Shown here one piece after another: positions 1-39,381 of a stretch of 39,381 nucleotides of DNA. Source of the stretch: an uncultured Erysipelotrichaceae bacterium. Lineage in GTDB: Bacteria; Bacillota_I; Bacilli_A; Erysipelotrichales; Erysipelotrichaceae. Below the pieces are notes generated by a model. That model saw only the letters and a program-made list of their open reading frames with translations, was not told where the DNA came from and did no database searches. The translations under genes and the position numbers were made by a program. The DNA is taken from the NCBI GenBank assembly GCA_902773425.1, contig CACYEP010000064.1:1-39381 (forward strand), given 5' to 3'. Each line of letters opens with the position of its first letter. Positions within the stretch are counted from its first letter, which is position 1.

Positions 1-2
1 AA

Positions 3-98
3 CTATGTTTCCTGAGCAAGGGAATGGAGGGTTTGGATTCTATGTCTCAGGATCTTCTCTCTTCCTTTGTTCAACTATGTTATAGTCCTTTCTTTTAG
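3..98 (+). CDS. Possible C-terminal tail of a plus-strand gene cut by the left edge
   Basis: An open frame runs from the window edge to a TAG at 96-98 (about 31 codons, ending in residues LCYSPFF) and is followed at once by a stem-loop at about 93-120. It would converge on recG. Another frame is also open from the edge to a TAG at 83-85, so the choice rests only on the position of the stem-loop. I do not recognise the peptide, and the sequence looks more AT-rich than recG. It may be the end of a mobile-element gene or simply non-coding. Confidence 0.2.
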   Translation, partial: LCFLSKGMEGLDSMSQDLLSSFVQLCYSPFF

Positions 99-137
99 CA
101 CTGTCAAGCCTAGAGTGCTAAAAATTTATATTTTTTT
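93..137 (+). terminator. Stem-loop between recG and the left-edge sequence
   Basis: A 10-bp inverted repeat (TTTTAGCACT ... AGTGCTAAAA) with an 11-nt loop is followed on the plus strand by a T-rich stretch (ATTTATATTTTTTT). The T-tract lies on the plus-strand side, so it fits a plus-strand gene ending at 98 better than recG. It could also stop convergent recG transcripts less efficiently. Confidence 0.45.
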
Positions 138-2142
138 ATCCCAGCGTGTCCAGATACTTTTTTCCTTCGGTCATCAGGTACTCCTGAATTTCCGGATACA
201 GTTCGATATGACCTACAATATAGCGGGCATCCTTCTGCGCTTGGATCATCACATTCTGATCCCTTACGAAATCGCCCAGAATAAAGCCCGGTGCACCGCT
301 TTGGCGGTTTCCGAGTAAATCCCCGGGACCTCTGCGTTCGAGGTCATACTGCGCGATTTTGAAGCCGTCGGAGGTATTTGCGAGAAACTCCAGACGTTCC
401 AGGACTTCGGGGTCCTTTGAGCCTGTCAGAAGATAACAGTATCCTTTCTTGCCGTGTCTTCCGACTCTTCCGCGCAATTGGTGAAGCTGGGATAAACCGA
501 AACACTCCGCATCATAGATCACCATGACATTGGTAAAGGGAATATCCACGCCGACTTCCACTACGGTAGTCGTAATCATCGCGTTATATTTTCCGTCACG
601 GAAATCATTCATTGCCTGATCTTTTTCTTCGGAACTGAGCTTCCCGTGGACATATCCTACGCGGAACCTTCCTTCCCATTCCTTCTTAAGATTTTGATAC
701 AGAGTCTGTACGTCCCTGCGCTTGTAGGCGTCATTTTTCTCAATGGACGGACATACGATGTAGACTCCGTTTCCTTCCTCCATCAAGGATTCGATTTCAC
801 GCTGCACCGGCATGATGGAATTCTTGCGGACCAATTCCGTAACGACCGGTTTGCGGCTTTGGGGCATCGCAGAAATAATCGAGATGTCCATATCTCCGTA
901 AACCGATGTCGCCAGGGTGCGGGGAATGGGAGTCGCCGACATCATTAAGATATCCGCATTGTTTCCTTTGCGGGAAAGGTTTCCTCTTTGTTCGACACCG
1001 AAACGCTGTTGTTCGTCAATGACCGCATAGCCGAGATTCTTAAATTCCACATCTTCCTGAAATAATGCGTGTGTTCCCGACGCGTACTTATATTTTCCGT
1101 TTTTAAGGCCTTCCAGACGCTCTGTGCGCTCTTTCGCGTCCAAGGATGAGTAAAGGGCTGTCCCGGGGATTCCAAGCGGCTCAAACAGTTCTTTCAGGGT
1201 CTTTTCGTGCTGTTTGGCAAGGATCTCCGTCGGTGCCATCATCACTGCCTGGTAACCTGCCAGGATGGCCGCGTACATTGAGATTGCCGCAACCACGGTC
1301 TTCCCCGAACCTACATCCCCTTCCAATAACCTTACCATCTTCTTTTCCGACTTCAGGTCTTCCAGGATTTCACGGAGCGCCGTCTTCTGATCTTCCGTCA
1401 GCTCAAACGGAAGACGGGAAATCATCTTCCGCAGACCGGATTCCTGAAAGGACTTGGAAAATCCGTCGCCTTCGCCCTTGTTTAAGATGCGTCTTGACTC
1501 CATGACAACCTGGAATTTCAGGAATTCTTCGTATTTTACCGTGCGCACCGCGTCTTCCAACAACCGTTTATCCGACGGGAAATGAAGGTTATAGTACGCG
1601 TCATAGATATCCATCAGACGGTAACGCGCGATGAATTCCGAAGGAATGAAACTGCGGAATTCATCCCGGGAATTACACTCAAAACACTTTTTCACCAATT
1701 TCTGAAATTCCGCCGAGGAAAGACCTTCCTTTAAGGAATACACGGGATGAATTCCCTCCACGGTTTCGAGGGGATTCTTGGTGACCTTCATCGCGGTTAC
1801 TTTAAGATTGCCTTCGTATTTCCCGATTACGGTAACCGCATCTTCGATATTGTATCCCGACATCCACGGCTGATTATAAACTGTCAGATGTATGATGCGG
1901 TCATGGGTCAGAATTTCTGCGCGGGAAATACTTTTGTGCGCCGCATAACGGTAACTCGTAACACGGCCTGCGATTGTTCCCGCGAATAAAACCACATCTC
2001 CGGGATTCCAGGTGTCCGGACTTGACGCAATAAAAGTCTCGTAGCGGTACGGGTAATGAAAGATCAGATCCTCGGCCTTCGTCAAACCCATCGCATCGAG
2101 ATATTTTTTCTTTGCGGCTGTAAATTTCGGTGTGGTATACAT
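136..2142 (-). CDS. recG: ATP-dependent DNA helicase RecG
   Basis: RecG remodels stalled replication forks and branched DNA, driving fork reversal and Holliday-junction formation in the cytoplasm. The product is about 668 residues, the family's normal size. An N-terminal wedge/OB region is followed by a superfamily 2 helicase core with Walker A (GDVGSGKT), a DEQQRFGV box and the RGRVGRHGKKGYCYLL motif near the C-terminus. A longer frame opens at 2193, but that start lies inside the terminator of the upstream gene. The ATG at 2142 (MYTTPK) is preceded by GGAG and by a TATAAT at about 2148-2153 and gives the usual N-terminus. The order yloU-yloV-recG is common in Bacillota, but the frequent followers fapR and plsX are absent here. 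Confidence 0.95.
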   Translation of the reverse strand: MYTTPKFTAAKKKYLDAMGLTKAEDLIFHYPYRYETFIASSPDTWNPGDVVLFAGTIAGRVTSYRYAAHKSISRAEILTHDRIIHLTVYNQPWMSGYNIEDAVTVIGKYEGNLKVTAMKVTKNPLETVEGIHPVYSLKEGLSSAEFQKLVKKCFECNSRDEFRSFIPSEFIARYRLMDIYDAYYNLHFPSDKRLLEDAVRTVKYEEFLKFQVVMESRRILNKGEGDGFSKSFQESGLRKMISRLPFELTEDQKTALREILEDLKSEKKMVRLLEGDVGSGKTVVAAISMYAAILAGYQAVMMAPTEILAKQHEKTLKELFEPLGIPGTALYSSLDAKERTERLEGLKNGKYKYASGTHALFQEDVEFKNLGYAVIDEQQRFGVEQRGNLSRKGNNADILMMSATPIPRTLATSVYGDMDISIISAMPQSRKPVVTELVRKNSIMPVQREIESLMEEGNGVYIVCPSIEKNDAYKRRDVQTLYQNLKKEWEGRFRVGYVHGKLSSEEKDQAMNDFRDGKYNAMITTTVVEVGVDIPFTNVMVIYDAECFGLSQLHQLRGRVGRHGKKGYCYLLTGSKDPEVLERLEFLANTSDGFKIAQYDLERRGPGDLLGNRQSGAPGFILGDFVRDQNVMIQAQKDARYIVGHIELYPEIQEYLMTEGKKYLDTLG

Positions 2143-2147
2143 GAGTC

Positions 2148-2153
2148 TATTAT
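2148..2153 (-). promoter_or_regulatory. Possible -10 element (TATAAT) upstream of recG
   Basis: A perfect TATAAT lies directly upstream of the preferred recG start and downstream of the fakA terminator, so recG may have its own promoter. It is very close to the ATG, which would give an almost leaderless message, and no good -35 element is visible at 16-18 bp. The GGAG at its 5' side could instead be the ribosome binding site. Confidence 0.3.
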
Positions 2154-2169
2154 ACTCCAAGTGCGCACC

Positions 2170-2197
2170 GTGAAAAAAGGATGCCTTACGCATCCTT
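2170..2197 (-). terminator. Rho-independent terminator after fakA
   Basis: On the minus strand an 8-bp stem (AAGGATGC / GCATCCTT) with a short GTAA-G loop is followed by a run of T. It begins within a few bases of the fakA stop codon. It separates the yloU-fakA unit from recG and argues against a recG start at 2193. Confidence 0.85.
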
Positions 2198-2202
2198 GTG
2201 TA

Positions 2203-3819
2203 CTAATCCAAACCGATGTAGTAAGAATATACCGGCTGTTCGCCTAAGTATGTCTCGACTTCGAAATCCGGATATTTCTTATTGATGTAGTGCTTGAGAA
2301 GTTCCAGATCGCTGTCCGTGACCCCCTCACCGCCGATCAGGGTAAACACGGAGTATTCTTCATCTCTTCCTTCCGCCATCGCGTCAATCAGGCCCTTGGC
2401 CGTCTTATACGCAACCGGCGTGCTGATCTTGATCGTCTTGTCCATGATGCCCATGTAGTCCCCGGACTTTATATCTACTCCGTCAATCGATGTATCCTTG
2501 ATCGAATAGGTCACCGATCCCGATACGACATGTTCCAAAGCTTCTTCCATGGCTTCCATGTTGTCTTCCAGTTCCGCATCCGGATCAAACGCAATCAATG
2601 CGCTTAAGCCCTGCGGAATGCTCTTGGTCGGAAGAACATGGATATCTTCTTCCGGAAGCACATCCTTGGTCTGTTCGGCAGCCATGATGATATTCGAGTT
2701 ATTCGGAAGAATGATCACATGGTGTGCTTTCACCTTGGAAATCACGGACACAAACGATTCGGTGCTCGGGTTCATGGTCTGTCCCCCGGTCACAATATGC
2801 GTCGCGCCGAGATCCTTGAACATGGAATTCAATCCTTCTCCGGAAGACACCGCGATCACCGCGTATTCCACCGGTTCCAAATTCACATCTTCCACGATCG
2901 ATTCCGATAATTCTCCGGACAGATTCTCAATCTGAACCTTTTCGAAGGTGCCGTAACGCTGCACAGCGTTTAATACCTGGCCCGGCATTAAGGTGTTGAT
3001 GCTGACAAGAAGTCTTCCCGCTTCTTCCCGGACAATCAGGGTATCACCCAGAAGTTCCAGTTTCATGCGCAGCTTTTCGACCTTGTCATGATCTTCCTTG
3101 GCAAGTCTGTCCAATAAGACATGGACCTGCGTGCGGTATCCGACTTCTTTTTCTTCCGCCGGAGAATCCGTGCTTTCTTCCTCTTTGGATAATTCCACCG
3201 GATTACCGTCCACCGCCGCCTTAAACCCGCGAATTACTTCCACGAATCCCGATCCGCCGCTGTCCAATACACCGACTTCCTTCAAGACCGGAAGAAGATC
3301 CGGAGTTCTTTTTAACGATTCCTCCGCTTCTTTTACCATGATCTCGAAATACTCGTTGACGGACATTTCCGGATTGCGTTCCACCATCACGTTCGCGTAA
3401 TCCGCCGATTCACGCACAACTGTCAGGATCGTGCCTTCCACCGGCTTCATGATGGCTCTGTACGCAACTTCCGTACCGCGTAAGAATGCCGCGCCCAGAT
3501 CGACTGCGTTGATTTCGACTTTCTTGTCAACCGACTGAGCAAAGCCGCGGAACACCTGCGATAAGATAACGCCCGAGTTTCCTCTTGCGCCCATCAGCAA
3601 TCCTCTGGAGAATACTTTCGCGACATCCCCGAAGGATTCCGATTTCATTTCCTTCACCTGTTCTCTTCCCGATGTGAAGGTCAGGTGCATATTCGTTCCG
3701 GTATCCCCGTCCGGGACCGGAAACACATTTAATGAATCAATATGGTGATGATGATTTGCCAGGTTATTGCCGGCGCTTTCAATCATCATCTTAAAATCTT
3801 TGCCGTTTAACTTTTCCAT
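2203..3819 (-). CDS. fakA: DAK2-domain fatty acid kinase catalytic subunit (FakA/YloV)
   Basis: FakA phosphorylates fatty acids held by a FakB carrier protein, feeding exogenous acyl chains into phospholipid synthesis as acyl-phosphates. The 538-residue product has the N-terminal DAK2/DhaL-type kinase domain with the Mg-ATP signature NVFPVPDGDTGTNM near residues 31-44, a middle domain and the C-terminal region typical of YloV. No fakB (DegV-family) gene is in the window, so the carrier must be encoded elsewhere. It lies 14 bp downstream of yloU, the standard Bacillota pairing, and is closed by its own terminator. The identification rests on motif, length and gene order. Confidence 0.92.
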   Translation of the reverse strand: MEKLNGKDFKMMIESAGNNLANHHHHIDSLNVFPVPDGDTGTNMHLTFTSGREQVKEMKSESFGDVAKVFSRGLLMGARGNSGVILSQVFRGFAQSVDKKVEINAVDLGAAFLRGTEVAYRAIMKPVEGTILTVVRESADYANVMVERNPEMSVNEYFEIMVKEAEESLKRTPDLLPVLKEVGVLDSGGSGFVEVIRGFKAAVDGNPVELSKEEESTDSPAEEKEVGYRTQVHVLLDRLAKEDHDKVEKLRMKLELLGDTLIVREEAGRLLVSINTLMPGQVLNAVQRYGTFEKVQIENLSGELSESIVEDVNLEPVEYAVIAVSSGEGLNSMFKDLGATHIVTGGQTMNPSTESFVSVISKVKAHHVIILPNNSNIIMAAEQTKDVLPEEDIHVLPTKSIPQGLSALIAFDPDAELEDNMEAMEEALEHVVSGSVTYSIKDTSIDGVDIKSGDYMGIMDKTIKISTPVAYKTAKGLIDAMAEGRDEEYSVFTLIGGEGVTDSDLELLKHYINKKYPDFEVETYLGEQPVYSYYIGLD

Positions 3820-3833
3820 TCCGGTTACCTCAA

Positions 3834-4193
3834 TTAATCAATGACGCGCACACCCTGTACGAACACATTGACCGCTTCAAATTTCTGATCCAGGGATTTT
3901 TCCAGCGTATATTTCACGCGCTGCTGCAGTTCATGCACAACCGCGCTGATTTTTACGCCGTAGCTGACGATGATATAGAGATCAATCACCAATCCGTTCT
4001 TTCCCTTCTTGACCGCGACGCCCTTGGAATAGTTATCCTGTCCGAGCACCACTGCCAATCCTCCGCTGATCATATTGCGCGGAGCAATCCCGACGACACC
4101 GTAGCACTCCGCTACCGCCGCGCCGGCTAAAGATGCGATCGCGTCCTTGGACACGTTGATTGTTCCGAGATAAGAGTCTTTTTCAATCGACAT
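3834..4193 (-). CDS. yloU: Asp23/Gls24-family protein YloU
   Basis: A small (119 residues) acidic-to-neutral cytosolic protein of the Asp23/Gls24 family, linked in other Gram-positives to envelope stress and membrane-proximal scaffolding. Typical features are the N-terminal GTINVSKDAIASLAG-like segment, the GVVGIAPRN region and the C-terminal VNVFVQGVRV strand. The start has a perfect AGGAGG at 4202-4207 and a strong promoter just upstream. It is the first gene of the yloU-fakA unit. Its exact role in this organism is unknown. Confidence 0.9.
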   Translation of the reverse strand: MSIEKDSYLGTINVSKDAIASLAGAAVAECYGVVGIAPRNMISGGLAVVLGQDNYSKGVAVKKGKNGLVIDLYIIVSYGVKISAVVHELQQRVKYTLEKSLDQKFEAVNVFVQGVRVID

Positions 4194-4219
4194 AAGCTTA
4201 ACCTCCTGTCTTAAAGAGT

Positions 4220-4248
4220 ATTATACCAAATCCCCGTTTGAACTCCAA
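4220..4248 (-). promoter_or_regulatory. SigA-type promoter for yloU-fakA
   Basis: The -35 element TTGGAG (4243-4248) and a perfect -10 TATAAT (4220-4225) are separated by exactly 17 bp. The -10 is preceded by TGG, giving an extended -10. The -35 sits only a few bases from the divIB stop codon at 4251 and no terminator is visible between divIB and yloU, so read-through from the murG operon probably adds to this promoter. Confidence 0.8.
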
Positions 4249-4250
4249 AT

Positions 4251-5219
4251 TTACTCACCTTCACCGGAAGCGGACTCTTCCGTACCTTCCTCAGCGGGAT
4301 TCTCTGTTTCCTCACCCTCCTGAGGCTCCGTCTCTCCGGTTTTTTCCGGATCTTCCTTTCCCGGATCGGTTTCCGTATTGCCGGCCTCATTGATCTTCTT
4401 GATGGATTCCGCTTCTTCTTCGTTTAATTCCTTACAGCTTCTGGTATACGCGTTGGATGTAAGTTCATTGATCATGATACACGTCCGGGAAGACCCCACA
4501 CTCGACGCAATTCCGTAGTAACTTGCCATATACGGGATCCCGTCTTTTGACATAAACACCTGATTTCCGTCATTCATCATAAACCGGTACATCTCCGGGT
4601 CATACGACTCTACAAACGGCCAGATTTCCGCAATTCCCGAAATGATCTGCGGATCCAGTTTATCAAGTCCCGCAATCAGTGCCTTACGCTGTTCCTCATT
4701 CTCAAATTCCTTCAAAAACGGAATCGATCCCATCGCGGTATAGTAGTCCTGAAGGAGTTTGATTTCTTCCCCTCCGGTCAAAATAATGTACGGGTCCTCT
4801 TTTACAAAATGATACCCGAGAGCCTTCTTCATGGTTAAACGGATCCGCACGGTGCGTTCGGTATCCACAATAACTTCGGCTTTTTCCACCAGCGGATTGG
4901 ACTCAAGCCTTGCGGATACATACGACGGGAATACAAACGGATAGCGCGTGCCGGAAGACAATCCCGCCAGTTTCAGAATGTATTTCTCCGAAAGATAGGC
5001 GTTCCCGTTCACCGTGACCTCGCGGATCTTGGAGATGTCCAGACAAAGATATACGGCAAACAGAATCAAAAATGCCGCGAATCCGCGCAAGAAAACCATC
5101 CGGAGCTTTCTTCTCCGGATCTTTTCGCGTTCTTTCCGGCGTTCCTCTTCTTTCTGCCTTACATATTCGGGATGGAACTCAGAAAACAGAATTTCATCTA
5201 CTTTTTGCTGTTTGGCCAA
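4251..5219 (-). CDS. divIB: Cell-division protein DivIB/FtsQ
   Basis: DivIB is a bitopic divisome protein that helps assemble FtsL/DivIC and septal PBPs at the division site. The 322-residue sequence has a charged cytoplasmic N-terminus with a Lys/Arg/Glu-rich stretch (about residues 20-40), a membrane span at about 41-60, then a POTRA-like domain beginning REVTVNGNAYLSEKYI. The last 50 residues are an acidic, low-complexity tail rich in Glu, Thr and Gly, as seen in several Gram-positive DivIB proteins. It overlaps the end of murB by 22 bp, so it is translated from the same message; murG-murB-divIB is the conserved dcw order. Confidence 0.9.
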   Translation of the reverse strand: MAKQQKVDEILFSEFHPEYVRQKEEERRKEREKIRRRKLRMVFLRGFAAFLILFAVYLCLDISKIREVTVNGNAYLSEKYILKLAGLSSGTRYPFVFPSYVSARLESNPLVEKAEVIVDTERTVRIRLTMKKALGYHFVKEDPYIILTGGEEIKLLQDYYTAMGSIPFLKEFENEEQRKALIAGLDKLDPQIISGIAEIWPFVESYDPEMYRFMMNDGNQVFMSKDGIPYMASYYGIASSVGSSRTCIMINELTSNAYTRSCKELNEEEAESIKKINEAGNTETDPGKEDPEKTGETEPQEGEETENPAEEGTEESASGEGE

Positions 5220-6109
5220 TTGAATTTCTCCATTTCCAGTTTCAGGACAAACCCATAACGTTCTTCCATATCATGATTGATCGAATCAATCAAACTCATC
5301 ACGTCGGACGCCTTCGCATGATCGACATTGATGATGAAGTTGGAATGCTTCTCGGAAACTTTCGCTCCGCCCACCGTCTTTCCGCGGTAACCGAGCTCAT
5401 CGATATATTTCCACGCAAAGCCGCCTTCCGGATTACGGAACACCGAACCGCAGGACGGATAATCTAACGGCTGGGTTGCCATACGTCTTGCCCGGCGTTC
5501 TTCAATCAGAGAACGGATTGAATCCACATCCGATTTTTCCAACTGCAGGCGCACACCGACGATCAGCCATTCCGGGTGTTCCTGAAATACGGAAGAACGG
5601 TACGCAAACCCGCATTCTTCGTTCTTCACCCAGTCAAACCTTCCGTCACGCAGCACCAATACTTCTTCGATGACTTCGCTCATCGAACTCTTGTAGGCAC
5701 CGGCATTCATGAATACCGCGCCGCCGACCGTACCCGGGATCCCGGACGCGAATTCCAGCCCGGAAAGCCCGCGTTTCATGCATTCATACGATAATGCGAT
5801 CAAAGACGCACCGGCCTCGCATACGACCTTATCATCCTCGAAATACGTATCGATAAAGAAGCGGTCCAGTCTTACCACTACACCGTCATAGGGATCATCG
5901 GAGCACAGAAGATTGCTTCCCTTTCCGATGACTTTGTACGGGACTTTTTCCTCATTTAAAAGGCGCATGCATTCGGCAAGCCCCAGCATGTCTTTCGGAT
6001 ATACGGTATATTTCGCAATCCCGCCGATCCGGTACGTCGTCATCGTCCCTAACGGACGGTTCAAATCGACTTCTCCGATCGCGCGGAGTTTATCTTCCAA
6101 CAATCTCAT
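5198..6109 (-). CDS. murB: UDP-N-acetylenolpyruvoylglucosamine reductase MurB
   Basis: MurB uses NADPH and FAD to reduce UDP-GlcNAc-enolpyruvate to UDP-MurNAc in peptidoglycan precursor synthesis. The 303-residue product has the FAD-binding signatures GKGSNLLCSD and GIPGTVGGAVFMNAGAY, the active-site segment PSCGSVFRNP and the C-terminal GAKVSEKHSNFIIN block of the shorter (type II) MurB group. The start overlaps the murG stop by 4 bp (ATGA), indicating translational coupling, and its 3' end overlaps divIB. Confidence 0.96.
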   Translation of the reverse strand: MRLLEDKLRAIGEVDLNRPLGTMTTYRIGGIAKYTVYPKDMLGLAECMRLLNEEKVPYKVIGKGSNLLCSDDPYDGVVVRLDRFFIDTYFEDDKVVCEAGASLIALSYECMKRGLSGLEFASGIPGTVGGAVFMNAGAYKSSMSEVIEEVLVLRDGRFDWVKNEECGFAYRSSVFQEHPEWLIVGVRLQLEKSDVDSIRSLIEERRARRMATQPLDYPSCGSVFRNPEGGFAWKYIDELGYRGKTVGGAKVSEKHSNFIINVDHAKASDVMSLIDSINHDMEERYGFVLKLEMEKFNWPNSKK

Positions 6110-7194
6110 TTCTTCACCCTAATCATCTCTGCCATCAGTTTCTTCATATTCTTGGACGCATCCGGGAATCCGATTCCCTTTGCGTTCTCACGCATCTTCG
6201 CAAGCTTTTCCGGATCATTCATATACTCATCCAGCATGCTCACGAGTTTTTCCGCGGTTAAATCTTTTTCTTCCAGTTCCACTGCACATCCCGCATGAAC
6301 CATGGAAAGCGCATTGAAGTGCTGATGATTGTTCGGCACATACGGTGACGGAACCAAAATCGCCGGGATGCCCATCGTCGCGATTTCTGCCGTACTGGTC
6401 GCACCGGCTCTGGACACGATCATCTCTGACACCCTCATCAGCGCCAGCTGATCGACAAACGGAAGAACCCGTTCATTCTCACCGGTTTCCAGATCCTTGA
6501 CGTATTCCTCAAATCCTTCGCGTCCGGCCGCAAATACGATCTGATACTCTCTTCCCGCAAGACGTTTCAACACTTCCTTCATTGTTTCATTGACCGATTC
6601 AGAGCCTAACGAGCCCATGACGATCAATACGGTCTTCTTGGCAGGATCCAGTCCGAGTTTGGTTAATGCCGACGGATCCGCCTTGATTTCCGCAGCCTCC
6701 GAAGCTCTCGGATTCCCTAACAGCACCGTCTTTTCCGCCGGGAAATCCTTGGCGGAATCTTCATGGGAAATCACGATCTTATCCGCGATCTTTCCCAACA
6801 GAAGATTGGCTTTTCCGGCAATCGAATTCTGTTCATGCAGCACCGTAGGAATTCCAAGTTCCTTCGCCGCCAAAATGACCGGCACCGAAATATAGTTTCC
6901 GAACCCTACAACGATATCCGGCTTGAATTCCTTCAGTTTTTTCCGGACAACATTCTTCGCCTTCAAAATCTGAAATAACGGCGCGATCTTTCCGAGAAGA
7001 CTCTGATTCGCCACACCGGTTACTTCAATTCCCAAATATGGATATCCGGCTTCCGGCAGGATCTTCGCTTCCATGCGGGTCGTTGTCCCGACAAAAAGAA
7101 CCTCCGAATCCGGATCTTTACAAATTTCCTTCGCAAGGGCCATGGCCGGATAGATATGTCCTCCGGTACCGCCCGCAGCCATACAAACGCGCAT
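6106..7194 (-). CDS. murG: Undecaprenyl-PP-MurNAc-pentapeptide GlcNAc transferase MurG
   Basis: MurG transfers GlcNAc from UDP-GlcNAc to lipid I, making lipid II on the inner face of the membrane. The 362-residue protein shows the glycine-rich AAGGTGGHIYPAMALA loop at the N-terminus, the HEQNSIAGKAN motif, a second GSLGS loop and the SRAGATSTAEI donor-binding motif. It starts with a strong AGGAGG (7200-7205) and has a -10 element just upstream. It leads the murG-murB-divIB unit, which stands about 27 kb from the rest of the dcw cluster and without a neighbouring ftsW. Confidence 0.96.
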   Translation of the reverse strand: MRVCMAAGGTGGHIYPAMALAKEICKDPDSEVLFVGTTTRMEAKILPEAGYPYLGIEVTGVANQSLLGKIAPLFQILKAKNVVRKKLKEFKPDIVVGFGNYISVPVILAAKELGIPTVLHEQNSIAGKANLLLGKIADKIVISHEDSAKDFPAEKTVLLGNPRASEAAEIKADPSALTKLGLDPAKKTVLIVMGSLGSESVNETMKEVLKRLAGREYQIVFAAGREGFEEYVKDLETGENERVLPFVDQLALMRVSEMIVSRAGATSTAEIATMGIPAILVPSPYVPNNHQHFNALSMVHAGCAVELEEKDLTAEKLVSMLDEYMNDPEKLAKMRENAKGIGFPDASKNMKKLMAEMIRVKK

Positions 7195-7217
7195 GAAAAC
7201 CTCCTAACGCAAGAGAA

Positions 7218-7223
7218 ATTATA
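7218..7223 (-). promoter_or_regulatory. Extended -10 element upstream of murG
   Basis: TATAAT preceded by TGG (an extended -10, identical in its first nine bases to the yloU promoter) lies 24 bp before the murG start. The -35 region at 17 bp is only a T-run, which extended -10 promoters can tolerate. It supports murG being the first gene of a separate transcription unit. Confidence 0.6.
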
Positions 7224-7421
7224 CCATGGGTCTATGATGAAAAAAACCGATTATTTTGAAATGAATCAGTGGAATCCCGAGATTATGAACTGCGTATTTA
7301 CGAAGACATTCAAATATTATCTTTTCATCCAAGATTGGAATTCTCAGAGATCTAGGTACGATACGCTTTTCTTTACCCATGTAAACCATTCTTCATTTGA
7401 ACTAACCGCATTATATCCTTT
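7224..7421. other. AT-rich intergenic patch between murG and the small zinc-ribbon gene
   Basis: About 200 bp of clearly more AT-rich sequence than the flanking cell-wall and recombination genes. I see no RNA gene or repeat. A 56-codon minus-strand frame (7219-7389) exists but lacks a convincing ribosome binding site and runs into the murG promoter. The patch and the next gene look like recently acquired or degraded DNA. Confidence 0.4.
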
Positions 7422-7745
7422 CTACGAATGATCTTCTGTTTCAATAATCCTCCAGTGAAAGTATTTTTTGAAATCATTATAGCATTTTTCACATATCCAA
7501 ACTTTCTCATCAGGTTGGTAATATGCCTTTTTAGGATGATGCTTGTCTTTATCAAAAACTGACCAACAGAATTCACATTGATCATAATCTTCAACACATA
7601 GTTTGCGATCAAACGTCCTAAACACTAAATACTTGTTCATTAAGTACCCTTCTTGTCCTTGAATTCTCCAGTCATCGAGCCACGAATCATTTTCATTTTT
7701 TGAGTTATTAATTAGCGAGTATTCTTTATTATTCTGCTTTTTCAT
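7422..7745 (-). CDS. Small four-cysteine (zinc-ribbon-like) protein, unknown function
   Basis: A 107-residue cytosolic protein starting MKKQNNKEYS. It has a DDWRIQGQE motif at about residues 24-32 and two CxxC pairs (C57/C60 in CEFC and C85/C88 in CEKC), arranged like a zinc ribbon. I recall similar short DDWRI-GQE / CEFCW proteins annotated as hypothetical in Bacillota, but assign no function. The frame stays open upstream to 7880, yet the ATG at 7745 has a GAGAGG seven bases before it and a natural N-terminus. The gene is AT-rich (many AAT, AAA, TAT codons), unlike ruvB and murG on either side, which suggests transfer. Confidence 0.65.
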   Translation of the reverse strand: MKKQNNKEYSLINNSKNENDSWLDDWRIQGQEGYLMNKYLVFRTFDRKLCVEDYDQCEFCWSVFDKDKHHPKKAYYQPDEKVWICEKCYNDFKKYFHWRIIETEDHS

Positions 7746-7881
7746 ATCAAAACCTCTCTCATTTAGGTTCAATAGGCCTGGGATGATTGAAATCCGGATG
7801 CAATGACTCTCCTGATTCAGGGTTAAAGCAACTCCCCTCATTGCTTTCTTGCTCGCCTTTTGAGGAACTTTTTCTACCACC

Positions 7882-7911
7882 TATCTATCATTTTGATGAC
7901 TTTCCTGTCAA
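7882..7911 (-). promoter_or_regulatory. Candidate promoter for the zinc-ribbon gene
   Basis: A perfect -35 TTGACA (7906-7911) is 18 bp from TAGATA (7882-7887), which is preceded by TGA (extended -10). It lies just after the ruvB terminator and would give a leader of about 130 nt containing a 7-bp stem (AAAGCAA / TTGCTTT, about 7824-7846). Together these suggest that the accessory gene has its own regulation. Confidence 0.5.
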
Positions 7912-7941
7912 GGAAGTTTCGATAATACTTTCATTATTACT

Positions 7942-7970
7942 AAAAAATAGCGCTTCATTAAACGCTATTT
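7942..7970 (-). terminator. Rho-independent terminator after ruvB
   Basis: An 8-bp stem AAATAGCG / CGCTATTT with a 10-nt loop is followed by a T-run on the minus strand. It overlaps the ruvB stop codon and ends the obg-mntP-ruvA-ruvB transcription unit. Confidence 0.85.
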
Positions 7971-9021
7971 ACAATAGATTGCTGTCAGTTTCATCTTTTA
8001 AATCGAACAGGGTCATTTCCTTTTTTCCTTTCGGAACCGGAAGACCTAAGTGTTCATACGCTTTCGCGGTAACTTCTCTGCCTCTGGGAGTCCGGTTGAT
8101 AAATCCCTGTTGGAGAAGATACGGTTCATACGCGTCTTCCAAAGTGGAAGCTTCTTCCCCGATGGAACTCGCCAAAGCTTCCAGACCTACCGGTCCTCCG
8201 CGGAAACGTTCAATGATTCCCAAGAGATATCGGCGGTCCACATCATCCAGACCTCTGCGGTCTACCTTTAACCGGGTCAGCGCATACCGCGCTGTTTCTT
8301 CGTCGATCACTCCGTCATTCATGACCTGGGCGAAGTCCCGGACTCTGCGTAAAATCCGGTTGGCAACACGGGGTGTTCCGCGGCTGCACTTGGCAAGCTC
8401 CGCGACGGCGTCTTCTTCGATATCGGTATGGAATACCTTGGCGCTGCGGCGGATAATCCTCGAAATATCATCAAGGGAATAGTAATCCAGTTTTGCGACA
8501 TATCCGAAACGGTCGCGTAACGGAGACGTCAGATCTCCGGCACGGGTCGTCGCGCCTACCAGGGTAAACGGAGGAAGCTTCAGACGGATCGAGCGGACAC
8601 CTTCGTCTTTTCCGATGACCACATCCACGCAGAAATCTTCCATTGCCGGATACAATACTTCTTCCACTACTTTCGGAAGACGGTGGATCTCATCGATGAA
8701 TAAGACATCGCCTGCCTGTAACGTCGATAAAATGGTCGCAAGGTCCGCAGGACGCTCAATTGCCGGTCCCGAGGCCACACGGATATCCCCGTTCATTTCG
8801 TTCGCCAGAATGTACGCCAGAGTGGTTTTTCCAAGTCCCGGCGGCCCGTACAGAAGTACGTGGTCCAAGGTCTCATTGCGCCGCTTGGCTGCCTCAATGA
8901 AAACATGAAGATTCTCTTTGACATCTTTCTGGCCGACAAAACTGTTTAAATCCTGAGGGCGTAAAGCTTCGTCTTCATTCGGTTCGATTTCTTCCGCGTC
9001 TAAGATTCTCTGTTCGATCAT
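7969..9021 (-). CDS. ruvB: Holliday-junction branch-migration ATPase RuvB
   Basis: RuvB is the hexameric AAA+ motor that, loaded by RuvA, migrates Holliday junctions. The 350-residue product has Walker [12 protein letters not shown], Walker [10 protein letters not shown], sensor 1 GATTRAG and the C-terminal winged-helix segment [12 protein letters not shown], all at usual spacing. Its start overlaps the ruvA stop by 4 bp, so the two proteins are made from one message. A terminator overlaps its stop codon. Confidence 0.98.
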
Positions 9022-9590
9022 TTCTTACTCCTCATCATGATCTGCAGACCTAACCGCAGATATTCATCACTGGTCTTCGCCCCGGATTCCTTCAGCTGTT
9101 TGATCACGCCCTGGATTTCCTGCGGACGGTAGCCTAAGGTCTTCATCGCCTCAATTGCGTCTTCCAGTTCCGGATTCCCGGTGGATTCCGTTTCCGCAAC
9201 CACCAGTTTTCCCTTCAGATCCAATACAATCTGGCTCGCAGTCGACTTCCCGATTCCCGGAAGTTTCTTTAAATAGGACGCGTCCCCGTTTTCGATGGCT
9301 TCGATAATACGCGTGTAATGGTCCGCCGCCAGCATCTTCATCGCTGTCTTGGGTCCCAGTCCCTTTACCGAAATTAAACGCGTAAAGAGCTCCAGTTCAT
9401 CTTTTTTGAGGAATCCGAACAGATTCTGTCCGTCCTCCAAAAACTGTTGGTACGTAAACAAAAACACATCCCCGCCCGGTATTAACGGTGTACGGGTATT
9501 GAAGAATACCTTGTAGCCGATTCCGTTCACATCCACGATCACGGATTCGGCATCGTAGGAATAGACCTTTCCTCTTACAAACGCAATCAT
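9018..9590 (-). CDS. ruvA: Holliday-junction DNA-binding protein RuvA
   Basis: RuvA binds four-way junctions as a tetramer and recruits RuvB. The 190-residue protein has the N-terminal OB fold ([11 protein letters not shown]), two helix-hairpin-helix motifs (the second around [15 protein letters not shown]) and a C-terminal RuvB-contact domain ([12 protein letters not shown]). Length is typical. It is translationally coupled to ruvB and 24 bp downstream of mntP, with a possible promoter in that gap. Confidence 0.97.
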
Positions 9591-9606
9591 ATCATCACCA
9601 TCTTTT

Positions 9607-9635
9607 ATTATACATTAGAACGTGAAGATTCCTAA
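9607..9635 (-). promoter_or_regulatory. Possible promoter for ruvAB
   Basis: A perfect TATAAT (9607-9612) lies 17 bp from a weak -35 TTAGGA (9630-9635), in the short mntP-ruvA gap and over the mntP stop codon. It may add to read-through from obg-mntP. Confidence 0.4.
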
Positions 9636-10178
9636 ATGTTCCAATAAAATTCGAAGTCCCAGAAGGATCAAAATGATTCCTCCGGCACGCTCGGCTTTCT
9701 GTCCGTATTTTGCACCGAGCCGGCTTCCCATGCGCACTCCGAACGCGGATAACGTAAACGTTATGATTCCGATGAATAACGCGGCGGTCCAGATGTTGAC
9801 GCTCAAAAACGCCAAAGTCACACCTACTGCCAGCGCGTCAATCGAAGTCGCAACCGCCAAAACGAAGAGAGTCTTAACACTGAGGTCATTGCTCATGCCT
9901 TCGCTTGCTTCCAGCGACTCCTTGATCATATTGATTCCGATATATCCTAACAGGATAAACGCGATCCAATGATCCACGGCTTCGATCATATCGGCAAACA
10001 CCGACCCGAGGAAATATCCTATGACCGGCATCCCCGCCTGGAAACCTCCGAACCATAATCCCACCTTCACCACATCGGAATTCCGTGGTTCTTTTAACGC
10101 CAGTCCCTTACAGATCGATACCGCCATGGCATCCATCGATAAACCCACGGCCAATATAAACAGACTGAATAAATCCAT
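9615..10178 (-). CDS. mntP: Manganese efflux pump MntP
   Basis: MntP exports Mn2+ across the membrane. The 187-residue protein is almost wholly hydrophobic with six predicted spans. It contains the two repeats characteristic of the family, each with a conserved Asp: GLSMDAMAVSICKGL near residue 16 and ATSIDALAVGVTLAFL near residue 115. Its ATG overlaps the obg stop codon by one base (TAATG), so it is coupled to obg. No room exists for the manganese-sensing yybP-ykoY riboswitch that often precedes mntP. Confidence 0.9.
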   Translation of the reverse strand: MDLFSLFILAVGLSMDAMAVSICKGLALKEPRNSDVVKVGLWFGGFQAGMPVIGYFLGSVFADMIEAVDHWIAFILLGYIGINMIKESLEASEGMSNDLSVKTLFVLAVATSIDALAVGVTLAFLSVNIWTAALFIGIITFTLSAFGVRMGSRLGAKYGQKAERAGGIILILLGLRILLEHLGIFTF

Positions 10179-11461
10179 TAAAAGTCCTCGAAGGTGAACT
10201 CATAGTCACGGATATAGATGATATCTCCGTCTTCCGCGCCGTTTTCACGCAGAAGATGTTCAATACCGAATACTTTCAGATCATGCGATAACCGGCGGAT
10301 ATCTTCCTCGGTCTTTAACGGATTGTCGTGGAACAGCTGGTCGATACGCGGTCCCTGGACATTCCACTTGCCCTTGGCGATCTTGGTGACAGAGAACGGT
10401 TTCTTCGGTTCTTCGTAGGTATACACGACACCCTTGAGTTCCTTCTCTTCTTCCTCTAACGGGAACGGTGCGGTCACCTGTAAGAGTTCCGCCGCCTTCT
10501 TCAATGCGCCGTCCAGACCTTCATTGATGATGGCGCTTGCCGGATAGACCGGCAGATCCGGATGAGCTTTCTTAAACCGTTCCAGGTTTTCTTCGGCTCC
10601 CTCCACGTCCATCTTGTTGGCAATCACCACTTCCGGCCGTTCCAGAAGTCTGTAGCGGTAACTTCCGAGTTCATTGCGGATATCCTCGTAATCCTGTAAC
10701 GGATCTCTTCCCGAGGAACCGGCCATATCGATGACATGCAGGATGACCCGACAGCGTTCGATATGACGCAAAAACTCATGACCGAGTCCTTTTCCTTCGG
10801 ATGCTCCCTTGATTAATCCCGGAAGGTCCGCCATGACAAACGAAACATCCCGGTTGACCTTCACCACGCCCAGCTGGGGAACCAATGTCGTAAAGTCGTA
10901 GTCCCCGATCTTCGGCTTGGCGACCGACGCGACCGATAACACGGTAGACTTTCCGACCGACGGATATCCGACCAAACCGACATCCGCCAATAACTTCAGT
11001 TCGACTTCGACTTCCAGTACATCTCCGAGTTCTCCCTGTTCGGAAAACTCCGGCGCCGGATTGCGCGCCGTCTTGAAGCGGAAGTTTCCTCTTCCTCCTC
11101 TGCCGCCGTGCGCAATGATTTCGGACTGGTCCGGCTGGGTCAAGTCCGCAATCAGGCGTCCTGTCGCAAGATTTTTGACGATGGTTCCCTGCGGTACCTT
11201 GACGGTTACACCTTCCCCGTCCGCTCCGTGCATCTTTTTACTTTTGCCGCGTTCTCCGTTTTCCGCGCGGATATTCCGGTGATAACGCAGATCCAGCAGC
11301 GTCGATTTATTGGTGTCGGCCACAAAGACGACATCTCCGCCTTTGCCTCCGTCTCCCCCGTCCGGTCCTCCTAAAGGTACAAACGGTTCATGACGAAAGG
11401 TCGCCGCGCCCGCGCCGCCGTTTCCTGCGAATAATTTCACTGTTACACGATCTACAAACAT
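10178..11461 (-). CDS. obg: Ribosome-associated GTPase Obg (CgtA)
   Basis: Obg is an essential GTPase that acts in late 50S assembly and stress signalling. The 427-residue protein shows the glycine-rich Obg fold (GNGGAGAATFRHEPF), a central G domain with P-loop GYPSVGKST near residue 166, switch II DLPGL and NKMD, and a C-terminal OCT domain (about 345-427) as in Bacillota. It has a CAAGGAG ribosome binding site. Gene order rplU-prp-rpmA-obg is conserved widely; here a terminator lies between rpmA and obg. Confidence 0.97.
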   Translation of the reverse strand: MFVDRVTVKLFAGNGGAGAATFRHEPFVPLGGPDGGDGGKGGDVVFVADTNKSTLLDLRYHRNIRAENGERGKSKKMHGADGEGVTVKVPQGTIVKNLATGRLIADLTQPDQSEIIAHGGRGGRGNFRFKTARNPAPEFSEQGELGDVLEVEVELKLLADVGLVGYPSVGKSTVLSVASVAKPKIGDYDFTTLVPQLGVVKVNRDVSFVMADLPGLIKGASEGKGLGHEFLRHIERCRVILHVIDMAGSSGRDPLQDYEDIRNELGSYRYRLLERPEVVIANKMDVEGAEENLERFKKAHPDLPVYPASAIINEGLDGALKKAAELLQVTAPFPLEEEEKELKGVVYTYEEPKKPFSVTKIAKGKWNVQGPRIDQLFHDNPLKTEEDIRRLSHDLKVFGIEHLLRENGAEDGDIIYIRDYEFTFEDF

Positions 11462-11495
11462 ACTTTTCTCCTTGGCTGCCTACGCAGTCCGGGTT

Positions 11496-11520
11496 TAAAA
11501 AAGCGCCTCACCGGCGCTTT
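11496..11520 (-). terminator. Terminator or attenuator between rpmA and obg
   Basis: An 8-bp GC-rich stem AAAGCGCC / GGCGCTTT with a 5-nt loop is followed by a short T-run on the minus strand, 5 bp after the rpmA stop. I see no clear promoter in the 65-bp gap before obg, so it may act as partial termination that lowers obg relative to the ribosomal protein genes. Confidence 0.75.
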
Positions 11521-11525
11521 AAGAA

Positions 11526-11810
11526 TTAAGCTTTCGGATAGACAGAAACCTTTGTCTTGTCTTTTCCCAAACGCTCGAAACGAACGATACCGTCACATAA
11601 TGCGAATAACGTATCATCCCCGCCCTTACCGACATTGGTACCCGGGTGGATCTTTGTGCCTCTCTGGCGATAAAGGATCATTCCGCATTTCGCAAACTGA
11701 CCGTCCGCGCGTTTTGCGCCTAAACGCTTCGACTGGGAGTCACGTCCGTTCTTAGTCGAACCTACACCCTTTTTGGAAGCGAACAGCTGAATGTTCAGTT
11801 CAAATCTCAT
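11526..11810 (-). CDS. rpmA: 50S ribosomal protein L27 with cleavable N-terminal extension
   Basis: L27 sits near the peptidyl transferase centre. The 94-residue precursor begins [11 protein letters not shown] followed by [15 protein letters not shown]; the LFA|S junction after residue 11 matches the site that the Prp protease removes in Bacillota before L27 can work. The rest is a standard L27 with the [24 protein letters not shown] core. The next gene upstream in the operon encodes Prp. Confidence 0.97.
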
Positions 11811-11816
11811 CTCGAT

Positions 11817-12125
11817 TTACTCCTTTCGATCGATTTCCAAATACTTTGGATATTCTTCGGCAATCGTTTTCAATTGAATCAGCATCGCATTCAGGATCAA
11901 TTGTACATCCCGGGAATCCTGTATCACCCGGATCTCAATGTTTTCATTGAGCTTCAGTTCACAGGTATCCGGAACCATTTCATCCAAAGCGTTCATTGTG
12001 CCGGTTCCGATCGAACTTACTGCCGCACAGATCAGATCCTTTCCCGGATCCCCGGCATACGCATGCCCCGAGATCCTGACGGATTTCACCGATCCCCGAT
12101 TGCCCGTTACACGGACATGAATCAT
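11817..12125 (-). CDS. prp: Ribosomal-processing cysteine protease Prp
   Basis: Prp removes the N-terminal extension of L27. The 102-residue protein has the conserved histidine in ISGHAYAG (H21) and the cysteine in DLICAAVSSIG (C33), the catalytic pair of the family. It sits between rplU (1-bp gap) and rpmA (6-bp gap), the invariant location in organisms with an extended L27. A cleavable L27 and Prp together are a good internal check on both calls. Confidence 0.95.
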   Translation of the reverse strand: MIHVRVTGNRGSVKSVRISGHAYAGDPGKDLICAAVSSIGTGTMNALDEMVPDTCELKLNENIEIRVIQDSRDVQLILNAMLIQLKTIAEEYPKYLEIDRKE

Positions 12126-12126
12126 T

Positions 12127-12438
12127 TTACGCCTCGATAGCTTCGACAGTCAGCTTGGTATACGGCTGACGATGTCCCTGTTTGCGATGGGAAGAACGGG
12201 TCTTCTGTTTGTATTTGAAGACTACGATCTTTTTGCCGCGGCCCTGCTTTTCAACCTTTGCCGTAACCTTTGCACCTTCGACATACGGATTTCCTACAGC
12301 GGTCTTTTCACCGGAAACCAGTAAAACCTTGTCGAATGTAACTACATCGCCTGCTTCAGCGTCCAGCTTTTCTACGAAGATCACCTGATCTTTTTCGACT
12401 TTCAGCTGTTTTCCGCCTGTTTCAATAATTGCGTACAT
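12127..12438 (-). CDS. rplU: 50S ribosomal protein L21
   Basis: A 103-residue L21 with the standard start [14 protein letters not shown] and the C-terminal [16 protein letters not shown] block. It binds 23S rRNA together with L20. It is the first gene of the rplU-prp-rpmA operon, has an AAGGAGGT ribosome binding site and a leader of about 100 nt that probably folds into the L21 leader. Confidence 0.97.
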
Positions 12439-12540
12439 TCCGATGGCACCTCCTTTTCATTGAAGACACGCTCAGACAAGGGAGTGTGCGTACACATTTG
12501 GAACCCTTTCCGATGCGGTTATACCGAAACCTGATACAAC
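12439..12540 (-). ncRNA. Candidate L21 leader (5' UTR structure of rplU)
   Basis: Between the rplU promoter and ATG lies about 100 nt. It contains a GGTTTCGGTATAACC hairpin and a second region with inverted segments (GTGTACGCACAC, then GACACGCTC on the plus strand), ending in the ribosome binding site. Structured L21 leaders at this position are a known autoregulatory element in Bacillota. I infer membership from position and folding potential and have not matched it to a covariance model. Confidence 0.5.
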
Positions 12541-12546
12541 ACATGG

Positions 12547-12575
12547 ATTCTACCACATCCGCATGTTGATGTAAA
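12547..12575 (-). promoter_or_regulatory. SigA-type promoter for rplU-prp-rpmA
   Basis: The -35 TTTACA (12570-12575) and -10 TAGAAT (12547-12552) are 17 bp apart, and the -10 is preceded by TGG (extended). Transcription would start near 12540 and produce the leader upstream of L21. Confidence 0.75.
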
Positions 12576-12608
12576 TGACAAATTCGCTTTATTTTACTTG
12601 TTTTTTTG

Positions 12609-12641
12609 AAAAAAGATCCCGGACAATTTCCGGGATCTTTC
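12609..12641 (-). terminator. Rho-independent terminator after the HU gene
   Basis: A perfect 12-bp stem (AAAGATCCCGGA / TCCGGGATCTTT) with a 5-nt loop is followed by a T-run on the minus strand, about 20 bp after the HU stop. It is one of the strongest terminators in the window. Confidence 0.93.
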
Positions 12642-12659
12642 TTACAAATCACGAAGGAA

Positions 12660-12938
12660 TTACAGAGCTTCCTTGAATGCCTTTGCCGGCTTGAATGCCG
12701 GAGTATTCTTCGCTTCGATTTCAACCTTTTCCTTGGTTCTCGGGTTGATGCCGGTGCGAGCTGCGTGATGCTTGTTGTAGAACTTTCCTAAGCCGGAAAT
12801 GTCAACTGCTTTGTCTTCTTTGACGCACGCGACGATTTCATCCACCAATGTGTCAAGAATCGCGGTAGCGTCCTTCTTGGTCAGGCCGTTTCTTTCCGCA
12901 AGAACTTCAGCCAGATATTTCTTATTTACTTTTTCCAT
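12660..12938 (-). CDS. hup: HU-family DNA-binding protein
   Basis: HU is a small nucleoid protein that bends DNA non-specifically as a dimer. The 92-residue protein is standard: MEKVNKKYLAEVLAERNG start, the GLGKF turn, the beta-arm with ARTGINPRTKE and the final AFKPAKAFKEAL helix. It is monocistronic, with its own promoter and strong terminator. Confidence 0.95.
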   Translation of the reverse strand: MEKVNKKYLAEVLAERNGLTKKDATAILDTLVDEIVACVKEDKAVDISGLGKFYNKHHAARTGINPRTKEKVEIEAKNTPAFKPAKAFKEAL

Positions 12939-12971
12939 AATATCTCCTTAAATGTGTCAAAACACAATGCT

Positions 12972-13000
12972 ATTCTACAGATTCCTCACCGTTTAATCAA
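12972..13000 (-). promoter_or_regulatory. SigA-type promoter for the HU gene
   Basis: TTGATT (12995-13000) and TAGAAT (12972-12977) are 17 bp apart. The -35 overlaps the last codons and stop of the upstream esterase gene, an example of how compactly promoters are placed here. Confidence 0.7.
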
Positions 13001-13754
13001 GCAGTTTCGGCATAAAGTAAACGATCTGTTTTTTCCACCACGGCCAGTCATGATCGACGTCATATCCCCACCAGTCAAACCATGCGTTATCTACGCCCTT
13101 CCAGCGTAATATTCCTTCCAGCGAGCGGTAGCTTTGCTGCATTGCTTCTTCCCATCTGCCCTGTCCGACGCAGAAGATCATCTTCGAATGCCGGTACATA
13201 TCCATCCACGGATGATCGGCCGGCATATTGCGCAGAAAGTCTTCCGGCGAATTCGCATATACGTTTTCATCCATGTAACCGTGGAAGAAGAAATTCGCGT
13301 TGAAGACGCCCGATAACGACAGCACGCCCTCGAAAAGATCGGGCCGGCGGAAGAACATATTCCCCGCATGCGCCGCGCCCATGCTGCATCCGGTCGTGAT
13401 CGGCTTGCGGTAAACTCCGTCGTTGTTGTAGCCCATGTTCAGTTCGATAACCCGCGGATACCATTCCTCGGTCACATAGCGGAAGAATGCTTCGCAGATC
13501 TCCCCGCGTTCATGTCCGTCCCGGTACTCATCCGACCAGGATTCCGCATCCACGCTGTCGGCGCAGAACAATTGGATCTGACCTGAATCAATCCACGGAG
13601 CCAGAGTATCCACCATTCCGAAATCCTCGAAATCGTAGAAATTCCCGTTTTGCGGCGCAAATACCATGATTGGCTTGCCCGCATGTCCGTAGATTTTGTA
13701 TTCCATGTCACGGTTTAACCAATGACTGTATTCTTTGCGGTATTCCGTCTGCAT
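12993..13754 (-). CDS. Alpha/beta-hydrolase, esterase-D-like, substrate unknown
   Basis: A 253-residue cytosolic alpha/beta hydrolase. The nucleophile elbow is GCSMG with Ser124. An Asp-rich aromatic segment near the C-terminus (DVDHDWPWW) carries the likely catalytic His, and HGYMDENVY lies between. There is no signal peptide or membrane span. It follows the ATP-grasp gene by 3 bp and must be co-translated with it. In other Bacillota I recall esterases of this type beside carboxylate-amine ligases, but the shared product is not known to me. Hydrolysis of an ester or thioester on the ligase's substrate or product is inference. Confidence 0.8.
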   Translation of the reverse strand: MQTEYRKEYSHWLNRDMEYKIYGHAGKPIMVFAPQNGNFYDFEDFGMVDTLAPWIDSGQIQLFCADSVDAESWSDEYRDGHERGEICEAFFRYVTEEWYPRVIELNMGYNNDGVYRKPITTGCSMGAAHAGNMFFRRPDLFEGVLSLSGVFNANFFFHGYMDENVYANSPEDFLRNMPADHPWMDMYRHSKMIFCVGQGRWEEAMQQSYRSLEGILRWKGVDNAWFDWWGYDVDHDWPWWKKQIVYFMPKLLD

Positions 13755-13757
13755 GCC

Positions 13758-14945
13758 TTACTCCATCGCGAAGGCGGTGAAGCGTTTGCCTTCCTCCAGA
13801 TCTTCAAACCGGCACATGAAGAATTCATTTCCCATCGCGCTGGAAAGAATATCCGGCATCCGGTCATGCCATACGATTTGATCCTTATACTTGGCAAGAA
13901 TCTCTTCGGAAGAATGCTTGTACGGAGCTCCGTCTCTTCTTCCGACATAGAATGTGCTGTATTTCTTTTCGGTGTTCGGAGTCAGCTTCAGATTTTCCGT
14001 CACCACTCTCGCGTAAATATCGTACACGTCGATATCATCCGAGAAATTCATCATATCCGGCGTATATCCTCCCGGAGGACGCTGGTTGACTTCCAAGCCG
14101 CATAAATCACCGACCTTGCCTAAGCCTTCTTTGTCCTTGGTTAAGCGGAAATACTCGTTGTGGAAGAATCTTCCCCTGACGCCGAAAGCTTTCACGACTC
14201 TTGAACCGACTTCAAATAAATCTTCCGGCACTTTGCGCAGGTTGTAGTAGGATACGGAATCATGTTCGTTGACAACATCCATGATCTGCTGGGGGAATTC
14301 ATGGTTCGTGCAGAAGATGATGTCTCCGTCCTGGTTGGTGATTCCGTCAAACGAAATCAGATCTCCGGTCACAAACTCTTCCAGCATATACGGAACTTTC
14401 TTTTCCTTCGCATAGTATTCCAGAAGTTCTTTCTCATCGTGTACCTTATGGGTATCGGACGCTCCGACTCCCTTGACCGGCTTATAGATCAGCGGATAGC
14501 CGACCTTCTTCGCGAACCGGATTCCCTTCTTCGGATCATCATCCATCAAAAGGTAGCGCGCACTGATTACATCGGCTTTCTTGTAGTACTTCTTCATCAA
14601 AGACTTATCCTGATAGTACTCAATGATGTCCTTCTTCGGCCCGGTCACGATATTGAAATCCGTGCGCAGTCTCGCGTCCGAATCCAGCCAATATTCGTTG
14701 TTGGATTCCAGCCAGTCAATATGACCGTACCTGAAAGTGAAATAGCCCATGGCACGGGTCATTTCGTCATAGTTTTCCATGGAATTCACTTTATAGTATT
14801 CCGTTAACGCATTCTTTAAACGGTTATCCAGCGAATCATACGCGTCTTCCCCGATGCCTAAGACATTCGCGCCGTGTTTTTTCAAACGGTCGCAGAATTG
14901 CCAGTAAGTCGAGGGAAACGTCGGAGAAATAAACACAAAATTCAT
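13758..14945 (-). CDS. ATP-grasp carboxylate-amine ligase, substrate unknown
   Basis: A 395-residue ATP-grasp enzyme that should activate a carboxylate as acyl-phosphate and join it to an amine or thiol. The N-terminal pre-ATP-grasp fold begins NFVFISPTFPSTYWQF. The ATP-binding core includes YPLIYKPVKGVGASDTH, EEFVTGDLISFDG and the Mg-binding GLEVNQRPPGGYTPDM. The C-terminal 60 residues (from about 335) form an added domain. It looks most like the CarB-like ATP-grasp group rather than D-Ala-D-Ala ligase or purine enzymes. It leads a two-gene unit with the esterase. Confidence 0.82.
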   Translation of the reverse strand: MNFVFISPTFPSTYWQFCDRLKKHGANVLGIGEDAYDSLDNRLKNALTEYYKVNSMENYDEMTRAMGYFTFRYGHIDWLESNNEYWLDSDARLRTDFNIVTGPKKDIIEYYQDKSLMKKYYKKADVISARYLLMDDDPKKGIRFAKKVGYPLIYKPVKGVGASDTHKVHDEKELLEYYAKEKKVPYMLEEFVTGDLISFDGITNQDGDIIFCTNHEFPQQIMDVVNEHDSVSYYNLRKVPEDLFEVGSRVVKAFGVRGRFFHNEYFRLTKDKEGLGKVGDLCGLEVNQRPPGGYTPDMMNFSDDIDVYDIYARVVTENLKLTPNTEKKYSTFYVGRRDGAPYKHSSEEILAKYKDQIVWHDRMPDILSSAMGNEFFMCRFEDLEEGKRFTAFAME

Positions 14946-14968
14946 ACTCGGGTCCTCCCTTTTTTTGT

Positions 14969-14974
14969 ATTATA
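14969..14974 (-). promoter_or_regulatory. -10 element upstream of the ATP-grasp/esterase unit
   Basis: A perfect TATAAT lies 24 bp before the ATP-grasp start, with GGGAGG as ribosome binding site between. The best -35 at 16-17 bp (TTCCTG or GTTCCT) is weak, so a regulated promoter is possible. The rest of the 160-bp gap to 15106 holds only the terminator at 15061-15086. Confidence 0.5.
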
Positions 14975-15060
14975 CACAAAACCTTTCCGACAGGAACACA
15001 AAATCATCTCCCCGGCATAATGAAACCCTTTACAATCGCATGACATAACGCTTTTTGCAT

Positions 15061-15086
15061 AAAAAAGGACGGAGTTTCCTCCGTCC
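15061..15086 (-). terminator. Terminator closing the dehydratase/nickel operon
   Basis: A perfect 8-bp GC-rich stem GGACGGAG / CTCCGTCC with a GAAA tetraloop is followed by six T on the minus strand, 20 bp after the stop of the enoate-reductase-like gene. It marks the 3' end of the 13-gene operon. Confidence 0.95.
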
Positions 15087-15106
15087 CGGTTCTGATTATT
15101 TAAGGC

Positions 15107-17170
15107 TTAGATCTTCATGGCCGTTTCGTACGCGCCCCAGATGACCGAACGCAGATTTCCGACCTTCTTGCAGTCGCCTACGAAGTATACGTCCTTCTTA
15201 TCCTGGGCCGCTAACGGAGCCGGCAGGTATCCGATCGCACCGATGACCGAATCCACTTCGATTTCGACCGGCTGTCCTTCCTTGTTTGTGCATACGATCT
15301 TTCCGTCGTGTACTTCACGCAGGGTTGTCTCCAGATATACCGGAACCTTCTTCCACGCGAAGTATTCACGCAGGTACGAACTGTTCGCCAGGCAGACACC
15401 CTTCTGCGGAACCAAATCGTTCTTCATTTCCACGATTACCGGATCTTTTCCCTGTAAGTACAGTTCGTACGCGATTTCGCATCCCGTAAGACCGCCGCCT
15501 ATGACAGCTACCTTCTGTCCGACTTCCTTCTTTCCGTTCAGGAAGTCGCACGCCTCGATCATCTTTTCGTATCCCTTGACCTTGCGCAATACGATCGGCG
15601 TCGAACCGGTCGCCACGATGACCGGCAGGTTTCCGAATTCCTTGATGGAATGAACTTCGTAGTTCAGATGGACTTCGATGTTCATGTCCTTCATCTGTTT
15701 GATATACCAAGCCAGCAAGTCACGCAGTTTTCCCTTGTAGGATTCCGCGGATGCCGGGATGAACGTTCCGCCTAAGCGGTCCGACTTTTCATAGATGACC
15801 GGTTTATGACCGCGCAGTTTCAGAACTCTGGCCGCTTCCATGCCACCGATACCGCCGCCGATGATGATGACGGTCTTGGGCTCTTTGGCCGGCTTGATAT
15901 AGTGCTTGTCGGTCTGCATGGTTTCCGCGTTGACGGCGCATCTTGCGAGGTGCAGCGAATCCATGAGGTCCTGATCATTCGGGACACCCTTGTAATGGCA
16001 CATGTTGAAGCAGCCGTTATGGCATAAGATGCACGGACGGATATCTTCTTCCTTGCCCTTCATAAGCTTGGTGATCCATTCGGTATCGGCTAAGAACTGT
16101 CTTGCGAATCCGGCGCCGTCGAGTTTTCCTTCCGCGATGGATTCCGCCGCAACTGCCGGATCCAAGCGTCCTGCCGCAACCACCGGGATATCCACGAACT
16201 TCTTGATATGTTCGACATCTTCGAGGTTGCAGTTTTCCGGCATATAGATCGGCGGATGCGCCCAATACCACGCGTCATACGTTCCGTTATCGCAGTTTAA
16301 CATATCGTATCCCGCATCCTGTAAGTACTTCGCAGCTTTTTCGCTTTCTTCCATATCACGTCCGGCTTCGACATATTCTTCGCCCGGAAGCGCGCCTTCG
16401 CGGAATCCCTTCGTCTTGGATAAGACCGAATAACGCAAAGATACCGGGAAATCATCTCCGCAGGCTTCCTTGATGGCCTTCACGATTTCAACCGGGAAGC
16501 GGTAACGGTTTTCGAAGGATCCGCCGTATTCATCGGTGCGGTGGTTGACATATTTCAAGGTAAACTGGTCTAACAGGTATCCTTCATGGACGGCATGGAT
16601 TTCAACACCGTCCACGCCTGCCTCTTTCAGAAGTTTGGCGGTTTTCGCGAACGCATCAACGAATTCCGCAATTTCCTTCTTGGTCATTTCACGGGAAGGA
16701 ACTTTGTCACTCCAGCGGTTCGGAGACGGAGACGCCGACGCGGTGATCTTGTCCAGGTTCATAAACGGCTTGGATACTACACGTAAAACAGGATTGGTAT
16801 AAAGATCTTCCATCATCTTCGAAATGGTGAACGAACGTCCGAATCCCGCGGTCAGCTGTACGAACAGTTTCGCGCCGGTCGCATGGAATTTCGGCATCCA
16901 TCTGGCAAGATCCTTGTACATCTTCTTGTTCTGATAAAGCCATTCACCCATCATCGGATTGTAGACCGGCTGGCATCCCGGCAGCACTAATCCCGCATTA
17001 TTCTTGGCGACATTGTAGATAAATTCTGCACCGGCCTTATCAAAATGACACGGTTCCATCCATCCGAACAGATCCGTTCCGCCCATGGAAGTCAAAACGA
17101 TGCGGTTCTTGATCTCGCAGTTTTTGATTTTCCAAGGCGTAAACAACGCTTCATATTTTTGGTCCATCAT
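15107..17170 (-). CDS. Old-yellow-enzyme/2-enoate-reductase-type FMN, [4Fe-4S], FAD oxidoreductase
   Basis: A 687-residue NAD(P)H-dependent flavoenzyme of the 2-enoate reductase/BaiCD/2,4-dienoyl-CoA reductase group. The N-terminal TIM barrel (about 1-370) binds FMN and has VEIHAVHEGYLLDQF and RTDEYGGSFENRYRF. Then comes the [4Fe-4S] motif CILCHNGCFNMCH with a later Cys in LARCAVN. The C-terminal half has two dinucleotide folds (IIIGGGIGGMEAARVL and AVIGGGLTGCEIAYEL) for FAD and NAD(P)H. Such enzymes reduce activated C=C bonds, often of enoates or enones. It is last in the operon and its ATG overlaps the cooT stop by 4 bp. Its substrate may be the product of the dehydratase-like proteins; that is inference. 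Confidence 0.88.
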   Translation of the reverse strand: MMDQKYEALFTPWKIKNCEIKNRIVLTSMGGTDLFGWMEPCHFDKAGAEFIYNVAKNNAGLVLPGCQPVYNPMMGEWLYQNKKMYKDLARWMPKFHATGAKLFVQLTAGFGRSFTISKMMEDLYTNPVLRVVSKPFMNLDKITASASPSPNRWSDKVPSREMTKKEIAEFVDAFAKTAKLLKEAGVDGVEIHAVHEGYLLDQFTLKYVNHRTDEYGGSFENRYRFPVEIVKAIKEACGDDFPVSLRYSVLSKTKGFREGALPGEEYVEAGRDMEESEKAAKYLQDAGYDMLNCDNGTYDAWYWAHPPIYMPENCNLEDVEHIKKFVDIPVVAAGRLDPAVAAESIAEGKLDGAGFARQFLADTEWITKLMKGKEEDIRPCILCHNGCFNMCHYKGVPNDQDLMDSLHLARCAVNAETMQTDKHYIKPAKEPKTVIIIGGGIGGMEAARVLKLRGHKPVIYEKSDRLGGTFIPASAESYKGKLRDLLAWYIKQMKDMNIEVHLNYEVHSIKEFGNLPVIVATGSTPIVLRKVKGYEKMIEACDFLNGKKEVGQKVAVIGGGLTGCEIAYELYLQGKDPVIVEMKNDLVPQKGVCLANSSYLREYFAWKKVPVYLETTLREVHDGKIVCTNKEGQPVEIEVDSVIGAIGYLPAPLAAQDKKDVYFVGDCKKVGNLRSVIWGAYETAMKI

Positions 17171-17370
17171 AGTTCCTCCTCTTTCGTTCCGTTGATTATG
17201 ATGATATTTTCCAGAAGATCCACGCTGGAAATCGTTCCTTGGATTTCTTTGGGAACCCCCAGGATATCCGAGAAAACCAGCTTATCTCCTTTTTGTCTTA
17301 CCGAAGCCACATTCTTATACAGCAATTTCTTTGTCCCGTTTTCCAGGACATACACATCGGATAAGCACAT
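17167..17370 (-). CDS. cooT: CooT-family nickel-binding protein
   Basis: A 67-residue beta-rich protein of the CooT family, small proteins that bind Ni(II) through Cys2 in CO-dehydrogenase maturation. Cys2 is present (MCLSDVYVLENG), and the body shows the expected pattern KLLYKNVASVRQKGDKLVFSD followed by GVPKEIQGTISSVDLLENIIII (given here in two parts). It lies 4 bp after the His-rich gene and overlaps the enoate-reductase-like gene. Many CooT relatives occur without a CO dehydrogenase, so the family call is firmer than the partner enzyme. Confidence 0.82.
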   Translation of the reverse strand: MCLSDVYVLENGTKKLLYKNVASVRQKGDKLVFSDILGVPKEIQGTISSVDLLENIIIINGTKEEEL

Positions 17371-17374
17371 AGGC

Positions 17375-17602
17375 TCAGCCCTCTTTTTCCAGTTCCGCCA
17401 AAGCTTCGCGCAGCTTTGCGTTGCCTTCGTTGAGCACCTTCACAGCCTCCGCAATCTTTGCGCGGACATTTTCGGAAAAGGACTCCGAAAGTTCCGTAAG
17501 TTCCTCGGCGTGATGTTCGTTGTGGTCGGCCATATAGCGCAATAAGGCTTCCGCTTCTTTTGCGGAATGTTCTTCATGATGGTGATGATGATGTTCGCTC
17601 AT
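17375..17602 (-). CDS. Small His-rich coiled-coil protein, probable metal chaperone or store
   Basis: A 75-residue soluble protein starting MSEHHHHHHEEH. It carries six consecutive histidines (residues 4-9) and ten in the first 31 (also H12, H27, H30, H31), then a Glu/Lys/Ala/Leu-rich helix likely to form a coiled coil. This resembles His-rich nickel chaperones in principle (as CooJ does for CO dehydrogenase), although CooJ has its His stretch at the C-terminus and I do not claim homology. It is sandwiched between htpG (9 bp) and cooT (4 bp). The short GC-matched gene is embedded in native operon spacing, so a cloning tag is ruled out. Confidence 0.8.
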   Translation of the reverse strand: MSEHHHHHHEEHSAKEAEALLRYMADHNEHHAEELTELSESFSENVRAKIAEAVKVLNEGNAKLREALAELEKEG

Positions 17603-17611
17603 AATCTTCTC

Positions 17612-19549
17612 CTATTCCGTCCATAAGCTGCACAGAAGTTCCGTGTAGGCATTCATATCTTCAATCCCGAGGCCCGCCGTAAGTCTGGCCTGGTTATATA
17701 AGATCCGTACGAGTTTTCCCGCTTTATCCGGTTCTTTGCGCCGGATCTCATCGATTTTCTTTACTGCCGGATGGCGCAGATTCAATTCCAGAACCTTCTT
17801 TGCTTTCGCATGAAGCTCCGGATTCATCTTCCGCAATCCCTCTTCCATTTCGAACGTAATCCCGTTTCCGCTGGTCAATACGACCGCAGAGGAATCAAGG
17901 CGCTTCGACGCAATTACTTCGTCCGCATCCTCCTTCAGGATTCCCCGCACAAATGCCAGGAACTCTTCTGCGTTTTCATCTTTACCGGCATCGGTTTTCA
18001 GGAAATCTTCCGGTGTTCCGTCCGTTAAAGAAATAAACGGATGATCCCTGTAGGAACCTAAGATCTCCGGCACCAGTCCTTCCGCCTGACCTTCAAAGCA
18101 CAGGAATTCCGCCCCTACGGTGCGCGCACGTTCGGTTTCCGGAAGTTTCATGATCTCATCCCGGGACTTCCCTTTGGCATAATAGATCGCGTTCTGTCCG
18201 GGTTTCATGCGGGAAATATACTCTTCCAGACCGGTCTTTGTTTTCGCATCCCGGCTGGATTCAAACAGCAGCAACCCCCGGAGCGCTTCATGGCGCGGAT
18301 TGTCTTCGTCCAAGGCCTCCACCAAAACAGTTCTTCCGAAATCATTCCAGAATACTTCGTAGCGTTCCCGGTCATTTTTCATCAAATCTTCCAGGGAACG
18401 CTGGATCTTCCGCACTAAGACATCCCGCATCGATCTGAGCACGCCTTCCGGCTGCACGGACTCTCTGGAGATGTTCAGCGGAAGGTCCGGACAATCCGCG
18501 ACGCCTTTGACAAACGCGAATTCATCCGTCAGAAGTTCTTCACACGCATCCATGATCTTGACTCCGCTTGAATACAGTTCAAGTCCCGGATAATCGTCAT
18601 TGGTATCAAAGGTATTCCAGGATACCGACGGTATGTACAGGATATAATCCATGCGCACTTTCCCGTCCGCATGCCCGGTGATTACCTTCAGAGGCTTGCG
18701 GAACTGTTCCTTCTTTCCGGCATGTACATCCAGTTTCTTTCCGAAATGCTCATTGAAATATGCTTCATAGTCTTCCGGCTTTACTTCGTTCGCATTCCGT
18801 TTCCACAGCGGCACCATGGAGTTTAACTGTTCCCAACCCCATTTCTCGGACGGATTTCCCTTTTCATCCGGCACCAGAGTCGGCATATTCAGCAAGATCG
18901 GCCAGCGCACATAATCGGAATATTCCTTTACCAGCTTGTACAGGGTATAAGGTCTTAAATACCGGTCGTAGGTATCCTTCTCCGCGTCTTTTTCTTCGCG
19001 GATATGAAGGATGACATCGGTTCCCGGTTCCTTCCTGGACCCTTTGAAGATCTTATAACCGGTCGTTCCGTCGCTTTGGAAGACATAGGCTTCTTCCTTT
19101 CCGGGTTTTCTGGAAACCACCGAAACCCGGTCCGCAACCATAAACAGCGAGTAAAACCCGATGCCGAACTGTCCGATCAGTTCTTCCGCATCTTTTTGCG
19201 AAGACGCTTCCCTGAATTCCGAGGAACCGCTGAGCGCAATCGTGCCGAGATACTTTTTCAATTCTTCCTCATCCATGCCGATTCCGTTGTCCGATACGGA
19301 TAACAGACGTTTCTCTTTATTGATTGCCATGCGGATCGAGTACGATTCCCTGGTCAAAGGCCCGATGTTTCCTCCGGGGTTTTCCAGAGCGCCGATGTAT
19401 CTTTTGTCAATCGCATCCGAAGCGTTCGAAATCAGTTCGCGCAGAAAAACTTCCTTCTTCGTATACACGGAGTGGATCATCATCTGCAGCAACTTTTCGG
19501 TTTCGGTTTCAAACGGAACCGGCTGTTTGAGGTGTTTGGATTCAGACAT
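17612..19549 (-). CDS. htpG: Hsp90-family chaperone HtpG
   Basis: HtpG is the bacterial Hsp90, an ATP-driven dimeric chaperone. The 645-residue protein has the GHKL ATPase domain with ELISNASDAIDK, SVSDNGIGM and IGQFGIGFYSLFMVAD, a middle domain with SWNTFDTNDDYPGLELYSSGVKI-type sequence and LPLNISRES, and a C-terminal dimerisation domain. It is in the middle of the dehydratase/nickel operon with a 2-bp gap to the small membrane protein gene upstream and 9 bp to the His-rich gene downstream, so it must be co-expressed. That setting suggests a role in maturing one of the operon's large metalloproteins. Confidence 0.96.
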   Translation of the reverse strand: MSESKHLKQPVPFETETEKLLQMMIHSVYTKKEVFLRELISNASDAIDKRYIGALENPGGNIGPLTRESYSIRMAINKEKRLLSVSDNGIGMDEEELKKYLGTIALSGSSEFREASSQKDAEELIGQFGIGFYSLFMVADRVSVVSRKPGKEEAYVFQSDGTTGYKIFKGSRKEPGTDVILHIREEKDAEKDTYDRYLRPYTLYKLVKEYSDYVRWPILLNMPTLVPDEKGNPSEKWGWEQLNSMVPLWKRNANEVKPEDYEAYFNEHFGKKLDVHAGKKEQFRKPLKVITGHADGKVRMDYILYIPSVSWNTFDTNDDYPGLELYSSGVKIMDACEELLTDEFAFVKGVADCPDLPLNISRESVQPEGVLRSMRDVLVRKIQRSLEDLMKNDRERYEVFWNDFGRTVLVEALDEDNPRHEALRGLLLFESSRDAKTKTGLEEYISRMKPGQNAIYYAKGKSRDEIMKLPETERARTVGAEFLCFEGQAEGLVPEILGSYRDHPFISLTDGTPEDFLKTDAGKDENAEEFLAFVRGILKEDADEVIASKRLDSSAVVLTSGNGITFEMEEGLRKMNPELHAKAKKVLELNLRHPAVKKIDEIRRKEPDKAGKLVRILYNQARLTAGLGIEDMNAYTELLCSLWTE

Positions 19550-19551
19550 TC

Positions 19552-19767
19552 TTAATCGTTGTATTCGTAATTCGGAGTGTCGGTCTTATAAACCTTCTCC
19601 AACGGATCCTTTCTCTTCATCTTGTCATAATGGTTCTTGAGGAACGGTTCTACGCCGTAGAATAACGCTTTTCCGTCCAAATCAAACCAGAACACCAGGA
19701 ACAGCACGAGGTACAGCCCGGTGCAGGCGAAAAACAGAATTTTCAGTGCTTTCAGTACGCTTTTCAT
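19552..19767 (-). CDS. Small single-span membrane protein (paralogue 2)
   Basis: A 71-residue protein starting MKSVLKALKILFF, with one membrane span (about residues 9-28), the motif FWFDLDGKALF just after it and a charged, Tyr/Asp-rich tail. The frame opens 7 codons earlier, but the ATG at 19767 has AAGGATGG before it and lies 1 bp after the preceding stop. It is clearly related to the 56-residue protein at 23361-23531: both have KALK before the span and a W/F-LD-K-L motif after it. Positioned right after the second dehydratase-like pair, it may anchor that complex to the membrane. Confidence 0.75.
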   Translation of the reverse strand: MKSVLKALKILFFACTGLYLVLFLVFWFDLDGKALFYGVEPFLKNHYDKMKRKDPLEKVYKTDTPNYEYND

Positions 19768-19768
19768 A

Positions 19769-21394
19769 TTACCATCCTTCCGAATCATCGAATTCCAGCA
19801 GCGTCGGATCTAACGGCTTTTCATGCATGATCGTTGTCATGTAGTCGTTGATGATTCCGCGGATTTCACTGCGGCTTACCGTACGCTTATCCGGTAACGC
19901 ATGCGGCATCCAGATTGCGTGAATATCACGCGCACGGAATTCATCTTCAAACAATCCGTGAACTCCCTGCATGCCCTTGCACTGCAGCTGGTCGTACATC
20001 ATGACCATATCGCAATGGAACTTTTCCATGTATTCCCAAAGTTCGAAGATATGATTCATGCCGCCCACTGCCATGCGGCGCATCGGTGCCCACTCATGAT
20101 AAAGCGCCATATCCTTCAGCATATTCTCGTAAGTATCCGTACGGATCGTCATGTTGAACATTAACGAGTCCATATTGATAATGCAGTTTAATCCCCAGCA
20201 ATTGTATGCCCATGTGCACCAATGCGAGTAATACAGCGGTGCGCAGCTCCACGCAATCACGCGGTGACGGGTCATCGGGAAGCTGTTGATCTTCTTTTCA
20301 ACGCACTTCTCGAGGATCTTTTTGACCTTCTTATCGGTTTCATGCCAGATCTTCCGGTTACCGTCCTGGGATTGGTAAATGCGGTACAATGCCTGGGCTA
20401 CGCCGTTGATCGGATAGTAATCCGTATTCGCGGCAACTTCCCATTTTTCCCATTCGAATCTTTGAAGTTCGTTCTGTTCTTCCAGATTCTTCTTAAGTTC
20501 TTCCATGTTCATCGGCATGCCGGACTGTTCTTCAATGAACTTCCAGCATTCCTCAATTTCCTTGGCGCAGTGTTCCTGGACCAGCGGATCATCGAACTGC
20601 ATCGGCTGCGGCATCGCGAATAACGGACGGTCCATCATCCAGTCCTGAATGACCGAAGTGCCTACCGAGCCGTCGCACGCTTCATTCGAAGTTACGACAA
20701 ACGGATAGTACTCCGGTACGTCATCCTGTAAGAAGATTCCGCATTCCGCCTGGCACATCGGGCACGGGTCACCCGGAAGTCCGATGGACTGGGCAGCGTC
20801 AATGTAATTCAATACGGTGTGATTGTTGACATGGCAGGTTACAAAGTACGGGATCATCTGTAACGGCACATCGTCCATGCGGTCACGCCACGGGTAGAAG
20901 ATACCTCCCCAGACGGTTTCATCATGCGCCGGTGTACGGTCATAGAGTTCCTTGGATCCTCCGAGTCTTTGGTCGGCCGCCAGCATTCTCATGAACTGGC
21001 GGATCGTTTCGGAAGTCATCGCACGGTAATGCCAGGCACTTGCCCGTAACGCTTGTCCGCGCATGCCTTCCAATCCGCGGTCATACCAATGCATAACCGG
21101 CAAATACGTCTGTCCGAGCCAGCGGTATCTCCAGACACCTTTCAGGAATAACGGAAGAGCCTTCAAGCCGCCGCCGTACTTTACGATATCTCCGACCATA
21201 TTTCCGTAGTTATACAGCCAGATCATGTTGAAATAGTACATGGTATCCTTGAATCCGCGCCATTCACGGTGTTTGTACAACCCCGTCTTGTCAAGATACA
21301 GGTCTCCCAGCCGTCTCTCTTCGTGCGGTTTGCCGTTCCAGAATACAGATACAGCCTTCTTGGCCTTTTTCAGCAGATTTGTCTTTTTACTCAT
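19769..21394 (-). CDS. 2-hydroxyacyl-CoA-dehydratase-like large subunit, pair 2
   Basis: A 541-residue member of the HgdA/HgdB (BcrB/BcrC) superfamily, proteins that hold a [4Fe-4S] cluster and receive high-energy electrons from an ATP-driven activase. Likely cluster cysteines are in GDPCPMCQAECG (C211, C214, C218), NEACDGSVG (C240) and QLQCKGM near residue 480. The first 180 residues are an aromatic-rich extension not seen in classical 477-residue HgdA. The C-terminal tail LEFDDSEGW resembles that of the pair-1 protein (LLDFDDESAM). It lies 12 bp downstream of the smaller subunit of pair 2. Substrate unknown. Confidence 0.82.
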   Translation of the reverse strand: MSKKTNLLKKAKKAVSVFWNGKPHEERRLGDLYLDKTGLYKHREWRGFKDTMYYFNMIWLYNYGNMVGDIVKYGGGLKALPLFLKGVWRYRWLGQTYLPVMHWYDRGLEGMRGQALRASAWHYRAMTSETIRQFMRMLAADQRLGGSKELYDRTPAHDETVWGGIFYPWRDRMDDVPLQMIPYFVTCHVNNHTVLNYIDAAQSIGLPGDPCPMCQAECGIFLQDDVPEYYPFVVTSNEACDGSVGTSVIQDWMMDRPLFAMPQPMQFDDPLVQEHCAKEIEECWKFIEEQSGMPMNMEELKKNLEEQNELQRFEWEKWEVAANTDYYPINGVAQALYRIYQSQDGNRKIWHETDKKVKKILEKCVEKKINSFPMTRHRVIAWSCAPLYYSHWCTWAYNCWGLNCIINMDSLMFNMTIRTDTYENMLKDMALYHEWAPMRRMAVGGMNHIFELWEYMEKFHCDMVMMYDQLQCKGMQGVHGLFEDEFRARDIHAIWMPHALPDKRTVSRSEIRGIINDYMTTIMHEKPLDPTLLEFDDSEGW

Positions 21395-21406
21395 AAGTTT
21401 CTCCTG

Positions 21407-22609
21407 CTAGTCCGCTTTCTTCGCGGTTTGTCCGTGCAGTTTCTTTAATTCCACGCTTTCGACAAAGGCCTGGAATCTGGTGCGGAGCTGTCCGGACGCC
21501 GAATTGATATACTCTTTTTCAATCGAACAGGTCGGAATGTCATAGTCCCGCGGAATGATCAACGCGTCAATCGTGCGCTCATAACTCCAATATTCACAGA
21601 ACTTATTGGATTCCACGATCAGGCCGTCCGCATTGTATTCCCGGCATACATCCGCCAGATATTTCTTTCTTCCGCGCATCAAATCCTGCGGCATAAACCG
21701 CGGACAGCAGCTGGTATTCAGATAATGACGGGCAATTGCGTCTAACGGCGGCTGGCCTTCGTTCACAACGATTTCTTCCCTTCCCGGCAGCGAGCCGTAG
21801 CAATACCGGTCCGCGACCACCAATGCGCCGCAGGATTCAATCAGTTTGATGAAATCCGGGTCATCGTTTTCCGCACCGGCCACCGCAACCTTGATCTTCC
21901 AGCCCGGTTTGATATCCGGCTGACGGGTTTTCAGTTCTTCCGCGGTTTCCCGCAGCATCGGCAAAATCTTATCCTTCGGGCAGGTCAGGCTCGTCAACAT
22001 AATCACCGAGAACTCATATCCCGTAATCGTCGGAACAGCCAGTTTCCGGTAGTTTCCGATTTCCGTGATCAGCCGGCATACTTCGTTGTGCTGTTCAATG
22101 GCTTTCAATAATGCTTCATCGCTTGTATCAATGCCGAACTTCTCATGAAGTTTATCCAGCACGTGGGCCTGAAGCTGTTTCTTGTAATGTTCCACGGAAT
22201 TCTCGGTCTTCTTGAACGGAATATCCGTGAATTCCACAAAGAAGTCCGGGTTCTGAATGATATTCATACGCTGAAGGTGTTCCTGGAAACGGCAGGTCAC
22301 CGTACAGGTTTCCGTCGCCATCTGGGCATCCAGGAAGTTGAATCCGCCTTCCAGCGCGCGTTCCATCAAGCTTCTTCCGTAGTGGCACGTTCTTCCCGAC
22401 ATGTAATAAGTCGCCATTGTCGGAGTCGTGCAGTTCGGCGCACGTAAGCGCACCGAGAAACATCCCGGTAAATCCAATAAGACTTCCGGCATGTAGTAAC
22501 AGGTATAACCGATTGCTTTGCGGCCTTCTTCCCTGGCTTCGCGCACCAGTTCATTGTTGGCCTGCTGCAGCATATCTTCCATCCGGATCAGATGTTTTAA
22601 GTCTCTCAT
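21407..22609 (-). CDS. 2-hydroxyacyl-CoA-dehydratase-like small subunit (HgdB type), pair 2
   Basis: A 400-residue HgdB-type protein. Three cysteines in superfamily-typical positions probably bind a [4Fe-4S] cluster: GRTCHYGRS (C75), TETCTVTC (C102) and NKFCEYW near residue 338. Other family marks are GYTCYYMPEVLL near the N-terminus, DRYCYGS and the C-terminal SGQLRTRFQAFVE. It is similar along its length to the pair-1 protein at 26158-27378. Its ATG overlaps the stop of the cysteine-motif gene by 4 bp. Confidence 0.88.
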   Translation of the reverse strand: MRDLKHLIRMEDMLQQANNELVREAREEGRKAIGYTCYYMPEVLLDLPGCFSVRLRAPNCTTPTMATYYMSGRTCHYGRSLMERALEGGFNFLDAQMATETCTVTCRFQEHLQRMNIIQNPDFFVEFTDIPFKKTENSVEHYKKQLQAHVLDKLHEKFGIDTSDEALLKAIEQHNEVCRLITEIGNYRKLAVPTITGYEFSVIMLTSLTCPKDKILPMLRETAEELKTRQPDIKPGWKIKVAVAGAENDDPDFIKLIESCGALVVADRYCYGSLPGREEIVVNEGQPPLDAIARHYLNTSCCPRFMPQDLMRGRKKYLADVCREYNADGLIVESNKFCEYWSYERTIDALIIPRDYDIPTCSIEKEYINSASGQLRTRFQAFVESVELKKLHGQTAKKAD

Positions 22610-23352
22610 GCTTTGGTTCTCTCTTTCCCAAAATGCAATTCTCTCATGCCTTCCACTTCATCGCATACCGGCTTTAAGCTGCACATGCTGCAATCCGTAG
22701 GCATTCCCTCCAGGATTCTCGACAGGGTCATCGTGATTTCATGAACCTTTTTCGCGTCTTCCTGTAAGGCCTTGTAGTCTTCCGAAGGATCGGTGATGAA
22801 AATGACCTTCGCCGCCTTCACACCGTCCACCTTCAGATAACGGTCAAGGAAACAGTTCCCGACTTTTTCAAACGAAATGCCTTCCGCGAGTGCCTTCTTG
22901 GATACCCGCACCTGTTCCTTGAAATTCTCCGAGGAAGTGCGGACCATATATCCTTTCGCAAACACATGATATTTGATGAAATCCAGCTTCTGCAGCGTAC
23001 GGAATGCCCGCTCGCTTGCTTTCTTGTTCTCCAAGTCTCCCAGCATCTCAGGATCCACGGATAAGATCACCAAGCGCGCATAGGGCACATCCATGCCGGT
23101 TTCCTTTAAGTCTTTCCCGATCACAACGGTCTTGCTGCCGGTGAATGCTTCCGGATCGGTCGTTACGCAGGTATAATTCGCTGCGCCGAGATTCGATCCG
23201 CCCAGTTCATACGCGGTATCCCTTCCCATGACCAGTTCGAATTTCTCGGTTTCCGGCCATTTTTTCGATGGGTCATACGCGTATTCTTTGCGTTCCGGGT
23301 GCTTTTCCAGCAGTTTCTCCAGATGTTCGAGCACCGTCTGATAAAGTTCCAT
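22606..23352 (-). CDS. Cysteine-motif protein, possibly related to CO dehydrogenase/acetyl-CoA synthase beta family
   Basis: A 248-residue soluble protein. The N-terminal part has FELVMGRDTAYELGGSNLG, the middle FIKYHVFAKGYMVRTS, and the C-terminus a cysteine motif C221-x2-C224-x5-C230 (TDCSMCSLKPVCDEVEG) followed by MRELHFGK. I associate this layout with proteins annotated as CO dehydrogenase/acetyl-CoA synthase beta-subunit family, but this is recall and not an alignment; it is far shorter than a true ACS and lacks most of it. The cysteines suggest an Fe-S or nickel site. It is translationally coupled to the next dehydratase-like gene (ATGA overlap). Confidence 0.6.
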   Translation of the reverse strand: MELYQTVLEHLEKLLEKHPERKEYAYDPSKKWPETEKFELVMGRDTAYELGGSNLGAANYTCVTTDPEAFTGSKTVVIGKDLKETGMDVPYARLVILSVDPEMLGDLENKKASERAFRTLQKLDFIKYHVFAKGYMVRTSSENFKEQVRVSKKALAEGISFEKVGNCFLDRYLKVDGVKAAKVIFITDPSEDYKALQEDAKKVHEITMTLSRILEGMPTDCSMCSLKPVCDEVEGMRELHFGKERTKA

Positions 23353-23360
23353 ACGGTTCC

Positions 23361-23531
23361 TCAGAATTTAATATCGGTCTTCTTCCGGTCGAAAATCTTG
23401 TTGACCTGAACATACGCCCATCCGAGCACCTTCTGATCCAGATTCCAGAAGTACACGATAAACAAGACGCCTGTCAGGATGCCGAAGATCTTCAGAACCA
23501 GCTTCAGAGCTTTTCCAAGATTCTCCATCAT
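23361..23531 (-). CDS. Small single-span membrane protein (paralogue 1)
   Basis: A 56-residue gene, easy to miss because of its size. It starts MMENLGKALKLVLK, has one membrane span (about residues 12-29), then FWNLDQKVLGW and a basic C-terminus (DRKKTDIKF). An AGGAG lies six bases before the first ATG, and the gaps to the activase (9 bp) and to the cysteine-motif gene (8 bp) are operon-like. It is paralogous to the 71-residue protein at 19552-19767. Its position between the activase and pair 2 suggests a membrane tether or electron-transfer scaffold. Confidence 0.75.
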   Translation of the reverse strand: MMENLGKALKLVLKIFGILTGVLFIVYFWNLDQKVLGWAYVQVNKIFDRKKTDIKF

Positions 23532-23540
23532 GGGTCACTC

Positions 23541-24335
23541 CTAAGCCTGTGCAAGACCTTTTTGACGCGCAAATTCAGCCGCTCCGAGCGCACCCATCAG
23601 CTGCGGGTCCGTCGGAAGATCGATAACCTTCAGTTTCAGAACATGTTCGATTGCCTGTTTCAGGCCGTCATTCTTCGCGCATCCGCCGGTCAAAGTGATG
23701 GAATCGGTCGCCCCGGCTTTCTTCGCCATGACGAAGCATCTCTTCGCAACAGCCATCTGGATGCCCGCCGCGATTTCGTTCATCGGCTTTCCTTCGCCGA
23801 CCAGCGTGATGACTTCACTTTCCGCGAATACCGTACACTGCGCCGTGATCGGAATGACATTCTTGGCGCTTAAAGATAATTTCGAGAATTCCGGAAGACT
23901 CATTTCGAAAGAACGTGCCATCGCTTCATAGAACCGTCCGGTTCCTGCCGCGCACTTATCATTCATCGCGAAGTTCTTCACGGTGCCGTCTTTGTCGACG
24001 CTGATACCCTTGACGTCCTGTCCGCCGATATCAATGATCGCCTTGACGTTCGGATCGGTCACATGCACGCCCATCGCGTGGCACGAAATCTCGGAGATGT
24101 TTTCGTCCGCGAACGGAACCTTATTACGGCCGTAGCCGGTACCGATCAGATACGCCAGTTCTTCCGAAGAATTCAGTCCGACTTTATCCAGAACTTCCTT
24201 CATCGCAATCTTTGCGCTTTCTTCCGAATTGATTTTCGATTTGATCGTTGTATCCGCGCAGATTTTTCCGTTTTCATCCAAAATAACAGCTTTTGTATAC
24301 GTACTTCCTACATCGCATCCGCCAAAATATTTCAT
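23541..24335 (-). CDS. hgdC: Acyl-CoA dehydratase activase (HgdC/BcrA-BadF family)
   Basis: A 264-residue ASKHA-fold ATPase that hydrolyses ATP to push a low-potential electron from its [4Fe-4S] cluster into the partner dehydratase or reductase. Visible marks are the N-terminal GCDVGSTYTKAVILD phosphate loop, DIGGQDVK, NDKCAAGTGRF (C128), CTVFAESEV (C167) and TGGCAKNDG. C128 and C167 are the two cysteines each monomer gives to the bridging cluster in the homodimer. It has an AAGGAGAGG site and lies between the two dehydratase-like pairs as their only activase. Confidence 0.95.
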   Translation of the reverse strand: MKYFGGCDVGSTYTKAVILDENGKICADTTIKSKINSEESAKIAMKEVLDKVGLNSSEELAYLIGTGYGRNKVPFADENISEISCHAMGVHVTDPNVKAIIDIGGQDVKGISVDKDGTVKNFAMNDKCAAGTGRFYEAMARSFEMSLPEFSKLSLSAKNVIPITAQCTVFAESEVITLVGEGKPMNEIAAGIQMAVAKRCFVMAKKAGATDSITLTGGCAKNDGLKQAIEHVLKLKVIDLPTDPQLMGALGAAEFARQKGLAQA

Positions 24336-24371
24336 ATGATTATTTCCTCTCCTTTTCAGCAGTTTTGTATT

Positions 24372-26156
24372 CTACATCGCGCTCTCGTCATCGAAGTCGA
24401 GCAGCGAGTCATCGCACGGCGTAGCTTTCATGACCGTACGCATGTATTCATTGACTTTCGCACGCATACTCTTGCGGGATACCGTGCGCGGGTCCATCAG
24501 ATCGTGTTCGATCCAGATCATGTGATAGCCCTTTTCTCTTGCCTGTTCGTCCAGGATGCCCTGCAGGGTAGACATGTTCTTGCAGGATACATGCTGGTAC
24601 ATGATGATGATATCGACATTCCAGGCTTCGCATTGTCTCCAGAGTTCATCCACGACGTTCTGATAGCCGCCGTTGGTATGACGTCTCATGACCATGCGTT
24701 CGTACAGTCTGGAAAGATCCATCAAAGCCGTTTCCTTATCTTCGGTTTCTAACGGCTTGGTGAAGTTCAGGCTTTCCATTTCAACCAGGACATCGACGCC
24801 CCAGCAGTTTGCCAGCCAGTTGGTGAAGTTCGCGTAGTAGTGTGCAGGGCACGACCAGACGATGGCTCTGTATTTCATCTTGCCCGGCCAAGCTTCTTCT
24901 TTGCGTTCATACGCGTCCAGCATCAGTTTTTGAACCTTCTTGCAGGACTTGATGACTCTCGGATCGCTTCCGCCGTCCATTTCGTAATTCCATTTACGGA
25001 ACAGTTCGTAGCTCGGACCGATGATCTGCGGGTAATCCGTCTTGTTGACTTCCCACTTTTCAAGTTCATACGCGGTTTCTTCGTTGAAACGCTTCATGCA
25101 TGTGAAGTAGTTGTTCCAGTCCCACTTTTCTCCGGTGATCCGTTCCACGAACTTGATGCACTCTTTCACGTCCTCCGTCGCGTCTTCCACGGTTTCTTCA
25201 TATTCGTAACGCACCGGGAAGGTCAGATGGAAGGTCGGAAGATCCGGGAATCTTCTGGAAACATACGAAGAAGCCATGACCGAACCGTCACAAGGCATCG
25301 AGCTGGAAATGAAGCAGCTTCCCATATGCGGAAGCGCATCGACAACCAACGCGCCGCATTCGCTCGAAGGAACCGGACAGGTATCCGCCGGCAAACCGAA
25401 GCTTTCCACCGCATCCAGATACGGAATGCAGGTCAGCTGGTCGATTTCCGATACAAGGAATACCGGCATCAGCTGATACGGAATACCCAGAAGTTTCGGG
25501 AATCCGGCCATGATCTGTCCCATGGTCATTTCATCGAACAGAACCGTCTTCTTGTTTAATTCATCGCTGTTTCCGTTCTTGCGGTCGCATTTCGCAAGGA
25601 ATACCAAGTTCTCCGCAACGTAACGGAAGATGCAATAAATCATCTCGTGGGACATTTTTAACGCTCTTCCGCGCTGTCCCATCGTATTCTTATCCATGAA
25701 CCCTACACAGCACATGTAGGAGATCATCCAGCGGTAGTAGAAGGTGGCGTTAAGCGCCGGCACCAGGTCTTTCGAGAACGTTGCCAGCAGCATTCCCCAC
25801 ATGCGTAACCATTCGTAGAAATCCACTCCGGTGTCCCGCAAGCCTCTCCATTCACGGCGTACGGTGGCCATATCGCCTGCGCGGTACAGTTTTCCGAGTT
25901 TTTTTTCTCCCTTCAGAATCAGATCCGCACGTTCTTTCATGCTCATCTTGGCAAACGACTCAAATTCCTTCTGTACACGCTTCGCGTCACTCTTGAGGTT
26001 TTTGCCCTGCCTTCCGAAGAAATCTTTCCAGTCGGTCTCCTTCAGCATTCCGCCGATGATTCCGCCGATTTCTTTCATATTAGCCGCCTGGGCTTTCCAG
26101 TCCATGCGGTTTTTCGCTTTAAAGAACGAAGGATTCGGATATTTTCTTACACTCAT
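24372..26156 (-). CDS. 2-hydroxyacyl-CoA-dehydratase-like large subunit, pair 1
   Basis: A 594-residue HgdA/HgdB-superfamily protein, longer than classical subunits because of an N-terminal extension of about 200 residues rich in Lys, Trp and Tyr. Candidate cluster ligands are DTCPVPSSECG (C260, C267), SMPCDGSV (C289) and HVSCKNMS near residue 540, matching the positions in the pair-2 protein. Conserved segments include AIVWSCPAHYYANFTNWLAN and the DPRTVSRKSMRAKVNEYMRT region. It starts 1 bp after the pair-1 small subunit. Catalysis may be dehydration, as in amino-acid fermenters, or reduction, as in benzoyl-CoA reductases; sequence alone does not decide. Confidence 0.84.
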   Translation of the reverse strand: MSVRKYPNPSFFKAKNRMDWKAQAANMKEIGGIIGGMLKETDWKDFFGRQGKNLKSDAKRVQKEFESFAKMSMKERADLILKGEKKLGKLYRAGDMATVRREWRGLRDTGVDFYEWLRMWGMLLATFSKDLVPALNATFYYRWMISYMCCVGFMDKNTMGQRGRALKMSHEMIYCIFRYVAENLVFLAKCDRKNGNSDELNKKTVLFDEMTMGQIMAGFPKLLGIPYQLMPVFLVSEIDQLTCIPYLDAVESFGLPADTCPVPSSECGALVVDALPHMGSCFISSSMPCDGSVMASSYVSRRFPDLPTFHLTFPVRYEYEETVEDATEDVKECIKFVERITGEKWDWNNYFTCMKRFNEETAYELEKWEVNKTDYPQIIGPSYELFRKWNYEMDGGSDPRVIKSCKKVQKLMLDAYERKEEAWPGKMKYRAIVWSCPAHYYANFTNWLANCWGVDVLVEMESLNFTKPLETEDKETALMDLSRLYERMVMRRHTNGGYQNVVDELWRQCEAWNVDIIIMYQHVSCKNMSTLQGILDEQAREKGYHMIWIEHDLMDPRTVSRKSMRAKVNEYMRTVMKATPCDDSLLDFDDESAM

Positions 26157-26157
26157 G

Positions 26158-27378
26158 TTACGCTTCCTCCTTCTTGGCTTTTTCCGCGTTGTTCTTATGA
26201 ATCTTCTTGATTTCCAAAGATTCCACGAATGCCTGGAACCGGGTTCTTAACTGTCCCGAGGAACGGGCATTGTACGGGCGGTCGATGGATAAGACCGGCC
26301 AGCCCATCTCTTCGCTCATGATATGTGTGACCAGAGCTCTTTCAAATCCCCAGAAATCACAGAACTTCATCTGTTCGTAGATAATGCCGTCCGCCTTGAA
26401 TTCCTTCGCCAGACGGTCGGCGGTTGTACGGCGCTGCTGCACCTTCTCATCCGAGATGTAGCGCGCGCATTCGCTGTGTTCCATATAGAAGCGGCAAATC
26501 TGATCCAATGCCGGCTCTTCATCGTTTAATTCGATGACTTCCCTTCCCGGCGTCGATCCGTAGCAATACCGGTCAGATACTACCAAGGCACCGCATTCCT
26601 CGATCAATTTCGTCAGGGACGGATCATCGATTTCGCTTCCGACGATGGATACGCGTGCACGGAACCACGGCTTCGGATCCGGCTTGCGCGTCTTTAATTC
26701 TTCCAGTGTCTCTTCCAGATACGGAAGGATCAGATACTTCGGACATGTGTAGCTCACCAGATTCAGAATGTGATACTCATATCCGGTGATGACCGGGTTA
26801 TCCGCCTTGCGCATTTCCCCGATCTCCGTCAAAATCCGGCAAACCTTATTGTGTTCTTCCACGGCTTTCCGGATTGCGGCATCGCTTGTATCCACACCGA
26901 GATTCTTCTCCATGACATCCAGCAGCCGGATACGCATCTGTTTGACATAGGAGCGCACGGAATAATCTTCGACCTTATACGGCATATCCGTATGGGTGAC
27001 GAAGAAGTTTTCCTTGCTGTTCATCTTCAGGATCTCAAAGTGTTCATAGAAGCGGTTCATCATAGAACAGGCATCTACGCCTGCCAATCCGTCTAAGAAT
27101 TGGTATCCTCCTTCAATTCCGCGTTCCACCAGCGAACGGGCAAACTCGCATGTGTAGTTGGACATGTAGTATGTCGCAATATCAATGGAGCCCGTTCTCG
27201 GCGCGCGCAAACGCACCGAAAAACATCTGTCAACGTTCAAAAGGACTTCCGGAATGTGATAACACGTATATCCGACAGCCAGTTTCCCGTCTTGTTTTGC
27301 CTTCTCCACCAACTCATTATCGGCATTGTCGAGCAGGTTTTCGAAGTAAATCAAGTGTTTAAGGTCTCGCAATCTCAC
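26158..27378 (-). CDS. 2-hydroxyacyl-CoA-dehydratase-like small subunit (HgdB type), pair 1
   Basis: A 406-residue HgdB-type protein. Probable [4Fe-4S] cysteines are NYTCEFARS (C77), VDACSMMN (C104) and QMKFCDFWGFE (C340), the last being a strong family mark. GYTCYHIPEVLL (C39), SDRYCYGS and SGQLRTRFQAFVESLEI are shared with the pair-2 protein at 21407-22609, so the two pairs arose by duplication of a gene pair. It lies 10 bp after cooC and 1 bp before its large subunit, in the order small-large for both pairs. Confidence 0.88.
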   Translation of the reverse strand: MRLRDLKHLIYFENLLDNADNELVEKAKQDGKLAVGYTCYHIPEVLLNVDRCFSVRLRAPRTGSIDIATYYMSNYTCEFARSLVERGIEGGYQFLDGLAGVDACSMMNRFYEHFEILKMNSKENFFVTHTDMPYKVEDYSVRSYVKQMRIRLLDVMEKNLGVDTSDAAIRKAVEEHNKVCRILTEIGEMRKADNPVITGYEYHILNLVSYTCPKYLILPYLEETLEELKTRKPDPKPWFRARVSIVGSEIDDPSLTKLIEECGALVVSDRYCYGSTPGREVIELNDEEPALDQICRFYMEHSECARYISDEKVQQRRTTADRLAKEFKADGIIYEQMKFCDFWGFERALVTHIMSEEMGWPVLSIDRPYNARSSGQLRTRFQAFVESLEIKKIHKNNAEKAKKEEA

Positions 27379-27388
27379 CGCCTCCTTT

Positions 27389-28168
27389 TTATAGCAATCC
27401 CAGTTTTTCCAATGCGGATTTAGCGCCCCGCATCACCGGCGAATCTTCACTTAATTCAAATACACTGTCTCCGCGGATATCATTGTACGCGTGATTTTCG
27501 TCGCTTCCGATTACGGTCAGAAGCTCGATTCCGTCTTCTTCAAGACGCTTCACGGTGCCCGCTTTTTCCAGCACATCCATATCGTATACGCGGTTGATGA
27601 TGGCTCCGCACTTTTCGTACATGACCAGCTCATCCGCCACTTTCTTGATGGTCTCGACGACTTGGATTCCTTTTCTGGAAGGATCCGAGATCAGCACCAG
27701 ATGCGTAACCTTTTCCATGACCCTACGGTTGATCTGTTCGATTCCCGCCTCGCCGTCGATTACGACATAATCAAAATCGGACGCCAGCAGATTGATGACT
27801 TCCTTCAGATACGCGTTGACCTTGCAATAGCACCCGGCAGCTTCCGGTCTTCCGATGGCCAGAAAGGAAAACGCGCGGTTTTCAACCATCGTGTCAAAAA
27901 TACGGAACCTAGCTTCATTCAGCATCTCGATTGCTGCCTTAGGTTCCCCGTTTTCCACGCGTGTAACGATTGTTTTGCGGATATCATCCAATGTCTCCTT
28001 GACCTCGACTCCGAGTGCAGTCGACAAACCGATTGCCGGGTCCGCGTCGATAGCCAGAATTCTTGCGTCCGGGTGTGCCTCAACTAAAAGCCGCACAAAA
28101 GCAGACGAAATAGATGTCTTCCCAACCCCGCCTTTGCCGGATACGGCAATAATACTTGTTTTTCCCAT
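27389..28168 (-). CDS. cooC: CooC-type nickel-insertion ATPase
   Basis: A 259-residue MinD/ParA-like P-loop ATPase. It has the deviant Walker A GKGGVGKTS (residues 11-19), DADPAIGLS and FDYVVIDGEAGIEQINRR. The diagnostic mark is the CxC motif in GRPEAAGCYCKVN (C113, C115), the metal-binding pair of CooC, which loads nickel into CO dehydrogenase and acetyl-CoA synthase. No target of that kind is in the window. It is the first gene of the operon and has its own promoter region after the secDF terminator. The ribosome binding site (AAGGA) is about 13 bp from the ATG, a little far. Confidence 0.9.
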   Translation of the reverse strand: MGKTSIIAVSGKGGVGKTSISSAFVRLLVEAHPDARILAIDADPAIGLSTALGVEVKETLDDIRKTIVTRVENGEPKAAIEMLNEARFRIFDTMVENRAFSFLAIGRPEAAGCYCKVNAYLKEVINLLASDFDYVVIDGEAGIEQINRRVMEKVTHLVLISDPSRKGIQVVETIKKVADELVMYEKCGAIINRVYDMDVLEKAGTVKRLEEDGIELLTVIGSDENHAYNDIRGDSVFELSEDSPVMRGAKSALEKLGLL

Positions 28169-28190
28169 AATTATAATGCTTTCCTTGTCT

Positions 28191-28217
28191 TGATAATTGT
28201 ATCACGAATACTAATCA
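28191..28217 (-). promoter_or_regulatory. Promoter with overlapping imperfect dyad upstream of cooC
   Basis: The extended -10 TGATACAAT (TACAAT at 28196-28201) lies inside an imperfect inverted repeat. On the plus strand TGATAATTGTAT (28191-28202) and ATACTAATCA (28208-28217) pair as TGAT/ATCA and GTAT/ATAC around CACGA. The -35 region is weak, as in regulated promoters. A repressor or metal sensor could bind here; no sensor gene is in the operon. Confidence 0.4.
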
Positions 28218-28248
28218 TAAATGAATAGTCTGAGAAATATTTCATAAT

Positions 28249-28274
28249 AAAAAAACAGGCCCTTACGAGCCTGT
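28249..28274 (-). terminator. Rho-independent terminator after secDF
   Basis: An 8-bp stem (ACAGGCTC / GGGCCTGT, with one G-T pair) and a GTAA tetraloop are followed by six or more T on the minus strand, about 10 bp after the secDF stop. It separates secDF from the cooC operon. Confidence 0.9.
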
Positions 28275-28283
28275 CGGAATGAT

Positions 28284-30602
28284 TTAGCGGATATCGTTGA
28301 TTCCCGGAACGATGAATTCTTCCAGTTCCGTGGACTTCTTGGTCTTTTTCTTCTTGGCCTTCGGCTTTTCACGCATGCGGATCTGATACCAAACCTGCGG
28401 AGCGATGAATAACGAAGATACCGTACCTGCGAACATACCCACCAATAACGCGAAGTTGAACGTGAAGATGGAAGAGCTTCCGAAGATCAATAACGCCAAT
28501 ACCGGAAGAACGGTGGATACGGTCGAACTGATCGAAGTATCGAAGGTGTTCGCCAGCGCCTGGTTTACAACACTCTTCAGCATCGCCGGAGTTTCCTTCT
28601 GTCCGTGACGTTCGTTGAGTTCGTTACGGATGCGGTCGAAGACGATGATCGAGTTATTGATGGAGTAACCGATGATTGCCAGGAATACCGCAATCAGATC
28701 GGAGTTTACTTCAAAGTTGAAGATGACAAATACCGCGAATACCATCGCAATATCGTGAATCAATGCGACGATGGCACCTAACGCGAAATCCCAGCGGAAC
28801 CGGATGGAAATGTACGCGAGCATGCAGATCCATGCCAGAATTGTCAGATAAACCGCGTTGCGGACCAGGGTCTTGCCGACCATCGGCGTAACAACGGAAT
28901 CGGAAACTTCATGTCCGTAGTGTTCCTGCAAGGAAGTCTTCAGAGCCGTTAAGGATTCCTGATCCAGCGATTCTTTCAGGATTACGCTGGCACCGGTGTT
29001 GTTGTCGCCCATGAACTGGATTTTGTTCGGAGTATAGCCCAACGCCGTAAATGTGGTGTTGATTTCTTCTTCGGTCAATGCGTTATCCGCTTCCAGCGTC
29101 AAACGTGTACCGGAAGAGAAGTCGATACCTAAGTTGACGCCTTCCTTGCCTGCCGCGGAACGTCCTACCAGCATGACAAAGAATAATGCCAGAACAACGC
29201 ACGCAGAAATCACAAACTTCTTCGCATGCTTGACGAAATCAAACTTGCTGAACGGATTTACGTAGGAAGGCTTTTCGCCCTTGACCAGATCCGGGACCTG
29301 ATCATTCTTGACCGCGAACCATTCCGGATGACCTTCGAAGTATCCCGAACCGGCCATAAGGTTCATTAATAAGCGGACCATGAGGATGTTGATGACAACC
29401 GTGCAGAACAGCGTCAGCATTAACATCGTCGCGAATCCCTTGACGGAACCTGTACCGAAGATGTACATGATGAATGCTGCGATGAAGGTTGTTAACTGTG
29501 CGTCGATGATTGCCGCCAGAGAAGTCTTCTGGGATGCCGGAACAGCCGAAGAAAGCTTCTTGCCGGAATACAGTTCCTCTTTCAGACGTTCAAACGTGAT
29601 GATGTTGGAGTCAACCGCCATACCGACACCGAGAACCAACGCCGCGATGCCCGGAAGCGTGAATACGCCGCCCATCAGCTTGTAGATGAATAAGACAGCC
29701 AATACGTAGAACGGTAAGGTTGCCGCGCTGACAACACCTGCCAGACGGTAACGGATGATCATGAATACCATAACCAATAAGATACCGATGCCGCCCGCGA
29801 TCATGGTCTTCGAATATGCCGAAGTACCGAGTTCCGCGGATACAACATTCGAATAGATTTCGGTTAATTTTACCGGCAGAGAACCGGAATTGATCAGGTT
29901 GGCGAGAAGTCTTGCCTCATCTTCCGTGAAGTTTCCCTGGATGATCGCGTCTCCGTTGATTCCCGAAGATACGGTCGCCGCGCTGATATACGCCGGGTCC
30001 TGACCCAATTGCTGTTTCTGGTATTCCGCCTGATAACTGTCGGTTTCTTCATCGAAGTCCAGCCATACAACCATTAAACGGTCCGTGGTGGTTGCGACTT
30101 CGGAAGTCACCTTGTAGAACGTATCGTTATCCGCGATTTTTAAGGAAACGATCGGTGCGCCGTTTTCATATGCCAGGCTTGCGCCGCCTTCCTTCAAAAC
30201 GGATGCGTCCATCAAAAGCTTGTCACTCGAATCACGGAACGTTAAGTTCGCGGTGCTGGAAATGACCGAACGGGCTTCATCCTGGTTCTTGACACCGGCG
30301 AGCTGAACACGGATCTGATGATCACCTTCGACGGTGATTTCCGGTTCGCTGACACCTAACACATTGATACGTTTCTGAATGGAAGCAACGACTGCGTTCA
30401 TATCCGGCAGTTCAGCTCCCTCTTCGAGCGGAGACACATCGTAGGCGATTTCAAAGCCGCCCTGTAAGTCCAGACCGAGATTCATGGTGTTGACGGTTTT
30501 GCCCGCGAAAATAGCCGTGAGCAGAAGCATCAATGCCATGATTCCGACAAACAGTCCCAGTTTGACGGAATTCCGGTCGGAACGGTTTCCACTTGTTTTC
30601 AT
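28284..30602 (-). CDS. secDF: Protein-export membrane protein SecDF (fused SecD and SecF)
   Basis: SecDF uses the proton-motive force to help pull secreted proteins out of SecYEG. The 772-residue protein is a natural fusion: the SecD half has MNLGLDLQGGFEIAYD near residue 42 and a large extracellular P1 domain followed by six spans, and the SecF half has VNLGIDFSSGTRL near 490 and six more spans, ending in a Lys-rich tail (KPKAKKKKTKKS). Single-chain SecDF is common in Bacillota. It overlaps the comN-like gene by 4 bp. Confidence 0.95.
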   Translation of the reverse strand: MKTSGNRSDRNSVKLGLFVGIMALMLLLTAIFAGKTVNTMNLGLDLQGGFEIAYDVSPLEEGAELPDMNAVVASIQKRINVLGVSEPEITVEGDHQIRVQLAGVKNQDEARSVISSTANLTFRDSSDKLLMDASVLKEGGASLAYENGAPIVSLKIADNDTFYKVTSEVATTTDRLMVVWLDFDEETDSYQAEYQKQQLGQDPAYISAATVSSGINGDAIIQGNFTEDEARLLANLINSGSLPVKLTEIYSNVVSAELGTSAYSKTMIAGGIGILLVMVFMIIRYRLAGVVSAATLPFYVLAVLFIYKLMGGVFTLPGIAALVLGVGMAVDSNIITFERLKEELYSGKKLSSAVPASQKTSLAAIIDAQLTTFIAAFIMYIFGTGSVKGFATMLMLTLFCTVVINILMVRLLMNLMAGSGYFEGHPEWFAVKNDQVPDLVKGEKPSYVNPFSKFDFVKHAKKFVISACVVLALFFVMLVGRSAAGKEGVNLGIDFSSGTRLTLEADNALTEEEINTTFTALGYTPNKIQFMGDNNTGASVILKESLDQESLTALKTSLQEHYGHEVSDSVVTPMVGKTLVRNAVYLTILAWICMLAYISIRFRWDFALGAIVALIHDIAMVFAVFVIFNFEVNSDLIAVFLAIIGYSINNSIIVFDRIRNELNERHGQKETPAMLKSVVNQALANTFDTSISSTVSTVLPVLALLIFGSSSIFTFNFALLVGMFAGTVSSLFIAPQVWYQIRMREKPKAKKKKTKKSTELEEFIVPGINDIR

Positions 30603-30886
30603 AATTCATTCCTCCCTAATAAGTCATCAATTTCATTCATATTCATCGTAGCGCCTTCGGTTAACGCAAGACGCGTCAGATTTGCGATTACATCTTCGGC
30701 CTTGATCTTAAAAATCTTATCGACTGCCTCGGATGCGTGTACGGGAACTTTGTCCTTCCAGATGCCGTGAACGACCGCATAGACAAAATCTTCCAGGGAG
30801 AGACCCGGGAGTTCCTTTCGCTTGAGCATATTCCATTTCAATGCCAAGGCATAATGGATGTCAGGATCTAAGGTTCTTTCAGACAT
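30599..30886 (-). CDS. ComN-like post-transcriptional regulator
   Basis: A 95-residue all-helical protein (MSERTLDPDIHYALALKW...). The pattern LEDFVYAVVHGIWKDKVP and VDKIFKIKAEDVIANLTRLAL fits the small post-transcriptional-regulator family of B. subtilis ComN, which is also encoded next to secDF there and acts at the division site with DivIVA. The match is by pattern and gene order, so function is inferred. It leads the comN-secDF unit. Confidence 0.65.
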   Translation of the reverse strand: MSERTLDPDIHYALALKWNMLKRKELPGLSLEDFVYAVVHGIWKDKVPVHASEAVDKIFKIKAEDVIANLTRLALTEGATMNMNEIDDLLGRNEL

Positions 30887-30909
30887 AGCGCAACTCCGTA
30901 CATCCGTAA

Positions 30910-30938
30910 ATTATATAACAAAGATTCCTGAATGAACA
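30910..30938 (-). promoter_or_regulatory. Promoter candidate for comN-secDF
   Basis: A perfect TATAAT (30910-30915) lies 24 bp before the comN-like ATG, with TGTTCA (30933-30938) as a modest -35 at 17 bp. The 130-bp gap (30887-31015) is divergent and shared with the Lrp-type gene. A plus-strand promoter for the latter (TTACAG-17-TAATAC or TTGCGT-17-TATTCT, about 30966-31000) is possible but uncertain. Confidence 0.5.
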
Positions 30939-31015
30939 GTACGAACTTTCCTTTAAAAACCTTTGCGTTACAGCCTTTCCGGTACTATTCTAATACCTGT
31001 AAGGAGACCGGCATT

Positions 31016-31495
31016 ATGGACAAACTGTTAAACTTATTGGAAAATAACGCCCGCATCAAACTGGAAGACCTCTGCGTACTTTTAGACAAGAGTCCCGAAG
31101 AAGTCACCGCGATGATGGATGAGGCGTTAAGGGAAGGCCTGATCTTAGGCTATAAAACACTGATTGACTGGGAAAAAGCGGGTTCCACCCACGTGGAAGC
31201 CTTCATTGAGCTTCACGTATCTCCGAAAAAATCTCACGGGTTCGATGAAATCGCGGAAACGATCGCGCGTTACGAAGAAGTTGACAGCGTATACCTCATG
31301 AGCGGATCATACGATCTTCTTCTGTCCGTTCACGGAAAGAGCTTCCAGGATATCGCATTCTTTGTCGCCAAGCGCTTATCGACTCTGGACGATGTCTTAC
31401 AGACTTCTACAAGTTTCTTGTTAAAAGCCTACAAGCGTCAGGGAAATCTGGTAGGAATTGCCGAAGAAGACAGCCGGGAAAAGTTCTTCCTATGA
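31016..31495 (+). CDS. Lrp/AsnC-family transcriptional regulator
   Basis: A 159-residue regulator with a short N-terminal winged helix (MDKLLNLLENNARIKLEDL ... SPEEVTAMMDEAL) and a C-terminal RAM/ligand-binding domain (VEAFIELHVSPKKSHGFDE ... VDSVYLMSGSYDLLLSVHG). The frame opens earlier at 30932, but the ATG at 31016 has AAGGAG before it and a natural start. It overlaps the aminotransferase start by 4 bp. Regulators of this type commonly sense amino acids and control the adjoining aminotransferase and themselves. Confidence 0.9.
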   Translation: MDKLLNLLENNARIKLEDLCVLLDKSPEEVTAMMDEALREGLILGYKTLIDWEKAGSTHVEAFIELHVSPKKSHGFDEIAETIARYEEVDSVYLMSGSYDLLLSVHGKSFQDIAFFVAKRLSTLDDVLQTSTSFLLKAYKRQGNLVGIAEEDSREKFFL

Positions 31496-32661
31496 TGAAT
31501 TATGATGAGCTGATGTCTCCCGCCGCGAAAAAAATGCGGCCTTCGGGTATCCGGAAGTTCTTTGACCTTGCGTCGGAAATGCCGGACTGTATCTCTCTTG
31601 GGGTCGGGGAACCGGATTTCAATACTCCCTGGCAGATCCGGGATACCGCTATTTCTTCCCTGGAATCCGGTAAGACAAAATATACCGCCAACGCAGGGCT
31701 TCTGCCTTTGCGCAAAGAAATATCAAATTATCTTTTCCGCAGGTTTTCCCTGTCGTATAACCCGGACGAGATCTTAGTCACCGTAGGAGGCTCGGAAGCT
31801 ATCGATTTAGCCATCAGGGCGCTTGTTTCACCTTGGGATGAGGTATTGATCCCCGAACCGTGTTTTGTCTGTTACGAGCCCATTACGACCCTTACAGGCG
31901 GTGTTCCGGTGAGTATTCCGACATCCGAAGAAAACGGCTTCCGGGTAACCGCGGATATGATCCGTAACGCAATCACACCGAAGACGAAACTGCTGATCCT
32001 TCCCTATCCGAACAATCCGACCGGCGCCGTCTTATCCAAAGACGAACTCGAAGAAATCGCGGAAGTCCTGGAAGGAACTGACATCTTCATTCTGACCGAT
32101 GAAATCTACGCGGAGCTTTACTACGGAGATGCGCCGTACTTCTCGATTGCCAATATTGAATCGATGAAAGAACGCACGGTTTATGTGAACGGATTCTCCA
32201 AGAGTTATGCGATGACCGGATGGAGACTCGGATACGCCGCAGGTCCCCAACCTATCATTGACCTGATGAAGAAAATCCACCAGTCATGTATCATGTGCGC
32301 GCCGACCATGTCCCAATACGCCGCCATTACGGCACTACGAAGCGGAGACGAAGACATCGAGCGCATGCGTGATGAATACAACATGCGCCGCCGCTATATC
32401 GTTAAACGGTTAAACGCTATGGGATTGCCGACATTTGATCCCAAAGGCGCATTCTACGTGTTCCCGCGTGTATCGGTCACCGGATACTCTTCGGATGAAT
32501 TCTGCGAGAAGCTCCTGAAGGAAAAACATGTTGCGATCATTCCCGGAAACGCATTCGGAAATGCCGGAGAAGGCTACGCCAGAATCTCTTATGCCTACAG
32601 TCTCAAGCACCTTGAAACCGCGTTAAACCGCATGGAAGAGTTCCTGAAAGAACAACATTAA
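31492..32661 (+). CDS. PLP-dependent class I/II aminotransferase
   Basis: A 389-residue fold-type I aminotransferase, close in pattern to aspartate/aromatic aminotransferases. The Schiff-base lysine is K237 in NGFSKSYAMTGWRLGY, with PYPNNPTGAV and D203 in LTDEIYAELYYG for the pyridine nitrogen and the conserved Arg in GYARISYA near the C-terminus. Amino donor and acceptor cannot be told. The Lrp partner suggests an aromatic or branched-chain amino acid. A strong terminator follows. Confidence 0.9.
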   Translation: MMNYDELMSPAAKKMRPSGIRKFFDLASEMPDCISLGVGEPDFNTPWQIRDTAISSLESGKTKYTANAGLLPLRKEISNYLFRRFSLSYNPDEILVTVGGSEAIDLAIRALVSPWDEVLIPEPCFVCYEPITTLTGGVPVSIPTSEENGFRVTADMIRNAITPKTKLLILPYPNNPTGAVLSKDELEEIAEVLEGTDIFILTDEIYAELYYGDAPYFSIANIESMKERTVYVNGFSKSYAMTGWRLGYAAGPQPIIDLMKKIHQSCIMCAPTMSQYAAITALRSGDEDIERMRDEYNMRRRYIVKRLNAMGLPTFDPKGAFYVFPRVSVTGYSSDEFCEKLLKEKHVAIIPGNAFGNAGEGYARISYAYSLKHLETALNRMEEFLKEQH

Positions 32662-32667
32662 CACAAT

Positions 32668-32702
32668 AAGGGCATATCATCTTGGATATGCCCTTTTCTT
32701 TT
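32668..32702 (+). terminator. Rho-independent terminator after the aminotransferase
   Basis: A perfect 11-bp stem AAGGGCATATC / GATATGCCCTT with a 6-nt loop is followed by TTCTTTT on the plus strand. It is directional, with no T-run for the convergent remnant on the minus strand. Confidence 0.92.
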
Positions 32703-32719
32703 GTCTTAGCTAAGACGTT

Positions 32720-33055
32720 TTATTCGCAGTCTTCTTTCTTCTTGCAGATAAAGATGATTCCGGCAGCAGACAACAGTACGCCGATCATCCACATCAGCGC
32801 TTTGTCCTTCGCACCCGTGTTGATGATCCGGAATCCGTCGATCCTCACATGGCAGTACTCGACTTCATCCTCCGTCACACTGTATTCGATCTCCTTGCCC
32901 TTCTCATACTTCGGCATTCCTTCGAACGTGTGATTCCAGTTGTTTTCATCCGATAACTCGACCGTCTCGATCTCTTCTCCGTTCGCGAACACCGAAACAG
33001 GGGAAAGATTCAAAATTAATGCGAGTACCAAAAATACGATGAGTTTTTTATACAG
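32720..33055 (-). pseudogene. Remnant of a cell-wall-anchored Cna-B protein
   Basis: The reading frame holds a signal peptide (KKLIVFLVLALILNLSPVSVFA), then only the last half of one Cna-B repeat (GEEIETVELSDENNWNHTFEG ... IDGFRIINT in pieces), then a wall-sorting-type tail with a hydrophobic span and KKKEDCE. The repeat begins in its middle and the LPxTG box is missing, so an internal deletion probably joined the two ends. An AGGAGG (33057-33062) sits where a start is needed, but the codon that should be ATG reads TAT (before AAA AAA CTC). The only longer frame begins inside the neighbouring gene. I read it as a decayed surface-protein gene. Confidence 0.65.
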
Positions 33056-33159
33056 GCCTCCTGTGAAAATCACATAACCATTCACAATAATTATACAAAT
33101 GAAGGAGACGCTCGTTTTTGTTACAGGCGCGACAAAATTGACAACATTTTCACGGAATA

Positions 33160-33186
33160 ATAAAACGTCCCGGAATAACCGGGACG
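33160..33186 (-). terminator. Rho-independent terminator after the lipoprotein gene
   Basis: An 8-bp stem CGTCCCGG / CCGGGACG with a 5-nt loop is followed by TTTTATTATT on the minus strand. It closes the pbp-mraY-murD-murC-lipoprotein unit. Confidence 0.9.
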
Positions 33187-33203
33187 CCGATGCATGATTG
33201 AAA

Positions 33204-34316
33204 CTATTCTGCCTTGTCAAACTCAATAGGAAGTTCCAATTCATCGATGCCGAACTGCAGCACCAGTTTTCCTTCCCACAGGCTGAACCATCCGGATTTC
33301 TCGACATCCGTCGCCAAATCGACGAAGGTATAAGAGTCAAACGCAAGGTCTCCCGCGGAGTCAACCGTACCGTTCATCGTATAGACTCCGTCCAGAGTTT
33401 CAAACCGGATCGACAGAGTTCCGTCTTCCGCCTGCCCGATCTGAACCGTCATTTCTTCGGACTTGTTTTCCCATTGACCGAGATAGTCCTCCGCATGAAC
33501 TTCTTCCGGAAGATCATACTTGGTTTCTTCATCGAAAATCTTCTTTACGGCTTCGCAGATATAATCGATCTTTCCGTCTTTTAACACAAAACCGATAACC
33601 GTTTCACCGATATATCCGGTCTCTTCGGGATTCTCCAAACGCAGAGTCATCTGGTAAGGACCGGTTCCGTATAGGGGGACGATGCTGCAGCGGTTATCCT
33701 GCACGACATAATCGACGCCTGTGTCTTCGTAGCTCATGGTATAGGCGGAATTCCAGCGGTATCCTTCTTTTCCTTCAAGACTGACAGAGAGGCTTCCGTC
33801 TTCTCTTTGCGTGATCCAGTCCGCGGATGTTTCCGGTGTGACCTTCACGCTTTCAAGGATTGCCCTTATTTCCGGATCATCGAGTTTCAGTTCTTCTTTG
33901 CCCTTCTCGCATTCATTTAAGTAAATAACGACAGAACCTTTTTCCCCGAAACTCTCCAGGACCTTTCCCATGATTCCGTCCTGTTCGAATTTCCAAGGCG
34001 CATAACGGAAGCCCGCCGCGTCAAATTCTTCCAAGTCTTCCGCGTTTTCATAGAAATACTTGGAGGAAAACACGTTCTGGGTCGGAAGATAGTAGTAAAT
34101 GACAACCGTAGGTGCCTGACCGAAGGAAGCATTTTCTCCCTTGGCCATCGCAATCGCAGAATCTTCCGTGCCCGAGGATTCCAATAATGTCCACCCTTCC
34201 GGAACCAAGACCGAAAGGCGGTTGGATACATGTGTTTCCCCTTTGATCTTGTTTGCGCATCCCGCAAAGCTCATGCACAGAAGTACGCTCAATATACATA
34301 ACAGAATCTTCTTCAT
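33204..34316 (-). CDS. Lipoprotein of unknown function in the mur operon
   Basis: A 370-residue exported lipoprotein. The signal peptide MKKILLCILSVLLCMSF ends in the lipobox FAGC with C20 as the acylated residue. The mature part starts with a beta-rich region (RLSVLVPEGWTLLE ... VVIYYYLPTQ), has a middle domain with DYVVQDNRC and LYGTGPYQMTLRLENPEE, and ends in a beta-barrel-like part (YLGQWENKSEEMTVQIGQ ... FSLWEGKLVLQFG) resembling small lipid- or ligand-binding barrels. I do not recognise a family. It lies 3 bp after murC with no promoter between, so it is made with cell-wall enzymes. Confidence 0.8.
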   Translation of the reverse strand: MKKILLCILSVLLCMSFAGCANKIKGETHVSNRLSVLVPEGWTLLESSGTEDSAIAMAKGENASFGQAPTVVIYYYLPTQNVFSSKYFYENAEDLEEFDAAGFRYAPWKFEQDGIMGKVLESFGEKGSVVIYLNECEKGKEELKLDDPEIRAILESVKVTPETSADWITQREDGSLSVSLEGKEGYRWNSAYTMSYEDTGVDYVVQDNRCSIVPLYGTGPYQMTLRLENPEETGYIGETVIGFVLKDGKIDYICEAVKKIFDEETKYDLPEEVHAEDYLGQWENKSEEMTVQIGQAEDGTLSIRFETLDGVYTMNGTVDSAGDLAFDSYTFVDLATDVEKSGWFSLWEGKLVLQFGIDELELPIEFDKAE

Positions 34317-34319
34317 AGA

Positions 34320-35636
34320 TTATTTCTCCGATTTCTTCTGTTTGTATTCTTCTTCCAAAAGATAGATTTCTTTACTGGACATGAATAAGATGACCGAGTT
34401 CTCATACGGCAATAATTTGTCTGCCATGCCCTGTTCAATGTAGTCTCCGTTATTTAAGCCGGAAATAATCGTGTACGCGTTGATTCCCGGATAGTCCGCC
34501 GGATCTTCACGGTCATAGTTAATGTCCATTACGAAGGCTTTATCGGCCAAATTCAGCGCGTCTATGAATTCCTGACGGAAATCCTGAACGCGGGAGAAAG
34601 TATGCGCCTTGAAGATTGCGATGACCGGTCTTCCCGGATATTTCTGGCGCGCGGATCCGATCGTTACCGCGATTTCCGTCGGATGATGCGCATAGTCATC
34701 GACCAAGACATTGGTTCCGAAGAATTCTTCCTTGAAACGCCGCTTGGCACCGCGGAACGAAGATAACGCATGATTGACATCTTCGGCCTTATACCCTTCC
34801 AGATAACATACCGTGATAGCTGCCAGACCGTTTTCCAGCATATGTTCTCCGAACAGTTCAAGATCGAAATGCCCGTAGAATTCTCCTTTGAAATATACGT
34901 CGAAGGACGTTCCGTCATCGCGGAAATCAATGTTCTTCGCAACTACATCGTTGGATGGATGTTTGAATCCGTAGTACAAAACCGGCACATTCACCTTGAT
35001 GGAACGGGTATTTTCATCATCTCCGCAGAAGATGCCGCCCTTGGTTGCCTTATTCGCATACGTGATGAAGGCATCCTTGATATCATCCAGATCTTTGAAG
35101 TAATCCATATGATCCAAACCGATATTCGTAATAATCGCGTAATCCGGGAAATATGCCAGGAAATGACGGCGGAATTCGCAGGCTTCCAGAATGAATTTGT
35201 CACTGGACGGATCCGCGTGTCCCACACCGTCGCCTATGATGAAGTTACATCCGTCGATATGCGTCATGATGTGGCTGATCATTGCGGTCGTCGTGGTCTT
35301 TCCGTGACATCCGGCCACGCAGACCGTGTCATATTTTTTCGATAAGATGCCTAACATCTCATGGTATTCATAGATTGTGCATCCGGCTTCCCTTGCCCGT
35401 ACAAGTTCGCGGTGTGTTTTCTGTAAAGCCGAAGAAAAGACAACCGTTGTGTCTTTATCCAGCGGAACACTTTGATCGTAATAAATCGGGATATTGCGCT
35501 CATGAAGCGGATCTTCCGTAAACCTGTGATCTGCCGCGTCATCATATCCCAGAACTTCATTTCCGAGATCTTTCAATAACAGAGCCATGGCGCTGACACC
35601 GGCACCCTTGACACCTAAAAGATAATATCTTGCCAT
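34320..35636 (-). CDS. murC: UDP-N-acetylmuramate--L-alanine ligase MurC
   Basis: MurC adds L-Ala to UDP-MurNAc, the first peptide step. The 438-residue protein has the N-terminal UDP-binding loop GVKGAGVSAMALLLKD, ATP loop GCHGKTTTTAMIS, the central TNIGLDHMDYF and the C-terminal domain with YAHHPTEIA and FKAHTFSRVQDF. It lies 3 bp after murD. The pairing murD-murC in one operon is unusual for many Bacillota, where murC is often apart. Confidence 0.95.
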   Translation of the reverse strand: MARYYLLGVKGAGVSAMALLLKDLGNEVLGYDDAADHRFTEDPLHERNIPIYYDQSVPLDKDTTVVFSSALQKTHRELVRAREAGCTIYEYHEMLGILSKKYDTVCVAGCHGKTTTTAMISHIMTHIDGCNFIIGDGVGHADPSSDKFILEACEFRRHFLAYFPDYAIITNIGLDHMDYFKDLDDIKDAFITYANKATKGGIFCGDDENTRSIKVNVPVLYYGFKHPSNDVVAKNIDFRDDGTSFDVYFKGEFYGHFDLELFGEHMLENGLAAITVCYLEGYKAEDVNHALSSFRGAKRRFKEEFFGTNVLVDDYAHHPTEIAVTIGSARQKYPGRPVIAIFKAHTFSRVQDFRQEFIDALNLADKAFVMDINYDREDPADYPGINAYTIISGLNNGDYIEQGMADKLLPYENSVILFMSSKEIYLLEEEYKQKKSEK

Positions 35637-35639
35637 AGT

Positions 35640-36959
35640 TTACCCTTCTTTCGGCTGCAGCGCGCGGACAATTTCCTTGAATTCCTTCCCGCGCACTTCA
35701 TAATTGGGGAACTGATCCCAGCTGGCGCATGCCGGAGACAACAGAACCACTTCGCCTTCCTTCGCGTTTTCATACGCCGCGTGAATCGCTTCTTCCATGT
35801 TGTCAAATTCAAGCGCCCGCGGATCCAACTCTTTTAATGCCGGCTTGGTGGCGCCGAAAATATACATCTGTTTGATTTTCGGCAGATACGGTTTTAACGA
35901 ATCAAACGGAAGCTTCTTGTCGTATCCGCCGGCTAAAAGATGAATCGGCTCATCGAAAGCTTTTAATGCCACAATCGTCGCATCCGGGTTGGTTCCCTTG
36001 GAATCATTATAATACCTTACGCCTCTGATTGTCGCCGTATATTCGATCCGGTGCTCCACACCCTTGAAGTTTGCGATGACATGCTGAATCACATCGGTCG
36101 GCACGTCCATGCAATAGGCCATGCCTGCCGCGACCATTGCGTTCTGCAGGTTATGTTTTCCCGGAATATGAAGATCTTTTGTTTCGAAAAGACATACATC
36201 CCCCAGCATCACCTTTCCGTTTTCCGCCCTCAGTTCGGTATCCGTACGGTCGGTCGAAAACTTTACGACACGGCAAGGGATATCCGTACAATATTCCTTG
36301 ATCACCGGGTCATCGTCATTGTAGAAGAAGGTATCGCCCGGATCCATGTTGCGGTAGATCAGAGTCTTCGCGTGATAGTAGTTATCCAATGTGCCGAAAT
36401 AATCCAGATGGTCCGGAGTCAGATTCATGATGACGGCCGCATGCGGATGGAAGGTTTCGGTTCCGATCAATTGTAAGGCCGCGATTTCCAAGCCGACATC
36501 CTTGCGCGCATTCAGGTCATCCCGGACGATATCGCATAAGGAAACTCCCATGTTTCCGGCAGTAACTCCGTAAGGACTGTTGGCTTCCAGGATGGCGCCC
36601 AGGAGTGTTGCGGTTGTGGTTTTTCCGTTGGTTCCGGTAACCGCCGCGATGCGCATTCCCTTGGAGAAACGGCACGCAATTTCCATCTCGTTATACATTT
36701 TGTAGCCGAGATCGGTAAAATGCTTCACAAAAGGAACCCGGTACGGAATTCCCGGGTTTTTCACGATCAGATCGTAGGTATGTTCCTTCAGGTGATCCGG
36801 GTGTCCGTTTTCGAAACACAGGATTCCTTCCTTCTCGAGTTCTTCTTTCCCCGCGATGGATTTGGAATCCGTCAGATAGACGGTATAGCCGTACTTGTTC
36901 AAAAGACGCGCGGCCCCGATTCCCGAGATAGCCGCGCCGATAACTAATGCGTTTTTCAT
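35640..36959 (-). CDS. murD: UDP-N-acetylmuramoyl-L-alanine--D-glutamate ligase MurD
   Basis: MurD adds D-Glu to UDP-MurNAc-L-Ala. The 439-residue enzyme has the N-terminal AISGIGAARLLNK fold, ATP loop AVTGTNGKTTTATLLG, LTPDHLDYFGT, EHRIEYTATIRGV and NDSKGTNPDAT, and LLSPACASWDQFPNYEVRG near the end. It overlaps mraY by 4 bp. Confidence 0.97.
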   Translation of the reverse strand: MKNALVIGAAISGIGAARLLNKYGYTVYLTDSKSIAGKEELEKEGILCFENGHPDHLKEHTYDLIVKNPGIPYRVPFVKHFTDLGYKMYNEMEIACRFSKGMRIAAVTGTNGKTTTATLLGAILEANSPYGVTAGNMGVSLCDIVRDDLNARKDVGLEIAALQLIGTETFHPHAAVIMNLTPDHLDYFGTLDNYYHAKTLIYRNMDPGDTFFYNDDDPVIKEYCTDIPCRVVKFSTDRTDTELRAENGKVMLGDVCLFETKDLHIPGKHNLQNAMVAAGMAYCMDVPTDVIQHVIANFKGVEHRIEYTATIRGVRYYNDSKGTNPDATIVALKAFDEPIHLLAGGYDKKLPFDSLKPYLPKIKQMYIFGATKPALKELDPRALEFDNMEEAIHAAYENAKEGEVVLLSPACASWDQFPNYEVRGKEFKEIVRALQPKEG

Positions 36960-37945
36960 AATAATACCCCCATCAGGATGCCTAATAATGCCAGGATTCC
37001 TCCGGCAATCCGGAAGTTTTTGACGACATCCATCTCTTTCATTCCGCCCAGTTCAAAGTGATGATGGAGCGGCGCCATCCGGAAGAAACGCTTGCCGTGC
37101 GTCGCCTTGAAATATCCGACCTGGATGATGACAGAGAGAACTTCTGCCAGGAAAACGCCGCCGACAATAATCACGGCCCATTCCTGTTTCAGGACCAATG
37201 CCGATCCGGCGAAGATACCTCCCATCGCCAAAGAACCGGTGTCCCCCATCATGACTTTCGCAGGGTATTTGTTGTAGTGAAGATAGGCAATCAATCCGCC
37301 GATCATGGCACAAAGCAGGATCATGACGGATTCATTATTTTCTTTATACGCAAAGAAGACAAACGGCACCAGGGCTTCCGCAACCAGCGAGGAGCTTAAT
37401 CCGTCCAACCCGTCCGACAGGTTGACTGCGTTGGTTTCCGCCGCCAGCATCACGGCCGCGATGATAAAGAACAGGACCGGCGCATACGTTACCGCATGGG
37501 ACGCGGAAAGGAACGGTGTATAAATCTTTGTGTCTTCGATGGCCATATACCAGATCACCAAGCCGACAGCCAGGACACACTGCATAATAAATTTCGGACG
37601 CGGGCGCAGTCCTTCGTTGTTGTGACGCACCACGACTAAGTAATCATCCAAGAATCCGATGGCTCCGTATCCGACAAATGCCGCGATGATAATTAAGAAT
37701 TCCGGATCCGCGAACGACTTGAATGTCATGATCAAAGCCGCAATCAGGGTGCTCGCGATAAAGCCGAGACCTCCCATGACCGGTGTTCCCTGTTTCTTCA
37801 GATGGGACTTCGGACCGTCTTCACGGATCGTCTGCCCGAAATGCCATTTCTTTAATAATTCAATTAATTTGGGCATCCAAACGAAGTTCAAACCCCAGGA
37901 GATAAGCGCCGCCCCAAGCGCTTTTAAAATCGCTGTATAATTCAT
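36956..37945 (-). CDS. mraY: Phospho-N-acetylmuramoyl-pentapeptide transferase MraY
   Basis: MraY makes lipid I from UDP-MurNAc-pentapeptide and undecaprenyl phosphate in the membrane. The 329-residue protein has about ten spans and the catalytic marks KKQGTPVMGG, FLDDYLVV, NAVNLSDGLDGL, MMGDTGSLAMGG and APLHHHFELGG. It lies 19 bp after the PBP gene and overlaps murD, the conserved dcw order. Confidence 0.97.
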   Translation of the reverse strand: MNYTAILKALGAALISWGLNFVWMPKLIELLKKWHFGQTIREDGPKSHLKKQGTPVMGGLGFIASTLIAALIMTFKSFADPEFLIIIAAFVGYGAIGFLDDYLVVVRHNNEGLRPRPKFIMQCVLAVGLVIWYMAIEDTKIYTPFLSASHAVTYAPVLFFIIAAVMLAAETNAVNLSDGLDGLSSSLVAEALVPFVFFAYKENNESVMILLCAMIGGLIAYLHYNKYPAKVMMGDTGSLAMGGIFAGSALVLKQEWAVIIVGGVFLAEVLSVIIQVGYFKATHGKRFFRMAPLHHHFELGGMKEMDVVKNFRIAGGILALLGILMGVLL

Positions 37946-37964
37946 AAATCTACCTTCCCATCCA

Positions 37965-39381
37965 CTAAGACGCGTTATCCAGTCTTACAGATATTTCACT
38001 GGACGCGTCAATCGGTTCGCCGGCTGCGATATTTTGTTCGACGACGTAGCCGTATCCGTCGATTTTAACACTGAGTCCGGTTAATTGCCAGAAAACTGTC
38101 ACATCTTTCCGGCTCCAGCCGGTCATATCCGGCATGGTGAAATTCTCCGTCGATGTCAGTAAGAACGCCTTTCCGTTCTGCGTGATCATCTCGCCGGATT
38201 CCGGATACTGTTTGATCACCGATGTGCCGTTTCCTAAAACGATCTTGCGGATATTATATGCATTCAACACCGAATTGACATAACTCATCGAATGATTGAC
38301 CAGTTCCGGCATCGGGTTCTTATAGCTGGAAGACGGATCAACGTTATGGATTTCCGGTTCCGGCGCAACCGCGTCCGGATCATCCGAAAGATGTAAATAC
38401 TGAACAAGTTTCTGAAGATATTGTTTCACGTTATCGACCTGGTAGTTCATATTCTCGGAATACGGCGCCTGGATGCACATGTAGTACATGATCTTCGGAT
38501 GGCTGTAAGGAATTCCGATGACAGCCGAAGAAGTAACCAGACTGTCGCTGTAACCGTACGGCGTCGCGACCTGACCGGTTCCGGTTTTCGCAATGATCTC
38601 AATATTCGGAAGATTGTAGTATTTTCCGGTTCCGTATTCTTCATCCGCGACAACTCCGCGCATTAAATCGCGCATCTGCTGGGCCGTGGACGCGCTGATC
38701 GGAGCGCCGACGATCTCGGTCTTTCCCTGGTAAATGACCTGGTTGTTGTAGGAGTTTTCGATCCGGTCGATGAAATACGGCTTGACCATGTTTCCGTCTC
38801 CTAAGATGGCACTGTATGCCTGGAACATCTGTAATGCCGTCACGGAAGATGCCTGCCCGTATCCGGTGGATACCGCGTCTCCTCCGTAATACATGTTCTT
38901 GTCCCCGGGAACATCATTGACCGCATCCGTATTGACTCTTTGGAAGAAGCCGAAACGGTCCAGATATTCCTCCAGAATCTGCGGTGTGATGCACCTGGAA
39001 AGAATCGTCGCAATACCTACGTTCATCGAACGGTAATATGCCTGGGCCAGCGTAACTTCTCCGTACGCTCTGCCTCTTGCGTTATATACCGTGCCGTTTT
39101 CGGTTTCTCCGTTCGCCTCATAGATATGTCCGTTTCCGTCCACGCCGATATTGAAATAACCTTTATCGTAGTAGGTCATATTGTAATCATAGTTTCCCGA
39201 ATCGATGGCTGCGGCATACGTAAAGGATTTCATCGTCGAACCCGGTTCATACATGATTTCCGATCCGTAATCCAGATAGTTCTCAATTTCCAGGTAGTTC
39301 GGATCAAACGTCGGCCAGCAATCCCACGCCAGCATCCTTCCGGTTTCGACTTCCATGACGCCTCCCCAGATCCTCTGGCAC
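37965..39381 (-). CDS. pbpB: Class B penicillin-binding protein (division transpeptidase), C-terminal part with PASTA repeats
   Basis: The gene continues beyond the right edge: the frame stays open past the internal Met at 39356 (residues CQRIWGGV precede it), so the N-terminal transmembrane and dimerisation domains lie outside the window. The visible 471 residues include the transpeptidase motifs SxxK (EPGSTMKSF), SxN (YRSMNVG) and KTG (AKTGTGQV). Two PASTA-like repeats follow, from about MPELVNHSMSYV and from MPDMTGWSRKDV. PBP with PASTA next to mraY is the septal PBP2B/FtsI type, which crosslinks septal peptidoglycan. Confidence 0.93.
   Translation of the reverse strand, partial: CQRIWGGVMEVETGRMLAWDCWPTFDPNYLEIENYLDYGSEIMYEPGSTMKSFTYAAAIDSGNYDYNMTYYDKGYFNIGVDGNGHIYEANGETENGTVYNARGRAYGEVTLAQAYYRSMNVGIATILSRCITPQILEEYLDRFGFFQRVNTDAVNDVPGDKNMYYGGDAVSTGYGQASSVTALQMFQAYSAILGDGNMVKPYFIDRIENSYNNQVIYQGKTEIVGAPISASTAQQMRDLMRGVVADEEYGTGKYYNLPNIEIIAKTGTGQVATPYGYSDSLVTSSAVIGIPYSHPKIMYYMCIQAPYSENMNYQVDNVKQYLQKLVQYLHLSDDPDAVAPEPEIHNVDPSSSYKNPMPELVNHSMSYVNSVLNAYNIRKIVLGNGTSVIKQYPESGEMITQNGKAFLLTSTENFTMPDMTGWSRKDVTVFWQLTGLSVKIDGYGYVVEQNIAAGEPIDASSEISVRLDNAS

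Follow-up and report, generated by a model that had tools for sequence, protein, structure and literature searches.

A stand-alone homologue of the acetyl-CoA synthase middle domain in a conserved gene cluster with CooC-type and HgdC-type ATPases

Acetyl-CoA synthase (ACS) is regarded as among the oldest nickel enzymes and, to our knowledge, is known only within the CO dehydrogenase (CODH)/ACS pathway. Downstream of its middle (A2) domain the enzyme carries the cubane ligands of the A-cluster in the pattern C-x2-C-x8-C-x9-C, with the nickel-binding CxC further on. CooC-family ATPases function in nickel insertion, and HgdC-type activases drive the ATP-dependent reduction of their HGD-D partners. 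We know of no HgdBA and HgdC operon that also includes a CooC, an ACS-like subunit or a small membrane protein. A further point of comparison is IsrA of Acetobacterium wieringae, a proposed isoprene reductase for which a nickel site, served by HypA/HypB, has been suggested as a possibility (PMC10134865).

Gene X and the cluster around it

The stretch of DNA analysed here (the window; 39,381 nucleotides, contig CACYEP010000064.1 of assembly GCA_902773425.1) comes from an uncultured Erysipelotrichaceae bacterium, whose metagenome-assembled genome (MAG) comprises 1.76 Mb and is 88% complete. On its minus strand, a terminator-like element, two HgdB-HgdA pairs and other genes follow one another in the order given below, where the gene we call X is shown together with its two parts:

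28254–28275 (−), terminator-like stem-loop at the divide between the operon and the upstream secDF (consensus match only)
27389–28168 (−), CooC-type P-loop ATPase with C113-x-C115 (PDB 3kje CooC, 6.9e-17)
26158–27378 (−), HGD-D subunit B1 (HgdB1), double-cubane type (PF06050, 1.7e-90; PDB BzdN and DCCP)
24372–26156 (−), HGD-D subunit A1 (HgdA1), 594 aa (PF06050, 1.8e-35; conserved cysteines)
23541–24335 (−), HgdC-type acyl-CoA dehydratase activase, an ATPase (TIGR00241, 221 bits, above the cut-off)
23361–23531 (−), 56-aa protein with one hydrophobic segment and VYF(W/F)N(L/I)D(Q/M)K (strict pattern)
22606–23352 (−), X, 248 aa, a stand-alone ACS A2 homologue with a C-terminal C-x2-C-x5-C-x9-H tail
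22723–23250 (−), ACS A2-homologous region, approximately residues 35–210 of X (Pfam CdhC, PDB profile alignment, hhalign local block)
22630–22692 (−), predicted metal site C221-x2-C224-x5-C230-x9-H240 of X (conservation; C-x2-C in the global hhalign)
21407–22609 (−), HGD-D subunit B2 (hgdB2), overlapping X in an ATGA (PF06050, 5.4e-88)
19769–21394 (−), HGD-D subunit A2 (HgdA2), 541 aa (PF06050, 6.4e-27)
15107–17170 (−), BaiCD-like long old-yellow-enzyme oxidoreductase (NF041087, 356 bits, below the cut-off)

Past HgdA2, HtpG (Hsp90; 17612–19549, −) precedes the BaiCD-like oxidoreductase. HtpG also adjoins the operon at L002, L003, L005, L006 and L080; the window copy is 43–47% identical to those of L003, L005, L006 and L080, compared with ~70–96% for the adjoining Hgd proteins, and it appears as a fast-evolving linked chaperone. 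Downstream of the oxidoreductase, 12993–14945 (−) encodes an ATP-grasp protein and then a putative esterase.

The ATG of X is preceded by GAGGAA, a Shine-Dalgarno-like element, and the C-terminal end of the protein reads PTDCSMCSLKPVCDEVEGMRELHFGKERTKA; CSMCSLKPVCDEVEGMRELHFGKERTKA. The initial annotation had described a 248-residue protein ending in C-x2-C-x5-C followed by DEVEGMRELHF, and both features are seen in this open reading frame. Relatives of X with 24–85% identity were found in about 30 genomes, the best-matching record being a rumen Erysipelotrichaceae MAG (85% identity in X). Because these relatives are kept in so many genomes, and because the three cysteines of the tail are present in all 33 copies, we consider X to be a real gene.

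X was found in 24 of 299 sampled Lachnospiraceae genomes, a count that leaves out four genomes matching the X profile only via a full-length ACS. Among 146 sampled Erysipelotrichaceae genomes, close copies occur in three, the window included, divergent full-length copies in G120 and G059, and fragments in two more. Beyond these two families X is rare: a search across the Bacillota phylum returned the window and a match in G431, nothing else, and we rejected the latter as a relative since it is weak, partial and devoid of the cysteine motif. A plasmid search gave no match. The copy in G097 is interrupted by the end of its contig. Matches in G060 and G560 were not accepted as full X, being tail remnants that lack the A2 domain; at approximately 3924–4061 (−) of L018 (G060 C55) and 9403–9543 (+) of L106 (G560 C4), the CxxCx5C tail of X stands alone, apparently as a remnant. 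In G955, a divergent X lies beside two HgdC copies, a CooC and one HGD-D gene (L103, contig C8); its tail lacks the histidine, and the genome encodes a full-length ACS elsewhere (C20).

A cluster of CooC, HgdB-HgdA, HgdC, membrane protein and X is conserved across about 30 loci in the Erysipelotrichaceae and Lachnospiraceae. At every locus where the contig extends far enough, the cluster contains CooC, and HgdC is either adjacent to X or elsewhere in its cluster. As a rule an HgdB/HgdA pair is included too, in varying positions, and in some clusters it is joined by another, diverged pair; where the hgdBA pair is variable or lies apart (L006, L017, L080), X is still close to CooC and HgdC. In the window, the stop codon of X and the ATG of hgdB2 share four bases (ATGA, 22606–22609), and it had been claimed that this overlap demands co-production of the two proteins. 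The overlap is real but it is found only in close relatives (L002, L003, L005), and at other loci the second hgd pair lies apart from X, is missing or has diverged. Comparison of the loci thus indicates that the link between X and hgdB2 is local while HgdC and CooC are its constant partners, so that a demand for co-production is too strong.

The CooC-type ATPase has the P-loop GKGGVGKTS and a CxC that aligns with that of 3kje and is conserved in 27 of 27 sequences. Six cysteines of B1 (39, 77, 104, 272, 304 and 340) are invariant (25/25) and align with the double-cubane protein (DCCP), B1 itself scoring below the curated NCBIfam double_cubane cut-off. In HgdC, which has the BadF/HgdC ATPase domain, the cluster-bridging cysteines C128 and C167 are present in 31 of 31 sequences. 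The 56-aa open reading frame, absent from a simple listing of such frames, lies between hgdC and X and ends 8 bases ahead of X; by the strict pattern, homologues of 50–60 aa occupy the same position at 22 of 33 loci, and neither Pfam nor NCBIfam gave a match.

A BaiCD-like oxidoreductase is encoded near X at L002, L003, L005, L081, L087 and L095, and in most two-pair clusters, the window included, it takes the place of an IsrA type. An IsrA-type FAD/Fe-S oxidoreductase (~900 aa) directly follows X at L084, L085, L090, L093, L096 and L099, and HgdC at L086, with HypA as the next gene at 6 of 7 Lachnospiraceae loci. IsrA-like N-termini were found in 19 of 24 X-positive versus 43 of 275 X-negative Lachnospiraceae genomes (Fisher p = 1.6e-10, genomes counted without phylogenetic correction), an association that could be due to shared ancestry. 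In the host MAG we found two IsrA-like genes and the same number of HypA matches. HypA was considered as a direct demonstration that X uses nickel but was discounted, because it accompanies IsrA at X-free loci too. Our search of the literature on double-cubane proteins, CooC, ACS and the dehydratases, which lay mostly outside subscription journals, found no earlier description of the cluster or of this combination of known parts.

X is a remote homologue of the ACS middle domain

Several comparisons were used to place X. Residues 41–190 align with positions 14–153 of the 155 in Pfam CdhC (E = 2.5e-4), with 21.4 bits, formally below the curated cut-off of 24 bits. The NCBIfam ACS alpha/beta models align with X at model positions 309–461, which is the middle domain. 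A profile built from seven relatives matched residues 335–473 of Moorella ACS in the PDB (E ~0.003–0.01), and one built from nine retrieved full-length ACS (712–784 aa) from some 45 genomes, Clostridia among them, with E down to 4e-10 per genome. In hhalign, alignments of 33 X and 32 ACS sequences were matched with probabilities of 97.8% (local) and 98.7% (global). We also modelled X with AlphaFold2 from a seven-sequence alignment (mean pLDDT 74.5, pTM 0.77), and in a Foldseek search of this model against the PDB all 20 matches with E < 0.001 were ACS (best 2.3e-7, TM ~0.5). R149, present in 33 of 33 copies of X, aligns with R429 of Moorella ACS. Together, these results identify X as a remote homologue of the ACS/CdhC middle (A2, CoA-binding) domain, in support of the link to the CO dehydrogenase/acetyl-CoA synthase beta family that the initial annotation had drawn. 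The sole PDB match of the single X sequence in phmmer, a transaldolase, proved spurious, showing that a profile is needed, and weak Pfam matches to YIEGIA_cap, PDDEXK_1 and Helicase_C were dismissed as covering short stretches.

X was also suspected to be too short for the ACS enzyme, and this is borne out. It has no A1 domain, almost nothing of A3 and no distal-nickel CxC, and it terminates 8 residues past H240 with no further cysteine. Lacking both the nickel-binding CxC and the bulk of A3, X has no way to form a normal A-cluster; it is not an ACS and should not be classified as one.

An alignment of the X cysteines with those of CdhC or ACS, which the initial annotation had anticipated, is obtained in part. 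The first tail cysteine follows the invariant arginine by 70–72 residues in X versus 77 in the ACS set. The global hhalign pairs the C-x2-C of X with that of the A-cluster and leaves the third cysteine without an unambiguous placement, but the local alignment ends ~20 residues before the C-x2-C. The match to the ACS site is further limited by a fourth ligand that is His and not Cys and by the missing nickel-binding CxC. In the AlphaFold2 model the tail is disordered (pLDDT < 50). Besides the invariant cysteines, the histidine is kept in 32 of 33 copies, a pattern that makes the tail a likely metal site. Its motif probably derives from the A-cluster motif, and it would most likely hold a [4Fe-4S] cluster, bound by three Cys and one His.

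Possible roles of X

We tentatively favour, with a probability of about 0.45, the reading that X is a truncated ACS relative which contributes a metal cluster to an ATP-driven double-cubane reductase as an accessory subunit. In such a complex, HgdC would use ATP hydrolysis to supply the HgdB/HgdA pair with electrons of very low potential. X would dock on the HgdC/HgdBA machinery and either hand the electrons on, to a substrate or an oxidoreductase partner, or carry a metal site; by analogy with ACS, its A2 domain would probably bind CoA or a CoA thioester. The metal that CooC would insert, into X or into a site of HgdA/B, would most likely be nickel, and the 56-aa protein may provide a membrane anchor for the complex.

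The host leaves CooC without a classical client, since searches of the MAG (88% complete) found no full ACS, no CODH/prismane protein (PF03063) and no HypD. A search of the same MAG for a CbiM-type nickel/cobalt importer also found none, which is neither proof nor exclusion of nickel use. Nickel in the X system is plausible, as suggested by the CooC and, at IsrA loci, by HypA. We think it unlikely, at this level of detail, that the cluster is an undescribed Ni-Fe-S system of gut and rumen bacteria without CODH/ACS, in which HgdC/HgdBA powers a CooC-loaded, membrane-anchored subunit derived from a mini-ACS.

In the main rival reading, X is not involved in turnover but is a maturation factor or scaffold that, with CooC, builds or repairs a metal site (Ni or Fe-S) in HgdA/HgdB or in a partner oxidoreductase such as IsrA. 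The tight linkage of X to CooC and HgdC at the loci where hgdBA varies or lies apart would fit such a role, as would the IsrA and HypA genes that neighbour and co-occur with X and the resemblance of its Cys/His tail to a delivery tail. However, the A2 domain of X is complete, beyond the needs of a delivery protein, and double-cubane proteins are not known to need special factors when produced in E. coli. We regard this role as possible but less probable than that of a subunit.

Less likely still, X could be a subunit that binds CoA thioesters or has a regulatory function, with structural zinc in its tail and no redox role. CCCH patterns often bind zinc, and the model shows little order in the tail. 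CoA binding would also suit the ancestry of X, as A2 is the part of ACS that contacts CoA, as reported for C. autoethanogenum and cited in PMC12289521. Yet the setting is strictly a redox operon with CooC, and the motif occupies the position of the Fe-S cubane in ACS.

Given its ACS ancestry and the nickel ATPase in the operon, X might be taken for a functional mini-ACS, forming or cleaving a C-C or C-S bond of an acyl-CoA at a nickel site, but this is very improbable for a protein without the Ni-binding CxC and the A3 body, in a host where no CODH or other CO source was found. That X is a decaying, functionless ACS remnant, as the separate short C-terminal tail fragments at L013/G060 and G560 C4:522402 might suggest, is already refuted by its conservation, with intact, full-length copies, invariant motifs and the same gene order in ~30 genomes.

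If X is an accessory subunit as we propose, a stand-alone ACS domain would work with a nickel ATPase and a double-cubane reductase, and parts of ACS would have been reused for another reaction. An accessory nickel or Fe-S site may then be what ATP-driven Fe-S reductases act on, or the means by which they act. X becomes a candidate client for an orphan CooC, and genes of gut bacteria labelled 'hypothetical' become a testable complex.

Comparison with known systems

X shares with ACS (AcsB/CdhC) the A2 homology, the fold detected by Foldseek, the invariant Arg block (R429 in Moorella) and a C-x2-C at a similar distance downstream. In contrast, ACS has ~730 residues compared with 248 in X, and the A1 domain, A3 body and nickel CxC belong to ACS only. 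The third spacer is x8 in ACS and x5 in X, and the fourth ligand is Cys in ACS and His in X; X stays below the Pfam cut-off, and its host has no CODH or ACS that we could find in the MAG. The maturation of ACS and CODH by AcsF/CooC likewise depends on a CooC-family ATPase with a CxC pair, but those two clients are the ones missing from our searches of the host.

The isr operon of A. wieringae (PMC10134865) is similar in that IsrA and HypA adjoin several X clusters and co-occur with X, and two IsrA-like proteins are encoded in the X host. It differs in having no HgdBAC, CooC or X, and the oxidoreductase of the window is BaiCD-like. DCCP, 2-hydroxyacyl-CoA dehydratase and class I benzoyl-CoA reductase all resemble the X clusters in their six-Cys HgdB type, HgdA-type partner and HgdC ATPase, whereas in the X clusters one HgdC often serves two pairs.
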